Source: Bacillus sp. 123MFChir2
GTDB lineage: Bacteria; Bacillota; Bacilli; Bacillales; Bacillaceae_G
DNA length: 64,000 nucleotides
Assembly (NCBI RefSeq): GCF_000383235.1
Contig: NZ_KB910929.1
Span: forward strand, 1 to 64,000
Direction: 5' to 3'
In this document: piece after piece, positions 1 through 64,000 of the stretch
Position numbering within the stretch: the first letter of the stretch is position 1
How the letters are laid out: the number at the start of each line of letters is the position of its first letter
The notes under the pieces: model-generated
What the model saw: the letters and a program-made list of their open reading frames with translations, nothing else
What the model was told of the DNA's origin: nothing
The model's database searches: none
Translations under genes and position numbers: made by a program

Positions 1-1
1 G

Positions 2-235
2 CTATTTGGCACAACATCAAATGCGGTGTTCAATCAGTTGTTCACAGCTATGATTGCCTACGTTTTACTAAAATTTCTTCACGTAAAAGGTAGTAAGAAA
101 AAACATATCAAACCGTTGTCATTCGCAGGTTTCACACGCCTGTTTCTTTGTGATACTCTGCCGTTTGAGTGGAGAATTTGTTTGAAAGAAATACTGGCAT
201 TCCATCGGCAAATAAGTCAAATGGATACTGTATAA
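2..235 (+). mobile_element. IS4-family transposase, C-terminal fragment cut by window edge
   Basis: The frame is open from base 2 with no start, so the gene begins before the window. About 77 residues remain. They begin with the FGTTSNAVFNQ-type stretch and continue with a hydrophobic helix and a basic segment, the usual C-terminal tail of IS4-type DDE transposases. The catalytic residues would lie upstream. No ribosome binding site precedes the internal ATG at 26, which supports a tail rather than a small gene. The right end of the insertion sequence should lie soon after the stop; I could not identify its terminal repeat. Family call from memory of this tail; fairly sure. Confidence 0.7.
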
Positions 236-254
236 TTTTGGTTAATCAACACGT

Positions 255-437
255 GTGATAAAAGTATTATTTTGTTTTGAAATGTTAACGGTTCTTATAG
301 TTTGTGTAAGAGGCTATGTCCGCTGGGAATGGCCTCTATACTTGTCTATTGGAGTGGGAGCTTTAGCAATCGTACTTCTCTATTATTTTCATTATCAATA
401 TGGAGAAAGCGAAGAAAGGACATCTGTCAAACGGTAG
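255..437 (+). CDS. Small membrane protein or 3' remnant of a truncated gene
   Basis: Sixty codons from a GTG. The protein has two hydrophobic segments (about residues 3-17 and 27-44) and a charged C-terminus, so it should be an inner-membrane protein. No ribosome binding site precedes the GTG, and the frame stays open only to a TAA at 243-245, just after the transposase stop. It may therefore be the tail of a gene cut by the insertion sequence. It ends 28 bases before the next gene. I do not recognise a family. Confidence 0.35.
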   Translation: MIKVLFCFEMLTVLIVCVRGYVRWEWPLYLSIGVGALAIVLLYYFHYQYGESEERTSVKR

Positions 438-465
438 AATATCAATATGAAACGGAGGATTCTAT

Positions 466-726
466 ATGAGCATTCGGTGGCATGAACCGAATTGTCGTCA
501 AGATCATACGGTTTTTGACACGCTATGGGAAGCAGAAGAGTGGGGAAATTCTATCAGTAACGATATGTATGCAGGAGCTTTTGATGGATATACAACCCCA
601 GATGAGAAGGTTGCCTATGTTTTGGCTTTTCGCTTGGCGAGTGTTGATCAGTTCCATGCTCATACGGATACAGTTTGGCTTGGAGATAAAATGGTGTATA
701 AAGTGTGGGTTACTCCATCTATTTAA
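466..726 (+). CDS. Hypothetical protein, 86 aa
   Basis: An ATG preceded at good spacing by ACGGAGGA. The product is soluble and acidic, rich in Trp and His, with no signal peptide or membrane segment and no motif I recognise. It is followed 17 bases later by another small gene with its own GGGGG-type site, so the two are probably co-transcribed. Two other frames are open across part of this region (plus from 482, minus 523-813), but neither has a ribosome binding site. This frame is preferred for its start signal and protein-like composition. Confidence 0.55.
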   Translation: MSIRWHEPNCRQDHTVFDTLWEAEEWGNSISNDMYAGAFDGYTTPDEKVAYVLAFRLASVDQFHAHTDTVWLGDKMVYKVWVTPSI

Positions 727-743
727 AATAGGGGGCCAGAGAT

Positions 744-923
744 ATGGAAGATGGGGTGGCTTTATATAGTATTTTTTCAATATTAGGATTTGTTTTTTAC
801 GCTGTAGCAACAACCTTTGTAGTATGTGTTGTATTAATTGTATTAAAGAGAATGAGAGAACGAAATGCGTATTTAAAAGATATACGAGATGAACTTAGAA
901 AGAGGAATAATACTTCGAACTAA
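744..923 (+). CDS. Small single-pass membrane protein, 59 aa
   Basis: An ATG 4-8 bases after a purine-rich GGGGGCCAGAG site opens a 59-codon frame. It has a short N-terminus, one long hydrophobic helix (about residues 6-33, rich in V, F, I) and a strongly charged basic and acidic tail of about 25 residues. This is the form of a small regulatory or scaffold membrane protein with a cytoplasmic tail. No family recognised. It lies between the 86-aa hypothetical gene and the histidine phosphatase gene, all on the same strand. Confidence 0.5.
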   Translation: MEDGVALYSIFSILGFVFYAVATTFVVCVVLIVLKRMRERNAYLKDIRDELRKRNNTSN

Positions 924-953
924 GTTCATTTTTCATAATTAGGAGGTTTTCAC

Positions 954-1529
954 ATGAATAGAATAGGGATTATTCGTCACGGAAGTACACCGTGGAATAA
1001 AGAAGGAAGGGCACAGGGTAGTTCAGATATTTCCCTTGATCAAGCTGGAATAGCAGATGCATATAAACTAGCAGAGCGTTTGCGTAAGGAGAATTGGGAT
1101 TTCATATATTCTAGTGATCTATTAAGAGCAAAGCAAACTGCGGATATTATTGGTAAAAAACTTCCGAATATCCCTCTTTATTTGGAACCTAGACTTCGTG
1201 AAGCTGGGGGAGGACAGATTGAAGGGACAACGGAAGAAGAGAGAATTTTAAAATGGGGCAAGAATTGGAGAGAGCTGGATTTAGGGATTGAAAGTGCTGA
1301 TCGTGTGATAGCAAGAGGTCTTTCGGTCATTGAAGAGGTAGCATCTAAACATGAAAATAAGAATATATTAATTGTTAGTCATGGTGCATTTATTAGACAC
1401 ATGTTAAAGGAATTAGTGCCCCAGTTACATATGGCAGAATCCCCGAAAAATACGTCTTTAACGAAACTTATTCAATTAGATAATGGTTGGGGTTCAGAAT
1501 TATATAATTGCACCCTGCATCTAGAATAG
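954..1529 (+). CDS. Histidine phosphatase family protein (phosphoglycerate mutase-like)
   Basis: 191 residues from an ATG with a strong AGGAGG site. The N-terminal RHGSTPWN motif (from residue 8) holds the phospho-accepting His. A second catalytic His lies in SHGAF (about residue 143). SSDLLRAKQTA is the usual substrate-side helix. The length fits small phosphatases such as PhoE-type enzymes rather than the longer glycolytic dPGM. The likely role is hydrolysis of small phosphate esters in the cytoplasm; the substrate cannot be read from sequence. It is downstream of two small orphan genes and has a 237-base gap after it. Confidence 0.85.
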   Translation: MNRIGIIRHGSTPWNKEGRAQGSSDISLDQAGIADAYKLAERLRKENWDFIYSSDLLRAKQTADIIGKKLPNIPLYLEPRLREAGGGQIEGTTEEERILKWGKNWRELDLGIESADRVIARGLSVIEEVASKHENKNILIVSHGAFIRHMLKELVPQLHMAESPKNTSLTKLIQLDNGWGSELYNCTLHLE

Positions 1530-1766
1530 AGCGTTATATTTTATTCCGGAATAATAAAACAAAGTATATATTTCTGCATACAGGAACGTTTGGTGGTGCA
1601 TTTACATGTAAAGAGTCATAATTAATACTTATTAAACATTATAATTAATCGATATTCGACTTATTGTATTTGGTACCATAAAATGAAAGAGTGTTTAGAA
1701 AACTTGAAAAGTATTGGTTGTAGGAGAAAAATAACACAAGTTCAATTGATAATGGGAGTGGATTTT

Positions 1767-2129
1767 ATGATTCTTGGTTTACATCACGCTCAGATAACTA
1801 TTCCAAAAGGTGCTGAACTAGAGGGAAAAAATTTTTATTGCGAAATTCTTGGTCTACCTGAGAAGGAAAAGCCCGAATCACTAAAAGGGCGTGGAGGATT
1901 TTGGGTAAAGGTGGGAGATAGAGATGTACATATAGGTACAGAAGATGGTTTTAACCGATTAAAAACAAAAGCCCATATAGCCTATCAAGTAGAGGATATA
2001 TCGCATTGGAGAAATGTGTTAGAACAAAATAACATTCAGATAATTGAAGGAGTACCTATACCTGGTTTTGAACGTTTTGAGTTTAGAGACCCATTCGGAA
2101 ACAGAGTGGAAATGATTCAAGAAATTTAG
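1767..2129 (+). CDS. VOC (glyoxalase/dioxygenase fold) family protein
   Basis: 120 residues with the paired beta-alpha-beta-beta-beta layout of the vicinal oxygen chelate fold. An N-terminal LHHAQITIP strand carries a potential metal His, GGFWVKVGDRDVHIG sits mid-chain, and the C-terminal RDPFGNRVEMIQ motif holds the usual metal Glu. The substrate is unknown; relatives include lactoylglutathione lyase-like and FosB-like proteins. The frame is open from an ATG at 1683, but that start has no ribosome binding site. The ATG at 1767 follows GGGAGTGG and matches where the domain starts, so I chose it. Confidence 0.7.
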   Translation: MILGLHHAQITIPKGAELEGKNFYCEILGLPEKEKPESLKGRGGFWVKVGDRDVHIGTEDGFNRLKTKAHIAYQVEDISHWRNVLEQNNIQIIEGVPIPGFERFEFRDPFGNRVEMIQEI

Positions 2130-2160
2130 TAAAGATAAAGTAATCACTCAGTCACTCGAT

Positions 2161-2275
2161 GAAAAACCACTTTCTTTTTAGGCTGGCGAGTGCATCTAGC
2201 CGCGTGTTGGAGCGGTCAGGGCCTATTCCTACCACGTGCAAAGTTTTAAAACAAAGACAGGTAGCAAGGTGTAGT
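2161..2275 (+). repeat. Dispersed repeat family A, copy 1 (bcr1-like)
   Basis: Shares the family A core: a CTTTTT-rich lead-in, a GGCGAG-CATCT segment, GCGGTCAGGGCC, CCACGTGCAAAG and TTTAAAACAAA. Related copies are near 9.7, 12.4, 17.6, 20.7, 27.0, 29.1, 33.6 and 60.1 kb. It fills part of the 416-base gap between the VOC gene and the hydroxyproline regulon. Length and host fit the published bcr1 element of the B. cereus group; that identification is from memory. Confidence 0.75.
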
Positions 2276-2416
2276 TACATTTTTATCTTCATAACAGCAA
2301 TTTATATGCTGGAAAATGAAAATAACTTTCTATAGATAATGGGACGTGTTTTCGCTGGAATCATACTCCTTACCAAATTTCTAAATGAAATGTATGCCGG
2401 AGTAGTTACTAAAAAT

Positions 2417-2452
2417 GACCAAGAGCTTAGGGGGACTCCTAAGCTCTTGGTC
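2417..2452 (-). terminator. Perfect 15-bp hairpin
   Basis: A 15-bp perfect stem (2417-2431 with 2438-2452) around a 6-base loop. On the minus strand it is followed by ATTTTT, so it reads best as a second terminator for the leftward dehydrogenase genes. It also protects against read-through from the left. Confidence 0.6.
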
Positions 2453-2508
2453 TGTAATTTATACTGAGAAATGGTATGTTTTTAATCGTTTTGTATAACA
2501 AATGCGAA

Positions 2509-2532
2509 CCCGCTAGAACAAAGTCTGGCGGG
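2509..2532 (-). terminator. Hairpin after the leftward dehydrogenase operon
   Basis: CCCGCTAGA pairs with TCTGGCGGG across a 6-base loop, 14 bases past the stop of the FAD subunit gene. The T-run on the minus strand is poor, so termination here may be incomplete and completed by the stronger hairpin at 2417-2452. Confidence 0.45.
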
Positions 2533-2545
2533 ATTTCTTATTGTA

Positions 2546-3781
2546 TTACACAATTTTTTTAGAGGCCTTATTATTTGAATAGAGACGATCCCAGAGTTCG
2601 TACATTTTGTTTCTCCCATTATCAATTTCAGGATTAAATTGAATCGCAGCTTGTTTACGAACGGTGCGGACATGCTGCGCTGCTTGCTGAAGTCTCTGAT
2701 CAATTGTGCCGGGGCCCTTTCCAGCATGTTTGGCAATTGATACTCCTGCTGTTGTTCCTTGGGCCATGGCGATTTTTCCACTTTCGATACCGGTAATGTT
2801 ACCGGCGACAAAGAGCCCATCAAGAGGAGTTTCCATCGTTTCTGAATGGTGAGGAACGTGGCCGCCAAGTTCAGGAATGTATTGAAACGGGCATCCGGCA
2901 ACAGCAGCAAGCTCTGCTAGCGGATATAAGCCGCCGGCAATGCACACGAAATCTGCATCATAAACTGTTTCAGATCCCTGAATCATATTGCCATCTGCGT
3001 TAATATCAGCGATGCGCACTCCTTCCACTTGATCCTTGCCGATAATTTCGAGTGCTGCTTTCCGAAGTTGGAGAGGCGTACCATTTATTTTCATGCCGTT
3101 TTTCGGATAAAAGTTTAAGCCGATCCTTCTCATCCAGTCACTTTTCATAAAACGACTTCCCATACGTAACAGCGGCGATGGAGCGAGATGTGCTGCATGT
3201 AAGAGTGATTTCATAACTTCTTCAGGTTCTCCGGCGTGTTTACTAAGGGCACTTTTTTCCGGAAGGACAATGCGATCAACTGTAATGCCAGCTAATTGTA
3301 ATTCATTTAAAATTGCAAATGATAAAATATTCGCTCCGATAATGATTCCTTTTTTGCCGACTTGGACGCGGTGCACATTTGTCATGACTTGCGCTGCGCC
3401 GATTGACATGACACCAGGAAGGGTCCAGCCCGGCAGCGGGATAGGGTACTCCGCGGCTCCGGTAGCCACTAGTACAAATGGTGCTTCAAGCGTACCGAAA
3501 CTTGTATGCACATTCCATCGGTTATTTTCTTTCGTTAAGTTGTAAACAGATATGCCGCAACGAATATCGACCGCCAATTGCTGTGCTTTTTGATAAAGGC
3601 GTTCTGATTCTTTTATTCCATTCCACCACTCACCAGAAGGCTCTTGATGAAGTTGTCCGAGTAATCTGCCGCCTGGCTTTACAAATTCATCAATAACGGT
3701 CACTTTGAGACCAAATTCCGCACAAGCAATAGCTCCTGCTAATCCTGCCGGACCTGCTCCAATTACAAGTACGTCAATCAT
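2546..3781 (-). CDS. D-hydroxyproline dehydrogenase, FAD/NAD(P)-binding subunit (HcnB/LhpF-like)
   Basis: 411 residues. The N-terminus has a dinucleotide-binding motif (VIGAGPAGLAGA, residues 6-17) and a PGGRLLGQ segment. A second nucleotide-binding region lies near residue 145. The C-terminus has GLFVAGNITGIESGKIAMAQG, as in the alpha subunits of heteromeric amino-acid dehydrogenases (HcnB, octopine/nopaline oxidase, sarcosine oxidase alpha, the D-hydroxyproline dehydrogenase complex of Pseudomonas aeruginosa). The start overlaps the stop of the upstream ferredoxin-like gene by 4 bases (ATGA), so translation is coupled. With the DAO-type subunit at 6321 it should oxidise cis-4-hydroxy-D-proline to pyrroline-4-hydroxy-2-carboxylate. 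Function is inferred from the neighbouring epimerase, deaminase and aldehyde dehydrogenase. Confidence 0.85.
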   Translation of the reverse strand: MIDVLVIGAGPAGLAGAIACAEFGLKVTVIDEFVKPGGRLLGQLHQEPSGEWWNGIKESERLYQKAQQLAVDIRCGISVYNLTKENNRWNVHTSFGTLEAPFVLVATGAAEYPIPLPGWTLPGVMSIGAAQVMTNVHRVQVGKKGIIIGANILSFAILNELQLAGITVDRIVLPEKSALSKHAGEPEEVMKSLLHAAHLAPSPLLRMGSRFMKSDWMRRIGLNFYPKNGMKINGTPLQLRKAALEIIGKDQVEGVRIADINADGNMIQGSETVYDADFVCIAGGLYPLAELAAVAGCPFQYIPELGGHVPHHSETMETPLDGLFVAGNITGIESGKIAMAQGTTAGVSIAKHAGKGPGTIDQRLQQAAQHVRTVRKQAAIQFNPEIDNGRNKMYELWDRLYSNNKASKKIV

Positions 3782-4110
3782 CGCTTTTCCACCATCCTTC
3801 TCACAATATTCGGATGCTGTTTCCCGCTTTCAACGACCATATCTTGCTGGGCGACTGTTAAGCAGGCTCTTACGTTTGGCTTTTGATTGACAGTTACACG
3901 GCATTCTAAGCAGTGACCAATGTTGCAATAAATTCCTCTAGGTGTCCCGGTATCTTCGTGAACGCGTAGTTTTCTTATTCCGTTTGCTAAAAGAGTAGCG
4001 GCAATCGTTTCATTTTCATATGCTTCATATTCAACTCCATCAAATTGAAAAGAAATGCGTTCTCTATCATTTAAATTCCCTAAAACGGGATGATTCATGA
4101 TTCTAGTCAT
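3778..4110 (-). CDS. [2Fe-2S] ferredoxin-like subunit of the dehydrogenase (HcnA-like)
   Basis: 110 residues with the plant-type ferredoxin cysteine pattern in compact form: Cys in IYCNIGHCLECRV and a later Cys in VRACL. This arrangement is typical of HcnA/SoxA-like small subunits that pass electrons between flavins. The gene overlaps its neighbours by 4 bases on both sides (ATGA junctions), so the three products are made in step. An in-frame ATG at 4098 is an alternative start. Part of the sigma-54-driven leftward operon. Confidence 0.85.
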   Translation of the reverse strand: MTRIMNHPVLGNLNDRERISFQFDGVEYEAYENETIAATLLANGIRKLRVHEDTGTPRGIYCNIGHCLECRVTVNQKPNVRACLTVAQQDMVVESGKQHPNIVRRMVEKR

Positions 4111-4379
4111 TGTTTTTCACCTACTGTTCCAAATGTCACCGGCCGAATTGGCGGCTGATATTTTAAAGGAATTTCACTAGGTGACACATTAGGGATGATG
4201 CTTTCAATAATGTTATCTAATGTTAGGCGGCACGTCCGGCCTCCACAAAAACCCATTCCCGCCCGGGTTCTTAATTTTAATTCTCTCGCTGTGCATTGAT
4301 GTTGATTTGCTGTTTCATGAAGTTGTCCGTAAGTAACTTCTTCACAACGGCAAATTACAATGCTATCTTTGTTCCCCAT
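4107..4379 (-). CDS. BFD-like [2Fe-2S]-binding subunit
   Basis: A 90-residue protein with the BFD-type cluster motif: CRCEEV near the N-terminus and GFCGGRTCR in the middle, giving four cysteines for a [2Fe-2S] cluster. In related amino-acid dehydrogenases this domain is fused to, or encoded beside, the FAD subunit. The frame is open back to 4436, but those codons overlap the -24/-12 promoter at 4417-4432. The ATG at 4379 follows GGAGGAGG and is the only start that fits the expected transcript start, so I chose it. Its stop overlaps the next ATG. Confidence 0.8.
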   Translation of the reverse strand: MGNKDSIVICRCEEVTYGQLHETANQHQCTARELKLRTRAGMGFCGGRTCRLTLDNIIESIIPNVSPSEIPLKYQPPIRPVTFGTVGEKQ

Positions 4380-4416
4380 TTGAATTCCTCCTCCATTGTC
4401 GTTCATAAAAATACTA

Positions 4417-4432
4417 TGCAAAAAATGTGCCA
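4417..4432 (-). promoter_or_regulatory. Sigma-54 (-24/-12) promoter of the leftward dehydrogenase operon
   Basis: On the minus strand TGGCAC, five bases, then TTGCA: a full match to the sigma-54 consensus. The predicted start is near 4405, giving a leader of about 25 bases ahead of the ATG at 4379. It lies in the short gap after the activator gene. Confidence 0.85.
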
Positions 4433-4451
4433 ACATAGAGGAGGAAGAGGG

Positions 4452-6110
4452 TTAATTTAAGCCAAGCCGCTTTAATCGATTATATAAAGTGGCTCTTGTG
4501 ATACCAAGCTGTTTTGCACACTCTAATTTATTTCCATCTAATAGATGTAACGCTCTTTCAATCACTTTTTTTTCGTGCTGATTCATTTCTTCTTGCAATG
4601 GTAAGATGGTGCAATCATTTTCTAGCAGGACATGATTTGCAGACTGCACTGAACTTTCAAATCTAATACTTTTTGTATGGAAGGGTAAATACTCTCTTTT
4701 TATTACACCATCTGTTGCGAATACGATAAGCCGCTCTATGCTATTACGCAGTTCGCGAATATTACCAGGCCAATTATAATGAAGCAGTTCATGCATGACT
4801 TCTGGCGGGAATTCATGAATTGGCCGCTGATAACTCAAAGAAAAATCATGTAAAAAATAATGAGTTAATTCAATAATATCTTCTTGCCGCTCTCTTAAAG
4901 GAGGAATATGCAAACTAACTACATTTAGCCGGTAATATAAATCTTCACGGAACAGTCCTTGTTTCATTAATTCTTGTAAATCACGATTTGTGGCAGCGAT
5001 GATACGAAAATTGATGTTGATTTCTTTTTCTCCGCCGACCCGATAATATTTTCGTTCCTGCAGCACGCGTAGAAGCTTTACTTGCATTTCGAGCGGCATT
5101 TCACCTATTTCATCAAGAAATAATGTTCCTCCTTTTGCTAGTTCTATTTTTCCTTTTTTTCCTTTACTGTCAGCACCGGAGAAGGCGCCCCGTTCATATC
5201 CGAATAACTCACTTTCGAATAAAGATGCTGGTATCGCACCGCAGTTAATCGAAATAAAAGGAGCTTTCGGTTCCTCGCTTGCTTCATGGATTGCTTTGGC
5301 AAACACCTCTTTTCCGACACCGCTTTCACCTAATATAAGAACAGTGGATTTCACAGAACATACTCTTCTAGCTAAATCCACTGTTCTTTGCAGGGCGGCA
5401 CTTTTTCCTTTAATGGAATAAAAGGGATCAGATGAATCCTTATATTTTGCTACTTCTTGTTCTAAACGGTGTACTTCATTGGACATATTAAATAATTTCT
5501 CATTCAGTACAACTTGATTTGTAATATCTGTTTCTGAAACGACTGCACCGATAATCTGATCGTTAAAATAAACGGGGTTAGAGTTAATTAAGACAAATAA
5601 ATCAGACTGAGGCTGATGGTGCTGCCTTGCAATGCGTTTACCTGTATGTAGAGATTGCAAGATTTCTAGATTTTTGTAATCAAAGAAATCCGTAATTGGT
5701 TGGCCGATTATGTCTTGCCGTTTGACTAAGAATATTTTTTCTGCTCCTTCTGTCCATGTACAAACACGCTCGTTATTATCAATGACCGTGACAGAAGAAT
5801 CCGTCGTTTGAGTGACGGTTTCATAAAATACCTTTAATTGATTGTAAGAGTTATGAAGAAGATGAATGATTTGTGCTGCTGTGATACATCCTAATGGATT
5901 TTTGTTTGTATCAAGAATAATAGCTGTGGAATGATGATGAAATGCCTGAAGTAAGGTGAATAATGAATCGTCCTCGTATACGACTTTGCATGGAAGTTTA
6001 GGCATTTTTGGTGTTGAACGATAATAAAATTCTCCGTTTTTCTGCTCGATCTGCTGTGTATCTATTAGAAGATGTTTTATTATTTCCTTTATTGATGGCA
6101 ATGAAAACAT
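4452..6110 (-). CDS. Sigma-54-dependent transcriptional activator of the hydroxyproline regulon
   Basis: 552 residues. The N-terminus contains a CBS-like stretch (AIILDTNKNPLGCITAA) and then a PAS domain (VTVIDNNERVCTWTEGAEKI). The AAA+ domain has a Walker A (GESGVGKE), a GAFSGA loop (variant of GAFTGA that contacts sigma-54), a Walker B (GGTLFLDEIGEMP) and a Fis-type helix-turn-helix at the end (AKQLGITRATLYNRLKRLG). It should activate the three -24/-12 promoters seen here, probably on sensing hydroxyproline or a derivative. The frame is open to 6167, but the ATG at 6110 follows GGAAGGGGG and fits the domain start. It lies between the two divergent blocks it controls. Confidence 0.88.
   Translation of the reverse strand: MFSLPSIKEIIKHLLIDTQQIEQKNGEFYYRSTPKMPKLPCKVVYEDDSLFTLLQAFHHHSTAIILDTNKNPLGCITAAQIIHLLHNSYNQLKVFYETVTQTTDSSVTVIDNNERVCTWTEGAEKIFLVKRQDIIGQPITDFFDYKNLEILQSLHTGKRIARQHHQPQSDLFVLINSNPVYFNDQIIGAVVSETDITNQVVLNEKLFNMSNEVHRLEQEVAKYKDSSDPFYSIKGKSAALQRTVDLARRVCSVKSTVLILGESGVGKEVFAKAIHEASEEPKAPFISINCGAIPASLFESELFGYERGAFSGADSKGKKGKIELAKGGTLFLDEIGEMPLEMQVKLLRVLQERKYYRVGGEKEININFRIIAATNRDLQELMKQGLFREDLYYRLNVVSLHIPPLRERQEDIIELTHYFLHDFSLSYQRPIHEFPPEVMHELLHYNWPGNIRELRNSIERLIVFATDGVIKREYLPFHTKSIRFESSVQSANHVLLENDCTILPLQEEMNQHEKKVIERALHLLDGNKLECAKQLGITRATLYNRLKRLGLN
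4465..4494. promoter_or_regulatory. Inverted repeat, possible upstream activator site
   Basis: AGCCGCTTTA and TAAAGTGGCT form an interrupted inverted repeat 60-90 bases upstream of the predicted start of the leftward sigma-54 transcript, where enhancer-binding proteins often bind. It also lies in the coding sequence for the activator's helix-turn-helix, so chance or coding constraint could explain it. Weak call. Confidence 0.25.
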
Positions 6111-6261
6111 AATGATCCCCCTTCCGCACTGTAAAAAAATATTAACACTGTAAAGGGAATTATACACTTATTTGCAAAAAATTTAAAATGTTCCGTAATA
6201 AGGTAAGGCTTTCATCAGCGAGGAAAGAAATAATGATTCATTTTGCAAGTTTCACATTAAT

Positions 6262-6277
6262 TGGCACACGAATTGCA
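6262..6277 (+). promoter_or_regulatory. Sigma-54 (-24/-12) promoter of the rightward hydroxyproline operon
   Basis: TGGCAC, five bases, TTGCA: a full consensus match. The predicted start is near 6288, which rules out the upstream ATG at 6288 as the start codon of the next gene and supports the GTG at 6321. Confidence 0.9.
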
Positions 6278-6320
6278 TTTTTAGGTAATGAGGCCATTTC
6301 ATCGAGAGGAGGAATGCCAT

Positions 6321-7496
6321 GTGAAACATTGTGACGTGTTAGTCATTGGCGGAGGAATTATTGGCTGTTCGATTGCTTATTATGCTTCTAAATACGGAAG
6401 AGACGTAACGATCATTGAAAAAGGAGAATTTGTTAGTGGCACGTCTTCACGATGTGACGGCAATATTTTGGCGATTGATAAAGAGCCAGGTTTTGATAGT
6501 CAGATGTCGTTGTTTAGTCAAAATTTAGTGGATGAATTAAGTAAAGAGTTAGAGCATTCATTTGAATATCGTGCTCCGGGAAGCATTCTCGTTTGTGAAA
6601 CAGATGAGGAGATGGAAGCAGCGCAAAAATGGGTAGATCGTCAAAAAGCAGCTGGTTTACCATTTCGGATGCTGGACCGGCAGGATATTCGGCAGGAGTC
6701 TCCCTTTTTTGCAGATGATTTATTAGGGGGGCTAGAATGTGCCACTGATTCCACAGTGAACCCTTATCTTTTAGCTTTTTCACTTTTGGAGGAAGCAAAA
6801 AAACTAGGGGCCAAAGCGTTCAAACATACAGAGGTAAAACAAATGAAAAAAGAAGAAAGTGGTTCATTTATTGTAGAAACGACAAACGGAGTTTTTACTA
6901 CGGATCATGTCGTTAATGCTGCTGGGGTATGGGCACCTAAAATAGGAAAGATGCTCGATCTTTCAATACCGATTGAGCCGAGAAAAGGGCATATTATCGT
7001 TGCTTCGCGGCAGCAGCATGTAGGGTCCAGGAAAGTTATGGAGTTTGGGTACTTAATTTCTAAGTTTGGCGGAAAGCGCATTGTTGATCCGTTAACCGAA
7101 AAGTATGGAGTCGCTCTCGTCTTTGAACCAACAGAAAGTCAAAACTTTTTAATTGGCAGCAGCAGAGAATTTGTTGGTTTTCAAACGGCAGTAAACAATG
7201 AAGTCATTAAATGTATTGCGAACCGAGCAATCAGATTTTATCCGAAAATGGCGGATATGATGGTCATTCGTTCATATACAGGGTTGCGTCCATGGACGGA
7301 AGATCATTTGCCAATCGTTTCACGCGTGGATATAATTCCAAATTATTATATTGCGGCGGGACATGAAGGGGACGGCATTAGCCTCGCAGCAGTAACAGGG
7401 AAAATAGTAGAAGAACTTATTAACGAAAAAGAAACGTCTATTCCCGTTGATTCGCTTAGCTTTAACCGATTTACAGAAAGGATGTTGAGCAGATGA
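6321..7496 (+). CDS. D-hydroxyproline dehydrogenase, DAO-family FAD subunit
   Basis: 391 residues. VLVIGGGIIGCSIAYYAS near the start is the Rossmann FAD-binding motif of the D-amino acid oxidase/glycine oxidase family. NAAGVWAP, GLRPWTEDHLPIV and AAGHEGDGI follow in the usual order. It is the catalytic subunit expected to act with the FAD and iron-sulfur subunits encoded leftward, passing electrons to the respiratory chain rather than to oxygen. The GTG start at 6321 follows GAGGAGG at good spacing; the frame is open to 6288, but that is the predicted transcript start. Its stop overlaps the epimerase ATG by 4 bases. Confidence 0.87.
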   Translation: MKHCDVLVIGGGIIGCSIAYYASKYGRDVTIIEKGEFVSGTSSRCDGNILAIDKEPGFDSQMSLFSQNLVDELSKELEHSFEYRAPGSILVCETDEEMEAAQKWVDRQKAAGLPFRMLDRQDIRQESPFFADDLLGGLECATDSTVNPYLLAFSLLEEAKKLGAKAFKHTEVKQMKKEESGSFIVETTNGVFTTDHVVNAAGVWAPKIGKMLDLSIPIEPRKGHIIVASRQQHVGSRKVMEFGYLISKFGGKRIVDPLTEKYGVALVFEPTESQNFLIGSSREFVGFQTAVNNEVIKCIANRAIRFYPKMADMMVIRSYTGLRPWTEDHLPIVSRVDIIPNYYIAAGHEGDGISLAAVTGKIVEELINEKETSIPVDSLSFNRFTERMLSR

Positions 7497-8530
7497 GGGC
7501 ACAAAGAGTCTTTACAACAATTGATACACATACAGGCGGGAATCCGACGAGAACATTAATTAGCGGACTTCCAAAACTAGTTGGGGAAACAATGGCAAAA
7601 AAAATGCTCCATATGAAAAAAGAATATGATTGGATTCGCAAACTATTAATGAATGAACCGCGCGGCCATGATGTCATGTCTGGTGCTTTATTGACGGATC
7701 CTTGTCATCCAGAAGCAGATATTGGCGTGATTTACATTGAGACAGGTGGATATTTACCGATGTGTGGACATGACACGATTGGTGTGTGTACAGCTCTAGT
7801 TGAGTCTGGATTGATTCCTATTCAGGAACCCGTTACTTCCTTAAAGTTAGATACGCCTGCTGGACTCGTTGAAGTAGATATTTCAATAGAAAATGGAAAA
7901 GCAAAAGAAGTATCTTTTTGCAATATTCCAGCATTTCTTTTAAAAAGTATTTCCGTTGATGTTGAGGGAATTGGCCGTGTAGATGCCGATATTGCGTATG
8001 GAGGGAATTTCTACGCAATCATTGAGGCAAAATCAGTTGGATTGGAGTTAATTCCAGAAAATGCTTCTCACATAATTGAAACTGCAATCGACATTAGAAA
8101 CACCATTAATGAAAACGTTGAAATCGTTCATCCGCAATATTCGTTTATTAAAGGGCTAACCCATGTTGAGTTTTTTACGGAACCAACTCATGAGGAAGCG
8201 GATGTGAAAAACACAGTGATTGTTCCTCCAGGGGGAATCGATCGTTCTCCATGTGGAACAGGTACCTCTGCGAAATTAGCTGTCCTATATGCGAATCAAG
8301 AAATTTTAATTGGCGAAGAATTTGTTCATGAAAGCATTGTCGGTTCTTTATTTAGAGGACGCGTACTAGAAACGATGGATGTGGAAGGGGTTGAGGCTGT
8401 TGTAACTCAAATTACTGGCTCCGCTTGGCTAATGGGAATGCACCGATTCTTCTACAATGAGAAAGATCCACTTAAAGAAGGCTTTCTGCTCATTCCGCCA
8501 ATGGAACATGAAACGGAGGACGTGAAATGA
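7493..8530 (+). CDS. 4-hydroxyproline 2-epimerase (proline racemase family)
   Basis: 345 residues with both catalytic cysteines of the family: Cys91 in LPMCGHDTIG and Cys254 in IDRSPCGTGTSA. The MCGHDTIG form fits hydroxyproline epimerases better than proline racemases, which usually carry MCGHN, and the second Cys excludes the Thr-containing 3-hydroxyproline dehydratases. It should convert trans-4-hydroxy-L-proline to cis-4-hydroxy-D-proline, the substrate of the dehydrogenase encoded next to it. It overlaps both neighbours by 4 bases. Confidence 0.88.
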   Translation: MRAQRVFTTIDTHTGGNPTRTLISGLPKLVGETMAKKMLHMKKEYDWIRKLLMNEPRGHDVMSGALLTDPCHPEADIGVIYIETGGYLPMCGHDTIGVCTALVESGLIPIQEPVTSLKLDTPAGLVEVDISIENGKAKEVSFCNIPAFLLKSISVDVEGIGRVDADIAYGGNFYAIIEAKSVGLELIPENASHIIETAIDIRNTINENVEIVHPQYSFIKGLTHVEFFTEPTHEEADVKNTVIVPPGGIDRSPCGTGTSAKLAVLYANQEILIGEEFVHESIVGSLFRGRVLETMDVEGVEAVVTQITGSAWLMGMHRFFYNEKDPLKEGFLLIPPMEHETEDVK

Positions 8531-9480
8531 AAATTCAGAAGACGTATACAACGACAGATGTACACGTAGCTGGGGAAGCGTTTCGTGTTATTAAAGATGT
8601 CCCGTTCATTCATTATCAAAACTTAGAACAGTTAAATGAACGGTTTATGCATGTATTTGCAGATGAAATTTACCTTTTATTAAATGAGCCGCGCGGATTT
8701 GCTGGGTTGAATGGCTGTCTTGTTGTACGGGCGATTAACGAAGAAGCGGATGCCGCGGTATTATTTTTCAATCATGAAGGAACGGTTCCGATGCATTACG
8801 GCGGCATTGTTGCTGTTATTACAGCTTTATTGGAATGCGGTCATTTGCAGCCTAGAGCGTCAAATGAATATAAAATCGAAACGCTCAAAGGTGTGATTTC
8901 CGTTAGCGCTATGATGGAGAATGATGAAGTAGTTTCAGTGTTGATCGAAAGTAAACCGTGTCATGTAGTGGAAACAAACATTCCATTGTCTCATTCGAAT
9001 GTCAATACACAGTTCGCTCTCGTAGAAGCCGATCAATTATATGCAGTGTTTGAGAAAGGTGATATTGCCACAGAGATTCGTATTGAGGAACTGCCTGAAT
9101 TGAAAAGATGGGGACAAACGATGTATCAAGCTCTTAAGTCGAAATTTCCAGTAAGAGGTATCATTTTAATGGATGATTCGCATGTAAAAGAGGGCCGAAT
9201 TAAAACAATCACGTTTCGTGAAGACCGGTATATCGTTCGCTCTCCCGGCTTTGAATCGACAACGGCGTGCTATACAAGTTTACTTGCTAAAGAGAGAGTG
9301 TACATGGAACCGCCATTTGTAAATGAAAGTATTTTCGGTAGTACTTTGACAGTACAAGTAGCGAAACAAACAGAGGATGGATACAAATTCACTTTAAAAA
9401 GCCGCGGTTTTATTACAGGAATGCAACTATTTGTATTAGATCCGACAGATCCGTTACCTGCTGGATTTTTACTAAAATAA
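8527..9480 (+). CDS. Proline racemase-family paralogue lacking both catalytic cysteines
   Basis: 317 residues, clearly related to the upstream epimerase (shared LLNEPRG, the NESI-G segment and a common C-terminal layout ending in D/KDPL-GFLL). At the first catalytic site PMCGH is replaced by PMHYG, with His90 at the Cys position. At the second, RSPCGTGTSA is replaced by RSPGFESTTA, with Gly241 at the Cys position. Two-base proton transfer by thiols is therefore impossible. It may be a regulatory or structural partner of the epimerase, or have a different chemistry. The 4-base overlap with the epimerase suggests a fixed ratio of the two. No frameshift or stop, so it is not decaying. Confidence 0.8.
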   Translation: MKIQKTYTTTDVHVAGEAFRVIKDVPFIHYQNLEQLNERFMHVFADEIYLLLNEPRGFAGLNGCLVVRAINEEADAAVLFFNHEGTVPMHYGGIVAVITALLECGHLQPRASNEYKIETLKGVISVSAMMENDEVVSVLIESKPCHVVETNIPLSHSNVNTQFALVEADQLYAVFEKGDIATEIRIEELPELKRWGQTMYQALKSKFPVRGIILMDDSHVKEGRIKTITFREDRYIVRSPGFESTTACYTSLLAKERVYMEPPFVNESIFGSTLTVQVAKQTEDGYKFTLKSRGFITGMQLFVLDPTDPLPAGFLLK

Positions 9481-9496
9481 TAAAAAGGATTGTTTA

Positions 9497-9656
9497 ACTT
9501 ATCCCGCATTAACGGGCAGTAAGACCCCCACCTCAAGATTCAGAGAGAAGCAAAGAAGATAGGTGGGGGAAACTGCCCGTAAAAGCCCGATTGGTTCAAC
9601 TAACCGTCAGTTGGGGATGAAGAAAACCCCCACTGACGGAAGTTTCACTTTATCTA
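9497..9656 (-). repeat. Dispersed repeat family B, copy 1
   Basis: Reads on the minus strand as the family B order: AGTGAAACTTCCGTCAGTGGG, ACCAATCGGGCTTTTACGGG, CAGT with a CCCACCT/AGGTGGGGG stem, then CTGCCCGTTAATGCGGGATA. Internal stems are well conserved. It starts 16 bases after the stop of the epimerase paralogue and may act as its terminator. Confidence 0.75.
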
Positions 9657-9671
9657 AGGTTATTATGCCAG

Positions 9672-9833
9672 CTATATATACATTTTCATTTTTCGGCACA
9701 TAAGTTGCTGTATGATTTCTCCTTTTGTTTTAAACGTTGCCTGTGGTAGGAAAAGGCCCTGACCGTTTCTATGCGCGGCTAGTTGCTCTCGTCCACCCAA
9801 AAAGAAAAGGGTTTTAATGACTTGTATATATAG
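9672..9833 (-). repeat. Dispersed repeat family A, copy 2 (carries a sigma-54-like element)
   Basis: Core is on the minus strand (GGGTGGACGAGAGCAACTAG, GGTCAGGGCC, GTTTAAAACAAAA). The ends form TATATA-containing inverted repeats (TATATACA at the left, TGTATATA at the right), as in the copy at 33602. It occupies the upstream region of the DapA-family gene. Confidence 0.75.
9694..9709 (+). promoter_or_regulatory. Probable sigma-54 promoter inside a family A repeat
   Basis: CGGCAC, five bases, TTGCT: matches the -24/-12 consensus except for C in place of the first T, with the invariant GG and GC correctly spaced. The predicted start is near 9720, about 140 bases before the DapA-family ATG. Other family A copies lack the match at this place (for example AACATATAAGTCGCTGCT near 27.0 kb), so the site would have arisen in this copy. 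Confidence 0.55.
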
Positions 9834-9859
9834 TGAAAAATAGTAAGGGGGAAATACAA

Positions 9860-10753
9860 ATGACAACAATTAGAGGAGCTTATCCAGTATTAATTACACC
9901 GATGACTGAGGCGCAAGAGATTGATTGGAGCGGTGTGAAAAATAATGTGAATTACTTCATAGATCAAGGCGTTGCAGGGATTGTAATTAACGGAAGTACT
10001 GGAGAGTTTGTAAGTTTATCGAAAGAAGAAAAGTTCCAAATGGTTGAAACTGTATTAAAAGAAGTGAATGGCCGTATTCCGGTTATTGTAGGAACAGCAG
10101 CTGAAACAACGAAAGAAACGATTGAATATACGAAACAGGCGGAAGCACATGGTGCAGATTGTGCGCTCATTATTAATTCTTATTACTGCAAACCGAAAGA
10201 AGAAGAAATTTATTTTCACTTTAAAGAAGTATCAAATGCCGTAAATATACCGATTATGCTGTACAACAATCCTTTTACATCAGGCGTTGATATGAGTACA
10301 GAGTTGATGATGAAAATCGGCAAAGAATGTGAAAGAGTTACCCACATTAAAGAATCAAGTGGAGATATACGCAAAGCAAGAGATCTTGTTAGACAAGGTA
10401 AAGGAGACATTGAAATTTTCTGTGGTTCAGAAGATTTAGTTATGGAGTCTTATTTAGTCGGGGCAACAGGTTGGATTTCTGTTGCAGGGAATATTGTACC
10501 AAAGCTTGTTACACAAATGTTTAATCATTTTCAAAAGGGTGAGTTAAAAGAAGCTTGGGAAATCAATGATCGTATTTTACCACTTTGTGAATTCCTTGAA
10601 GGATCAGGAAAATACGTGCAAATTGTAAAACGTGCGATGGAATTGAATGGACAGGCAGGAGGACCTTCACGCTATCCTCGTTTAGGATTGACACCTGAGG
10701 AAGATCAAAAGCTTAAGGATATTTTAGCAAGTTTAACTGTACAACGTGTATGA
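9860..10753 (+). CDS. DapA-family aldolase, probable 1-pyrroline-4-hydroxy-2-carboxylate deaminase
   Basis: 297 residues of the DHDPS/NAL family. GSTGEFVSLS is the substrate carboxylate loop, MLYNNP holds the catalytic Tyr and HIKESSGD the Schiff-base Lys. Set among hydroxyproline genes, the likely reaction is deamination and dehydration of pyrroline-4-hydroxy-2-carboxylate to 2-oxoglutarate semialdehyde (like LhpC of Pseudomonas) rather than lysine synthesis. The ATG at 9860 follows AAGGGGGAAA; the frame is open to 9833, but that ATG has no site. Confidence 0.87.
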   Translation: MTTIRGAYPVLITPMTEAQEIDWSGVKNNVNYFIDQGVAGIVINGSTGEFVSLSKEEKFQMVETVLKEVNGRIPVIVGTAAETTKETIEYTKQAEAHGADCALIINSYYCKPKEEEIYFHFKEVSNAVNIPIMLYNNPFTSGVDMSTELMMKIGKECERVTHIKESSGDIRKARDLVRQGKGDIEIFCGSEDLVMESYLVGATGWISVAGNIVPKLVTQMFNHFQKGELKEAWEINDRILPLCEFLEGSGKYVQIVKRAMELNGQAGGPSRYPRLGLTPEEDQKLKDILASLTVQRV

Positions 10754-10767
10754 AAGGAAAAATTGAT

Positions 10768-10797
10768 CCATAAGGGGGATTCACCCCCTATTTATGG
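10768..10797 (+). terminator. Hairpin between deaminase and aldehyde dehydrogenase genes
   Basis: CCATAA-GGGGG pairs with CCCCC-TTATGG around a short loop, followed after about 12 bases by a run of eight T. It could partly terminate and so lower aldehyde dehydrogenase expression relative to the deaminase, or the downstream gene may have its own promoter. Confidence 0.45.
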
Positions 10798-10867
10798 TTA
10801 ATTGCAGATTTTTTTTGGTTTCTCATACCACAAATAGCAGGATATAAAATGTAAAGGGGAGAGGAAT

Positions 10868-12352
10868 ATGTTAACAACACAAATCGAATTAAAGCCGAGG
10901 GTAAAAGCTTTTTTAGAAGGAAATATTGAACTCTTTATCGATGGGAAATTTGTACCAGCGGTAAGCGGCAAAACGTTTGAAACGTATAATCCAGCAACAG
11001 AAGAAGTACTTGCTTTCGTAAGTGAAGCCGAGGAAGAAGATATTGATTTAGCAGTAAAGGCTGCACGCAGAGCATTTGAAAAAGGAGCATGGCCTGACTT
11101 AAGTGCGGCTGAAAGAGCGCATTTCATTTACAAGTTGGCTGATTTAATTGACGAGCATAAAGAAGAACTAGCGCAATTGGAAGCGCTTGATAATGGAAAA
11201 CCATATCAAGTAGCACTAGAGGACGATATTCCAGCAACAGTAGAGCATTATCGTTATTATGCTGGCTGGGCAACGAAAATACTTGGTCAAACAACGCCAA
11301 TTTCAAAGGACTATTTAAACTATACACGCCATGAACCAATTGGAGTTGTCGGCCAAATTATTCCATGGAACTATCCGTTAGTGATGGCTGCCTGGAAAAT
11401 GGGAGCAGCACTGGCAACAGGATGTACAATCGTTTTAAAACCTGCTGAGCAAACACCATTATCTCTGTTATATACAGCACAGCTTTTTAAAGAAGCTGGC
11501 TTCCCGGACGGCGTTGTCAATTTCGTTCCTGGATTTGGTCAAACAGCAGGAGCAGCAATTGTGAATCATCATGATATTGAAAAAGTCGCTTTTACAGGTT
11601 CGACTAATACTGGTAAATATATTATGCGCCAAGCAGCTGAAACAATTAAACATGTGACGTTAGAACTTGGAGGAAAATCACCAAATATTATTTTAGAAGA
11701 TGCAAATATAGAAGAGGCAATTACTGGTGCCTTTAACGGTATTATGTACAACCATGGACAAAACTGTAGTGCAGGATCTCGCGTGTTCGTTCACCGAAAG
11801 CATTATGAAAAAGTAGTGGAAGAATTAGCGAAACGTGCGAACGCTGTAAAACTTGGTGCAGGAATGGAAACAGGTACGGAAATGGGACCACTTGTTTCGA
11901 AAAAGCAACAAGAGCGCGTGTTACATTATATCGAAAAGGGAAAAGAAGAAGGCGCAAGAATTGCAGCTGGCGGTGCGAAGGCATTTGAAAAAGGGTACTT
12001 TGTCAAGCCAACTATTTTTGCTGATGTTACAGATGATATGATTATTGCCAAAGAAGAAATTTTTGGTCCAGTAGTGGCAGTTCTGCCGTTCGATACGGTA
12101 GAAGAAGTAATTGAAAGAGCGAATAAAACACCATTTGGACTCGCTGCAGGTGTATGGACAGAAAATGTTAAAACTGCACACCAAGTAGCGAATCGCTTAA
12201 AAGCTGGTACAGTATGGATTAATGATTACAACTTAGAAGATGCAGCAGCGCCGTTTGGTGGGTATAAGCAATCAGGTATTGGCCGCGAAATGGGATCTTA
12301 TGCGCTTGATAATTATACAGAAGTGAAGAGCATTTGGGTGAACTTGAAATAA
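10868..12352 (+). CDS. Aldehyde dehydrogenase, probable 2-oxoglutarate semialdehyde dehydrogenase
   Basis: 494 residues, full length for the NAD(P)-dependent aldehyde dehydrogenase family. IIPWNYP and FTGST bind the cofactor, LELGGKSPN holds the general-base Glu, GQNCSAGSR the nucleophilic Cys, and EEIFGPV is the usual C-terminal motif. The position after the DapA-like deaminase points to oxidation of 2-oxoglutarate semialdehyde to 2-oxoglutarate, the last step of the hydroxyproline route into the TCA cycle. The ATG at 10868 follows AGGGGAGAGG. Sequence alone would also allow a betaine-aldehyde or general aldehyde dehydrogenase. Confidence 0.88.
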   Translation: MLTTQIELKPRVKAFLEGNIELFIDGKFVPAVSGKTFETYNPATEEVLAFVSEAEEEDIDLAVKAARRAFEKGAWPDLSAAERAHFIYKLADLIDEHKEELAQLEALDNGKPYQVALEDDIPATVEHYRYYAGWATKILGQTTPISKDYLNYTRHEPIGVVGQIIPWNYPLVMAAWKMGAALATGCTIVLKPAEQTPLSLLYTAQLFKEAGFPDGVVNFVPGFGQTAGAAIVNHHDIEKVAFTGSTNTGKYIMRQAAETIKHVTLELGGKSPNIILEDANIEEAITGAFNGIMYNHGQNCSAGSRVFVHRKHYEKVVEELAKRANAVKLGAGMETGTEMGPLVSKKQQERVLHYIEKGKEEGARIAAGGAKAFEKGYFVKPTIFADVTDDMIIAKEEIFGPVVAVLPFDTVEEVIERANKTPFGLAAGVWTENVKTAHQVANRLKAGTVWINDYNLEDAAAPFGGYKQSGIGREMGSYALDNYTEVKSIWVNLK

Positions 12353-12356
12353 AAAT

Positions 12357-12470
12357 TGGGAAAATCCTTTCTTTTTAGGGTGGGCGAGAGGGTCTGGCCG
12401 TGTATGGTAGCGGTCAGGGCCTATTCCTGCCACATGCAAGGTTTAAAACAAAAACATAGAAAAGAAGGAG
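12357..12470 (+). repeat. Dispersed repeat family A, copy 3
   Basis: CTTTTTAGGGTGGGCGAGAG, GCGGTCAGGGCC, CCACATGCAAGG and TTTAAAACAAA in the family order. It begins just after the aldehyde dehydrogenase stop and closes the hydroxyproline regulon on the right. Confidence 0.75.
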
Positions 12471-12490
12471 CGCATAGAGATTGAACTGTA

Positions 12491-12540
12491 CCCCGAATCA
12501 TGGACACTTTTTTTAAAAAGTCCATGATTCGGGGGTTTTG
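12491..12540 (+). terminator. Strong hairpin terminator
   Basis: A 14-bp perfect outer stem (12491-12504 with 12521-12534), a further ACTTTTT/AAAAAGT inner stem, and GTTTTG after it. Probably the main terminator of the rightward operon, reading through the repeat. Confidence 0.65.
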
Positions 12541-12619
12541 TGTATTAGACTATAAGTGTTGTCAAACGTTCCAATCCCTTCAATTGGTAATCGATACTTA
12601 TTTATGAAGGAGTATAATT

Positions 12620-12682
12620 ATGATCTTTATCAATGGACACTCAAAAGGATGGCTCCGGTACAATACCGGAACCATCTATTGA
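12620..12682 (+). other. 20-codon frame in a long imperfect palindrome
   Basis: An ATG after GAAGGAG at ideal spacing opens 20 codons ending in TGA. Almost the whole frame lies in an imperfect palindrome (12638-12685; outer CACTCAA/TTGAGTG, inner TCCGGTA/TACCGGA). It could be a leader peptide with attenuator, or a hairpin with a chance start. The rest of the 445-base gap between the aldehyde dehydrogenase and MFS genes holds repeat copy A3 and the terminator at 12491. Confidence 0.3.
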
Positions 12683-12797
12683 GTGCTTGATTTCTAAAGG
12701 TCTTTTTATTAAACTGTCTATTTTGTAGGGGCCAGTTCAATCCTCTTTTTTATGTGATGGAATGAATCATTATATATTAAAAGTAGTGGAAATCTCC

Positions 12798-14000
12798 TTA
12801 TTTCACTTCAACTATTGGTACGTTTTCATGTTTAACGAAACACGCTGCAAGTAAGCCTAGACCGAGTATGGCTGCAAGTAGAATAAACGTCGCAGTGAAA
12901 CTGAAAGCCTTCATAAACGTAAAAGAGATAATTGGACCAAAACTTGTTCCAGTAAATAAAATGACTGTGTACATTGATATTGCAATACTACGAGCTTTAC
13001 CTCCTAATTGACCAACAAGGGAAACTAAAGAAGGTACGGAGAGTGCAATGCCACTTACAAAGACTATACTCATTACTGTTGAAAAGAATATGTTTGTAAG
13101 AAAGCCCATGGAAGCTAGAGCAAAAATGGAGAGAAGTAGCGCCCACCGAAGTACAAACAGAACGCTAAAACGTTTTGCTAATTTACCTGCTAGTGGAGAC
13201 AATATCATTCCTAGGACCCCAAATGAACGAATATACAGAAGTTCGTGATTGTTCATTTGGAAAGGTAGATTAGTTAAATATTGTCCTAAGGTGGTGTACA
13301 TACTAACGAAAGACATGAGTAGAACAAACGCTATTACGTAACTAAATATTAGATTTTTATTAGTAAAGACAATACCGAGTTGCTTCATTGGCTCCCAAAT
13401 ATTTTTCTTGTGATCATGACTTATACCTTTTGGAAGTAACCAGAACACTATTGCTGCAGTAAGAATATAAACTGCAGAAAGAGAGTGAAAAACAAATTGC
13501 CAATGAAATTGTTGGCTTACGTAAGCACTGAATACTTGACCGACGATTCCGGCAACGAGGAATCCTGTACTAATAAAACCAACAGCACCAACCTTTCTTT
13601 CGTTAGGGAATACTTCTAGTGTGTATGCTAACGCTACTGGTGAAAACGTTGCAGCAGCTAAACCTTGTAGACCTCTTAATGCAACAATATATGAGAAAGA
13701 ATGAACCATTCCAAGCAGTAATGAAATGACACTTAAAGAAATTAGTCCAAGACATATAATGTTTTTGCGGCCATATTTTTCAGAAATCGCACCGTAAATA
13801 AAACATCCACTAGCAAAACCTATTGAAAATATACTAGAAGTTGTAGCTGCTTGCGATAGAGAAACATGAAAATTATCACTAAACATGGTAATGAGTGGGA
13901 TACTTACATATAAACTGGACATAACAACCATTCCAGTCCAGCATAATATGAGTGTCATAAGATTATAGTTGTGCTGTTTTTCAAAATCGATCGCGATCAT
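12798..14000 (-). CDS. MFS drug/metabolite efflux transporter
   Basis: 400 residues with about twelve hydrophobic segments. The GAISEKYGRKNII loop after helix 2 is the MFS signature, and the YTLEVFPNERKVGAVGF region resembles YnfM/Bcr-type proton-driven exporters. Start ATG at 14000 is preceded by AAGGTGAAGGTG. The 110-base upstream gap contains a perfect TTAGGTAACCTAA palindrome matching one upstream of the marR gene, so the pump is probably repressed by the neighbouring MarR protein and induced by an unknown ligand. Confidence 0.85.
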   Translation of the reverse strand: MIAIDFEKQHNYNLMTLILCWTGMVVMSSLYVSIPLITMFSDNFHVSLSQAATTSSIFSIGFASGCFIYGAISEKYGRKNIICLGLISLSVISLLLGMVHSFSYIVALRGLQGLAAATFSPVALAYTLEVFPNERKVGAVGFISTGFLVAGIVGQVFSAYVSQQFHWQFVFHSLSAVYILTAAIVFWLLPKGISHDHKKNIWEPMKQLGIVFTNKNLIFSYVIAFVLLMSFVSMYTTLGQYLTNLPFQMNNHELLYIRSFGVLGMILSPLAGKLAKRFSVLFVLRWALLLSIFALASMGFLTNIFFSTVMSIVFVSGIALSVPSLVSLVGQLGGKARSIAISMYTVILFTGTSFGPIISFTFMKAFSFTATFILLAAILGLGLLAACFVKHENVPIVEVK

Positions 14001-14041
14001 AAAATCACCTTCACCTTTATTTTAATTATATTAGATTATAG

Positions 14042-14054
14042 TTAGGTAACCTAA
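14042..14054. promoter_or_regulatory. MarR operator upstream of the MFS gene
   Basis: A perfect 13-base palindrome TTAGGTAACCTAA flanked by TAG and TTA, 41 bases upstream of the MFS start. The near-copy TTAGATTACCTAA lies upstream of marR. Shared sites at both promoters indicate joint repression. Confidence 0.65.
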
Positions 14055-14110
14055 TTAAATGGATGGAAAAGAGCTACTATCGTTTTGGATAGGTAGCTGT
14101 TAATTGTTAT

Positions 14111-14659
14111 TTATCGCCCAACGCCAAGTCGTACTTGCATATTTTCATTTAATTTCTTGATGATTTTCTCAAATACTCGGCGTTCAGTAGGATCTAATTC
14201 ATCAAAAATAGAGGCACAAACGGACCAATATGTTGGCAATACTTTTTCAACAAACGTACGGCCTTCTTCGGTAATACTGACATGGATTTTTCTACGATCA
14301 AACGAGCTGTGTTTTCGTGTAACAAGGTTTCTTTTTTCCAACCAATCAATCATAGAAGTTGCAGATGCCCGCCTAATTCCTAAACGTTCAGCTATTGCTG
14401 AAGGAGTTATCACTTTGTTATCATGCAGAGTTATTAAGATTAGCAAATCAAGTTTGCTTTCTGTAATCCCGAAGTGAGCTAACTCTTGATCCATTACATC
14501 TAAGATATTATCGCTTAACCATAACATGATTAAGCCCATAGAGGCATCATTACGGTTTGTGCTTGCTGCTGCTGAGTGATTAATAAGCTCTAAATAAGGG
14601 TGAATACCCAATTTTGGTAAGGTATCATCTGAATATGTTCCTTTTCCATTCTTACGCAT
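14111..14659 (-). CDS. MarR-family transcriptional regulator
   Basis: 182 residues with a winged helix: recognition region around AIAERLGIRRASATSMIDWLEKRNLV and wing with HSSFDRRKIHVSITEEGR. About 45 extra N-terminal residues precede the usual MarR start. It lies directly upstream of the MFS gene on the same strand and should bind the twin 13-base palindromes at 14042 and 14684, giving autorepression plus control of the pump. The ligand is unknown. Confidence 0.87.
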   Translation of the reverse strand: MRKNGKGTYSDDTLPKLGIHPYLELINHSAAASTNRNDASMGLIMLWLSDNILDVMDQELAHFGITESKLDLLILITLHDNKVITPSAIAERLGIRRASATSMIDWLEKRNLVTRKHSSFDRRKIHVSITEEGRTFVEKVLPTYWSVCASIFDELDPTERRVFEKIIKKLNENMQVRLGVGR

Positions 14660-14683
14660 TTTCTTTATGTCTACTCCTTTTAA

Positions 14684-14696
14684 TTAGATTACCTAA
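14684..14696. promoter_or_regulatory. MarR operator upstream of its own gene
   Basis: TTAGATTACCTAA, one half of which is identical to the site at 14042, 24 bases upstream of the marR start codon. Consistent with autoregulation. Confidence 0.6.
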
Positions 14697-14822
14697 CTAT
14701 AATTTATTCTAACTATAAGAAAGGAATTACGCAAGAGGGATTTCAGGGAAATTTATGTTTTTTCTGAATTTACTAATTTTTTGTGATATAATATGGATGG
14801 AATTTGTTGGGAGGCGGATGGG

Positions 14823-16649
14823 ATGCGTGAGACTTTACAACAACGCTGGAGTTTGGAAGAGATTTTTCCTGGAGGAAGTGATTCTACTGACTTCAAATAT
14901 TTTCTTATGAAACTAGGAGAAGATATTTCTAAAGAAATAGCGACAACGATGGAAATTGAGGAACTGGAATCAATAAGTGGATACGAAGAATGGATCAAAC
15001 GAATGAATCGAATCCAAGAATTATCTATTCGCTTGCTTGAAGCAACTCACTTTGTGGAATGTTTGAAATCAGAAAATGTGGAAGATGAGCAGGCTATTAT
15101 GTTAAGTGAAAAAGTAAGGAATATCTCATCACAATTTGAGATTGTCGTAAGCGACGTTGAACGAACATTGGTGCATATACCAGACGATACTTGGGAGCAG
15201 TTATTACAGCTAGAACAGATCAAACCGATTGCTTATCCACTTCAAGAAAAAAGAGAAGAGGCGAGAGGGAAATTACCAGCAGCACAGGAACAGTTGATTC
15301 AAGATCTTTCTATTAATGGCTATCATGCATGGGTTAATTTACATAACTCTGTCATTGGAAAAACAAGGATTGTTCTTGAGGAAGACGGACAAAGGGAATA
15401 CCTTAATTTTGGACAAGCATATAATCGATTACATTCATCTATCAATCACCATAGTAGGAGGAATCTCGTAAATGCTTTACATAAGGAAAGTGAAAAAATA
15501 GCTGAGACATGCGCAGCAGCTCTAAATAACATTGCCGGTTTTCGATTACAGGTGTATAAACACCGAGGAATAGATTCCATTATAACAGAACCGCTCCGTT
15601 ACAATAGAATGTCACAAACAACGATTGATTCTATGTGGGAAGCTGTTAATCAAAGTAAGCCTATCATAACTTCGTATTTAACAAGAAAGGCACATTTACT
15701 AGGGTTAGAAAAAATGGATTGGTTCGATATATATGCGCCTATAGGCGAAGTAACGAAGACTTATACATATGAAGAAGCTGCTGACATAATCCTTACTGGG
15801 TTTCATTCTTTTAGCCCTAAATTAGCGGATTATACAAAAAGAGCATTTCAAGAAAGCTGGATTGATTCTGAAAACAGGAACACAAAAGCAAGTGGAGGAT
15901 TTTCAGCTAGATTTCCGCTAACGAAACAAGCTCGCATCTTTATGAATTTTCAAGGAACACATAATAATCTTGCTATACTTGCCCATGAATTAGGACATTC
16001 TTTTCATCAAGGTATTATTTCAAATGATGTTCCACCATTTGCCCAGCAGTATACGATGGCTGTTAGTGAAACAGCTTCTACCTTTGCTGAAACGATTATT
16101 TTAAATAAGGTCATTCAAGAGACTTCAAATGAACATGAGAAATTGCTCCTTCTAGAGGCAAAAATACAAAGTGCGCTTAGTTATTTAATCGGAGTACAGG
16201 GAAAGTATAGATTCGAAAAAGACTTTTATGAAATCCGAAAAGAGCGGATTGTAGGGGTCGATGAATTGAACCATTTGACGGAGAAGGCTCAGCGGTATGC
16301 ATTCAATGATTCTCTTGCTTCTTATCATAATTTTTCGTGGGTTTGGAGTCGGCATTTCTATTTCACAGATAAACCTTTTTATAATTTCCCGTATACATTT
16401 GGCTTTCTATTTAGCCAAGGCATCTATGCAAATGCCCTTCAAGAAGGACATTCATTTGAAGAGAAATATATAGATTTGCTTCGCGATACTGGCAGAATGA
16501 CTGCTGAGCAATTAGCATTTCACCATCTTGGCTTTGACTTAACAAAACAAGAATTTTGGGAGAAAGCAATGCAAATTGTTTTACAAGATATAAAAGATTT
16601 TCTTGCTTTAACAGAAAAGCCCTTGAGAGAGGAGGGAATGAAATGCTAA
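14823..16649 (+). CDS. M3-family oligoendopeptidase (PepF-like)
   Basis: 608 residues. The zinc site LAHELGHSFHQG (HEXXH) lies near residue 396, followed by the third ligand region SETASTFAET, the standard M3 pattern. Length fits PepF, which degrades peptides of roughly 7-17 residues in the cytoplasm. The frame is open from 14793; the ATG at 14823 follows GGGAGGCGGATGGG and is preferred. The last codons overlap the next start by 7 bases (ATGCTAA), so the kinase-like gene is translationally coupled. Confidence 0.88.
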   Translation: MRETLQQRWSLEEIFPGGSDSTDFKYFLMKLGEDISKEIATTMEIEELESISGYEEWIKRMNRIQELSIRLLEATHFVECLKSENVEDEQAIMLSEKVRNISSQFEIVVSDVERTLVHIPDDTWEQLLQLEQIKPIAYPLQEKREEARGKLPAAQEQLIQDLSINGYHAWVNLHNSVIGKTRIVLEEDGQREYLNFGQAYNRLHSSINHHSRRNLVNALHKESEKIAETCAAALNNIAGFRLQVYKHRGIDSIITEPLRYNRMSQTTIDSMWEAVNQSKPIITSYLTRKAHLLGLEKMDWFDIYAPIGEVTKTYTYEEAADIILTGFHSFSPKLADYTKRAFQESWIDSENRNTKASGGFSARFPLTKQARIFMNFQGTHNNLAILAHELGHSFHQGIISNDVPPFAQQYTMAVSETASTFAETIILNKVIQETSNEHEKLLLLEAKIQSALSYLIGVQGKYRFEKDFYEIRKERIVGVDELNHLTEKAQRYAFNDSLASYHNFSWVWSRHFYFTDKPFYNFPYTFGFLFSQGIYANALQEGHSFEEKYIDLLRDTGRMTAEQLAFHHLGFDLTKQEFWEKAMQIVLQDIKDFLALTEKPLREEGMKC

Positions 16650-17557
16650 ATGTAGCATCAAAAACAGAAGAGTTAAGAACGAAATTACAAAACATATTAA
16701 CGAGAGAATATAAAGAGTTAGGGATTGGAAGCTTAGAAGTAGCAGGAAGCGGCGTCCAAAATATTGTGTTTCGAGGGGATTCTGAAACAAGTTCCTTTGC
16801 TTTTCGTGTACCATGGGAGCGTGAAGTTGCTAATATAAATGAAAATTCATTTAGCAGTCGCCTTTCATTGCAAAAGGAAGCAAAGCTCTCTGCGTTTTGT
16901 CATTCTCAAGGAATTGCTGTGCCAGCTGTTCATGGACTGCACCTTTCTGAGGAACTTGATTTTTTAATTTCGGATTATATAGTTACTGACGCTACTTCGA
17001 TTTCTTCTTACAAAATTGGAGAATTAACCAATACGCTTCATCATATGTCGATTGAAGGTCTAAATTACGAAAATGAAAATAGAAGATCAACAGAAAATCA
17101 TATAGCCGAGCGCCTCGTTAAAAGACTACAATCATTTAACGAAATTACTTCTTTACGTATCTCATTTCCAAAAGCAGAAGAAATTGAAGCGATTTTAAAG
17201 GAGGGAGAACAGGTAAAGAGGCTGCTCCATATGGATATTCGACCTGCCAATATAATTGGCCAAGGCGGAGAAATTCAGGCAATTGTCGACTGGGATAATG
17301 CTCTCATTGGTCATCCGCTTCTCGAACTAATGAGAATAGCAGAAGTAAATGAAGTGAATTGGAGCGAATTTAAAGCCGGGTATAAAAATGAGCATATTTT
17401 TGATTCTCTTCCTAAAATTATTTGTCTGTTTTACAGGCTTGATACGGCAGTGATGCTTGCAAATCTTTTTATTGCTCAGCTTAAACTAAAAGATAAAGGC
17501 CTTTATTATAAAGAACGTGTTGAAGCAATTAGTAACGAAATACATAAAATTTTATAA
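16643..17557 (+). CDS. Aminoglycoside phosphotransferase (APH)-family kinase
   Basis: 304 residues. The catalytic loop HMDIRPANII (Asp base, Asn metal ligand) and the metal-binding IVDWDNA are the APH/choline-kinase equivalents of HxDxxxxN and DFG. The N-lobe has a glycine-poor nucleotide loop around SGVQNIVFRG. It could modify an antibiotic or phosphorylate a small hydroxylated metabolite; the coupling to a peptidase gene gives no clear substrate. ATG at 16643 follows GAGAGGAGGG, inside the peptidase tail. Overlap of 7 bases. Drug resistance should not be assumed from family alone. Confidence 0.8.
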   Translation: MLNVASKTEELRTKLQNILTREYKELGIGSLEVAGSGVQNIVFRGDSETSSFAFRVPWEREVANINENSFSSRLSLQKEAKLSAFCHSQGIAVPAVHGLHLSEELDFLISDYIVTDATSISSYKIGELTNTLHHMSIEGLNYENENRRSTENHIAERLVKRLQSFNEITSLRISFPKAEEIEAILKEGEQVKRLLHMDIRPANIIGQGGEIQAIVDWDNALIGHPLLELMRIAEVNEVNWSEFKAGYKNEHIFDSLPKIICLFYRLDTAVMLANLFIAQLKLKDKGLYYKERVEAISNEIHKIL

Positions 17558-17591
17558 AGTGAAGTTTTATAAAAATAGAAATTTGAAAACC

Positions 17592-17700
17592 GAAATAAAA
17601 AGCATCTTTTTTTAGGTGGGCGAGAGCATCTGGCATGCGTAGAAGCGGTCAGTGCCTATTTCTGCCACGTGCGAAATTTAAAACAAAGGGAGAAAGCTAG
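17592..17700 (+). repeat. Dispersed repeat family A, copy 4
   Basis: TTTTTTAGGTGGGCGAGAGC, ATCTGGC, AGCGGTCAGTGCC, CCACGTGCGAAA and TTTAAAACAAAG in family order, in the gap after the kinase gene. Confidence 0.75.
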
Positions 17701-17786
17701 TAGAGATTATGCTGTGTCTTCCATAGCAGAGATTTGTATGTTAGTAAATATATATAATGATTGCTTCTATGAAGGGAGAGGGAATC

Positions 17787-18524
17787 GTGAAACAAGAAAA
17801 TCTAAAAGTGTATGATCAGAGATATCAACTAATTTATGAATCAGGGATACAATTTTGGAATCAGCATGAACCGCCTCCTCAATTATTGCAACTTGTTGAA
17901 GAGCTAGCAGAAGGAGATAAATGTATTGAATTTGGTTGCGGGGAAGGACATGAATCTCGGATGTTAGCTTCAAAAGGGTTTCATGTAACGGCGATAGACT
18001 TATCCCCTACAGTTATTAAACATGCTATTAACAATACACATAAAGATTTAGATGTTAAGTATTTAGTTGGTGATGTTACAGATCTTACTAATCTTGGGAT
18101 AGCAAGTCATACATACGAATTAGCCGTTAATGTAGGATGCTTACATATGATGGCAGAAGATGAAGATCGAATTGCACACTTAAAGGAAGTGAAACGAGTT
18201 CTGAAAAGTGGTGGATTATTCTTTTTACAAAATGGATTAGCTTTAGATAGTGTGGTGCCTAAATCAACCGAAGAGGAACATATATTAGAAGAGTTACGAT
18301 CATTTCACAAACACCAACCTAATCCTGGTGAATTAATAAGTATGCAGGTCTCTACTCCTGAAGGTATAAAAGAGGTTGAAGTGCCTCTATGTCCTGCCGG
18401 AAGAACATTATCAATACAAGAATATGTAACAGAATTAGAGGCGGTTGGATTCTCTATCGTATTTGCAGAACAAGGCGGCGGAGCAAATATGCCTTTTGAA
18501 GCTATTATTGTAGCGAAATCCTAG
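17787..18524 (+). CDS. Class I SAM-dependent methyltransferase
   Basis: 245 residues. CIEFGCGEGHESRML is motif I for SAM, VTAIDLSP is motif II, and LKEVKRVLKSGGLFFLQNG is the post-motif strand. The C-terminal part is cysteine-poor with no fused domain. The substrate cannot be told; the fold is like ubiquinone/tellurite-type small-molecule methyltransferases. The frame opens at an ATG at 17757, but the GTG at 17787 sits after GGGAGAGGG and fits family length. Stand-alone gene after a repeat. Confidence 0.8.
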   Translation: MKQENLKVYDQRYQLIYESGIQFWNQHEPPPQLLQLVEELAEGDKCIEFGCGEGHESRMLASKGFHVTAIDLSPTVIKHAINNTHKDLDVKYLVGDVTDLTNLGIASHTYELAVNVGCLHMMAEDEDRIAHLKEVKRVLKSGGLFFLQNGLALDSVVPKSTEEEHILEELRSFHKHQPNPGELISMQVSTPEGIKEVEVPLCPAGRTLSIQEYVTELEAVGFSIVFAEQGGGANMPFEAIIVAKS

Positions 18525-18572
18525 ATTAAGACATTTTATATGGAATATATACTATAGCTAGGAGAAAAAAAC

Positions 18573-19070
18573 ATGGATGTCAATTTAGAAATTGAAAAAG
18601 TAAAACTAGAGGATAAAACAGTTTTAAAGAATTTGACGGAACTATATAAATACGATTTTAGCGAATTTGATCCGGAAGATGTGAATGAGCATGGTTTATA
18701 TGAATATATGTACGTAGATCATTATTTTACAGAGGAAGGTCGCTTTCCGTTTTTTATAAAAGTGAATGGAAAGTATGCAGGATTCGCGCTGATCCGAGAG
18801 GTTGAGGAAAATGGCCGGACATACTATTCGATGTCAGAATTTTTTGTTATGAAAAAGTATCGTAAAAGTGGTGTAGGAAGACACGCAGCCTTACAATTGT
18901 TTTCTAAATTCCATGGGGAATGGGAAGTCGCAGAGATGGAAGAAAATGTTCCAGCTCAAGCATTTTGGAGGAAAGTCATTTCTTTATACACAAATAATGA
19001 GTATCGGGAGATTAGGAAAGCAGATTGGGACGGACCGATTCAAGTGTTTGATTCGAGAGGGAGTATGTAA
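18573..19070 (+). CDS. GNAT-family N-acetyltransferase
   Basis: 165 residues. The acetyl-CoA loop FVMKKYRKSGVGRHAALQLF (motif A, R-x-x-G-x-G) is clear, preceded by a beta strand and followed by an ENVPAQAFWRKV segment. TAGGAGAA precedes the ATG. The substrate is unknown. It is 48 bases after the methyltransferase gene on the same strand and may share its transcript. Confidence 0.82.
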   Translation: MDVNLEIEKVKLEDKTVLKNLTELYKYDFSEFDPEDVNEHGLYEYMYVDHYFTEEGRFPFFIKVNGKYAGFALIREVEENGRTYYSMSEFFVMKKYRKSGVGRHAALQLFSKFHGEWEVAEMEENVPAQAFWRKVISLYTNNEYREIRKADWDGPIQVFDSRGSM

Positions 19071-19143
19071 GCGTTGTAAAGTTATTTAAATTCGATATGG
19101 AAATATAAGAGCCTTGCTATATTTTCTTGTAGTAAGACTCTTT

Positions 19144-19775
19144 AAAGTTGTTTAATTCTTATTGTACTAAAGCACCCGTTACTCTATTTAGTTAGATAAG
19201 TTATTTATTAGAAAAATTATCAATCGCTTGAATAGCTAGTTTCAACGCTTTTATTCTTCTTTCTAAAAGCGTTCTTTGGGGACTACCAGCCTTTGACTTA
19301 TCATAAATGTTCTCAATTGATGGAAGCAAACCAGTAAGAACATTGCGAGCTGCTGTTAAATCTTCATGAGTGTAATGATGGGGTCTTTGATTCCAAACGT
19401 TTTCTAGCATTGCTAAGCCGATGCAAACAGCTTTGAGTCGTTTCTTTACTAAGGTAGTATTTGCGCCTTTCTGAGTCATCTGTGACAAGGCATTTTCGCG
19501 TTTACTGATTGTCGATTGTAAAGATTTTATTGATTCCAATTTATCTACATTTGATATGTTTTCCATGTTAGTACTGTCCCTTCTTCATTTTTGAATTATT
19601 TTTCTTGATACTTGATAAAATCGTTAAGAATCTAATTTCACTCGCAATATTTTAACATAAATAACCAACTTTATTTGAGATGGATTCTCAATAATTTGGT
19701 CCAATTGTTGAACACAAGTTAATTAACACTCTTCAACTAACCTGCCTGTTAGTCCAATAAGAATTAAACAACTTT
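19144..19775. mobile_element. Candidate cassette: one gene between 27-bp terminal inverted repeats
   Basis: 19144-19170 and the reverse complement of 19749-19775 agree at 26 of 27 bases (AAAGTTGTTTAATTCTTATT then T/G, ACTAA). Between them lies a single leftward gene, its AT-rich promoter region and little else. The layout is that of a non-autonomous, MITE-like cassette carrying one cargo gene. No transposase is inside. I could not identify a convincing target-site duplication. Confidence 0.5.
19201..19566 (-). CDS. Hypothetical helical protein, 121 aa
   Basis: No family recognised. The protein is mostly helical, basic, with two similar stretches: LVKKRLKAVCIGLAMLENV near the middle and LLERRIKALKLAIQAIDNF at the end. 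These look like an internal repeat of an R/K-R-x-KA-x-x-x-x-A-x-x-x-x-N/D pattern. An N-terminal segment (residues 8-30) could form a coiled coil. Start ATG at 19566 follows GAAGGGAC. It is the only gene inside the inverted-repeat frame at 19144-19775, with neighbours facing the other way, which suggests recent arrival. Confidence 0.55.
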   Translation of the reverse strand: MENISNVDKLESIKSLQSTISKRENALSQMTQKGANTTLVKKRLKAVCIGLAMLENVWNQRPHHYTHEDLTAARNVLTGLLPSIENIYDKSKAGSPQRTLLERRIKALKLAIQAIDNFSNK

Positions 19776-19839
19776 ATTATTTTTTTAACAACTTTTTTGC
19801 CACTTAACAAGTGTTTCTATACATTATGGAGGGGATATC

Positions 19840-20271
19840 ATGGTACTGCAAAGAGTAAGCTTAATAACAATTGGTGCGTTTAACTTACCGGTTCTTCGCA
19901 CGTTTTATAAAAGCTTAGGATGGGAAGAGACAGAAATAAGTTCAGATACTTACGCTGCGTTTAAAACGGCGGGTGTTATTCTTTCGATTTTTCCTATTGA
20001 GGAGTTAGCAAAGGATGCTGGTGTTTCCATTACTCAAAATATAGAAACTTTTCGCGGTGTAACGTTTGCGATTAACGTAGATCACCCTGAACAAGTTGAT
20101 ACTACAATCGAGGAAATTCGCAAAGTAGGCGGAAGAATTTTCCGTGAGCCAAGCGATGCTTTCTGGGGAGGACGAACAGCTTATTTTGCTGATCCTGAAA
20201 ACAATCTTTGGGAGATTGCTTGGAATCCTGATTCTGTATTTGATGAAAGAGGAGCTATGCTTGCGTTTTAA
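19840..20271 (+). CDS. VOC-family (glyoxalase-like) protein
   Basis: 143 residues. The first half starts VSLITIGAFNLPVLRTFYKSLGW, typical of VOC proteins; the second half ends TAYFADPENNLWEIAWNPD, with the C-terminal metal Glu in WEIAW. The N-terminal strand has no His at the usual metal position (ITIGAF), so it may bind ligand without metal, like bleomycin-binding relatives. ATG follows GGAGGGG. It is followed after 21 bases by a broken deaminase gene. Confidence 0.78.
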   Translation: MVLQRVSLITIGAFNLPVLRTFYKSLGWEETEISSDTYAAFKTAGVILSIFPIEELAKDAGVSITQNIETFRGVTFAINVDHPEQVDTTIEEIRKVGGRIFREPSDAFWGGRTAYFADPENNLWEIAWNPDSVFDERGAMLAF

Positions 20272-20292
20272 TTATTAGAAAGGGAATTTTAT

Positions 20293-20727
20293 ATGAATAT
20301 GAAAACTTATCCTGTAACATCAGATGATTTGAAGTTAATTTAGGAAGCGACGACGAAAATTAAGACCTTATATAAAGAAAATTGTCATCATGTGGGTGCA
20401 GCATTGCGTACTATATCTGGTGAAATTGTATCAGCTGTTCATATTGAAGCGTATGTAGGGCGAGTTACGGTTTGTGCGGAAGCAATCGCAATTGGTAGTG
20501 CAATATCAAATGGTCATAAAGGGTTTGGTACCATTGTGGCTGTTCGTCATCCCTATTCAGATGAACCGAATCAAGAAATTACAGTAGTAAGTCCGTGTGG
20601 CATGTGCAGAGAACTTATTTCAGATTATGCGCCTCATTGTTTTGTACTTTTAGAGGTTGGCAATGAAATTATTAAAACGACAGTTGATGAATTAATTCCT
20701 TATAAGTATAAAAGAAAGTCAACTTAA
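20293..20727 (+). pseudogene. Cytidine/blasticidin-S deaminase-like gene with in-frame TAG
   Basis: The ATG at 20293 follows AAAGGGAA. Codon 17 is TAG (20341-20343), then the same frame continues for 127 codons with an intact deaminase: HIEAYVGR, VCAEAIAIG (zinc Cys and catalytic Glu) and SPCGMCRE (paired zinc Cys). Downstream GTG at 20392 could restart translation but has no ribosome binding site and would drop about 33 residues. One point change (for example from CAG, AAG or GAG) would explain it. The absence of other damage suggests the mutation is recent, or a sequencing error. Confidence 0.8.
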
Positions 20728-20736
20728 TAAATGTAG

Positions 20737-20815
20737 TCTATATATGTATGACGAGAGCATCTGGCCGTGCATAGAAACGGTCAGTGTTTTTTCATGCATT
20801 TAGAATGTTGAACAT
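20737..20815 (+). repeat. Dispersed repeat family A, copy 5 (truncated)
   Basis: Keeps only the middle of the element: GACGAGAGCATCTGGCCGTG, CATAGAAACGGTCAGTG. The TTTAAAACAAA part is lost. Confidence 0.6.
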
Positions 20816-20880
20816 TGTCGAAGTGTCTTTATTTCTTGTCGAAGCGCCGATATATTGAGAAAAGTGGTCGATATATTCGA

Positions 20881-20958
20881 AAACTCCTTCTTATATATTA
20901 GTAAACATATAAGAAGGAGTTGATCAAAGAGATATCTACATCTTTTTGATCAACTCCT
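20881..20958 (-). terminator. Two overlapping, mutually exclusive hairpins after the M29 peptidase gene
   Basis: AACTCCTTCTTATAT (20881-20895) is the exact inverse of 20906-20920. AAGGAGTTGATCAAA (20913-20927) is the exact inverse of 20944-20958. The shared segment 20913-20920 can pair either way. For the leftward peptidase transcript the 20944-20958 hairpin forms first and should terminate. Confidence 0.6.
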
Positions 20959-20967
20959 TTGTCTATC

Positions 20968-22083
20968 TTATTTCAAGTTCTCAGGGTTTAATGCTTCTAA
21001 TTCAGGTACAACGAAGCGGCCGTCTTTACGGATTAATACGTCGTCGAAGTAAATTTCACCGCCGCCGTATTCAGGGCGCTGGATGCATACTAAATCCCAG
21101 TGGATGTTAGAGTTGTTGCCATTCCATGCATCGTCATATGCTTGTCCAGGTGTGAAGTGGAAGCTGCCGTCGATTTTCTCATCGAATAGAATATCGCCCA
21201 TTGGATGTAAAATGTATGGGTTTACGCCGATTGCGAATTCACCAACGTAGCGTGCACCTTCGTCTGTATCGAAAATTTTGTTAATGCGCTCTGTATCGTT
21301 TGCAGTTGCTTCAACGATTTGACCGTCTTTAAATGTAAGTTTTACATTTTCGAACATGTAACCGTTGTAAGGAGATGGTGTGTTGTAAGAAACTGTACCG
21401 TTAACAGAATCGCGAACAGGCGCAGAGTATACTTCGCCGTCTGGAATATTTAAGTGACCAGCACATTTAACTGCCGGGATGTCTTTAATAGAGAATGTTA
21501 AGTCAGTGCCAGGTCCAACAAGACGCACTTTATCTGTTTTGTTCATGAACTCAACAAGGTTGTCCATCGCTTTATCCATTTTCGCGTAGTCTAAGTTACA
21601 TACGTCAAAGTAGAAGTCTTCAAATCCTTCTGTGCTCATTTTTGCAAGCTGTGCCATTGCAGCATTTGGATAGCGCAGTACAACCCATCTTGTTTTTGGA
21701 ACACGAATGTCTCTATGTACTTTTTTGCCTACTGTGTTACCGTAAACTTTCATGCGCTCACTTGGAACGTCCGCTTGTTCATTTACGTTATCACCAGAGC
21801 GAAGTCCGATATAAGCATCCATATCTTTCATTACGCTTGCTTCATATGCAGCGATTTGCTCGAAATGTTCTTCTGTTGCGCCCATCATTAAAGAGCGGTC
21901 TACTTGATGATCTTTTAATAGTACGAATGGATAACCACCAGCTTCATATGCAGCTTTTACAAGTGCTGTTACTAGCTCTTTTTGTAAGCCGAAGTTTTCG
22001 ATTAATACTTTTTCGCCTTTTTGTAAACGAATAGAGTAATTAATTAAATTTTTTGCTAATGTTTCAATACGTGGGTCTTTCAT
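20968..22083 (-). CDS. M29-family aminopeptidase (AmpS/PepS-like)
   Basis: 371 residues, near the low end for thermophilic aminopeptidase T/AmpS relatives. Conserved family features are visible: an N-terminal RLQKGEKVLIENFG, VGPGTDLTFSI, IPDGEVYSAP (metal-site Glu), EFAIGVNPYI and a C-terminal HWDLVCIQRPEYGGGEIYFD with metal ligands His and Asp. It removes N-terminal residues from peptides in the cytoplasm using two metal ions. Start ATG follows a GGGAGGTTTT site. Stand-alone, with its own hairpins downstream. Confidence 0.88.
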   Translation of the reverse strand: MKDPRIETLAKNLINYSIRLQKGEKVLIENFGLQKELVTALVKAAYEAGGYPFVLLKDHQVDRSLMMGATEEHFEQIAAYEASVMKDMDAYIGLRSGDNVNEQADVPSERMKVYGNTVGKKVHRDIRVPKTRWVVLRYPNAAMAQLAKMSTEGFEDFYFDVCNLDYAKMDKAMDNLVEFMNKTDKVRLVGPGTDLTFSIKDIPAVKCAGHLNIPDGEVYSAPVRDSVNGTVSYNTPSPYNGYMFENVKLTFKDGQIVEATANDTERINKIFDTDEGARYVGEFAIGVNPYILHPMGDILFDEKIDGSFHFTPGQAYDDAWNGNNSNIHWDLVCIQRPEYGGGEIYFDDVLIRKDGRFVVPELEALNPENLK

Positions 22084-22282
22084 ATGTAAAACCTCCCTTA
22101 TATATGTATCCTTCCTTATTGTAACCTACTTATCTAAATTTGTTTAATGATTTATCGAAATATTGGCAAGAAAATTATAAATGTACAACGTAAAATTCAT
22201 AGCCAAATATGGAACAATTAGAATGAAACGGAAAATGATTGTATAATAGAAAAAAGCATAAAAATATAAAGGAGTGATTCGG

Positions 22283-22786
22283 ATGCAAATTCTTTTATAC
22301 GTCAGTGTAGCCATTATCGCAATTGCGTTTGCTGTATTAGTTGTTTATGTATGTCGAACATTACTATCTGTTCAAAAGACGTTAGAAAATGTCGCAAGTA
22401 CGATGGAAGGCCTGGAAAAACAAATGCAAGGCATTACAGTGGAAACAGAGCAACTTCTTCATAAAACAAATGCATTAGCAGATGATATTCAACAAAAATC
22501 ACAGTCATTAAATAAAGTGATGGAAGGTGTGGAGGGAATCGGAACAACGATTCATTCCTTAAACACACGATTACGCGGCGTTTCTGACTCTGTTGCCCAT
22601 CAAGTAGAAAATAATGCTGATAAAGTAGCACAAGTTGTGCAATGGAGTAATGCAGTCATTGATGTGTATAATCGTTTCCGGGCAAGAAAGAAAGAAGAGG
22701 AAGTAGAGCAGTTTGAAAGAACAGAGAAAAAGCCGAAAAAAGAGAAGAAATTACCGCGACTTCCGATTCGAATGAGAGGCGAATAA
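22283..22786 (+). CDS. ytxG: DUF948 membrane-anchored protein YtxG
   Basis: 167 residues. One N-terminal hydrophobic helix (about residues 2-24), then a long heptad-like region rich in Gln, Glu, Lys and Val (coiled coil) and a basic tail with a KKPKKEKK stretch. This is the DUF948 layout of B. subtilis YtxG, a general-stress protein. The ATG at 22283 is 8 bases after AAAGGAG; the GTG at 22274 is too close to that site. It is followed after one base by ytxJ, as in B. subtilis. Confidence 0.85.
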   Translation: MQILLYVSVAIIAIAFAVLVVYVCRTLLSVQKTLENVASTMEGLEKQMQGITVETEQLLHKTNALADDIQQKSQSLNKVMEGVEGIGTTIHSLNTRLRGVSDSVAHQVENNADKVAQVVQWSNAVIDVYNRFRARKKEEEVEQFERTEKKPKKEKKLPRLPIRMRGE

Positions 22787-22787
22787 T

Positions 22788-23114
22788 ATGAGCATGACAA
22801 AAATTGAAACAATGGAACAGTTTGAAGAAATCATAGCAAGTAAAGAGCCATATATCTTGTTTAAACATAGCACAACATGTCCGATTAGCCACGGTGGTTT
22901 CACAGCGTTTCAAGAATACCTTGATGAAGAGCAAGCTGTGCCAGCCTATTATTTATATGTACAAGATGCACGTCCAGTTTCTAACAAAATCGCGGAGTGC
23001 TTTGGAATTAGACATGAATCGCCGCAAGTATTATACATAAAAGGTGGAAAAGTGCTCTGGCATGCATCGCATTGGAACATTACGAAGCAAGCGTTAAAAG
23101 AAAATATTAAGTAA
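22788..23114 (+). CDS. ytxJ: Bacilliredoxin BrxC/YtxJ-type thiol protein
   Basis: 108 residues with a thioredoxin-like fold. HSTTCPIS holds a single active Cys in a TCPIS motif, the hallmark of bacilliredoxin BrxC (YtxJ), which removes bacillithiol from S-bacillithiolated proteins. A cis-Pro region ESPQVLYIKGGKVLWH follows. It lies one base after ytxG. A hairpin terminator follows at 23120. Confidence 0.88.
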   Translation: MSMTKIETMEQFEEIIASKEPYILFKHSTTCPISHGGFTAFQEYLDEEQAVPAYYLYVQDARPVSNKIAECFGIRHESPQVLYIKGGKVLWHASHWNITKQALKENIK

Positions 23115-23119
23115 GGTAA

Positions 23120-23144
23120 AGCAAGCAAATGCGCTTGCTTTTTT
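23120..23144 (+). terminator. Terminator of ytxG-ytxJ
   Basis: AGCAAGC pairs with GCTTGCT around a 6-base loop, followed by TTTTT. Confidence 0.75.
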
Positions 23145-23336
23145 GTTTGCTGAAAATAGTATTGATGGTCTATATTTCTTTACGGTTAAATGAAGGGAAA
23201 ATAACAATTCCACACGCAGTCTCATGCGATGTGTATGAAGTGACATCTGCATATGTATCATATATAATAAGTTATCTTATGAATGATATTTATATTTGTT
23301 AGTATACATATAACACTTGAAAGAGGTGGCTTTATT

Positions 23337-24407
23337 ATGGCATCACAGGAGTTTGATCGGTTACGTTCTCAAATTGATGAAATGAATTTACAAATTTTAA
23401 AATTATTAAATGACCGCGGTCGTCTCGTACAAGAAGTTGGCAAGTTAAAAGAAGGACAAGGTGTGAAACGGTTTGATCCAGTACGTGAACGCAAAATGCT
23501 CGATTTAATTGCGGAAAATAACGATGGACCATTTGAAACATCAACGCTTCAACATTTATTTAAACAAATTTTTAAAACAGGTTTAGAACTACAAGAAGAT
23601 GATCATCGTAAAGCTCTTCTTGTATCACGTAAGAAAAAGTCAGAAGATACGATTGTTGACATTAAAGGTGAAAAAATTGGTGACGGCAATGCGCATTTCA
23701 TTATGGGACCATGTGCAGTTGAAAGCTATGAGCAAGTTCGTCAAGTAGCTGCCGCAATGAAAGAACAAGGCTTAAAGCTGATGCGCGGCGGAGCATTTAA
23801 ACCGCGTACATCACCATATGATTTCCAAGGTCTTGGCGTTGAAGGGTTGAAGATTTTACGCCAAGTAGCAGATGAGTATGATTTAGCTGTTATTAGTGAA
23901 ATTTTAAATCCGAATGATATTGAAATGGCGCTTGATTATGTAGATGTTATTCAAATTGGTGCACGTAATATGCAAAACTTCGAGCTGTTAAAAGCGGCTG
24001 GTTCTGTGAAAAAACCGGTATTATTAAAACGAGGATTATCGGCAACAATTGAAGAGTTTATGCATGCGGCAGAATATATTATTGCACAAGGAAATGGCGA
24101 TATTATTTTATGCGAGCGGGGTATTCGTACGTATGAGAAAGCGACGCGAAATACGTTAGATATTTCTGCTGTACCAATTTTAAAGAAAGAAACGCATTTG
24201 CCAGTTGTTGTGGATGTAACACATTCAACAGGGCGTCGTGATTTATTGTTGCCAACTGCAAAAGCCGCAATGGCAATTGGTGCAGATGCGGTTATGGCAG
24301 AAGTACATCCAGATCCAGCTGTTGCACTTTCTGATTCAGCACAGCAAATGGACATTCCAGAGTTCAATGCATTTATGAGTGAATTAAAAGCATTTCGTAT
24401 GAGATAG
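23337..24407 (+). CDS. aroA: Bifunctional chorismate mutase / DAHP synthase
   Basis: 356 residues. Residues 1-90 are an AroH/AroQ-type chorismate mutase helix bundle ([25 protein letters not shown]). The rest is a KDO8P-type DAHP synthase with [53 protein letters not shown] and [10 protein letters not shown], which form the PEP, E4P and metal sites. It starts the shikimate pathway, and the mutase domain acts as the allosteric sensor for chorismate/prephenate. ATG at 23337 follows GAAAGAGGTGG; the upstream codons from 23283 have no site. Confidence 0.93.
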
Positions 24408-24408
24408 G

Positions 24409-24691
24409 GTGAAACTTTAATCAGTGGGGTTTTTTTCATCCCCCACTGATTATTAGCCCTCACCAATCGGGCTTTTATGGGCAGTTTATCTCCCACCTAA
24501 CTTCTTTAGAAAAGCGGAAGCGGCTCGCTCAGAATCGCAGGACGTTGGAGCCCCTGACAGAGAGGTGTTCTCTGCCTCGTCCGAGGGGGCGAAACGACCG
24601 GAGATTCTAGCCGCTGGAGAGCTGGACTTTGTTTTTGCTGAATTTTGAGGTGGGGGGTATTACTGCCCACGAATAGCGGGATAGATCAGGA
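24409..24691 (+). repeat. Dispersed repeat family B, copy 2 with nested insertion
   Basis: Begins two bases after the aroA stop with GTGAAACTTTAATCAGTGGG and ends CTGCCCACGAATAGCGGGAT. Stems: AATCAGTGGGG with CCCCCACTGATT, and TCCCACCT with AGGTGGG. The second stem is split by an extra 120-base module (24508-24630). From 24691 to the ccpA start there is only an AT-rich promoter region. Confidence 0.8.
24508..24630 (+). repeat. GC-rich hairpin module nested in repeat B2
   Basis: A GC-rich segment folding on itself: AGCGGCT...AGAATC on the left pairs with GATTCTAGCCGCT on the right, with inner stems rich in G and C. The B3 copy (33772) lacks it, while B6 (58743) keeps a TCTAGTCACTGGAATTGGAC remnant of its right end. 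It is therefore an optional module within family B. Confidence 0.6.
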
Positions 24692-24961
24692 TAAAGGCTT
24701 CAAAAATCTATGTAGCTGTGTGCTGCATAGATTTTTTTCTTAAAAATGGGTATTTTTCTATTAAAAATATGAAAATATAAGAAAAGGAACGAATTTTTTC
24801 GAAACTTTTGCGGGAAAATATTGTCTCAATCCTTAGTTGTGTCGTATCATTAGTGAAAGGGCTCGGAAGTGACATCTTTAAGTAGAGTGGATGTCTTTTT
24901 TTCATTCAAGTTAACTGATACATATTATATAGATGAATTTTATAAAGGAGTGTGTGAAAAG

Positions 24962-25960
24962 ATGAACGTAACAATATATGATGTAGCGCGCGAAGCGAAT
25001 GTCTCAATGGCAACAGTATCACGTGTTGTGAATGGCAACCCAAATGTAAAACCAACAACAAGAAAGAAAGTATTAGAGGCAATTGAGCACCTTGGTTATC
25101 GTCCAAATGCAGTAGCACGTGGATTAGCAAGTAAGAAAACAACGACAGTTGGGGTTATTATTCCAGATATTTCGAACACGTTTTATGCAGAACTAGCACG
25201 TGGTATTGAAGATATCGCAACAATGTACAAATATAATATTATTTTAAGTAACTCTGACCAAAACAAAGAGAAAGAATTCCATTTATTAAATACAATGCTT
25301 GGGAAACAAGTAGATGGTATCGTATTTATGGGAGAAGATATTACAGAGGCTCACGTAGAAGAATTTAAAAAATCTCCTGTACCAATCGTACTTGCGGCAT
25401 CGTTTGATGATCAAAATATTACACCATCTGTAAATATCGATTACACACAAGCAGCGTATGATGCGATGAAGCATTTCTTAGAGCAAGGTCATACAAGAGT
25501 TGGTTTCGTATCTGGACCTTACGTTGATAAAGCAGGCAGTGCGAAAAAATTACAAGGTTACAAGCGAGCATTAGAAGAAGCTGGCATTGCTTACGACGAA
25601 GAGCTTGTTGTGGATGGCGACTATACATACGATTCTGGTATGGAAGCGTTAGACAAACTATTGGAACTTGCTGAAAAACCAACAGCGGTATTTGTGTCTT
25701 CTGATGAAATGGCATTAGGTGTCATCCATGCAGCACAAGATAAAGGTTTAAACGTACCAAATGATCTAGAAGTACTTGGTTTTGACAATACGCGCCTTGC
25801 CCTTATGGTACGCCCGCAGCTTTCAACAGTTGTCCAACCAATGTATGACATCGGAGCAGTTGCAATGCGTTTATTAACAAAATACATGAACAAAGAAACG
25901 GTAGAAGATCATACAGTTATTTTACCGCACCGCATTCAGTTTAGAAATTCAACGAAGTAA
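24962..25960 (+). CDS. ccpA: Catabolite control protein A
   Basis: 332 residues of the LacI/GalR family. The helix-turn-helix [22 protein letters not shown] starts at residue 3, with hinge VARGLA and a periplasmic-binding-protein-like core ([57 protein letters not shown]). It is the global regulator of carbon catabolite repression, acting with HPr(Ser-P) on cre sites. Position after aroA matches B. subtilis. The ATG at 24962 follows AAAGGAGTG. Confidence 0.95.
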
Positions 25961-25967
25961 TAAGATG

Positions 25968-25999
25968 AAAACTCGTGGAAATATTACCACGAGTTTTTT
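25968..25999 (+). terminator. Terminator of ccpA
   Basis: AAACTCGTGG pairs with CCACGAGTTT around a 9-base loop, followed by TTTT. Confidence 0.8.
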
Positions 26000-26091
26000 T
26001 CTTTTGAACAGAGAGAGTTGTTTTGAAAGGGAAGTTTCACTTTACTACTATTTCTAATGTATAATGGTACTAAAGGCTATGTGAGGGGGAG

Positions 26092-26370
26092 ATGAAATTG
26101 ATCATTCTTTGGGGGATTACACTTTGCGTGACGGCTCTATTTGCTTATATGACATTAAAACAGAGTGGTATGAGACGCTTTATTCCTGGTAGTACTTTGG
26201 CAGGAATAGCCCTAATCACATATATTACTTCCATTTTTTTAGAAAGCGCTGGAGAACAAGTACATGAGAAATTTGTGTTTTTTTCTACTACATTATTTGT
26301 AGGCGCTATCATTATTTTACTTGTTGCAGGAATTATTTTGTTTATTCATACAAACTCAGAAACATTATAA
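26092..26370 (+). CDS. Small membrane protein, 92 aa
   Basis: Three hydrophobic helices (about residues 2-20, 33-50, 62-86) joined by short basic and acidic loops. No conserved domain recognised. ATG follows GTGAGGGGGA. It stands alone between the ccpA terminator and a bidirectional terminator shared with mscL. Confidence 0.6.
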   Translation: MKLIILWGITLCVTALFAYMTLKQSGMRRFIPGSTLAGIALITYITSIFLESAGEQVHEKFVFFSTTLFVGAIIILLVAGIILFIHTNSETL

Positions 26371-26371
26371 A

Positions 26372-26404
26372 AAAGAGAGCAGGCATACAATACCTGCTCT
26401 CTTT
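26372..26404. terminator. Bidirectional terminator between convergent genes
   Basis: AAAGAGAGCAGG pairs with CCTGCTCTCTTT; A-rich on the left and T-rich on the right, so it can serve the 92-aa gene and mscL. Confidence 0.8.
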
Positions 26405-26414
26405 ATCTATGTTA

Positions 26415-26813
26415 TTATGCATTATCTCGTGATGCATTTTGTTGTTTTAATAAATCGCGAATTTCTGTAAGAAGTATTTCTTCTTTTGATGGTGCTGGTA
26501 CTTCTTCTTTCTTTTCTTCTTCTTTTTTGAATGTTAGCTTATTAAATAGTTTAATAAATAAGAAGATAGAGAATGCGATGATGAAGAAGTCAACTACAGT
26601 TTGAATGAAGGCACCGTATTTTAAAGTATCTTTACCAAGCGGATAAGCTAGTTTTGAAAAATTAATGCCACCAAGTAATAATCCAAGTAATGGAATAATA
26701 ATATCATTTACTAATGAAGAAACAATTTTACCAAACGCGCCGCCAATTACAACCCCGACAGCTAAGTCCAAAACGTTTCCTTTCAAAGCGAACTTTTTAA
26801 ACTCGTTCCACAT
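26415..26813 (-). CDS. mscL: Large-conductance mechanosensitive channel MscL
   Basis: 132 residues. The N-terminal [20 protein letters not shown] and first helix ([21 protein letters not shown]) are the MscL pore-lining signature. A second helix ([16 protein letters not shown]) and a charged cytoplasmic helix with [15 protein letters not shown] follow. A homopentamer that opens under osmotic downshock. Full length, with a clear promoter-side gap holding repeat A6. Confidence 0.95.
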
Positions 26814-26968
26814 CTATAATTCCACCCTTTCCACGATTCACTATGAAGTTTATAATTCCTATCAACATATTCTATACAAAGTTTAGATAGAAATAAAGGG
26901 CAGAAGAGAATGAAAATAAATTCGGAAAACTAAACGAGTTTTCCTTTTTTGTTGTTATTTTCCAATAA

Positions 26969-27172
26969 TATATAAATACAAGTTGACTTTTTAACATATA
27001 AGTCGCTGCTATGCAGAACAAAACATGGCCGCTGCTTGCTTTCTACCTTTGTTTTAAACTTTGCACGTGGCAGGAAAAGGACCTGACCGCTTCTATGCAT
27101 GGCCAGTTGCTCTCGCCCACCGAAAAAGAAAAGGGTTTTTATATTAGTTTTTTAATTCGCATATATATATAA
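26969..27172 (-). repeat. Dispersed repeat family A, copy 6 (full length)
   Basis: About 200 bases. Left end TATATAAATACAAGTTGACT, right end AT-rich with GCATATATATAT. Minus strand core: GGTGGGCGAGAGCAACTGGC, GCGGTCAGGTCC, CCACGTGCAAAG, TTTAAAACAAAGG. One of the two longest copies. It fills most of the 396-base gap between mscL and the hydrolase genes. Confidence 0.8.
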
Positions 27173-27209
27173 CAAAATAGATTCCAAGATGTACTTAGTG
27201 ATTCCTTTT

Positions 27210-28091
27210 TCATAAGCGAAGAAACTTCTTAATAGCTAGCGCATATGCTTCTGTTTCTTCAATATCTGGAAAATGAGCGCTATGCTCAAAGAATACAAAG
27301 GAAGCGTTCGGCATATTGTTAGCGAGCCCTTTCGCCATTTCTGCTCCTGTATTCCGGTCATGTTTTCCGACGAGGAAAAGGGATGGAATAGTAATTTCGG
27401 ATGTACGCTCTTTCAAAGGAATAGCAGGCGGAGATTGGGATAAGACTTTCGCCATCACACCTGGATTTGTTAATCCGCTTTCTTCCCAAAGTGAACGATT
27501 ATGTTTTGCGTATTGTTCATTATGAAAAAGTAGGCAATCGACTGTTGTTGTATCAACAATACTCCACACCATATCGTATTTTTCCTTTAAAGATATCGGG
27601 ATTTGTTGAATATGCTGAATCTGTTGTTTCATGTCTTGATGGGCAATCTTTTCAAATCCAGTAAGCTGAATATGATACGTATGTTCATAGTCACCGGAAG
27701 AAGGAGCTTGTAGAAGTAATGTTTCGACTCGATTTGGATAAGTTAACGCATATTCTAGACTAAGTTGTCCGCCAAAAGAATAACCAAGTAGATGGAATTT
27801 TGGAATCTGTAATGTCGCCCTTAGTTTTTCTAGATCATCGACTAGAATACCGATAGAGTAATCTTTTTCATTTTCGGGAGCATCAGAACGCCCGCACCCG
27901 CGTTGTTCATAATAAATGACAGTCGCAAATTCTTCTAGTTTTGGACCAATTGTTCGTTCAAATGTATAATGGTTTCCGCCTGGACCACCGTGAACGACGA
28001 CAATTGGTATTGTTTTATGTCCTGCACCGGCAATTTTACACCAATGGCGTATGCAATTCACTGTTATGTAAGTCGTTCCATTTTGCAGCAT
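27210..28091 (-). CDS. Proline iminopeptidase-type alpha/beta hydrolase
   Basis: 293 residues. VVHGGPGGNHYTFE is the oxyanion region of prolyl iminopeptidases, YYEQRGCGRSD follows, LGYSFGGQLSLEYAL holds the nucleophile Ser (GYSFG), VGKHDRNTGA the Asp and EHSAHFPDIEE the His. It should cleave N-terminal residues from short peptides or act on small amides and esters. Start overlaps the upstream hydrolase stop by one base (TAATG), so the pair is coupled. Exact substrate unknown. Confidence 0.83.
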   Translation of the reverse strand: MLQNGTTYITVNCIRHWCKIAGAGHKTIPIVVVHGGPGGNHYTFERTIGPKLEEFATVIYYEQRGCGRSDAPENEKDYSIGILVDDLEKLRATLQIPKFHLLGYSFGGQLSLEYALTYPNRVETLLLQAPSSGDYEHTYHIQLTGFEKIAHQDMKQQIQHIQQIPISLKEKYDMVWSIVDTTTVDCLLFHNEQYAKHNRSLWEESGLTNPGVMAKVLSQSPPAIPLKERTSEITIPSLFLVGKHDRNTGAEMAKGLANNMPNASFVFFEHSAHFPDIEETEAYALAIKKFLRL

Positions 28092-28948
28092 TATAAATGT
28101 TCACTGCCTTCCTTCAAAGAATGATAGAATGTTGTAATCACAGATGCAAATTTCTTTTCCTCTTCTAAAAATGGATAATGATTGCTGTTTTCGAAAGGAA
28201 TGAACGAAGAACCTTGTATACCTTGGTGTATTTGTAATGAGGAGGCAATTGGGCATTGCACATCGTGTTTTCCACAAATGATTAACGTTTTTGTTGTTAT
28301 GTTAGTAAGTTGTTCGCTTACATCAAAGCTGCGAAATTCTTTGGCAAAATAGTTCATACGGCTTGTGGCCATCGTTTTATAGATTGCTTTTGAGAAGTAT
28401 GTTTCATATTGCTCTGGCTTGTATAAGGATAACTTTGTACGCTCGGTTGATAAAGTAATTCTTTCTTCTTTTGTAAGCTGCGGCAATTTCAAATCTTCAA
28501 TAAGCTGCTGCATATAGGAAAACTGCGGATGTTCTAGATGATAAATGCAGTCTTTTGTTTTTGTATAATCACTAGCAGCAGCGCCAATGACTACTAACGA
28601 TTGTAAGGACTTTGGATAATTTATAGCATATAAAAGTCCAAGCATGCCGCCAGTAGAATGCCCTGCAAAATGCCATGACGAAATGTGCAGTGCTTCTCGA
28701 ATTGCTTCTAAATCTTGAATTGTTTCTTTCATACTTAATTCATCTTCTTCAGAAGCAGTTACTGAATTTCCTGCATCTTTTAAGTTAATTAATATAACTT
28801 TATATAAAGATGTGAAGCTATTGGCAAAATAATCGCCCGTCTCATTGAATTGTGAGTAAAGGTGTGTAATGCAAATCGGCTCTCCGTGTCCTTTTGTAAA
28901 TAGTTCAAAAGTTCCACGGTCTGTATGGATAAATTGTTGTTTCCACAT
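28091..28948 (-). CDS. Alpha/beta hydrolase
   Basis: 285 residues. FAGHSTGGMLGLLYA holds the nucleophile Ser (GHSTG), ICGKHDVQCPIASS the Asp and FENSNHYPFLEE the His of the triad. ITHLYSQFNETGDYF replaces the usual HG oxyanion motif. The ATG at 28948 follows AAAGGAGATACG; the frame is open to 29020, but that stretch has no site. Forms an operon with the prolyl iminopeptidase-like gene; the two may be an old duplication. Confidence 0.78.
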   Translation of the reverse strand: MWKQQFIHTDRGTFELFTKGHGEPICITHLYSQFNETGDYFANSFTSLYKVILINLKDAGNSVTASEEDELSMKETIQDLEAIREALHISSWHFAGHSTGGMLGLLYAINYPKSLQSLVVIGAAASDYTKTKDCIYHLEHPQFSYMQQLIEDLKLPQLTKEERITLSTERTKLSLYKPEQYETYFSKAIYKTMATSRMNYFAKEFRSFDVSEQLTNITTKTLIICGKHDVQCPIASSLQIHQGIQGSSFIPFENSNHYPFLEEEKKFASVITTFYHSLKEGSEHL

Positions 28949-29018
28949 AAGCGTATCTCCTTTGTATATAAAGTAAAACTGAGATCTTACTGGACGTAAA
29001 TGCGGGATAAAATTCAAC

Positions 29019-29163
29019 ATAAAAGACAGCTACGCAGACAAAACATGCCATCTACTTGCTTGTTCTTTTTGTTTTAAACACGGCAAGTGGAAGAAAAAGG
29101 CCCTGACCGCTACTACACACGGCCAGATGCTCTTGTCCCCCTTAAAAAGAAAGAGGTTTTTAT
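29019..29163 (-). repeat. Dispersed repeat family A, copy 7, next to a family B remnant
   Basis: Minus-strand core: GACAAGAGCATCTGGCCGTG, GCGGTCAGGGCC, CCACTTGCCGTG, TTTAAAACAAAAAG. Just to its left (28990-29012) TTACTGGACGTAAATGCGGG matches the end of family B, so the two elements abut here. Confidence 0.7.
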
Positions 29164-29165
29164 CT

Positions 29166-30332
29166 TTAATACAAAACCTTTTTCATATTATTCCGAATTA
29201 TCTCCAGACACTTCGCTACAGTTAATTCGTTTTTCTCTTCTATTTCTTGTTTGCGTGGAATCGGGTTATACATGTCGCCCTGGTCTTCCCATGTGAGCGG
29301 GAGATCTGTCTTAGCTTGTCCTTTCCAAGCTTCAATCCATTCTGGTGGGAGATGCCCTGAGATGTTTTGGATGTTGTTCATTTCGAGCCAAATGAGTGCC
29401 CAAGCTCTTGGAACGACGCGCCAAATATCATAGCCGCCGCCACCGACTGCAATCCAGCGGCCGTTGCAATATTTATGGGCAATTTCATGAGCGATCTTCG
29501 GAATTTCACGGTAAATTTGTATTGTTGAACAAAGGTGTGTGAGAGGATCGTAATAATGAGCATCAGCTCCGTTTTGCGTTAAAATAATATCTGGTTTGAA
29601 ATAGTCAGCGACTTCCCTGATAACGGTCCGATATGCATGTAGAAATGAATCATCTTCTGTAAAGGCATCGAGAGGAACGTTAAAAGAATAGCTGTATCCA
29701 TTGCCTTGTCCACGCTCATTTACGGCCCCTGTTCCTGGAAATAAATAACGGCCTGTTTCATGCAATGAAATTGTACATACGTTAGGATCGTCATAAAAGG
29801 ACCACTGCACGCCATCACCGTGATGAGCGTCTGTATCGATGTATAAAACACGAAGACCGTATTTTTGTTGTATATATTTAATGGCAATCGAGCTGTCATT
29901 ATAAATACAAAATCCAGAGGCTTTCCCGCGAAAGCCATGATGTAATCCGCCGCCGAGATTGAGAGCATGTTCTGCTTTTCCTTCAAGAATGGCATCGACC
30001 GCAGTTAAGGTGCCGCCAACGAGAAGGGCACTTGCTTCATGCATGTTTGGAAATATGGGTGTATCGTCTGTTCCAAGCCCATAGGATATGGCAAGTGATT
30101 GTTCTAATGTTCCTTTTCCAGCACGTTTTACTGCATTTATGTACTCTTCTGTATGAATCAAAGCAATTTCTTCATCCGTTGCCATTCGTGGTGGAATAAC
30201 TTGTGAAGGGTGGATAAAGCCTCCTTTTTGCAGCAAATCATAGGTCAGTTTTACCCGAAGCTGATTGAAAGGATGATCAGGGCTAAAGGAATAGCCCTGA
30301 TAATCTTCTGAGTAAATGAATACATTTTTCAT
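29166..30332 (-). CDS. acuC: Acetoin utilization deacetylase AcuC
   Basis: 388 residues of the class I histone deacetylase fold. GGGLHHGFRGKASGFCIYND, DTDAHHGDGVQ (metal Asp/His) and LTQNGADAHYYDPL are the zinc-site motifs, with GGGGYD near the end. In B. subtilis AcuC deacetylates and reactivates acetyl-CoA synthetase. The ATG at 30332 overlaps the acuB stop by 4 bases; a longer frame to 30359 has no role. Last gene of acuABC. Confidence 0.93.
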   Translation of the reverse strand: MKNVFIYSEDYQGYSFSPDHPFNQLRVKLTYDLLQKGGFIHPSQVIPPRMATDEEIALIHTEEYINAVKRAGKGTLEQSLAISYGLGTDDTPIFPNMHEASALLVGGTLTAVDAILEGKAEHALNLGGGLHHGFRGKASGFCIYNDSSIAIKYIQQKYGLRVLYIDTDAHHGDGVQWSFYDDPNVCTISLHETGRYLFPGTGAVNERGQGNGYSYSFNVPLDAFTEDDSFLHAYRTVIREVADYFKPDIILTQNGADAHYYDPLTHLCSTIQIYREIPKIAHEIAHKYCNGRWIAVGGGGYDIWRVVPRAWALIWLEMNNIQNISGHLPPEWIEAWKGQAKTDLPLTWEDQGDMYNPIPRKQEIEEKNELTVAKCLEIIRNNMKKVLY

Positions 30333-30973
30333 GATTCCATCCCCGCAATATTTGGCCATAAAACATGGTAGCCTTTTTGTTCTAACTCTTCAATTGCTTT
30401 AAGAGGATTCATTGTTTGAATACGGAAAACAAGAACTTTGTCGCTCTCTTCTTTTGCTGGATAGACGAGAACGCTCACAATGTTAATTTTCAATTCGCTG
30501 AAAACAGCAACAACTTTTCCGAGAATACCAGGTTCATTTTTCACTTGAATTTCAATTTGTGAACTTGGTTGATGAGCACCTGTTAGTTTGACAAGTGTAT
30601 GTAATACTGTTGATTCCGAAATAATGCCGACAAGCTTACCGCTTTTTGTGACAGGAAGACAACCAATTTTATTTTCAAAAAATAACGTGGCAATTTCTTC
30701 AACGAAATCAAGAGGATGACATGTCATAACGGGATGCTTCATAATACGTTCAATCGGCTCTTGAAGAGCATCCCTTGAAACGTGTTCATCAAGAATGGAC
30801 GGACTTGCATCGCGAACGTCACGGTCGGAAATAATGCCGACAACTTCGTATTGTTCATTTACAACTGGAATGTGCCGAATACTATGTGCTGCTAATGTTC
30901 TTAAAGCTGTTTCAATCGTGTCGGTTGGGCGCAGCGTTGTTACATTTTGATTCATGATTTCTTCAACGATCAT
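30329..30973 (-). CDS. acuB: Acetoin utilization protein AcuB (CBS-CBS-ACT)
   Basis: 214 residues: two CBS repeats (residues about 1-60 and 70-130, with HIPVVNEQYEVVGIISDRD and CLPVTKSGKLVGIISES) and a C-terminal ACT domain (EIQVKNEPGILGKVVAVFSELKINI). Probably senses adenine nucleotides or an amino acid and tunes the acetyltransferase/deacetylase pair. Overlaps acuC by 4 bases and lies 15 bases after acuA. Confidence 0.92.
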   Translation of the reverse strand: MIVEEIMNQNVTTLRPTDTIETALRTLAAHSIRHIPVVNEQYEVVGIISDRDVRDASPSILDEHVSRDALQEPIERIMKHPVMTCHPLDFVEEIATLFFENKIGCLPVTKSGKLVGIISESTVLHTLVKLTGAHQPSSQIEIQVKNEPGILGKVVAVFSELKINIVSVLVYPAKEESDKVLVFRIQTMNPLKAIEELEQKGYHVLWPNIAGMES

Positions 30974-30988
30974 GATGTAATCCCCCTT

Positions 30989-31621
30989 TTAGTACATGAA
31001 ACGATTTTGGAAGCGTAAGCGGTCAAATTGTTGGATAGATGATGTATCAACTCGTTTTCCAATGCGGACCATTAAGCAGTTTGCTGGATGTGAACAAATT
31101 TCTGGATCATCTGTGGCCATCCATTCCAGCCCACCAGCATTCATCATTTTCTCCATTACTTTTCGATATTCCCAGACATTGAGTCCGGTTTGTTTTAAAT
31201 CCCAGTGCCAGTAATATTCAGTTGTTAAAATAATGTAGTCTTCCATATGATCATCCATCATAGAAACTTCTAATAAGTTCTTTCCAACAGCACAGCCGCG
31301 AAAATCAGGGGCAACTTCAATTGCGCCAAGCTCAATTAAATTGTTCATTTTTCCTTCAGACCATCGTTCAAGAGGGTCTGGGTATAAATATGTTGCATAG
31401 CCAACAATTGTATGTTCATGACGAGCAATAATAATTCGAGCTTCTGGTAGTTTAGAAATCTCGACAATTGCTTTATATTGCTGAGCCGCAGGTCGAAAGG
31501 CAACTAAATCAGGATGAAACTCATATGTTTCTAAATTATGCGTCTGGACAGGGCCTTCAATAATTAAGGTTCCTTTTGGTGCTTTTAAATTTCTTACATT
31601 GTAAACTTTACTATGAATCAA
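30989..31621 (-). CDS. acuA: Protein acetyltransferase AcuA
   Basis: 210 residues, GNAT fold (IIIARHEHTIVGYATYLYP, IELGAIEVAPDFRGCAVGKNLLEVS). AcuA acetylates the active-site Lys of acetyl-CoA synthetase and switches it off, opposed by AcuC. The frame is open from a GTG at 31636, but that codon lies inside the AAGGTGG site. The TTG at 31621 is about 9 bases after it and gives the length of B. subtilis AcuA, so I chose it. Divergent from its target gene acsA. Confidence 0.9.
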   Translation of the reverse strand: MIHSKVYNVRNLKAPKGTLIIEGPVQTHNLETYEFHPDLVAFRPAAQQYKAIVEISKLPEARIIIARHEHTIVGYATYLYPDPLERWSEGKMNNLIELGAIEVAPDFRGCAVGKNLLEVSMMDDHMEDYIILTTEYYWHWDLKQTGLNVWEYRKVMEKMMNAGGLEWMATDDPEICSHPANCLMVRIGKRVDTSSIQQFDRLRFQNRFMY

Positions 31622-31805
31622 TTTTAGGCTCACCACCTTCAGAACTTTGTGAATCTACTATCTATTTTATACTACTGTACTCAGTATGCGATGTGAATCG
31701 AAATTTGTCAGTAAAAATTTGTCTGAAATTCTTAAAAAATACTGAAAATTATAAAATATATATTTATAATAGATTTATATGGTACATAGAAGGGGGATGT
31801 AAAGA

Positions 31806-33524
31806 ATGAAAGTAGAAACACTTCCAGTTATTCAAGGGGAAAATAATTTGTTAAATTATGATGAAATATATCAAAATTTTAATTGGGAAGAGGTTAATCA
31901 AAATTTTTCTTGGCATGAAACTGGGCGAGTAAATATGGCTTATGAGGCCATTGATCGACATGCCCAATCCCACCGTAAAAATAAAGTAGCATTGTATTAT
32001 CAAGATGGTGCGAGAAAAGAGAAATATACGTTTAAAGAAATGAAAGAATTGTCGAATAAAGCAGGAAATGTTTTGAAAAATTATGGGGATGTCGAAAAAG
32101 GCGATCGGGTCTTTATTTTTATGCCTCGTTCACCGGAATTGTATTTTACTTTACTTGGTGCCACAAAGCTTGGAGCAATCGTTGGCCCATTATTTGAAGC
32201 TTTCATGGAAGCGGCTGTATGTGACCGCCTGGTGGATAGTGAAGCAAAGGTGCTTGTAACAACACCAGAATTGTTAGCACGTATACCTTTTAATGATTTA
32301 CCAGCATTAAAAACAGTATTTGTTGTTGGAGAAGGTGTAGAAGATGGCGGTAAGGTTGTAGCATTTAATCCACTTTTTGAACAAGCCTCTAATAAGCTGA
32401 AAATGGAATGGCTTGGAAGAGAAGATGGGCTCATTTTACATTATACATCTGGCTCAACAGGGAAACCAAAAGGTGTGCTGCATGTTCAAAATGCAATGGT
32501 GCAGCATTATCAAACAGCAAAATGGGTGCTCGATTTAAAAGAAGATGATGTGTATTGGTGCACAGCAGATCCAGGCTGGGTAACAGGAACATCCTATGGT
32601 ATTTTTGCGCCTTGGTTAGTTGGAGCTTCTAACGTCGTGTTAGGCGGACGCTTTAGCCCGGATGCTTGGTATGAAACGCTTCAAGATTACGGTGTAACAG
32701 TTTGGTATAGCGCTCCGACAGCATTTCGTATGTTAATGGGTGCTGGTGACGATACGCTAAAAAAATATGATTTATCAGCTCTTCGTCATATTTTAAGTGT
32801 TGGGGAACCGTTAAACCCAGAAGTAATTCGCTGGGCGATGAAAGTGTTCCATCTTCGTATTCATGATACGTGGTGGATGACGGAAACAGGCGGACAAGTT
32901 ATCTGTAACTACCCTTGTATGGAAATTCGTCCAGGATCAATGGGAAAACCAATTCCTGGCGTGAAGGCAGCGATCGTTGATAATGAAGGGAATGAATTGC
33001 CGCCATACACAATGGGGAACTTAGCAATTGGAAAAGGATGGCCATCGATGATGCGTGCTGTTTGGAATAACCCGCAAAAATATGAGTCTTATTTTATGCC
33101 AGGAGACTGGTATGTGTCAGGTGACTCGGCATATATGGATGAAGATGGCTACTTCTGGTTCCAAGGGCGTATTGACGATGTGATTATGACGTCTGGTGAA
33201 CGTGTTGGTCCGTTTGAAGTAGAAAGTAAATTAATTGAGCATACAGCAGTTGCAGAAGCTGGTGTTATCGGGATTCCAGATCCTGTACGCGGAGAAATTA
33301 TTAAAGCGTTCATTGCACTGCGCGCAGGTTATGAGCCATCTGAAGAACTAAAAGAAGATATTCGTCAATTTGTGAAAAAAGGACTAGCTGCTCATGCAGC
33401 GCCGAGACAAATTGAATTCCGTGATAAATTACCGAAAACGAGAAGCGGTAAAATTATGCGCCGTGTATTAAAGGCATGGGAGTTAAACTTACCAACAGGA
33501 GACTTGTCTACGATGGAAGATTAA
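31806..33524 (+). CDS. acsA: Acetyl-CoA synthetase AcsA
   Basis: 572 residues. LHYTSGSTGKPKGVLH is the AMP-binding P-loop, DTWWMTETGG and the YVSGDSAYMDEDGYFWFQGR region are standard, and PKTRSGKIMRR contains the Lys that AcuA acetylates. Converts acetate, ATP and CoA to acetyl-CoA. Divergent from acuABC with a 184-base shared regulatory gap. I looked for a clean cre site in that gap and did not find one. Confidence 0.94.
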   Translation: MKVETLPVIQGENNLLNYDEIYQNFNWEEVNQNFSWHETGRVNMAYEAIDRHAQSHRKNKVALYYQDGARKEKYTFKEMKELSNKAGNVLKNYGDVEKGDRVFIFMPRSPELYFTLLGATKLGAIVGPLFEAFMEAAVCDRLVDSEAKVLVTTPELLARIPFNDLPALKTVFVVGEGVEDGGKVVAFNPLFEQASNKLKMEWLGREDGLILHYTSGSTGKPKGVLHVQNAMVQHYQTAKWVLDLKEDDVYWCTADPGWVTGTSYGIFAPWLVGASNVVLGGRFSPDAWYETLQDYGVTVWYSAPTAFRMLMGAGDDTLKKYDLSALRHILSVGEPLNPEVIRWAMKVFHLRIHDTWWMTETGGQVICNYPCMEIRPGSMGKPIPGVKAAIVDNEGNELPPYTMGNLAIGKGWPSMMRAVWNNPQKYESYFMPGDWYVSGDSAYMDEDGYFWFQGRIDDVIMTSGERVGPFEVESKLIEHTAVAEAGVIGIPDPVRGEIIKAFIALRAGYEPSEELKEDIRQFVKKGLAAHAAPRQIEFRDKLPKTRSGKIMRRVLKAWELNLPTGDLSTMED

Positions 33525-33567
33525 ACAAGAAAGGTCTGAACATTCTTCGTTCAGGCCTTTCTTGTTT
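33523..33567 (+). terminator. Terminator of acsA
   Basis: An almost perfect 19-bp stem (33523-33541 with 33549-33567), starting inside the acsA stop codon. The tail is TTTCTTGTTT rather than a pure T-run. Confidence 0.7.
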
Positions 33568-33601
33568 AGCGTATAATGAAATTATGCAGCGTTACAGATA
33601 A

Positions 33602-33720
33602 ATATATAAATACAAATTGAAAAACTAACATAAAAACCCTTTTCTTTTTCGGTGGGCGAGAGTAACTGGCCATGCATAGCAGCGACTTAGATGTTAAAAA
33701 GTCAACTTGTATTTATATAT
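33602..33720 (+). repeat. Dispersed repeat family A, copy 8 (internal deletion, terminal inverted repeats visible)
   Basis: Starts ATATATAAATACAAATTG and ends with the inverse (CAACTTGTATTTATATAT): 24 of 30 terminal bases pair, the outer 14 perfectly. The middle is missing: GGTGGGCGAGAG...GCATAG runs straight into CAGCGACTT near the far end. The join falls at GCATAG(A/C)AGCG, which occurs twice in full-length copies. Confidence 0.8.
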
Positions 33721-33771
33721 GTAATGTATAAAATGCAGCAGAGCATGCAAGAAGGGTAATACAATGGTATA

Positions 33772-33907
33772 AAGTGAAACTTTAATCAGTAGGACTGATT
33801 ATTAGTTGAACCAATCGGGCTTTTACGGGCAGTTTATCTCCCGCCTAACTTCTTTGCTTTCGCTGAATTTTGAGGTGGGAGTATTACTGCCCGTTAATGC
33901 GGGATAA
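33772..33907 (+). repeat. Dispersed repeat family B, copy 3 (without nested module)
   Basis: AAAGTGAAACTTTAATCAGT, CCAATCGGGCTTTTACGGGC, CTCCCGCCT with AGGTGGGAG, and CTGCCCGTTAATGCGGGATA in order. The two stems meet over a short AACTTCTTTGCTTTCGCTG loop with no insertion, so this is probably the base form of the element. Together with A8 it fills the 414-base gap after acsA. Confidence 0.8.
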
Positions 33908-33938
33908 AGAAAAGATTTAATCTTTTGGAGGGATGTTA

Positions 33939-34565
33939 GTGACGCAATATTATCTTTTTGTTACGATGTCAATTTTTCTTATTATTTTGCCAGGACCTGA
34001 TACGGGATTAGTAACGCAGAATACAATACTGCAGGGGAAACAAGGCGGAATGAAAACTGTTTTTGGTATTTTATGTGGTTTAAGTATCCATACATTAGCA
34101 TCTGTACTTGGGATTTCGACAATTCTTGTTAAATCGGCATTTTTATTTTCTATTTTTAAGTATATTGGTGCTATTTATCTTATTTATTTAGGATGTGTCT
34201 CATTATGGTCTTTACGGAAGAAAGGAAAACAAACAGAGGATCTTACAGTTGAAAATAAGTATCGAGGTGCTTCTTGCTTTAGGCAAGGTTTTCTTACCAA
34301 TTTGTTAAATCCCAAAGTAGCTATTTTCTTTCTAACGTTTTTACCGCAATTTATACAGCATAATGGAAATGCGTTTTTTCAACTTTGCATTATGGGAATG
34401 ACATATACAGTTTTAACCCTTTTGTGGTTTATACTCTACATTTATTTAATCAATGCAATTCGGACGTGGATGAAAAAGCCGTCTACAGAGCGGGCAATTC
34501 AAGGCATAAGCGGTTTTGTGCTTGTGGCATTTGGTATTAAATTAGCGCTGGAAAAACGACCGTAA
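33939..34565 (+). CDS. LysE/RhtB-family amino-acid exporter
   Basis: 208 residues, six hydrophobic helices. IILPGPDTGLVTQNTILQGKQGG is the LysE-family signature, and FLTNLLNPKVAIFFLTFLPQF is the second conserved loop. Exports an amino acid or derivative; the substrate is not clear. The GTG at 33939 sits about 6 bases after GGAGGG; the ATG at 33933 abuts the site and is unlikely. Confidence 0.85.
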   Translation: MTQYYLFVTMSIFLIILPGPDTGLVTQNTILQGKQGGMKTVFGILCGLSIHTLASVLGISTILVKSAFLFSIFKYIGAIYLIYLGCVSLWSLRKKGKQTEDLTVENKYRGASCFRQGFLTNLLNPKVAIFFLTFLPQFIQHNGNAFFQLCIMGMTYTVLTLLWFILYIYLINAIRTWMKKPSTERAIQGISGFVLVAFGIKLALEKRP

Positions 34566-34577
34566 TCATGAAAGAAA

Positions 34578-34674
34578 TATAGTAAAACTTCCCTTAGTGG
34601 GGGAGATTCATTCTCTTCGCTTTCTTTGAATCGTGAGGTTATGGTATTTCTGCCCAAAAGTAGCGGGATAAAAA
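34578..34674 (+). repeat. Dispersed repeat family B, copy 4 (degenerate)
   Basis: Fragments of family B: TAAAACTTCCCTTAGTGGGG, GAATCGTGAGGTTATGGTAT and TTCTGCCCAAAAGTAGCGGG. Pairing is largely lost. Lies between the LysE gene and the sigma-factor operon. Confidence 0.5.
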
Positions 34675-34750
34675 AATAAAATGTTTTTTGAACCAATTGC
34701 TCCCATCATTTGTATAAGTTTATGAAAAGTAAATTAGGGGGGCACTTTAA

Positions 34751-35206
34751 ATGTCGAATAAATGGATGCTTTCATTCGTTTTGATCAGTATTATAATCGT
34801 AATTGCTTTAGGGACACTTTTGCCTATAGCGATAGGATTTAAAGTTTCAATGATTACGTTAGCGTGTATGATGCTTATTATATTTTCAATTCTTATCCCA
34901 TTTGATAAGAAATATATCGTACGAAAAGCCGGGAATAAAATCGATTTTACAAAAACAAAAGTATACTTTCGCTGGAATGTATTTGATACCATATCTGTCT
35001 GTATTGCGGTGTACGCTTGTATATGCGTATATGTGTTATTTTTCTTAGTTTCAAGCGGATTAACAGTTCAAAATCCATATGTGCAATTTTTTGCGAATCA
35101 AGCGCTGGTTTGGACATTAGTCGCAAGTATGTATTTAATTAGCCGCATCTCTTTAACATTAAAGGGGATAAAGGAGATTAAAAAACATGGCGCAGATTGG
35201 GATTGA
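34751..35206 (+). CDS. Membrane protein, 151 aa, first gene of ECF sigma operon
   Basis: Four hydrophobic segments (about residues 6-27, 32-49, 75-101, 112-131). No known domain. The ATG follows AGGGGGGCAC. Its last 20 bases overlap the sigma-factor start, so the two are translated together. It may sense a membrane signal or anchor a partner, but nothing in the sequence shows this directly. Confidence 0.6.
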   Translation: MSNKWMLSFVLISIIIVIALGTLLPIAIGFKVSMITLACMMLIIFSILIPFDKKYIVRKAGNKIDFTKTKVYFRWNVFDTISVCIAVYACICVYVLFFLVSSGLTVQNPYVQFFANQALVWTLVASMYLISRISLTLKGIKEIKKHGADWD

Positions 35207-35732
35207 GGAGGAGTTGATGCTCTCCTATCAAAAAGGAGATGAACAAGCCGGGGAACGATTATATGTTTTAATCAAACCTGCGTTATATACTTTTTTATAT
35301 CGTTTTAATCGTGATGAACAGTTGAGTCAAGATCTCGTTCAAGATACGTTCCTTACATTAGAACGTAAGAAGCAAATGTATGATGTTGAAAAGGGGAAAG
35401 TGAAAACGTATTTGTTTCAAGTTGCATATCGGTTAATGATCAATAAGCTTAATCGTAGAAAAAAATGGCGTTCGCTTCTTCCTTTTTTTATTTCGATTGA
35501 AGAGAAGGGGATTTCAAAAGAAGACCGTTTTACGATTCGAGAAGCTATTTTAAAAGTTCCAGAAGAGCAGCGAGCTGTGCTGATTCTTTCGTATTATCAT
35601 GATATGCCTCATAAGGAAATTGCTGATGTATTATGTATTCCGATCGGGACGGTTAAATCAAGATTGCATCATGGAATAAAAAAATTGAAGCAATTGTTGG
35701 AGGTGGATGATATTGAACGAAAATCCCTTTGA
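35187..35732 (+). CDS. ECF-type RNA polymerase sigma factor
   Basis: 181 residues. Region 2 (LYRFNRDEQLSQDLVQDTFLTL, then TYLFQVAYRLMINKLNRR) and region 4 (VPEEQRAVLILSYYHDMPHKEIADVLCIPIGTVKSRLHHGIKKLK) are clear. ATG after AAAGGAG at good spacing, inside the tail of the upstream membrane protein. The downstream 82-aa membrane protein overlaps it and is the best candidate anti-sigma factor. Its target promoters are unknown. Confidence 0.87.
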   Translation: MAQIGIEEELMLSYQKGDEQAGERLYVLIKPALYTFLYRFNRDEQLSQDLVQDTFLTLERKKQMYDVEKGKVKTYLFQVAYRLMINKLNRRKKWRSLLPFFISIEEKGISKEDRFTIREAILKVPEEQRAVLILSYYHDMPHKEIADVLCIPIGTVKSRLHHGIKKLKQLLEVDDIERKSL

Positions 35733-35955
35733 TAAAGAATATAGATTGAAACAGCATTTAGAAAGTGATTATGTGGAAGTTCCTGATTTTCCGCAAAAAG
35801 TGAATAGGGGAGATCGATTTTTACGCTTTCTTGCGTCTCCGGCTAAAGATCCTATTGAATCGACAATTGGGAATGATTTATCAATTGTGTTTCACGTCTC
35901 TCTATTAGCAGGTGTGCCGATTCTTTCTATACTAACGATACTCATTGCCAGCTAG
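35707..35955 (+). CDS. Small membrane protein, possible anti-sigma factor
   Basis: 82 residues: a charged N-terminal two-thirds and one C-terminal hydrophobic helix (about residues 60-81). It lacks the HxxxCxxC zinc motif of ZAS-type anti-sigma factors. Position, overlapping the sigma gene by 26 bases, suggests it holds the sigma factor at the membrane. The ATG at 35707 is close to GGAGGTGG; TTG at 35713 is an alternative start. Confidence 0.6.
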   Translation: MILNENPFDKEYRLKQHLESDYVEVPDFPQKVNRGDRFLRFLASPAKDPIESTIGNDLSIVFHVSLLAGVPILSILTILIAS

Positions 35956-36026
35956 TAAGTATAAGAGAAAAAACTGTATTTGACAGGCATATACAAATGA
36001 TGTTATAAAGAAAAGTATATAAATAA

Positions 36027-37574
<1,548 letters not shown>

Positions 37575-37580
37575 CATGCC

Positions 37581-37608
37581 AAAAAGCGTAAGAATTCTTA
37601 CGCTTTTT
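37581..37608. terminator. Perfectly palindromic terminator of tyrS
   Basis: A 28-base perfect palindrome (AAAAAGCGTAAGAA and its inverse) seven bases after the tyrS stop. Confidence 0.8.
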
Positions 37609-37635
37609 GCATTTTAAAGGAGAGGAGTTAACATT

Positions 37636-38202
37636 TTGGATATTCAGAAAATTGTAGATGAGTATATTTTAAATCCGGAAAAATTAATTAGCTTTGGGGA
37701 AACCATCCTAAAAATTATTATTATTTTTATTGCGGCAAAAGTGATTATTCGCGTAGCTTCTGTAGGGATTGAACAAATATTTAAGATGAGCAGTAAAGCG
37801 CCTGTACGTACAAATGAAAGACGTGAAGCGACATTAACGAAGCTTTGTCAAAATATTGTTCATTATGTTGTGTATTTCATGGTCATTATGACGGTTTTAG
37901 AAACAGTAGGAATCGATATTAAAGCGCTTCTTGCTGGGGTGAGTGTTGCCGGTTTAGCAATTGGGTTTGGAGCACAAAACTTAGTAAAAGACGTTGTAAC
38001 AGGATTCTTTATTATTTTTGAAGATCAATTTTCAGTTGGCGATAAAGTGAAAATTAATGATATTGACGGTATCATCGAAGAAGTAGGGCTTCGTACAACG
38101 CAGCTCGTTGCAGAAACCGGTGAGATTTACTTCGTTGCGAACAGTTCAATTACAAAAGTTGCGAACTACTCTTTAGGTGAAAAACGTAAAGAGATAGCGT
38201 AA
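37636..38202 (+). CDS. Short MscS-family mechanosensitive channel
   Basis: 188 residues from a TTG after GGAGAGGAG. Two hydrophobic helices, then the MscS pore helix (LLAGVSVAGLAIGFGAQNLVKDVVTGFFIIFEDQFSVGD) and the beta domain (VKINDIDGIIEEVGLRTTQL). It stops at NSSITKVANYSLGEKRKE, just where the C-terminal alpha/beta cage should begin; relatives are usually 260-290 residues. I found no frameshifted continuation, and a terminator follows 14 bases later, so it seems a true short form. It should respond to osmotic downshock. Confidence 0.8.
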   Translation: MDIQKIVDEYILNPEKLISFGETILKIIIIFIAAKVIIRVASVGIEQIFKMSSKAPVRTNERREATLTKLCQNIVHYVVYFMVIMTVLETVGIDIKALLAGVSVAGLAIGFGAQNLVKDVVTGFFIIFEDQFSVGDKVKINDIDGIIEEVGLRTTQLVAETGEIYFVANSSITKVANYSLGEKRKEIA

Positions 38203-38216
38203 GGGAATATGGTTGA

Positions 38217-38246
38217 AAAAGGACTTCGGTGATGCCGGAGTCTTTT
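38217..38246 (+). terminator. Terminator of the mscS-like gene
   Basis: AAAAGGACTTCGG pairs with CCGGAGTCTTTT; short loop. Confidence 0.7.
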
Positions 38247-38326
38247 AAAATAGAGAATAAAATGTGTATGAGGACTTTCTTATACCAGAAGATACGGAAG
38301 GGATATTTTGTGAAAAATATAGTGGG

Positions 38327-38357
38327 AAAACAAGACAAAATTGTCTTGTTTTTTTGT
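38327..38357 (+). terminator. Second hairpin with T-run
   Basis: AAAACAAGACAA pairs with TTGTCTTGTTTT, followed by TTTGTTTTT. It shields the downstream operon from read-through. There is no convincing gene between it and the previous terminator. Confidence 0.7.
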
Positions 38358-38733
38358 TTTTAGGTACTTAAATAGGGTGCATTTTAATTTATCAAAATAA
38401 TTCTCATTTTTCTGTTATTTATAACGTATTCAAAACTTCTAAAAATCCCCCTTTTATTTATCTAGTGTTAATTAAAAATTTAGGAATAAAAAATAAAAAA
38501 AATAAAAAAAAATTCATTTTAATAATATTAGTGTCGATTTTTGTCTTGTTTTTAATATTTAAAATAAAATTTAATGCGTATAAACTTCTAACTGTAATAT
38601 TTATGCAAAAAAGGTAAAAGTATTTTTGGGGTTAATATGGGTGTTTTTCTGTGATTACATGACGTCAATAAAGAGATGGTGATTGTGAAAGAATCTAATC
38701 ATTTCTTTCATCATGAACAAAGGAGGAGATTTA
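38358..38733 (+). promoter_or_regulatory. AT-rich upstream region of the ligase/ATP-grasp operon
   Basis: About 375 bases without a gene, extremely AT-rich with long A runs near 38.49 kb. Near the operon are a TGACGTCA palindrome (38660-38667) and an inverted pair TGAAAGAA/TTCTTTCA (about 38687-38709) that ends just before the first gene's ribosome site. These are possible operator sites. I could not assign -35/-10 boxes with confidence. Confidence 0.4.
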
Positions 38734-40065
38734 TTGTTTAGCACTTCAATATTTACAAATTTAGAGAAAACGACAGATTTTATCCCGAGGAAAGATAAAC
38801 AAATAAAGCAATTAGGACAACTAAATAAAGTTGTATCTTTTGCTAACGAACAATCGCGATTTTATCAGGAATTATATGAAAATGTAAATGTGAATGTAAG
38901 CAATCTTAGAGAGTATGAAGAAATTCCTATGATTAGTTCTCGGGATATTATGAAAGAAATTCCGCCAAAGCATATGCTGACCAGTTCTCTTCACAATTCT
39001 TACGTATTTACAAGTGGGGGAACAACGGGAGAACCTAAACTGATTTATTTAACAGCAGATGAGTTAAAAGAAAATATATTTTTTCATGGTAAAGGTTATG
39101 CAATGGCTGGAATTAATAAAAGTGATACAGTTGCTACTTTTGGAGTACCTGGATTTTTAACATCTGAGTTTACTGTTTATCTAGGACTTGAAAGAACAGG
39201 ATGTACAATTGTTCCTATAGGGATGAGTTCGGATCTTGAAAGGTTATCTAAGTATATCAAAATGTTTAATGTTACGACTCTTTTAGTCATGCCTTCGGAT
39301 GTAATACCATTAGCACAATATATAGAAAAAAACAAAAGTCAACTTTCAATAAATCGAATTGTTTATGGTGGAGAAAAAATGTATTCTTCTACCAAGAATT
39401 ATTTAGAATCTGCTTTAGGAGTGAAAGATTTTAAATCAGTATTTCAAAGTATGGATGTTGGGACTATTGGTTTTCAATGTGATTACTGTGAAGCAGGTAC
39501 GTACCATATACATGATCAATTGCAGTATGTTGAGATCTTGAATGAAAAAGGCCACCCTGTACAAGATGGAGAAGTTGGTGAACTTGTCATTACAAATTTA
39601 AAAAGAAAGTTGATGCCAGTTATTCGATATCAAACAAATGATTTGGTATTAAAAATAGATTCTTTGTGCCTGTGTGGGAGAACGAATCAAAGGATTAAAT
39701 TAATTGGAAGAAAAGGAGAAATTATTAAATTAGGTGGTGAACAAATCTTTCCACAAATTTTTGCCCAGGCATGCAGTCATTTAGACGAGTTGACTGGAGA
39801 ATTTCAATTAGTAGTAGAAAAACAGGGGAATAGAGATATGATTCACGTTTTTTTTGAAGTATCAGGAAAATCTATGGATAAAGAAATTGAAGAAAATTTA
39901 ATAAACAGAATTAGAGAGCGGATTTTAACTTATACACCGAAACTTAAGCAGATGATTCAATTACAGGTAATCGCCCCTTTAATAATCAGTTTAGTAGGAA
40001 GAGAGAATCTTAAGGTTTCTGAAAGTTCAGGAAAAGTCATTCGAGTTATAGATCAAAGAAAATAA
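38734..40065 (+). CDS. PaaK/CapK-like adenylate-forming ligase
   Basis: 443 residues of the phenylacetate-CoA ligase-like AMP-binding family. TSGGTTGEPK is the P-loop (about residue 93), FQCDYC and CLCGRTNQRI are the Cys pairs typical of PaaK-type proteins, and IKLIGRKGEIIKLGGEQIFP precedes the C-terminal domain, which ends with SSGKVIRV, a catalytic Lys region. It should activate a carboxylic acid as acyl-AMP, then perhaps transfer it to CoA or directly to an amine. The ATG at 38713 lies before the AAAGGAGGAG site; the TTG at 38734 is correctly spaced and chosen. First gene of a four-gene operon. Confidence 0.83.
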   Translation: MFSTSIFTNLEKTTDFIPRKDKQIKQLGQLNKVVSFANEQSRFYQELYENVNVNVSNLREYEEIPMISSRDIMKEIPPKHMLTSSLHNSYVFTSGGTTGEPKLIYLTADELKENIFFHGKGYAMAGINKSDTVATFGVPGFLTSEFTVYLGLERTGCTIVPIGMSSDLERLSKYIKMFNVTTLLVMPSDVIPLAQYIEKNKSQLSINRIVYGGEKMYSSTKNYLESALGVKDFKSVFQSMDVGTIGFQCDYCEAGTYHIHDQLQYVEILNEKGHPVQDGEVGELVITNLKRKLMPVIRYQTNDLVLKIDSLCLCGRTNQRIKLIGRKGEIIKLGGEQIFPQIFAQACSHLDELTGEFQLVVEKQGNRDMIHVFFEVSGKSMDKEIEENLINRIRERILTYTPKLKQMIQLQVIAPLIISLVGRENLKVSESSGKVIRVIDQRK

Positions 40066-40080
40066 ACGGAGGGATTTTAT

Positions 40081-41460
40081 ATGTTATTTAAACAAATTGG
40101 AGAAGAATTTCATAATTTAGCAGAAACAAATGAAAGAGGCTTTAAAGAGACTTTAAAAGAGGTAGATCAAATCATTCAACAAGAAGGATTAATATTCAAA
40201 GAAAAGGCGCTCCCTTTTTCTATTCAACCTTTAGCTATTACAGAAGAAGAAAATAAGTATTTTCAGAGAGCTTCTGAAACACTTTCTGATGCATTGGAAA
40301 TAGTGCTAGAAGCATATGAGAAAGATGAAGAGATTAAGGAGTTTTTTTCATACTACAATAAATACACAAGATTAATTAACATTAATCCAAGGTATAAGCG
40401 CAAAATTAGAATTTCAAGATTTGATTGTATATGGAATGGAGGAGAAGGATTTAAAGTTGTTGAACCAAATGCATGCTGCCCAGGAGGGGTTGTTGTATTA
40501 GGTAAATTGAAAGAAAGATGGGTTAATCTACCATTTATCAAAGGGATTACAAGTTCTTATGAACAGGAACAATTTTTGTGTGATACACCTAATGGATTTA
40601 TTAGTGAATTATTAAATGCTTATAAAGAAATGGGAGGTAATATTGATAAACCTCAAATTGCTCTTGTAAATTATGCTGGTAACTATTCATACGAATTGGA
40701 GCACATACAAAAATATGGTCGTGAAATGGGACATAACATTGTTATTTGTGATTTGCGAGATCTAAAATTAGATTCACAAAGGCAGCAACTTATGTATAAC
40801 GAATGTCCCATCGACATTATTTATAATAAAGTTGATCAATTAGAACTAGGTAATAAAGATATGGAGGATGTAATTGAAGCATGTGAGAAAGGGCTAGTTT
40901 GTAATGTTAACTCATATCCTTCCATGTTTATCGGAGAGAGTAAAATGACTTTAGCCTTACTTACAGATGCGAGATTTCAAGAAAAATATTTATCTTATGA
41001 ACAAGTCGAGATGGTTAATAAACATATTTTATGGACAAGAAAGTTAGAAGAAACTACAACTTCTTTTAAAGGAGAAATAATAAATTTAATTGAATATGTT
41101 ATTGATAATAAAGAACGCTTTGTTTTAAAAATTGATAATTCTACACGAGGGGAAAATGTATTTCTAGGTAAAGATGCAGATACAGAGGTATGGGCTAAAA
41201 TCGTAAATAATAATAAAAATACAAATTGGATTGTTCAGGAATATAATGAAATCCCAAGTGTAAGTATATTAGAACACAAAGATGGAAAAATTGTTAAAAA
41301 AAGTAAAAAATTCGGAATTGATATGTTTATGTTTGGTGGAAAGTATGCCGGAGTCGTATCACGTATTTCGGATAAAGCTGTTATTAATCTTGGGCAAGGC
41401 GGATATGAGCAACCTGTAATTGTATTAAAAGATGTGAAAGAAAAGGTAATGAGTGTATGA
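40081..41460 (+). CDS. Circularly permuted ATP-grasp protein 1
   Basis: 459 residues. Residues about 113-136 (ISRFDCIWNGGEGFKVVEPN then ACCPGG) match the substrate/metal strand of circularly permuted ATP-grasp and glutathionylspermidine synthase-like proteins, where E-x-N-x-x-x-PGG is conserved. Later, VLKIDNSTRGENVFLG and NWIVQEYNEIPS are the nucleotide-binding parts, and AVINLGQGG lies near the end. The glycine loop is less canonical than in the second copy. Expected to join a carboxylate to an amine using ATP. It is 15 bases after the ligase and overlaps the next gene by 4 bases. Confidence 0.8.
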   Translation: MLFKQIGEEFHNLAETNERGFKETLKEVDQIIQQEGLIFKEKALPFSIQPLAITEEENKYFQRASETLSDALEIVLEAYEKDEEIKEFFSYYNKYTRLININPRYKRKIRISRFDCIWNGGEGFKVVEPNACCPGGVVVLGKLKERWVNLPFIKGITSSYEQEQFLCDTPNGFISELLNAYKEMGGNIDKPQIALVNYAGNYSYELEHIQKYGREMGHNIVICDLRDLKLDSQRQQLMYNECPIDIIYNKVDQLELGNKDMEDVIEACEKGLVCNVNSYPSMFIGESKMTLALLTDARFQEKYLSYEQVEMVNKHILWTRKLEETTTSFKGEIINLIEYVIDNKERFVLKIDNSTRGENVFLGKDADTEVWAKIVNNNKNTNWIVQEYNEIPSVSILEHKDGKIVKKSKKFGIDMFMFGGKYAGVVSRISDKAVINLGQGGYEQPVIVLKDVKEKVMSV

Positions 41461-42824
41461 AGACACATGTTGATGATTTTAACGTGAGTGTACGAGAGAA
41501 TTCTCAATTAGCCATCAGCTCATTTAAACAATTACAAAATAAAATGGTTAAAGAGAGAGTTCTTCAGTATTATTCTGATAAAGAAACTATGATAATTCCA
41601 AAGCCTGGATTGTTAAGCGAGGAAAAATTGGAGATTCTCAGTAGGGATACCAAGGCATTATTAGATATTATTGTATCTTTACCAGAACGTATATTTTCAG
41701 GGGATATCCTAAAAATGTGTACAGTTCTAGGTTTTTCAGAAAAACAATATCAATTAATGATGTCAACGTATCAAAATAAGAATTTGATAGCTCGCGGCGA
41801 TATGTATTTTACAAAAGACGGATATAAATTTTTGGAGTTTAATGTAGATAGCAGTGTTGGAGGACTAGATATAGGATACTTAAATAAAAGCATGCGTTCT
41901 TTTGAGTTTTATAAAATGCTAAAGGGATCTGAAAAATGGGACTATGTTGATCCTATGGATGTATTAATAGAAAATATAAATAAACTAGCTATAAATATTG
42001 GGAAAAACTATAATGACATAACTATAGCCATTATGGATTGGGATGAATATCTTGATAGTTACTATGGTACCTTAAATTATATGAAATTAAGGCTAAAAGA
42101 AGCTGGATATAATGCGATTATATGTTCTCAAAAAGAAGCAGAATTTCAGGATAATATGCTCAAGGTAAATGGAAAGAAAATTGATATTCTATATCGTACA
42201 TTTTTATGTGATGATGCGCTTCATAACCCAGAAGAAGTACAAGCGATTGTCCAAGCTTTTCAAGCTGGTAATTTGGAATTATTAGCAGGATTTCATACTG
42301 AACTTTATGGAAATAAAGGAAATCTTGTATTTCTTTCAGATCCTTATTATAGTCATCTATTTACAAATGAAGAATTAGATTTAGTAAAAAGGTGCATTCC
42401 TTGGACTCGCTTTTTAAAAGACATGGTAACGTCAGAAAATAATCTAGATGTTGAGGGAATGGAGTATATTTTAAAGAATAAAGATAAACTTGTGATTAAG
42501 GCAACGATTGGTTATGGCGGAAATGAAGTATTTTTAGGCTGGAAGTACAATGAGAATGATTGGGAAAAAACGGTTTTAAATTTATTAAATTCTGATATTG
42601 TACATATTGTCCAGGAAAGGGTATATCCACATGAAGAAGAAATTCCTTTTGTAATAGAGGGAAATATTGACTTAAAGAAAGCCATCATGTGTTGGGGGGT
42701 ATACATCATTAATGGAGGATTCGCAGGAGCGATGTTAAGGGGATTACCCTGTGAGCAAAGTGATGTGGTGAATCTTGCAAATGGTGCAGCTGTAACATGT
42801 CTTTTTTATAGGAGTTATACATGA
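41457..42824 (+). CDS. Circularly permuted ATP-grasp protein 2
   Basis: 455 residues, distant paralogue of the preceding protein. FLEFNVDSSVGGLDIG is its E-x-N-x-x-x-x-GG segment, LVIKATIGYGGNEVFLGW the glycine-rich nucleotide loop, HIVQERVYPHEEEIPF the ATP-binding strand and VNLANGAAVTCL the C-terminal metal site. Low identity to protein 1 suggests two different steps rather than a tandem duplicate. Start and stop both overlap neighbours by 4 bases (ATGA), so the three products are coupled. Confidence 0.8.
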   Translation: MKTHVDDFNVSVRENSQLAISSFKQLQNKMVKERVLQYYSDKETMIIPKPGLLSEEKLEILSRDTKALLDIIVSLPERIFSGDILKMCTVLGFSEKQYQLMMSTYQNKNLIARGDMYFTKDGYKFLEFNVDSSVGGLDIGYLNKSMRSFEFYKMLKGSEKWDYVDPMDVLIENINKLAINIGKNYNDITIAIMDWDEYLDSYYGTLNYMKLRLKEAGYNAIICSQKEAEFQDNMLKVNGKKIDILYRTFLCDDALHNPEEVQAIVQAFQAGNLELLAGFHTELYGNKGNLVFLSDPYYSHLFTNEELDLVKRCIPWTRFLKDMVTSENNLDVEGMEYILKNKDKLVIKATIGYGGNEVFLGWKYNENDWEKTVLNLLNSDIVHIVQERVYPHEEEIPFVIEGNIDLKKAIMCWGVYIINGGFAGAMLRGLPCEQSDVVNLANGAAVTCLFYRSYT

Positions 42825-44170
42825 ATAGGTATAAGGAAATTTTGAAAATAACAATTCCAACTATCATTGAAATGAGTTCAACTAATTTAATGGGAGTAGT
42901 AAATCTTATAATTATTGGACACTTAGGTTATGAAGCAATTGCTGCAGTAGGTATTACAAACGTAGTTATATTAAATTTGTTTGCACTATTTAGTGGCATT
43001 GGCTTCGCTGTAAACTTTTTAGTATCACAATCTTATGGAGCTAGAGATTTTAAAAAATGTGTTACATACACGTATACAGGACTATATTCTGTTATAGCTC
43101 TATTTCCTTTTTTCTTATTATTCTCAACTTTTGCACCTTCATGGTTTTTTGGGATTATGGGGGTTTCGAAAAGTATTGCATTGATTGGAGTAGGTTATTT
43201 AGGATTAAGAATTATTTCATTTACACTGAACATGTTTCGGGTAGTATTAAATGGATTTTTTAGAGGGATAGGAAATACAAAGACTCCAATGTATTTTTCA
43301 ATTTTAGGTAATACTTTAAATGTAATATTAGCACTATTGTTGGTAAATGGATTTTTGTTCTTTCCTAAATTAGGCGTATTAGGTGCAGGTTGGGCATTTA
43401 TTGTTTCAGAAATTGTTCAACTTACAGGATTGCTAGTTTGCTATTTTAGGGAAAATAATGTATTTCCAACAAGAAAGCTTATAAGTTTTAAAGAAGGAGA
43501 GTTTAAACTAGTTAATATAGAGGGATTAAAGATCGGTTTAGAAGAACTAGGAATGAGCGGTGCAATGCTTGTATTTACTATATTCATTTCTAGAGTTGGT
43601 GATATAGAATTAGCTGCTACAGAAATTGTTTTAAATGTAATATCACTTGCATATTTGCCGGGGATAGGATTTGGAGTTACGGCAACGATTTTACTTGGAC
43701 AACAACTTGGAAAAAGAAGACCTCTCATTGCTAAAAAAATTGGATTTGATGTTATGAAAGTAGGACTTTACTTCATTGTTCCATTTACAATCATTTATTT
43801 TTTGGGTGCAGAATATATAGCAAAACTATTTACTACAGAAGAAGTGGTACTTTCACTAACTGCTGAAGTTTTACGTTTTGCTTCATTGTTCGTTATTTTT
43901 GATGGACTTCAATTAATTTTAGCTGGTGGTTTACGTGGTATCGGTGATAATTCTTATACAATGAAAGTAGCCTTATTATTAGGATGGCTCATGTTTATTC
44001 CAATATCCTTTATTTTTACCTTTGTGTGGGAATTAGGGGTTTATGGTCCGTGGGTTGGGTTTTACATTTATATTTTAGGACTATTTGTTGCATTTGGATA
44101 TAGATATTTGAAGATAGATTGGTCAAGTGTAGAAATGAAAGATACGACAGCGAGTGAAGAGTGTGTTTAA
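42821..44170 (+). CDS. MATE-family efflux transporter
   Basis: 449 residues, about twelve hydrophobic helices in two MatE halves. VVNLIIIGHLGYEAIAAVG in helix 1-2 and the GIGFGVTATILLGQQLGK region in the second half are MATE signatures. Coupled by a 4-base overlap to the second ATP-grasp gene, so it probably exports the product of the three enzymes, or protects the cell from it. Codon use and AT bias match the upstream three genes rather than the core. Confidence 0.88.
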   Translation: MNRYKEILKITIPTIIEMSSTNLMGVVNLIIIGHLGYEAIAAVGITNVVILNLFALFSGIGFAVNFLVSQSYGARDFKKCVTYTYTGLYSVIALFPFFLLFSTFAPSWFFGIMGVSKSIALIGVGYLGLRIISFTLNMFRVVLNGFFRGIGNTKTPMYFSILGNTLNVILALLLVNGFLFFPKLGVLGAGWAFIVSEIVQLTGLLVCYFRENNVFPTRKLISFKEGEFKLVNIEGLKIGLEELGMSGAMLVFTIFISRVGDIELAATEIVLNVISLAYLPGIGFGVTATILLGQQLGKRRPLIAKKIGFDVMKVGLYFIVPFTIIYFLGAEYIAKLFTTEEVVLSLTAEVLRFASLFVIFDGLQLILAGGLRGIGDNSYTMKVALLLGWLMFIPISFIFTFVWELGVYGPWVGFYIYILGLFVAFGYRYLKIDWSSVEMKDTTASEECV

Positions 44171-44330
44171 ATTAGAAGGCATTTAAATTGAAATATTGTT
44201 ACAGTAACAAATTTCATTATTATGTCATGTTGAATTTTTGTTTAAAAATTTTCCGTATGTTCACTTCAAGTTCATAACAGGCATGTATGCTGTAAATATC
44301 AAAAGTGATAGAAAAGAGGGAGTTATCTAT

Positions 44331-44483
44331 ATGTCACTAGAAGCATTAATTATTTTTTCACTGCTAAATGCAGGACAGCTAGCAGAAAACGAAACAAGTC
44401 AATTACAAAAAAATAATAGTGAGCAACATGTTTATGTGGAGAAACAAGAAGAGAATAAAACGATGAATATAAAAGTGAAATAA
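44331..44483 (+). CDS. 50-aa peptide of unknown function
   Basis: ATG after AAGAGGGAG at good spacing. The N-terminus is short and hydrophobic (MSLEALIIFSLLNAG), then a polar, Gln/Glu/Asn/Lys-rich tail with no Cys. It could be a small secreted or membrane-tethered peptide. It lies 160 bases after the MATE gene on the same strand, so it may or may not belong to that operon. A longer frame from 44238 lacks a site. Confidence 0.5.
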   Translation: MSLEALIIFSLLNAGQLAENETSQLQKNNSEQHVYVEKQEENKTMNIKVK

Positions 44484-44515
44484 AGTGAAACTACGAAATA
44501 AATATGTTTATATAA

Positions 44516-44550
44516 CGAAAAAAGCCAACCCAAAAGGATTGGCTTTTCGT
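44516..44550. terminator. Bidirectional terminator before rpsD 3' end
   Basis: AAAAGCCAACC pairs with GGATTGGCTTTT across CAAAA; A- and T-rich flanks on both sides. It ends rpsD (leftward) and the peptide gene (rightward). Confidence 0.8.
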
Positions 44551-44552
44551 CA

Positions 44553-45155
44553 TTAACGAGAGTAGAACTCTACGATTAACGCTTCGTTGATTTCAGCAGC
44601 TAACTCAGCGCGCTCTGGTAAGCGAGTGAAAGTAGCTTCTAATTTGTCAGCATCGAAAGTTAAGTACTCAGGTACGAAGTTGTTAACTTCAACTGCTTCT
44701 TTAACAACAGCTAGGTTCTGAGATTTTTCGCGAAGGCCGATTGTTTGGCCTGGTTTAACGCGGTAAGATGGGATATCTACGCGAGCACCATCTACCATGA
44801 TGTGACCGTGGTTTACTAATTGACGAGCAGCGCGACGAGTGCGAGCTAAGCCCATGCGGTAAACTAGGTTGTCAAGGCGAGCTTCAAGAAGGATCATGAA
44901 GTTTTCACCGTGTTTACCCATCATTTTACCAGCTTGGTCAAATGTGCGACGGAATTGACGCTCAGTCATGCCGTACATGTGACGAAGTTTTTGTTTTTCT
45001 TGTAATTGTAAACCGTATTCTGAAAGTTTCTTACGTTGGTTAGGACCGTGTGGACCTGGTGCGTAAGGGCGTTTTTCTAATTCTTTACCTGTGCCGCTTA
45101 GAGATACTCCAAGACGACGAGAAAGTTTCCAAGATGGACCTGTATAACGAGCCAT
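44553..45155 (-). CDS. rpsD: 30S ribosomal protein S4
   Basis: 200 residues. [16 protein letters not shown] start, [21 protein letters not shown], and the S4 RNA-binding domain ([31 protein letters not shown]) make this certain. S4 nucleates assembly of the small subunit and in Bacillus represses its own mRNA. Strong AAAGGAGGA site. The upstream leader at about 45180-45290 is the likely autoregulatory element. Confidence 0.97.
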
Positions 45156-45179
45156 GAATGACTCCTCCTTTAAAATGTT

Positions 45180-45290
45180 TTTATTTTTGTAAAATAAAAA
45201 CAGACGTAATTGACATTTATGCGTATTTCATTTTCATGTATCCTCGCTCCAGCAGCAGGGAGTTACACGATACACCTCATCATGAGGAAC
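45180..45290 (-). promoter_or_regulatory. Probable S4-binding leader of rpsD
   Basis: On the minus strand GTATC (45273-45269) pairs with GATAC (45242-45238), enclosing a CTCC/GGAG hairpin, and a CCTCATGATGAGG palindrome lies upstream. A structured leader before rpsD is known in Bacillus, where S4 binds a pseudoknot. The rest of the 351-base gap to the megL-like gene holds AT-rich promoter sequence only. Confidence 0.5.
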
Positions 45291-45506
45291 AAAATACAAA
45301 CAATAAACTCACATTACAAGGCTGCCTTTTTATTTTACACAAAGGCTATTATATCTGTTTATTAGGAGAGAGTCAAGAATATCAAATTTCATTTTATACA
45401 TTCAAATTTTGGGAAAATGCAAGAAGGAATTTTGTAAATGCTCATGGAAAGGATAGCAACAGACAGAAAGCGCTTACATACAATGAGATATAAGGGGGAT
45501 ATTTGT

Positions 45507-46682
45507 ATGAAAAAGAAACATATCGAAACGACGTTAATTCATCATGGGTATGATGCGGCCGAGCATAAAGGAAGTTTAACACCGCCGTTATTTCAAACAT
45601 CTACGTATACATTTGAAACAGCGCAGCAAGGGGAAGAAAGCTTTGCTGGGTATGACTCAGCTTATATTTATTCTAGACTTGGAAATCCGACAGTTGAGTT
45701 ATTTGAGGAAAGAATGGCGGCATTAGAAGAAGGAGAAGCGGCACTTGCGTTTGGTTCCGGTATGGCAGCTATTTCAGGAACACTTTTTGCCTTTTTAAAG
45801 GCTGGAGACCATATTGTTTGTTCAAATGGCTTATACGGTTGTACGTATGGCTTTTTAGAAGTGTTGGAAGAGAAATTTGCAATTACGCATACATTATGCG
45901 AGATGGAAACAGCAGAGGAAATTGAAAATAGTATTGGGCCGAATACAAAAATCATTTTTGTAGAAACACCAATTAATCCAACGATGAAATTAATTGACTT
46001 AGAACTTGTCGTCAAAGTAGCTAAGCAGCATGGATTGCTCGTTATTGTGGATAATACATTTTGTTCACCGTACTTGCAAAGACCGCTTACAGTAGGCTGC
46101 GATATTGTCTTGCATAGTGCGACAAAATATATCGGCGGTCACGGTGATGTTGTGGCTGGTGTTACAATTTGTAAAACGAAAGATATTGCAGAAAAAATTC
46201 GTCCGATTCGTAAAGATGTTGGCGGGATTATGGCACCGTTTGATGCATGGCTACTTTTACGAGGTTTAAAAACATTAGCAGTGCGAATGGATCGCCATTC
46301 TGATAATGCAGAAAAAATTGCTGCTTTTCTCCGAAATCATGAACTAGTGGAAGATGTTTGGTATCCGGAAGGACTGCTTGCAAATAAACAAATGAAGCGC
46401 GGGGGCGGTGTACTGTCGTTTACGGTAAAAGGAGGAAAAGCAGAGGCGCAAGCTGTAATGGATAACTTAAAATTAATTGCCATTGCAGTGAGTCTTGGTG
46501 ATACAGAAACGTTAATTCAGCACCCGGCAACGATGACACATGCGGTCATTCCAAAACATGTTCGTGAGCAGATGGGGATTTCTGATAATTTATTACGCTT
46601 ATCTGCAGGGCTTGAGTCCTGGGAAGATATTGTAAGGGACTTAGCGCACGCACTACAAAAAGAAAAAACAGCTTTATCGTAA
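45507..46682 (+). CDS. megL: PLP-dependent methionine gamma-lyase / Cys-Met metabolism enzyme
   Basis: 391 residues of the Cys/Met metabolism family. SRLGNPT, GMAAISGTLFAFLKAGDH, VDNTFCSPYLQRP and HSATKYIGGHGDV (PLP Lys) are in order, with SLGDTETLIQHPATMTH near the end. It most likely splits methionine to methanethiol, ammonia and 2-oxobutyrate. Cystathionine gamma-lyase or O-acetylhomoserine enzymes are alternatives. ATG at 45507 follows AAGGGGGA. Faces a free-methionine-sulfoxide reductase gene. Confidence 0.85.
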   Translation: MKKKHIETTLIHHGYDAAEHKGSLTPPLFQTSTYTFETAQQGEESFAGYDSAYIYSRLGNPTVELFEERMAALEEGEAALAFGSGMAAISGTLFAFLKAGDHIVCSNGLYGCTYGFLEVLEEKFAITHTLCEMETAEEIENSIGPNTKIIFVETPINPTMKLIDLELVVKVAKQHGLLVIVDNTFCSPYLQRPLTVGCDIVLHSATKYIGGHGDVVAGVTICKTKDIAEKIRPIRKDVGGIMAPFDAWLLLRGLKTLAVRMDRHSDNAEKIAAFLRNHELVEDVWYPEGLLANKQMKRGGGVLSFTVKGGKAEAQAVMDNLKLIAIAVSLGDTETLIQHPATMTHAVIPKHVREQMGISDNLLRLSAGLESWEDIVRDLAHALQKEKTALS

Positions 46683-46749
46683 GAAAAATGATGTCTATCC
46701 AATATATCGACCGTTTGACAATGCTTGACGTTCTGGACTGCCGTGCGAA

Positions 46750-46778
46750 AAAGGAGCTGATCTAAAGTCAGCGCCTTT
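46750..46778. terminator. Bidirectional hairpin between convergent genes
   Basis: AAAGGAGCTGA pairs with TCAGCGCCTTT around a 7-base loop, with one mismatch. It lies between megL and the GAF-domain gene. Confidence 0.6.
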
Positions 46779-46781
46779 GCA

Positions 46782-47260
46782 TTATATATGTTTCAATAAA
46801 GTTGCGACAAATTTCTCTAAATAGGTTTGATCAATCTCATCAAAGCGCCCTTTGTTTGGCTGTCGATGTCTAACACGCCAATGACTTCATCGTTTTTGAT
46901 TAGCGGTACAACGATTTCTGAATTAGACGCTACATCGCAGGCGATATGACCAGGAAACTTGTGGACATCAGCGACAAGTTGTGTCGTTTTCGTTTCTGCT
47001 GCTACGCCGCATACACCGCGGCCAAATGGAATACGAACGCAAGCTGGTAATCCTTGGAACGGACCGAGTACAAGTTGATTTCCTTCTGTTACATAAAAAC
47101 CTACCCAGTTAATATCTTGTAAAAACACATTGAGTAAAGCGGATGCATTTGCTAAGTTAGCCACGCTATTTGACTCGCCTGTTAATAGAGCATCGAGTTG
47201 TTTTATCACTGTGCTGTATTGCTCCTCGCGTGTACCAGTATATTCTTCTCCTGTGAACAT
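46782..47260 (-). pseudogene. Free methionine-(R)-sulfoxide reductase (GAF domain), frameshifted near the C-terminus
   Basis: The open frame (47260 to 46817) encodes 147 residues of the fRMsr/YtsP GAF family: INWVGFYV, GPFQGLPACVRIPFGRGVCG with both active Cys, and VPLIKNDEVIGVLDIDS. After DIDSQTKG it ends in GALMRLIKPI, unlike the family. Shifting by one base at the CCC run (46848-46850) restores RFDEIDQTYLEKFVATLLKHI, the normal ending, with a stop at 46782. So one base is missing there. The core and catalytic Cys are kept, and some activity could remain. Real mutation or sequencing error. Confidence 0.8.
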
Positions 47261-47430
47261 GGAAACGCCGCCCTTTCTGTAGGTAAGTGTAAAGTTATTG
47301 CAAAATAAGCTATAATTCGCAAGACTTTGTCGATAGAAAAATAAAGGAATTTGTCTTAAAAGTCAAGAAATTTACATCAAGTTCAATTAATCGTGTTTTA
47401 TTGTCCACAAGTAGCGGGAGGAGTGAGTGT

Positions 47431-48069
47431 ATGACACTGGCGAGACAGAAGATCATCGACGCGGCAACTTCACTATTTTATGCGAAAGGCTATAATGGTA
47501 CATCAGTGCGTGACATAGCGAAACAAGCAGATGTCAATGTTGCAAATATCTCCTATTATTTTTCTGGAAAACAAGGATTACTGGAACAGTTGGTAACAGA
47601 CTTTTTAGAGGGCTATTTACGTATTATTGAAATGAAATTTGAACAACGAAATTTTTTGTCTGCAAAAGAAGTAATATTTCAGATGGTGAGAAATATTTTA
47701 CAATATCAGTTTGAACGAAGAGAACTTACTCGTTTTTTCTACAGAGAACTGTCGTTAGATAGCACATTAATTCGCGAAATCATGACAATTTACTTTTCAA
47801 AAGAGAGATACTATATGGAGCAACTCATTAGACAAGGACAAGAAAATAAAGAATTTCAAAATGTATCATTTACAATGTTTATGACGCAGTTAAAGGGAAT
47901 GATCAGTATGCCGTATTTATATCCACAATATATATCAGAAGTGCTGCATTCCTTTCCGTCAGAAATCTTTTTTATTGAAATGTATATGAAGGAAGTAGAG
48001 CAGTGGATGGAGCAAACTCTTGGTACAGAGCATCTACAATATCCTCTGCCGAGAGCGGCATATGTATAA
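47431..48069 (+). CDS. refZ: TetR-family regulator RefZ (YttP)
   Basis: 212 residues. N-terminal TetR helix-turn-helix (IIDAATSLFYAKGYNGTSVRDIAKQADVNVANISYYFSGKQGLLEQL). Gene order (before ezrA) matches B. subtilis refZ, whose product binds sites near the origin and helps place FtsZ during sporulation. ATG at 47431 follows GGGAGGAG. A TTGTCCACAA palindrome lies 20-30 bases upstream; I cannot say whether it is a RefZ site. Confidence 0.87.
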   Translation: MTLARQKIIDAATSLFYAKGYNGTSVRDIAKQADVNVANISYYFSGKQGLLEQLVTDFLEGYLRIIEMKFEQRNFLSAKEVIFQMVRNILQYQFERRELTRFFYRELSLDSTLIREIMTIYFSKERYYMEQLIRQGQENKEFQNVSFTMFMTQLKGMISMPYLYPQYISEVLHSFPSEIFFIEMYMKEVEQWMEQTLGTEHLQYPLPRAAYV

Positions 48070-48087
48070 AGAAACCAAAAAAACGTA

Positions 48088-48128
48088 AAGCAGCTTGTTG
48101 CCAATATGTATGGGAATAAGCTGTTTTT
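48088..48128 (+). terminator. Terminator of refZ
   Basis: AGCAGCTTGTTGCC pairs with GGGAATAAGCTGTT followed by T-rich sequence. The rest of the 385-base gap to ezrA is AT-rich promoter DNA with no gene. Confidence 0.55.
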
Positions 48129-48454
48129 ATTTGGTTTTCATAAAGTGATATCTTCTTTTTAAAATTATTATATAGTAGTATAGCTATAATACGATAATAA
48201 TGTTTTTGTTTCGAAAGAAAATATAGACTTTAAGTCATTATAATTTTGGAGTTTGAGGTGTGTACGGAATTGACTTGGAAATAGTAAATTCTTTCATGAA
48301 ATTTTTCGAAAAACTAGGCCAAAAACATATAATTACATGGTATGATTAATACACTGCTAGTTGTTAAATATGGGGGATTTCCCTTTTCTTACATAACGCC
48401 TTCCATTTTAAAAAACGGAACGGACAAAAAACAGATAAATAGGAGGCATTTTGA

Positions 48455-50164
48455 ATGGATTCAATCTTAACGATCGTTATCATCATCGTGAGTGCCATCT
48501 TGCTCTTCCTCATCGTAGAGCTTGTGATGAGAAATCGTTTATATAAAGATATTGAAGCACTAGGGCAATGGCAAAAAGAAATTAAAGATAAGCCTGTAGC
48601 GGATGAACTGAAGCGAGTGAAAGAGCTAAAAATGACTGGGCAAACAGAAGAGCTGTTTGAAAAATGGCGTAATGAATGGGATGAAATTGTTGCTAATATT
48701 CTTCCGAAAGCAGAAAAAGAACTAGAAAGCGCCCAAAAATTTGCCGCGCAATTTTCCTTCCGAAAAGCAAAACATGCAATTAATGAATCCATTAGTAGTT
48801 TAGATGAAGCAGATCATCGAATTATGGATATTTTAAATGAGCTGCAAGAATTGTTGGAAAGCTATGAGAAAAACAATTCAGAAATTGAGCAGTTACGTGA
48901 TACATATCGCAATTTGAAAAAAGGCGTGCTTGCTCATCGTCATATGTTTGGCAAAGCCGAGAAGAAAATTGAAGGGCTGCTTGATGACCAGTCAAATAAA
49001 TTTCAAACGTTTGAAGAAGCAACACAAAATGGAGATTACTTAAAAGCGCGTGAAATTGTGGCGAGTTTAGAAGAAGGACTAGCACATTTGGAAGTGATTG
49101 TTCATGAAATACCAGAATCATTAGTAGAATGTCAAGCGACACTACCGGTGCAATTAGAAGATTTATTACAAGGTCACGATGATATGAAAAAACAAGGCTA
49201 TGTACTAAATCATTTGGAAATCCCAAAAGAAGTAAGAGAGATGGACAAACAACTGCAAATGTGCCTTGCTGATTTAGAATCTCTACACGTAGTAGAAGCG
49301 CAAGCAAAAATGGAAGTTTTAAAAGGAAATCTTGATACGTTATATGAACAATTAGAGTTAGAAGTAAGAGCTAAACATTATGTTGAACAGCAGACGGTAA
49401 CTGTATACGAAGATTTAGAGACAATTCGGGAAGAAGCACTGGAAACGAAAGCAGAAACACAGTTTGTGAAACAAAGTTATCAATTACAGGATAGAGATAT
49501 TGAATCTCAAAAAGTGGTTGAAAAACAGATGCACATTTTAATGAAGCGTTTTGAAGTGTTGCAGCTTCGTATTGCAGAGCAAGATATCGCATTTTCTGTC
49601 ATTCGAGAAGAGTTAGAAGAAATTTATGAGCAATGTGAAACGTTAAAAGTACTTCATGCTGAGTACAAAGACATGTTGCAAATGATGCGTAAAGATGAGT
49701 TTGAAGCGCGTGAGGCGTTAAAGGAAATGCGCCATACACTGATGGAATCAAAGCGTATGATGCAAAAATCAAATTTACCAGGTTTGCCAGGTAGTATCGT
49801 AGCGGAATTGCAAAACGGACAACAAGCAATGCATAGTGTGTATGAGCAGCTTGAATTAAAACCGCTTGATATGGGTGCAGTGAATCGCACACTAGAAGAA
49901 GCGGTAGTAATTGTAAATGGTGTTCACGAAGCAACGCAAGAGTTAATTGAACAAGCATATTTAGTAGAAAAATTAATTCAGTATGGTAATCGTTATCGTA
50001 GTAACGATGATATGCTGGCGAAAAGTTTAGATAACGCTGAGCAACTGTTTCGTGAATATGAATATGATGCAGCTCTAGAACAAGCTGCTTCTGTATTAGA
50101 GCAAATTGAACCAGGGATTGTGCAAAAGATTGCTGAATTTGTTGATTTAGAACAAACTCCTTAA
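48455..50164 (+). CDS. ezrA: Septation ring formation regulator EzrA
   Basis: 569 residues. One N-terminal hydrophobic helix (residues 3-22) followed by a very long acidic, helical, spectrin-like region. It is the usual EzrA build: membrane anchor plus cytoplasmic arc that keeps FtsZ rings from forming away from midcell. ATG follows ATAGGAGGC. Position between refZ and the cysteine desulfurase gene matches B. subtilis. Confidence 0.93.
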
Positions 50165-50186
50165 TTGATTAAGGGGTTTGTTTTTT
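50151..50186 (+). terminator. Terminator of ezrA
   Basis: AACAAACTCCTTAAT pairs with ATTAAGGGGTTTGTT around TG, followed by TTT. It overlaps the ezrA stop codon. Confidence 0.8.
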
Positions 50187-50339
50187 GTGCAAATAACTTT
50201 TGTATGCATTATGGTGTAATATTGCTATAATGAATAGCGGAATATGGAGCGTTTTTTTCGTTGAAAGCAGAAAAGCATACTTCCGCTCTAATGACGGAAA
50301 CTATGAGCAAGTTTAGCGGAAACGCATGGATGTATGATA

Positions 50340-50395
50340 TGATTATCCCGCTACGAAGGTCTTTCTTGTAAAGAAGTTTCACTTTCTGGGATTTC
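50340..50395 (-). repeat. Family B repeat remnant, copy 5
   Basis: TTATCCCGCTACGAAG on the left and AAAGAAGTTTCACTTTCT on the right are the two ends of family B on the minus strand, joined after loss of the middle. Confidence 0.5.
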
Positions 50396-50419
50396 GATAT
50401 CGGCGAAAGGGGAATAACG

Positions 50420-51562
50420 ATGATTTACTTTGATAATAGTGCGACGACAAAGCCGTACCCGGAAGCCTTGCAATCTTATGTGACAGTTGCAGGAAAGTAT
50501 TTTGGAAATCCTTCTTCTATTCATTCCCTAGGAGGAGAATCAGAGCGTTTATTAACACAATCACGTACGATTGCAGCTCAGCTTCTTCGCGCAAAGCCTT
50601 CAGAAATTGTCTTTACGTCTGGAGGAACAGAAGGAAATAACCTTGCAATTAAGGGGATTGCGATGAGAAATCGCTCCCGTGGTAAGCATATGATTACAAC
50701 AAACATTGAACACGCTTCTGTGTTTGAAGCATACAAGCAGTTAGAAAATCTTGGTTTTGACGTTACATATTTGCCGGTAAATGAAACCGGTGTTGTATCA
50801 GTAGAAGATGTGAAACGTGCTCTTCGAGATGATACCATTCTTGTTTCCATGATTCACGTCAATAACGAAACAGGTGCGATTCAGCCTGTTGGTGAAGTTG
50901 GAAAGTTATTAGCGAACTATCCGAAAGTACGATTCCATGTCGATCATGTACAAGGAATTGGAAAAGTGCCGCTTGATTTGTATGAAAGTCATATTGATCT
51001 TTGCACAATTTCGGGACATAAGTTCCATAGTGTAAAAGGAACAGGACTTCTATATGTTCGTGATGGTGTAAGGCTCGATCCAGTTTTATCGGGTGGTGGA
51101 CAAGAGTTGCGTTACCGTTCTGGTACAGAAAACTTACCAGGAATTGTTGCGATGATCAAAGCTTTGCGAATGACTTTAGAAAAACAGTCCGAAAATATGG
51201 GGCATCTTCGCGAGTTAAAAGAAGAACTGATCCGTATGTTTAAGGCTATGAAGGATGTTACAATTAATACGCCGAAAGAACATACGGCACCGCATATTTT
51301 AAACGTATCATTTGTGGGATTAAAGCCAGAAATTGTTGTGCATGCTTTGGAAGAACGTGATGTGTATGTGTCAACAAAATCCGCTTGTTCTTCAAGAGCA
51401 AACGAAGTAAGCCACGTTTTACTAGCAATGGGCTTGTCGCATACGGTAGCAGAAAGTGCGATTCGTATCAGTCTAACTGCGGAAAATACGCTGGAAGAAG
51501 TAAAACAATTCGAAGGAATTATAAAAGAAACATTGCCAAAATTATATGAAGTGATGAGGTAA
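50420..51562 (+). CDS. Cysteine desulfurase (IscS/NifS-like)
   Basis: 380 residues. YFDNSATTKPYPE start, FTSGGTEGNNLAIKG, VDHVQGIGKVPLD, ISGHKFHSVKGTG (PLP Lys) and STKSACSSR (active Cys). It supplies sulfur by forming a persulfide, here almost surely for ThiI, whose gene follows at once; the B. subtilis counterpart NifZ does this for 4-thiouridine in tRNA. ATG follows GAAAGGGGA. Confidence 0.92.
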   Translation: MIYFDNSATTKPYPEALQSYVTVAGKYFGNPSSIHSLGGESERLLTQSRTIAAQLLRAKPSEIVFTSGGTEGNNLAIKGIAMRNRSRGKHMITTNIEHASVFEAYKQLENLGFDVTYLPVNETGVVSVEDVKRALRDDTILVSMIHVNNETGAIQPVGEVGKLLANYPKVRFHVDHVQGIGKVPLDLYESHIDLCTISGHKFHSVKGTGLLYVRDGVRLDPVLSGGGQELRYRSGTENLPGIVAMIKALRMTLEKQSENMGHLRELKEELIRMFKAMKDVTINTPKEHTAPHILNVSFVGLKPEIVVHALEERDVYVSTKSACSSRANEVSHVLLAMGLSHTVAESAIRISLTAENTLEEVKQFEGIIKETLPKLYEVMR

Positions 51563-52780
<1,218 letters not shown>

Positions 52781-52859
52781 AACCATAAATTACCATTAAA
52801 AGATATGTATGAAGTCCTATGGTTTATCACACTCTATACTCACAAGGAGGTGATACCAT

Positions 52860-53060
52860 ATGGCAAACAATAATTCAAATAACTTAGTAGTTCCTGGTGC
52901 AGAAGCTGCTTTAGATCAAATGAAGTATGAAATCGCTCAAGAGTTCGGTGTACAACTTGGACCAGATTCAACATCTCGTGCTAACGGATCTGTTGGTGGC
53001 GAAATTACAAAACGTTTAGTTGCAATGGCTGAACAACAATTAGGCGGTTTTCAACGATAA
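52860..53060 (+). CDS. Alpha/beta-type small acid-soluble spore protein
   Basis: 66 residues: [22 protein letters not shown] is the SASP core with the germination protease site (EIAQEFGV), and [16 protein letters not shown] is the second DNA-binding segment. It coats spore DNA and protects it from UV and heat. AAGGAGGTGATACC is a very strong ribosome binding site. Expect forespore sigma-G control; I did not verify a promoter. Confidence 0.96.
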
Positions 53061-53083
53061 CAACTATAATATAATGGCTTAGA

Positions 53084-53110
53084 GAGAGCGGGATTTCCCG
53101 CTCTTTCTTT
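53084..53110 (+). terminator. Terminator of the SASP gene
   Basis: GAGAGCGGG pairs with CCCGCTCTTTC around ATTT, followed by TTTTT. Confidence 0.8.
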
Positions 53111-53262
53111 TTGGCGTTTTATGTCAAAATATAAGAGAAAACATCTACTATTGTAGCCAATTGGTCAAAATATAAACTAATTTGTCAAAAGAAGATAGTT
53201 TAAAATTGTCGGAAAATTCTTTATTATTAAAGGGAGAGTGGACATAATAAAGGGGGAAGAGT

Positions 53263-54849
53263 ATGAACCGGGAAGAGCTATTAGCGCCGCCAATGTATAA
53301 TTTAGTCGAAGAGATGGAGCGTTATGCCCATGAACCAAATAAGCTTGCACTTATTTGGCAAGATGACCAAGGGAATAAAAGGGAAGTCACATACGGAGAA
53401 TTGTTACAAGGAGCGAATAAAATTGGAAACGCTTTTATAAAAAGCGGTCTTCAAAAAGGGGACAAGCTTCTTATTGTGATGCCGCGTCTTATTGAAACAT
53501 ATATGACGTATATTGCCGCAATCAAAGCGGGATTCGTCGTTATTCCAAGTTCAGAAATGCTGCGCAAAAAAGATATTGAATACCGAATCGAGCATGGCGA
53601 AGTAAAAGCGATAGTAAGTTATGAACCGTATGTAGGACAATTCGACGGAATCGATGCAGTGCATGCCCTTCATAAATTTGTATTAAGCGAAAAACCATTA
53701 GAAGGCTGGAACAATATACGAGAAGCACTTAAAACAGAGAGTGCTGTATTAGAAATGGCAGAGACAAAATGTGATGATATGGTTTTCTTATCGTATACAT
53801 CTGGAACAACAGGCAATCCAAAGGGCGTTGTACATACACATGCCTGGGCATATGCTCATCTTCGTACAAGCGCTGCAAATTGGTTAGCAATTGAAGAGAA
53901 TGATGTTGTATGGGCAACAGCAAGTCCAGGGTGGCAAAAGTGGGTGTGGAGTCCATTTCTTGCGACGCTTGGTTCAGGGGCAACGGGATTTGTGTATCAC
54001 GGGAAATTTGGTCCGGAAACATATTTACAGTTATTAAGTGATAACAAAGTAAATGTACTATGCTGCACGCCAACTGAATATCGGTTAATGGCGAAAGTGG
54101 AGACCTTACAACAATATGACCTCTCTTCCTTGCATAGTGCGGTTTCGGCAGGAGAGCCATTGAACAGAGAGGTTATCAATACGTTTCGAAATTATTTTCA
54201 AGTAACGGTTCGTGATGGATATGGTCAAACAGAAAATACATTACTTGTTGGCGTATTAAAAGGAATGGAAATAAAACCTGGTTCGATGGGAAAACCGACG
54301 CCGGGTAATCAAGTTGATATTGTCGATGAAGATGGTAAGCCAGTCCTTCCGGGAGAAGTAGGGGATATTGCCGTGCACGTGAAAACACCGGCATTATTTA
54401 AACAGTACTATAAAGATCCGGAGCGTACAGCTATGCAATTTCGCGGCGATTATTACATTACAGGTGATCAGGCCAAAAAGGATGAAGATGGCTACTTTTG
54501 GTTTGAAGGACGAGGTGATGATATTATTATTAGTTCCGGCTATACAATCGGACCGTTCGAGGTGGAAGATGCACTAGTCAAACATCCGTACGTCAGAGAA
54601 TGTGCGGTTGTGGCAAGTCCAGATGAAATACGAGGAAATATTGTAAAAGCCTTTATCGTGTTAAAAGAAAATATCGATGAGCAAGACAGCACGTTAATTC
54701 CGCTTCTGCAAGACCATGTAAAGGAATTAACGGCGCCTTATAAATACCCACGTAAAATTGAATTTGTGAAAGAATTGCCAAAAACAATTTCCGGTAAAAT
54801 TCGCCGCGTAGAGCTGCGAAAACGTGAAATGGAGTTGGCTTCCAAATAA
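53263..54849 (+). CDS. AMP-dependent acyl-CoA synthetase (YtcI-like)
   Basis: 528 residues. LSYTSGTTGNPKGVVHTHAW is the P-loop; DGYGQTENTLLVG, YITGDQAKKDEDGYFWFEGR and LPKTISGKIRRVELR (catalytic Lys) are standard. Resembles medium-chain or branched acyl-CoA ligases more than acetate ligases. ATG follows AAGGGGGAAGAG. Position after the SASP gene matches ytcI of B. subtilis. The acid used cannot be told from sequence. Confidence 0.88.
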   Translation: MNREELLAPPMYNLVEEMERYAHEPNKLALIWQDDQGNKREVTYGELLQGANKIGNAFIKSGLQKGDKLLIVMPRLIETYMTYIAAIKAGFVVIPSSEMLRKKDIEYRIEHGEVKAIVSYEPYVGQFDGIDAVHALHKFVLSEKPLEGWNNIREALKTESAVLEMAETKCDDMVFLSYTSGTTGNPKGVVHTHAWAYAHLRTSAANWLAIEENDVVWATASPGWQKWVWSPFLATLGSGATGFVYHGKFGPETYLQLLSDNKVNVLCCTPTEYRLMAKVETLQQYDLSSLHSAVSAGEPLNREVINTFRNYFQVTVRDGYGQTENTLLVGVLKGMEIKPGSMGKPTPGNQVDIVDEDGKPVLPGEVGDIAVHVKTPALFKQYYKDPERTAMQFRGDYYITGDQAKKDEDGYFWFEGRGDDIIISSGYTIGPFEVEDALVKHPYVRECAVVASPDEIRGNIVKAFIVLKENIDEQDSTLIPLLQDHVKELTAPYKYPRKIEFVKELPKTISGKIRRVELRKREMELASK

Positions 54850-54863
54850 CCTTGCACACTTTT

Positions 54864-54896
54864 CCTGATTCTAGTTGAATAGAATTGGGTTTTTTT
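54864..54896 (+). terminator. Terminator of the acyl-CoA synthetase gene
   Basis: CCTGATTCTA pairs with TAGAATTGGG (two G-U pairs), followed by TTTTTTT. Confidence 0.7.
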
Positions 54897-54975
54897 GTTT
54901 AAAAGGAGGGAGTGTTTTATAATGGTATTATAAGAAAATTAAGACAATAAGGTGTGATGTTTTTGGGGGGAGAAA

Positions 54976-55548
54976 ATGTACGGTGTAATTGCTTTGTTCG
55001 ATGAAACAACAGAAAAAGAACTACATGCAGTATGGAATGAGTTGTGTGGAAGCGGGATTTCTTATTATTCTAAAGAAGCTCCTAATAGAAGACCTCGTAT
55101 TACAATTGCTAGTTATCAAAACATTGAGCTAAAATCTTTTATAGAAGACATGAATCAAGTTTTACAAGAGACGAGTAACATTCCTATAACGCTAAGTACA
55201 TTGGGAACATTTTTAGCGTCTAAAACAGTATTTTTGTCGCCTGTACCTACAAAAACGTTATTTGATTTTCATCGTAATTTTCATGAGCAAATGAAAAAAT
55301 ATAGCGACAATCCATCTTCATTATACCTTCCTAATAATTGGGTTCCGCATTGTACAATTGCCAATCATTTAACGGAAGAAAAGTTTCATGAAGCTTTTCA
55401 TTATTGTACAAATAGAATAGAGAAAATACATACGGTTATTCGTGAAATTGCTCTTATTAAAGTTGAGTATAAAAATGAAAAATGTGTGGATGCACCTATT
55501 ATTTTTTCTAAAAAATTAACAGATGTCACAAACAATGTTCATAGCTAA
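54976..55548 (+). CDS. 2'-5' RNA ligase-like / 2H phosphoesterase family protein
   Basis: 190 residues. The fold needs two H-x-T/S motifs. The second is clear (PHCTIANH, about residue 129). The first position reads RPRITIAS, with Arg in place of His. The enzyme may therefore be crippled for phosphoesterase or ligase action, or this is a family branch without the first His. ATG follows a GGGGGGAG site. The downstream amidohydrolase frame starts near its end. Confidence 0.7.
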   Translation: MYGVIALFDETTEKELHAVWNELCGSGISYYSKEAPNRRPRITIASYQNIELKSFIEDMNQVLQETSNIPITLSTLGTFLASKTVFLSPVPTKTLFDFHRNFHEQMKKYSDNPSSLYLPNNWVPHCTIANHLTEEKFHEAFHYCTNRIEKIHTVIREIALIKVEYKNEKCVDAPIIFSKKLTDVTNNVHS

Positions 55549-55567
55549 TCAAAACGGGGGAGAAAAA

Positions 55568-57130
55568 ATGGGAGAACTTTGGTACGGCGGAAATATTTAT
55601 ACGATGGAAGAAGAAGGCGCATTCGTAGAAGCGGTTTACGTAGAAAACGGTAAAGTTATTGCTGTTGGAAAGAAAGAAGAACTAGATCAGCGGTATAAAC
55701 CGAAACGGTTCTTTAATTTAGAAGGAAAAACAATGCTTCCTGGCCTTGTCGATAGCCACATGCATCTTATTGGACACGGAGAACGATTACTTCGCTTAGA
55801 TTTATCGGCATGCACATCTTACCAGGAAGTACTGAACCTTGTTGCGGAGCGAGTGAAGACAACGAAGCGAGGAGAATGGATTGTTGGCGAGGGCTGGAAT
55901 GAAAATAATTTTACAGATCGAAAAGATGTACATAAACGTGATTTAGATGCTTTATCAATTCATCACCCGATTGTATTGAAACGCGTTTGCCGTCACGTAA
56001 CGTTGGTGAATTCTTACATTCTTGAGAAAGCTGAGATTATGCAAAGTAAAGAGGACCCGAAAGGCGGGAAAATTGGCCGCGATCAACACGGGGAACTGAC
56101 AGGTTTATTGTATGAACAAGCACAAGGTTTGGTCGTTCCTCTTCTACCAGAAATCGATACAGCTTATTTAACGAAGGCGCTGCAAACTGCAATTCAAGAT
56201 TGTTGGCAATACGGACTCGTTGGTGGTCATACAGAAGACTTAAACTACTATGGTGGTTTTCAAAAAACATACAATGCCTTTACGGAAGTCGTTCGAAATT
56301 TGTCGTTTAAAGCGCATCTTCTTGTTCATCATGAAGTAGCACACGAACGTGAGCAATATGAGAATACACATTATATTGAGCTTGGGGCAATGAAAATTTT
56401 TTCAGACGGTTCCTTTGGTGGGCGAACAGCGCTACTTAGTGAAGCATACGAAGATGCAAAGGAAACGAATGGCGTTGCGATTTTTTCTCGCGAAGAGCTT
56501 GCGGAACTCGTCAAACAAGCAAGAGAATTCCATATGCCTGTTGCTATTCATACAATTGGTGATCTATCGCTTGAATATGTGATTGATGCGCTTGAAATGC
56601 ATCTGCCAAAAGAAGGGCAGCGTGATCGTATTATTCACTGTCAGCTTGCGAGTGAAGAGTTAATCCAGCGCATGAAGAAGCTCCCGGCAATTTTAGATAT
56701 TCAGCCTGTCTTCGTTTCTTCTGATTTTCCATCTGTTATTGAAAAATTAGGTGAAGAGCGCCTTCGGTATGCATATGCATGGAAAACACTCCTTTCTGCT
56801 GGATTACACTGTGCGGGCGGTTCGGATGCACCAATCGAGCAAGTGAACCCGCTTTTAGGTATATGCAGCGCTGTAACAAGAAAGAGCTTTGTGGATGGAA
56901 ACTGTTACATGCCAGAAGAAAGATTATCCGTATTTGAAGCTGTGTCACTGTTTACAACAGGAAGCGCATATGCGATTGGAAAAGAAGAGAGTCGCGGAAA
57001 AATTGCAGCGGGATATGAAGCAGACTTCACTATATTGGATAAAGATATTTTTAACGTGCAAGAAGAGGAAATAAAAGAGATAGACGTTATGATGACGGTT
57101 GTGGATGGTGAAGTTGTATATAAGAAATAA
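55568..57130 (+). CDS. Amidohydrolase (YtcJ-like)
   Basis: 520 residues. GKTMLPGLVDSHMHLIGHGERLL holds the HxH metal motif, MKIFSDGSFGGRTA is characteristic of YtcJ/NfdA-type amidohydrolases, IHTIGD supplies a metal His and GGSDAPIEQVNPL the metal Asp. Substrate unknown; N-substituted formamides have been shown for relatives. ATG at 55568 follows GGGGGAGAAA; the frame is open to 55523, overlapping the previous gene, but that start has no site. Confidence 0.85.
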   Translation: MGELWYGGNIYTMEEEGAFVEAVYVENGKVIAVGKKEELDQRYKPKRFFNLEGKTMLPGLVDSHMHLIGHGERLLRLDLSACTSYQEVLNLVAERVKTTKRGEWIVGEGWNENNFTDRKDVHKRDLDALSIHHPIVLKRVCRHVTLVNSYILEKAEIMQSKEDPKGGKIGRDQHGELTGLLYEQAQGLVVPLLPEIDTAYLTKALQTAIQDCWQYGLVGGHTEDLNYYGGFQKTYNAFTEVVRNLSFKAHLLVHHEVAHEREQYENTHYIELGAMKIFSDGSFGGRTALLSEAYEDAKETNGVAIFSREELAELVKQAREFHMPVAIHTIGDLSLEYVIDALEMHLPKEGQRDRIIHCQLASEELIQRMKKLPAILDIQPVFVSSDFPSVIEKLGEERLRYAYAWKTLLSAGLHCAGGSDAPIEQVNPLLGICSAVTRKSFVDGNCYMPEERLSVFEAVSLFTTGSAYAIGKEESRGKIAAGYEADFTILDKDIFNVQEEEIKEIDVMMTVVDGEVVYKK

Positions 57131-57158
57131 CGGCGGCATATGCCGCCGTTATTTCTTA
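57121..57158. terminator. 38-base perfect palindrome shared by convergent genes
   Basis: Every base from 57121 to 57158 pairs with its partner. It contains the stop codons of both the amidohydrolase gene (57128-57130) and the NAD kinase gene (57158-57156). TTATTTCTTA tails occur on both strands, so it serves both directions. Confidence 0.85.
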
Positions 57159-57959
57159 TAAAAACGTTCTCTGTACTTTTTCCCAGAACGAGTTATTTTT
57201 TAGTTTTACTGTTTTGATTTGTTTATCGCTTAACCGAACAACTGCTTTTTCGACTTGCTTAATACTAAGTGCTTCGTTATCCATACCCATGACAGGATAA
57301 TCTTTATTATTATGAGTTAATTTTAATGTTAACGTACGATTGTTGCTTAAGATAAATGGAGAACCAAGGGTACGGTACGTATTGTTATTTAAGGAAGCAA
57401 ACTCACTTACTTGAAAACATGGAATTAATGGATCCACGACAGCGCCGCTTAGTGATTTATTATAAGCAGTGCTTCCTGTTGGGGTAGAAACGACTAAGCC
57501 ATCCCCCCTGAATGTTTCAAAATATAAATCATCGATATACACATCTAATACAAATGTTTTAATCACGCTAGAGCGCAGTGTAAATTCATTTAAACAATAA
57601 AACGATGTGTCATGATCGACAGTTACTTGAATTGTTGGGTATCTTCTTACTTCAATTTCATTTTTGGTGATTTCTTGAAGGGCGCTCTCGACATGATCGA
57701 TGTGGAAGTCACAGTAAAAGGAAATATCATCTGTTGCTGAAACCCCTGCGTATAAACAATCTTCACGAAATCCTGTTTTTCTAACAGCCTGCAAAAATGT
57801 CCCGTCGTCGCCAACACTAACGATGGCATTTGCGTTTTTTGGATGGTCTAATATTGTAAATCCGTTTTCCTTTAAAATGTCGTATACTGGTTTCATTTTT
57901 TCGATAAGCGTTGCTTTATCATCACCGTAAAAGAAAAATAAATTGCGACGATCTTCCAT
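57156..57959 (-). CDS. nadK: NAD kinase (second PpnK-type)
   Basis: 267 residues. VSVGDDGTFLQAVR is the GGDGT-type motif (Gly to Asp variant in the first place), CLNEFTLRSS and DGLVVSTPTGSTAYNKSLSGAVV are the NAD-binding parts. Phosphorylates NAD to NADP. Bacillus has two such kinases; position suggests the one next to ytfI (B. subtilis ppnKB). ATG at 57959 follows GGAGGGATAC; an ATG at 57974 overlaps that site. Confidence 0.9.
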   Translation of the reverse strand: MEDRRNLFFFYGDDKATLIEKMKPVYDILKENGFTILDHPKNANAIVSVGDDGTFLQAVRKTGFREDCLYAGVSATDDISFYCDFHIDHVESALQEITKNEIEVRRYPTIQVTVDHDTSFYCLNEFTLRSSVIKTFVLDVYIDDLYFETFRGDGLVVSTPTGSTAYNKSLSGAVVDPLIPCFQVSEFASLNNNTYRTLGSPFILSNNRTLTLKLTHNNKDYPVMGMDNEALSIKQVEKAVVRLSDKQIKTVKLKNNSFWEKVQRTFL

Positions 57960-58114
57960 TTTGTATCCCTCCATGCAGTAAATAATATGTTCAAATAATA
58001 TATTTCGATAAAAATATAAAAAACCCTTCCACTTTTAGAAAAATCTATATTTTCAATTTTGTTTATTTTTTTCATATCGTGTCGATAATGGATACGGAAT
58101 GAAAGGATGGTACG

Positions 58115-58744
58115 ATGAAGTGGCTTGTAATTGGAATTGGAATGCTTATTTTGCTTCTCTTACTTATTTTATTATCGAAATTATCGCTGAAAATTAGCTT
58201 GTTATATACAGAAACAGAAAAGCAATGTTTGTTTGAAGTGAAAATTTGGATGATTCATTATACGTTTGATGTACTAGAACGGATTGAAAAACAGCAGAGA
58301 AAAACAGGTCAAAAAATTGAAAAAGCAGGAGAAGAAGGCGGGACTGAGGATAAATTTGTGGCATGGCTTGACAGCGCAGCTGAGATTATAAAAAGGCTGC
58401 AAGAAATCCATACTATGATTAAAGATTTTCTTCAAAAAGTGAAAATCAACAATTGGAGATGGTACTCGCAAATTGGAACAGGTGATGCAGCGAGTACAGG
58501 AGTTATTACAGGCTATGCATGGTCAGTAAAAGGAATCATCGTTGGCGTTGCTGGTCAATATGCAGAAATTATAGGTGCGCCGCAGCTTGAAATTACTCCG
58601 ATTTTTCAAGGGAAAACTGTAGCAACACATTGTGAATTAACGGCCTCATTTCGCATATATCGTGCAGTTAGGGCAGTAATTCGGTTATTTATATTTCTGA
58701 AGAAGCAAGGTGTTATTTCGACAGAGCATACAGTGCAGCAATAA
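58115..58744 (+). CDS. ytfI: DUF2953 membrane-associated protein YtfI
   Basis: 209 residues. N-terminal hydrophobic helix (residues 2-22), then a DUF2953 region with NWRWYSQIGTGDAASTGVITGYAW, and a basic C-terminal amphipathic segment. Precedes gerW (ytfJ) as in B. subtilis, where both are linked to spore formation. ATG follows GAAAGGATGG. Its stop codon is overlapped by repeat B6. Confidence 0.82.
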   Translation: MKWLVIGIGMLILLLLLILLSKLSLKISLLYTETEKQCLFEVKIWMIHYTFDVLERIEKQQRKTGQKIEKAGEEGGTEDKFVAWLDSAAEIIKRLQEIHTMIKDFLQKVKINNWRWYSQIGTGDAASTGVITGYAWSVKGIIVGVAGQYAEIIGAPQLEITPIFQGKTVATHCELTASFRIYRAVRAVIRLFIFLKKQGVISTEHTVQQ

Positions 58745-58918
58745 AGTGAAACTTTAATCAAGAGGGGGGTTCTTCATCCCCACTGATTAAAAGACCTCAC
58801 CAATTGGGCGCATGCCAGCAGTTTATCTCCCACCGAACATTCTAGTCACTGGAATTGGACAATGTTTTTTCCGAATTTTGAGGTGGGAGTCTTACTGCTC
58901 ACGAATAGCAGGATAAAT
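58743..58918 (+). repeat. Dispersed repeat family B, copy 6
   Basis: Starts in the ytfI stop codon with AAGTGAAACTTTAATCAAGA, keeps CACCAATTGGGC, TCCCACC with AGGTGGGAG, and ends ACTGCTCACGAATAGCAGGA. The loop carries TCTAGTCACTGGAATTGGAC, a remnant of the module nested in copy 2. Confidence 0.75.
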
Positions 58919-58932
58919 ATAGGGGGGATTAT

Positions 58933-59328
58933 ATGGAACATCCAATTCAAGGGTTAATGACAACAGCGATGCAGCATTTAAATCATATGATTGATGTGAA
59001 TACAATTATTGGTGATCCAATTCAGTCGCCTGATGGAAGTGTTATCTTAACGGTTTCTAAAGTAAGCTTTGGTTTTGCGGCAGGTGGTAGTGAATTTGGA
59101 AAACTTGAAAATAATAATCATCATCCATTTGGAGGTGGTAGTGGCGGCGGTGTTTCCATTAACCCGGTTGCTTTTCTTATTGTAAATAGTGAAGGTGTAA
59201 AAGTACTTCATTTAGATAAACAGACGCATATACTTGATAAAATAATGGAATTGGCACCGCAAGCAGTTGATAAAGTGAAAGAAATGATGAATAAACAAAA
59301 GGATGAACAGCCGGAGTATGAAATATAA
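58933..59328 (+). CDS. gerW: Sporulation protein GerW (YtfJ)
   Basis: 131 residues. MTTAMQHLNHMIDVNTIIGDPI, then SKVSFGFAAGGSEFG and a GGGSGGGVSINPVAFLIVN segment, the GerW/YtfJ signature. In Bacillus needed for proper germination responses in spores. ATG follows ATAGGGGGGA. Terminated by a hairpin before tpx. Separated from ytfI by repeat B6. Confidence 0.93.
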   Translation: MEHPIQGLMTTAMQHLNHMIDVNTIIGDPIQSPDGSVILTVSKVSFGFAAGGSEFGKLENNNHHPFGGGSGGGVSINPVAFLIVNSEGVKVLHLDKQTHILDKIMELAPQAVDKVKEMMNKQKDEQPEYEI

Positions 59329-59330
59329 GA

Positions 59331-59364
59331 AAAAGAAGCTAATCGCTCGATTAGCTTCTTTTTT
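59331..59364 (+). terminator. Terminator of gerW
   Basis: AAAGAAGCTAAT pairs with ATTAGCTTCTTT around CGCTCG, followed by a T-run. Confidence 0.85.
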
Positions 59365-59457
59365 CTAAAAACAGAGCGATTCAGTTGCATTCTGTTTACT
59401 GAACATCTATCATTTACACTGTACATACTTTGGTTTTAGAAAAGGGAGGATTTTCAA

Positions 59458-59958
59458 ATGGCAAACGTAACGTTTAAAGGAAACCCAATCACTTTAGTTG
59501 GCACAGAAGTTAAAGTAGGCGATCAAGCACCAAACTTTCAAGTGTTAGCAAATGATTTATCTCCGGTAACTTTAGAGACATATAAAGGCGCAGTGAAATT
59601 AATCAGTGTTGTACCATCTATTGATACAGGTGTATGTGATGCACAAACTCGTCGTTTTAACGAAGATGCAGCTGCTATTGAAAACGCAAAAGTATTAACA
59701 ATTAGCGTTGATTTACCATTTGCTCAAAAGCGCTGGTGTGCAGCTAACGGTTTAGAAAACGTTGTAACGCTTTCTGATCACCGCGACCTTTCTTTTGGCG
59801 AGGCATACGGTGTTGTAATGAAAGAACTTCGTTTGCTTGCACGTGCTGTATTCGTAGTAGATAGCAACGACAAAGTTGTTTACGTAGAATACGTAAGCGA
59901 AGGTACAAGCCATCCAAATTACGAAGCAGCATTAGAAGCAGCAAAAGCTGCGAAGTAA
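59458..59958 (+). CDS. tpx: Thiol peroxidase Tpx
   Basis: 166 residues. [18 protein letters not shown] holds the peroxidatic Cys with its Thr, [19 protein letters not shown] the resolving Cys. Atypical two-Cys peroxiredoxin that reduces peroxides with thioredoxin. ATG follows AAGGGAGGA. Order gerW-tpx-ytxK-ackA matches B. subtilis. Confidence 0.95.
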
Positions 59959-59973
59959 TACGGGCAACAAAGA

Positions 59974-60006
59974 GCGACCTCTTAATGAAGAGGTCGTTTT
60001 TTTTGT
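59974..60006 (+). terminator. Terminator of tpx
   Basis: GCGACCTCTT pairs with AAGAGGTCGT, then a run of T. Confidence 0.85.
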
Positions 60007-60020
60007 GACAGCAAGTATTG

Positions 60021-60215
60021 ATATATAAATTCATTTTGATTATTTAACATATAAGTCACTGCTATGCAGAATAAAAAGTGATTGGTACTCGCTTTCTCGT
60101 TCTGTTTTAACCTATGCTTGTGGCAGAAAAAGTTCCTGACCGCTCCTATGCATGGTCAGATACTCTCGCCCACCTAAAAAAGAGTTTTTGTTTTTTAAAA
60201 TTTGCATTTATATAT
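60021..60215 (-). repeat. Dispersed repeat family A, copy 9 (full length)
   Basis: Left end ATATATAAATTCATTTTG, right end TTTGCATTTATATAT form an inverted pair. Minus core: GGTGGGCGAGAGTATCTGAC, GCGGTCAGGAAC, GTTTAAAACAGAAC. Fills the 339-base gap between tpx and ytxK. Confidence 0.8.
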
Positions 60216-60297
60216 TGTCGATTCAATATGAATGAAAAGAATTTAGAATGTGGTATGATATAAGTTATGTGTATTTTAGTTTGAAGGAGGAATTTTC

Positions 60298-61284
60298 GTG
60301 AGTTCAACAGTAGAAACATTATTTTCTATTTTTGATTCTTCTGCCGTAATTTTACGTAAAGAATTAAATATAACGTACTTAGAAGCACTTGTAGAAACAG
60401 GTGATAATTTATTTGAAGGAACAATTTTACAAGAAGGCTTAGAACAACCAACAATTGAACGATTAGAGCGTGAATATAGCAAGTTTAATGAAGAAAACTA
60501 TAAAGGCGAAGAAATTCGCAAAGCATTTCAACTTGCCATATTAAAAGGAATGAAAGACGGCGTACAAGCAAATCATGAAATGACGCCTGATGCAGTTGGG
60601 ATGTTTATGAGTTATTTATTCCATAAATTTATGAAGGATCAAAAGGAAATAACGGTACTAGATCCTGCAGTTGGAACGGGTAATTTATTGACGACAATCT
60701 TCAATGGTTGTCTAGAAGGTACAACGATGAGTGGCTTTGGAGTAGATGTGGATGATTTGCTTGTTAAACTTGCATTAGTCAATGCAAATTTACAAAAGCA
60801 AGCGGTCGAATTCTTTAATCAAGATGGACTAGCTTCTCTTTATATTGATCCAGTTGATGCGGTTGTATGTGATTTACCAATTGGCTATTATCCAAATAAA
60901 ATCGGTGCAAGTGAATATACGTTAAAAGCAGATGAAGGTATGTCTTATGCACATCATCTTTTTATTGAACAAAGTGTCAAACATACAAAAGAAGGCGGCT
61001 ATTTATTTTTTTTAGTGCCAAACTTCATTTTTGAAAGTGACCAAGCACCAAAGCTTCATGCATTTATTAAAGAAACATGTTTTGTGCAAGGATTACTACA
61101 GTTACCTGTTTCCATGTTTAAGAATGAAAAAAATGCAAAAAGTATATTTGTTCTCCAAAAGAAAGGGCAAAACGTAAACATGCCAAAACAAGCGCTATTA
61201 GTAGAATTACCGAAATTCTCTAATATGCAAGCGATGGAGAACATTATGCAGCAAATTAACAGTTGGTTTGCTGGAAAAAACTAA
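60298..61284 (+). CDS. ytxK: Class I SAM-dependent methyltransferase YtxK
   Basis: 328 residues from a GTG after GAAGGAGGAA. DPAVGTGNLLTTIF is the SAM motif and VVCDLPIGYYP stands at the place of the NPPY motif of N6-adenine methyltransferases (HsdM-like fold). It lacks the target recognition domain of restriction systems, and no restriction gene is near, so a housekeeping role is likely. Conserved upstream of ackA in Bacillus. Confidence 0.88.
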   Translation: MSSTVETLFSIFDSSAVILRKELNITYLEALVETGDNLFEGTILQEGLEQPTIERLEREYSKFNEENYKGEEIRKAFQLAILKGMKDGVQANHEMTPDAVGMFMSYLFHKFMKDQKEITVLDPAVGTGNLLTTIFNGCLEGTTMSGFGVDVDDLLVKLALVNANLQKQAVEFFNQDGLASLYIDPVDAVVCDLPIGYYPNKIGASEYTLKADEGMSYAHHLFIEQSVKHTKEGGYLFFLVPNFIFESDQAPKLHAFIKETCFVQGLLQLPVSMFKNEKNAKSIFVLQKKGQNVNMPKQALLVELPKFSNMQAMENIMQQINSWFAGKN

Positions 61285-61582
61285 AAACGGTGCGTATATA
61301 ACAGAAGGATACTTATATATAGTACAGTTTTATGTTGTTTACAAAATTCAGTAATATATATAGGTGACGAAATTAAAAACATTCAATCTGTAATATAAAA
61401 AAAAACGTTGTGTTACAATTTTTTCACTTGAAATATATGTCGTACGATGTTTAAATTAAAATCGTGAGTATTAAATTTTTATCAGTGAAACGGTTCTGTT
61501 ATCTGAAAAAAATTAGAGACATAAAATAGAGCAGTTTGTGGAGAGATTCCACACAGCTAGAGAAAAAGGGGCGAAAGACTAG

Positions 61583-62776
61583 ATGTCAAAAATCATCGCA
61601 ATTAATGCAGGAAGCTCTTCCTTAAAGTTCCAATTATTCGAAATGCCAAGTGAAACAGTATTAACAAAAGGTTTAGTAGAACGTATCGGTTTAGAAGATG
61701 CTATCTTTACAATTACTGTGAACGGTGAAAAACAAACTGAAGTAACAAATATTGCAGACCACGGAGTAGCAGTTAATATGTTACTTAACAAATTAACTGA
61801 AAATGGAATTGTGAAATCTCTTGATGAGATTAGCGGTATCGGTCACCGTGTTGTACACGGTGGTGAAAAATTCCCAGATTCTGCTCTAATTACTGATGAA
61901 GTATTAGCAGAAATCGACGCTTTAAGTGAGTTAGCACCACTTCATAACCCAGCACACGTTGTTGGTATTAAGGCGTTCCAAGAAGTTCTTCCGAACGTAC
62001 CTTCAGTAGCAGTGTTCGATACAGCATTCCATCAAACAATGCCAGAAGAATCTTTCTTATATAGCTTACCTTACGAATACTATGAAAAATACGGCATCCG
62101 TAAATACGGATTCCACGGTACTTCTCATAAGTATGTAACAGAGCGTGCAGCTGAATTATTAGGCCGTCCACTTGAAAGCTTACGTTTACTTTCTTGTCAC
62201 TTAGGTAACGGTGCAAGTATCGCAGCTGTTGAAGGCGGAAAATCAATTGATACGTCTATGGGCTTCACTCCACTTGCTGGTGTAACAATGGGTACACGTT
62301 CTGGTAACCTTGACCCTGCGTTAATTCCATATATTATGAAGAAAACAGGACAATCTGTAGATGAAGTTCTTAACGTATTAAACAAGAAAAGTGGTATGTT
62401 AGGTCTTTCTGGCTTCTCAAGTGACTTACGTGATATTGAGCAAGCTGAAGAAGAAGGAAATCACCGTGCAGAAGTAGCACTAGAGATCTTTATCGGCCGC
62501 ATCCATAAATACATCGGTTCTTATGCAGCTCGTATGAAAGGTGTAGACGCAATCATCTTTACAGCTGGTATTGGTGAGAACAGTGCATTAATTCGTGAGC
62601 GCGTATTAGAAGGACTTGAGTTTATGGGCGTATACTTCGATGCAAAACGCAACAACTTCCGTGGTGAAGAAGCATTCATTAGCTTCCCTCACTCTCCAGT
62701 AAAAGTAATCGTAATTCCAACAGACGAAGAAGTTATGATTGCTCGTGACGTAGTACGTCTTGGAAATATTGGTTAA
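61583..62776 (+). CDS. ackA: Acetate kinase
   Basis: 397 residues. [47 protein letters not shown] and [15 protein letters not shown] are the ASKHA and acetate-kinase motifs. Makes ATP from acetyl phosphate in overflow metabolism; in B. subtilis it is activated by CcpA. I looked for a cre site in the 298-base upstream gap and saw no convincing one. Start ATG follows AAAAAGGGGCGA. Confidence 0.96.
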
Positions 62777-62785
62777 TATATGATG

Positions 62786-62814
62786 AAAAGACGGGATGAT
62801 TCCCGTCTTTTTTT
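62786..62814. terminator. Terminator of ackA, shared with NUDIX gene
   Basis: AAAAGACGGGA pairs with TCCCGTCTTTT, then T-run; the A-rich left flank allows action in both directions. Confidence 0.85.
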
Positions 62815-62815
62815 A

Positions 62816-63247
62816 TTATTTTTTTGAAAGTAGTTCGGTTAATCCGTTTGGGTATAATGTTTTTTCCTTTTGTAAAAACATTTCAATTGGAATCCATACA
62901 GCATAAGAGATGTGATCTCCTTCTGTTATTGTGAACTCATTCTTTTTATAAAGTTCTTTGTTTGAAAAGGAAGCAGAATATAATTGGACGATTTCATGCC
63001 CGGTTGTATTGTCTATTTGAAAAATGTTTTCTAAACAGCCTAAGTATGTACCGATTTCTACAATGACGCCAAGCTCTTCTGCAAATTCTCGGATAACAGT
63101 TTGCGCCGCGTATTCCCCAAGTTCAATCGTTCCCCCAAGTGGTCGATAATAACATCCCTCGCCACCTTCATGTTTTCTGTTATATTCTTCAACAAGGATA
63201 CAATCATTGTATTCAATAATCCCTAACGCTTTCGCACGTGGATACAT
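62816..63247 (-). CDS. NUDIX hydrolase
   Basis: 143 residues. The Nudix box GGTIELGEYAAQTVIREFAEELGV (G-x5-E-x7-REx2EELGx) is intact. Hydrolyses a nucleoside diphosphate derivative; substrate unknown. ATG follows AGGAGGTAG. Convergent with ackA. Confidence 0.88.
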   Translation of the reverse strand: MYPRAKALGIIEYNDCILVEEYNRKHEGGEGCYYRPLGGTIELGEYAAQTVIREFAEELGVIVEIGTYLGCLENIFQIDNTTGHEIVQLYSASFSNKELYKKNEFTITEGDHISYAVWIPIEMFLQKEKTLYPNGLTELLSKK

Positions 63248-63371
63248 AATCTACCTCCTCTTTTTATTGTGATTTATTTTAAATAACATATTTTTCAGAA
63301 AAAAACAGGGTGTACGGTCTCGCGCAGCAAATATAGTACAATGTAGAAAAATAATCCAGGAGGACGTTTGT

Positions 63372-64000
63372 ATGCTGTCAAAGGGTGAGGAACGAATTTT
63401 ACAGGATCTAAAAAGCTGGGAGCAGCAACTGGTGCAACACGAATCAACGGATTTTCAGCAAATGTTTGATAAATGGTTAAATCGTACATTTTCGAGGCTG
63501 CCAGAGAAGAAACGAAATGATTTTTTTTCGAAAGCAGATGAATGGCTCTTTCATTTACATGCGTTCATGCAAAGCTCGCAGTCACAGCTCGATGCACGCG
63601 GGAGGATTTTGGGGGCGGCGCGTGTGTTTGATGATTCTATTGAACATATTGAAGAAATGAGAGAACTATCCATTCATCAATTAACATACATAGCAGAACA
63701 ACAAACAGCTCGTCATCGTTTATATTCTTTCGTGCAAGGAGGTATAACAGGAATTGGCGGCTTTTTATTATTAAGTACAGATTTCCCTGTATTGATTGCT
63801 TTAAATGTGAAAGCCGTGCAGCTTATCACCACATCATTTGGCCATGATGTGAATAAACCGTATGAAATGATGTTAGCGTTAAAAGTGTTTCATGCGGCTA
63901 TATTGCCAGCGCATTTGCAGCAGTATGCTTGGTATAACTTACTGCAAGAGTTAGAGCAAGAAGAAGCAGCTCCATTCTTTTATGAGGGAGAAGAGGAAGT
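63372..64000 (+). CDS. EcsC-family protein, N-terminal part (runs off window)
   Basis: ATG follows CCAGGAGGACG. The frame is open for 209 codons to the window end. GGITGIGGFLLLSTDFPVLIALNVKAVQLITTSFGHDVNKPYEMMLALKVF is the EcsC-domain glycine-rich region (residues about 121-171); a helical N-terminal part precedes it. Function of EcsC proteins outside the ABC exporter operon is unclear. Incomplete. Confidence 0.8.
   Translation, partial: MLSKGEERILQDLKSWEQQLVQHESTDFQQMFDKWLNRTFSRLPEKKRNDFFSKADEWLFHLHAFMQSSQSQLDARGRILGAARVFDDSIEHIEEMRELSIHQLTYIAEQQTARHRLYSFVQGGITGIGGFLLLSTDFPVLIALNVKAVQLITTSFGHDVNKPYEMMLALKVFHAAILPAHLQQYAWYNLLQELEQEEAAPFFYEGEEE

Follow-up and report, generated by a model that had tools for sequence, protein, structure and literature searches.

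A four-gene Bacillus operon predicted to make and export a small amide or pseudopeptide without an NRPS

Four genes of Bacillus sp. 123MFChir2 (A–D, positions 38734–44170 of the window, the 64,000-nucleotide stretch analysed here) probably form a compact, NRPS-independent operon for the biosynthesis and export of a small amide or pseudopeptide, a reading to which we give a probability of roughly two in three. The operon most likely works like the biosynthesis of dapdiamide and E-64; we infer the order of steps, the substrates, the direct formation of an amide by A and the export of this particular product. The PaaK-type ligase encoded by gene A would adenylate a carboxylic acid and pass it to an amine, directly or by way of CoA, while the ATP-grasp ligases encoded by genes B and C would each use ATP to phosphorylate a carboxylate that is then joined to an amine or amino acid. 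The predicted product is small, at about three or four units, and might serve as a metallophore, an antibiotic or a signal; the MATE protein encoded by gene D would export it, probably protecting the producer. The gene structure, the family memberships, the intact ATP-grasp motifs and the recurrence of B-like and C-like genes together, mostly near an exporter, are direct observations and are described below.

Operon structure and composition

Genes A (38734..40065, 443 aa), B (40081..41460, 459 aa), C (41457..42824, 455 aa) and D (42821..44170, 449 aa) run in one direction on the + strand, and in the open reading frames all four are intact. Gene A opens with TTG, a start supported by the AAGGAGG ribosome-binding site read at 38720..38726 (+). 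The frame is also open from an alternative upstream ATG at 38713, upstream of which no ribosome site is visible in the sequence. CGGAGGG precedes gene B. The junctions, when re-read, agree with the original prediction: A and B are 15 bases apart and ATGA overlaps occur at both B/C and C/D, a translational coupling that argues for an amide pathway. The predicted flanks (tyrS/mscS and rpsD), the AT-richness and the lack of an NRPS gene in the operon were likewise borne out. The GC content of the four genes is 0.304–0.319 (30–32%), under that of the 39 other scored genes of the window (at least 0.321), and their codon bias is unremarkable (ranks 10, 16, 18 and 28 among 43 genes). Genes for the synthesis of an unusual acid or amine are absent from the operon, which counts against an amide pathway. 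An Rfam search placed a T-box upstream of tyrS and found no family at gathering score inside the operon; promoter and terminator scans yielded no more than shuffles, and no tRNA gene was detected in the window.

The acid-activating ligase and the exporter

Gene A carries N- and C-terminal AMP-binding domains (AMP-binding, PF00501, 9e-14; AMP-binding_C_2, PF14535, 5e-9), both above the curated Pfam cut-offs. Its closest solved relative is PaaK 4r1l (E 4e-43), and in that alignment the motifs are intact, the CxCGR segment included, so that its PaaK-type class stands and its motifs argue for an amide pathway. Neither of two NCBIfam equivalogs was reached: PaaK itself (phenylacetate-CoA ligase, TIGR02155) scored 146 bits with a cut-off of 646, and DdaG (fumarate-Dap ligase) 39 bits (E 4e-10) with a cut-off of 700. 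Gene D passes the cut-offs of both MatE (Pfam, 6e-52) and TIGR00797 (241 bits), in keeping with its predicted class.

The two ATP-grasp ligases

By sequence, the products of genes B and C are predicted GSP/Cp1B-type ATP-grasp ligases. They are homologous to each other (25% across 353 aa, E 3e-18). Gene B matches GSP_synth (PF03738, 8e-8) above the Pfam cut-off and CP_ATPgrasp_1/2 below it. Gene C matches no Pfam model above cut-off (CP_ATPgrasp_2, 1.5e-4, lies below it), and its ATP-grasp label thus comes from profile and motif evidence; across the 56 members of the gene C family, only 4 match GSP_synth. No NCBIfam model, DdaF included, matched either protein. The two had been called circularly permuted ATP-grasps; the ligase class is upheld by profiles and motifs, while the CP models stay below cut-off in both.

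As single sequences, B and C gave no significant match to solved members. A joint profile of B, C and their relatives reached E-64 Cp1B (9cjn, E 1.2e-8) and 3n6x (2.7e-4), with GSP synthetases and the acid-amine ligases YjfC/YgiC following Cp1B. The gene C profile gave 3n6x at 1.5e-4 and Cp1B at 3.6e-4. The Cp1B match argues for an amide pathway; against it, a three-row profile of B and two close sequences gave 3n6x at only 0.038 and Cp1B at only 0.71.

The ATP-site residues are intact in both proteins, as had been predicted, and their conservation points the same way as the Cp1B match. In gene B the columns R113, D115, E128, N130, K288, R320, K350 and Q386 are invariant in 17/17 rows (alignment A4). 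In the gene C family R113, D115, E127, K287, K348 and Q386 are present in 56/56 rows and N129 and R318 in 54/56 (alignment A3, built with C-like genes of 430–500 aa, 55 of the 72 that were called, plasmid loci excluded); the tree used 30 selected rows. Both proteins have an RxD...ExN motif, which we equate with that of Cp1B by motif, not structure. Alanine substitution of R139, D141, E163 or N165 in Cp1B abolished or significantly attenuated activity (PMC12568646).

Relatives and their neighbourhoods

The relatives of gene B are rhizobial and Pantoea plasmid proteins (29–31% identity over about 97%), and those of gene C are actinobacterial, with none above 31% identity in the collections searched. 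Genomes of 84,980 species were scanned for gene C relatives after prefiltering by two short peptide patterns, so relatives that carry neither pattern are missed. The scan gave 94 confirmed stretches, of which 80 were kept, all of them actinobacterial; with four Streptomyces plasmid loci these make 84 loci. The C-like gene was picked up by a GC-based caller in 72 loci, and the other 12 still count in the denominators. Each neighbour class is a sequence cluster of which only representatives were run against Pfam, and the controls were 40 stretches of 20 kb spaced on contigs of three of those genomes, in which any match to a cluster member was counted.

ATP-grasps of the LAL/DdaF type lie near gene C relatives in 43/84 loci (1/40 controls) and MFS exporters in 45/84 (1/40 controls). 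DdaF is itself a LAL-type ATP-grasp; among the ATP-grasp neighbours one member hits its model, at a score below cut-off. This enrichment argues for an amide pathway, but many of the loci are related to one another and it is therefore just a guide. One or both classes are found in 63/84 loci; neither is found in the remaining 21, which counts against the pathway.

B-like and C-like genes occur together in 5/84 loci (L015, L025, L031, L036 and L053), a pairing that favours an amide pathway, and in four of the five an MFS gene lies between them. Co-occurrence was seen for the ATP-grasp pair, mostly with an exporter, but not for the exact four-gene set. No PaaK- or MATE-like gene was found among the called genes of these five loci, and no MATE like that of gene D among the called genes of all 84. 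All four genes, PaaK and MATE included, were seen together nowhere else in a survey that did not directly cover Bacillota, and this counts against the pathway. PaaK-like matches in two loci (L062 and L064) were dropped as gene A relatives because they lie at the locus edge and belong to one sequence cluster: the hit in L064 is a fusion of LuxC with an AMP-binding domain, and the one in L062 is homologous to it. In L148 a PaaK-type gene lies some 5 kb from one that is B-like; it sits amid ferredoxin and TPP enzymes and was not counted as belonging to the same system.

Members of the gene B family also occur in other contexts, for example adjoining GCS2 in L147, and for two of three rhizobial relatives a search within 6 kb detected no homologue of the LAL ligase or MFS gene that accompanies the third; both observations weigh against an amide pathway. 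More tentatively, two complementary and so far unassigned GSP-type ATP-grasp clades may form a conserved pair that works with varied acid-activating and export partners across Actinomycetota and Bacillales, defining a new class of short exported pseudopeptides of which the present operon might be the most compact form.

Comparison with known pathways

Pathways of this kind have precedents, although the exact set appears to be undescribed in the literature searched. Dapdiamide is made with the adenylating DdaG and the ATP-grasp DdaF, E-64 with the amide-forming ATP-grasp Cp1B and adenylating Cp1D, and the cystargolide pathway is listed as another that employs two amide-forming enzymes (PMC12568646). 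The dapdiamide pathway shares with the operon an adenylating ligase and an ATP-grasp, and gene A weakly matches the DdaG model; it differs in that this match falls far short of the cut-off and that B and C do not match DdaF. The E-64 pathway (Cp1A-D, Aspergillus) is likewise compact and NRPS-free, with an adenylate-forming amide bond synthetase and an ATP-grasp whose profile is remotely akin to those of B and C. It differs in having an Fe/2-oxoglutarate oxygenase, a PLP decarboxylase and one ATP-grasp where the operon has two, and Cp1D is described as unlike characterised bacterial amide synthetases (PMC12568646). The five paired actinobacterial loci share one B-like and one C-like ATP-grasp each but also carry HMGL-like and haem-oxygenase-like families (tested with Pfam in L053 only). 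Glutathionylspermidine synthetase and YjfC/YgiC represent the fold family of B and C by profile, at the level of remote similarity; homoglutathione synthetase is matched only at E 0.05, and B and C, at 455–459 aa, do not have the added length of the bifunctional synthetase/amidase (619 aa).

The literature searched held no account of the four-gene set; a 2009 amidoligase survey, outside that search, may mention such neighbourhoods. PMC13338154 concerns an engineered penicillin route, and it was rejected as a description of the set. Stand-alone amide ligases are of interest as biocatalysts (PMC12568646), and searches keyed to NRPS genes would be expected to miss pathways built from them. B and C lie outside the NCBIfam models, and a similar ATP-grasp pairing exists in five actinobacterial loci. 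With just four genes, the operon could be expressed whole and assayed in a laboratory strain, which would open a new product, and likewise a new clade of ligases, to direct testing.

Alternative explanations

The operon could instead serve housekeeping polyamine or thiol conjugation, with polyamines as the acceptors to which B and C attach an acid or a peptide as a defence against stress, and with A and D as incidental detoxification genes. The GSP_synth match of gene B, the B-like gene adjoining GCS2 and the reach of the B/C profiles to YjfC/YgiC, termed peptidylpolyamine synthetases (PMC12568646), all fit this. We nevertheless consider it unlikely, given that tight coupling and uniformly low GC form an accessory pattern, that most loci of gene C relatives contain one or both of the counted classes (ATP-grasp ligases and MFS exporters), and that GSP_synth is so rarely matched in the gene C family. 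The same low GC, together with the failure to find close relatives in the collections searched, might suggest a decayed, non-functional genomic island, yet four intact frames and the catalytic motifs kept in A, B and C make this highly improbable.

The ATP-grasps might also tailor a small encoded peptide, since scaffold-peptide ligases have been proposed to share this ancestry (PMC11117183) and the MATE gene is followed by an ORF of 50 aa (44331-44483) that has a plausible ribosome site. This ORF is the sole candidate for a graspetide (RiPP) precursor beside the ATP-grasps, but it is unmatched in plasmids and NCBIfam and by eye has no obvious repeated core, and a PaaK-type acid ligase would be unexpected in such a system; we regard peptide tailoring as very unlikely.

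Plasmid and viral sequences

Viral contigs yielded no close relatives, the operon DNA matched no plasmid and the 16-kb region likewise gave no match. The best plasmid relative of gene D is a Paenibacillus MATE protein (33%), whose gene adjoins one weakly matching gene C (22%, E 2e-5). We take the latter gene and its two neighbours to resemble a widespread CP-ATP-grasp/alpha-E/transglutaminase group.

Organisation and composition of the operon

Read from the sequence, the four genes at 38734-44170 run in one direction and encode a PaaK-type adenylate-forming ligase (A), two divergent ATP-grasp ligases (B and C) and a MATE exporter (D). Gene A (443 aa) has a TTG start with AAGGAGG ahead of it. 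Fifteen bases separate A from B, and ATGA overlaps join C with B and D with C, confirming the spacing of the original prediction at all three junctions; a terminator scan of the coding strand found no terminator. The predicted AT-richness was also borne out, with a GC content of 0.304-0.319 in the four genes against at least 0.321 in the 39 other scored genes of the window (mean 0.394 and minimum 0.336 for the 23 longer than 900 nt). Codon bias is ordinary (ranks 10, 16, 18 and 28 of 43 genes), and hence the block is set apart by base composition, not codon choice.

The operon is flanked by tyrS/mscS on one side and rpsD on the other; acsA, tyrS and rpsD are near neighbours in B. subtilis. In its gene content the window resembles a Bacillales chromosome. 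An ordinary T-box leader precedes tyrS (36025-36252). A near-direct 18-nt repeat (16/18 identical), which could be due to chance, brackets the operon, with one copy close to the end of mscS (38140-38157) and the other (44393-44410) inside a 50-aa ORF. This ORF (44331-44483), immediately 3' of D, has a plausible ribosome site and no match among plasmids or in NCBIfam.

Enzyme families and proposed chemistry

Gene A matches PF00501 and PF14535 above cut-off, and its closest solved structure is PaaK 4r1l (E 4e-43). Its P-loop region (SGGTTGEP), RYxTxDL region and CxCGR segment each line up with counterparts in solved relatives, in keeping with the PaaK-type motifs first proposed, and an SGK motif close to the C-terminus does so in 2y27. 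Its scores fall far below the cut-offs of the NCBIfam PaaK (146 bits, cut-off 646) and DdaG (39 bits, cut-off 700) models. PaaK-like enzymes yield CoA esters, while some adenylating ligases, e.g. DdaG, form amides directly.

B and C are homologous (25% identity, E 3e-18). GSP_synth matches B above cut-off and CP_ATPgrasp_2 matches C below cut-off; neither protein has a match in NCBIfam. A joint profile of B, C and their relatives finds Cp1B, the ATP-grasp of E-64 biosynthesis (9cjn, 1.2e-8), as well as the putative GSP synthase 3n6x, bifunctional GSP synthetase/amidase and YjfC/YgiC. The C family profile matches 3n6x at 1.5e-4 and 9cjn at 3.6e-4; a profile of B and two close relatives only reaches 0.038 and 0.71, respectively, so the link of B alone to Cp1B is weak. 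In Cp1B, R139, D141, E163 and N165 lie around the nucleotide, and their replacement by alanine abolished or significantly attenuated activity (PMC12568646). In B this RxD...ExN motif corresponds to R113/D115/E128/N130 and in C to R113/D115/E127/N129. It is unchanged in 17/17 rows of a multiple alignment; across the C family, R, D and E are kept in 56/56 rows and N in 54/56. Profiles and motif together support the putative ATP-grasp assignment of B and C.

The operon likely follows a scheme in which A would convert an acid to its acyl-AMP, B and C would join amine-bearing units through acyl phosphates, and D would export the product. No exotic-precursor gene lies inside the operon, and common acids, amino acids and polyamines are therefore the first candidate substrates. 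A cationic end group would, speculatively, fit both a MATE exporter and the descent of B and C from GSP synthetases. Dapdiamide and E-64 biosynthesis, as described in PMC12568646, share the proposed logic. The claim that no such system has been described thus stands in part: the A-B-C-D combination, with both ATP-grasp clades as a pair, was not found in the sequence collections and literature searched, but this type of chemistry is already known.

Distribution and neighbourhoods of relatives

A pattern-filtered scan for C in the genomes of 84,980 species gave 94 stretches, of which the 80 kept are all, by their titles, from Actinomycetota (best identity 31%); nine plasmid records also matched. 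B matched six plasmid records (three rhizobial, two Pantoea, one Streptomyces) and 14/396 genomes of Streptomyces curacoi's phylum (E up to 1e-12, best 30%). In a 30-row tree with long branches for several rows, C included, C falls with the actinobacterial clade (100/100), and B groups with rhizobial and Pantoea proteins (94/91), which join a second, B-like actinobacterial clade, cluster 59 (89/91).

Of the loci around C relatives (80 genome and four plasmid loci), 43/84 carry LAL-type or DdaF-like ATP-grasps and 45/84 MFS exporters, which fall into three classes, each against 1/40 control stretches taken from three of these genomes; 25/84 loci have both and 21/84 neither. In the 72 called loci, an ATP-grasp lies no more than 2.5 kb from the C-like gene in 18 cases, an MFS gene in 30 and either in 39. 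In L012, the ATP-grasp directly downstream of the C relative matches the DdaF model (E 2.5e-57, below cut-off).

In five loci (L015, L025, L031, L036 and L053), a cluster-59 gene (20-23% identity to B) precedes the C-like gene by ~5 kb, thus uniting one member of each ATP-grasp group there as in the window; for cluster 59 alone, 5/84 against 0/40 is not significant (p 0.14). The two are separated by an MFS gene in four loci and in L025 by an M20 peptidase. Two further families are common to all five (HMGL-like and haem-oxygenase-like in L053). This recurring cluster looks like a natural-product locus. The co-occurrence that was to be checked was seen for the ATP-grasp pair in these five loci; as to the other partners, neither an A-type PaaK nor a MATE like D was found when the called genes at all 84 loci were considered.

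The rhizobial plasmid locus L003 (8663-13731) combines its B-like ATP-grasp with a LAL ligase and an MFS_3 exporter. Two other rhizobia (L154, L155) carry, on large plasmids, ATP-grasps 80-83% identical to it, near which no homologue of the LAL or MFS gene was detected. These two neighbourhoods, and the failure to find an A-type PaaK or a D-like MATE near C relatives, argue against a common system.

On a 38-kb Pantoea agglomerans plasmid, a possible uncharacterised biosynthetic cluster (L004, 8605-20272) contains an ectB-like transaminase, the B-like ATP-grasp, ThiF, a TauD-type oxygenase, GNAT, CapA, two more ATP-grasps, MFS and an amidase. The best plasmid relative of D (33% identity), in Paenibacillus cellulosilyticus (L156, 9932-15179), lies immediately upstream of a gene weakly matching C (22%, E 2e-5) and a further two co-directional genes.
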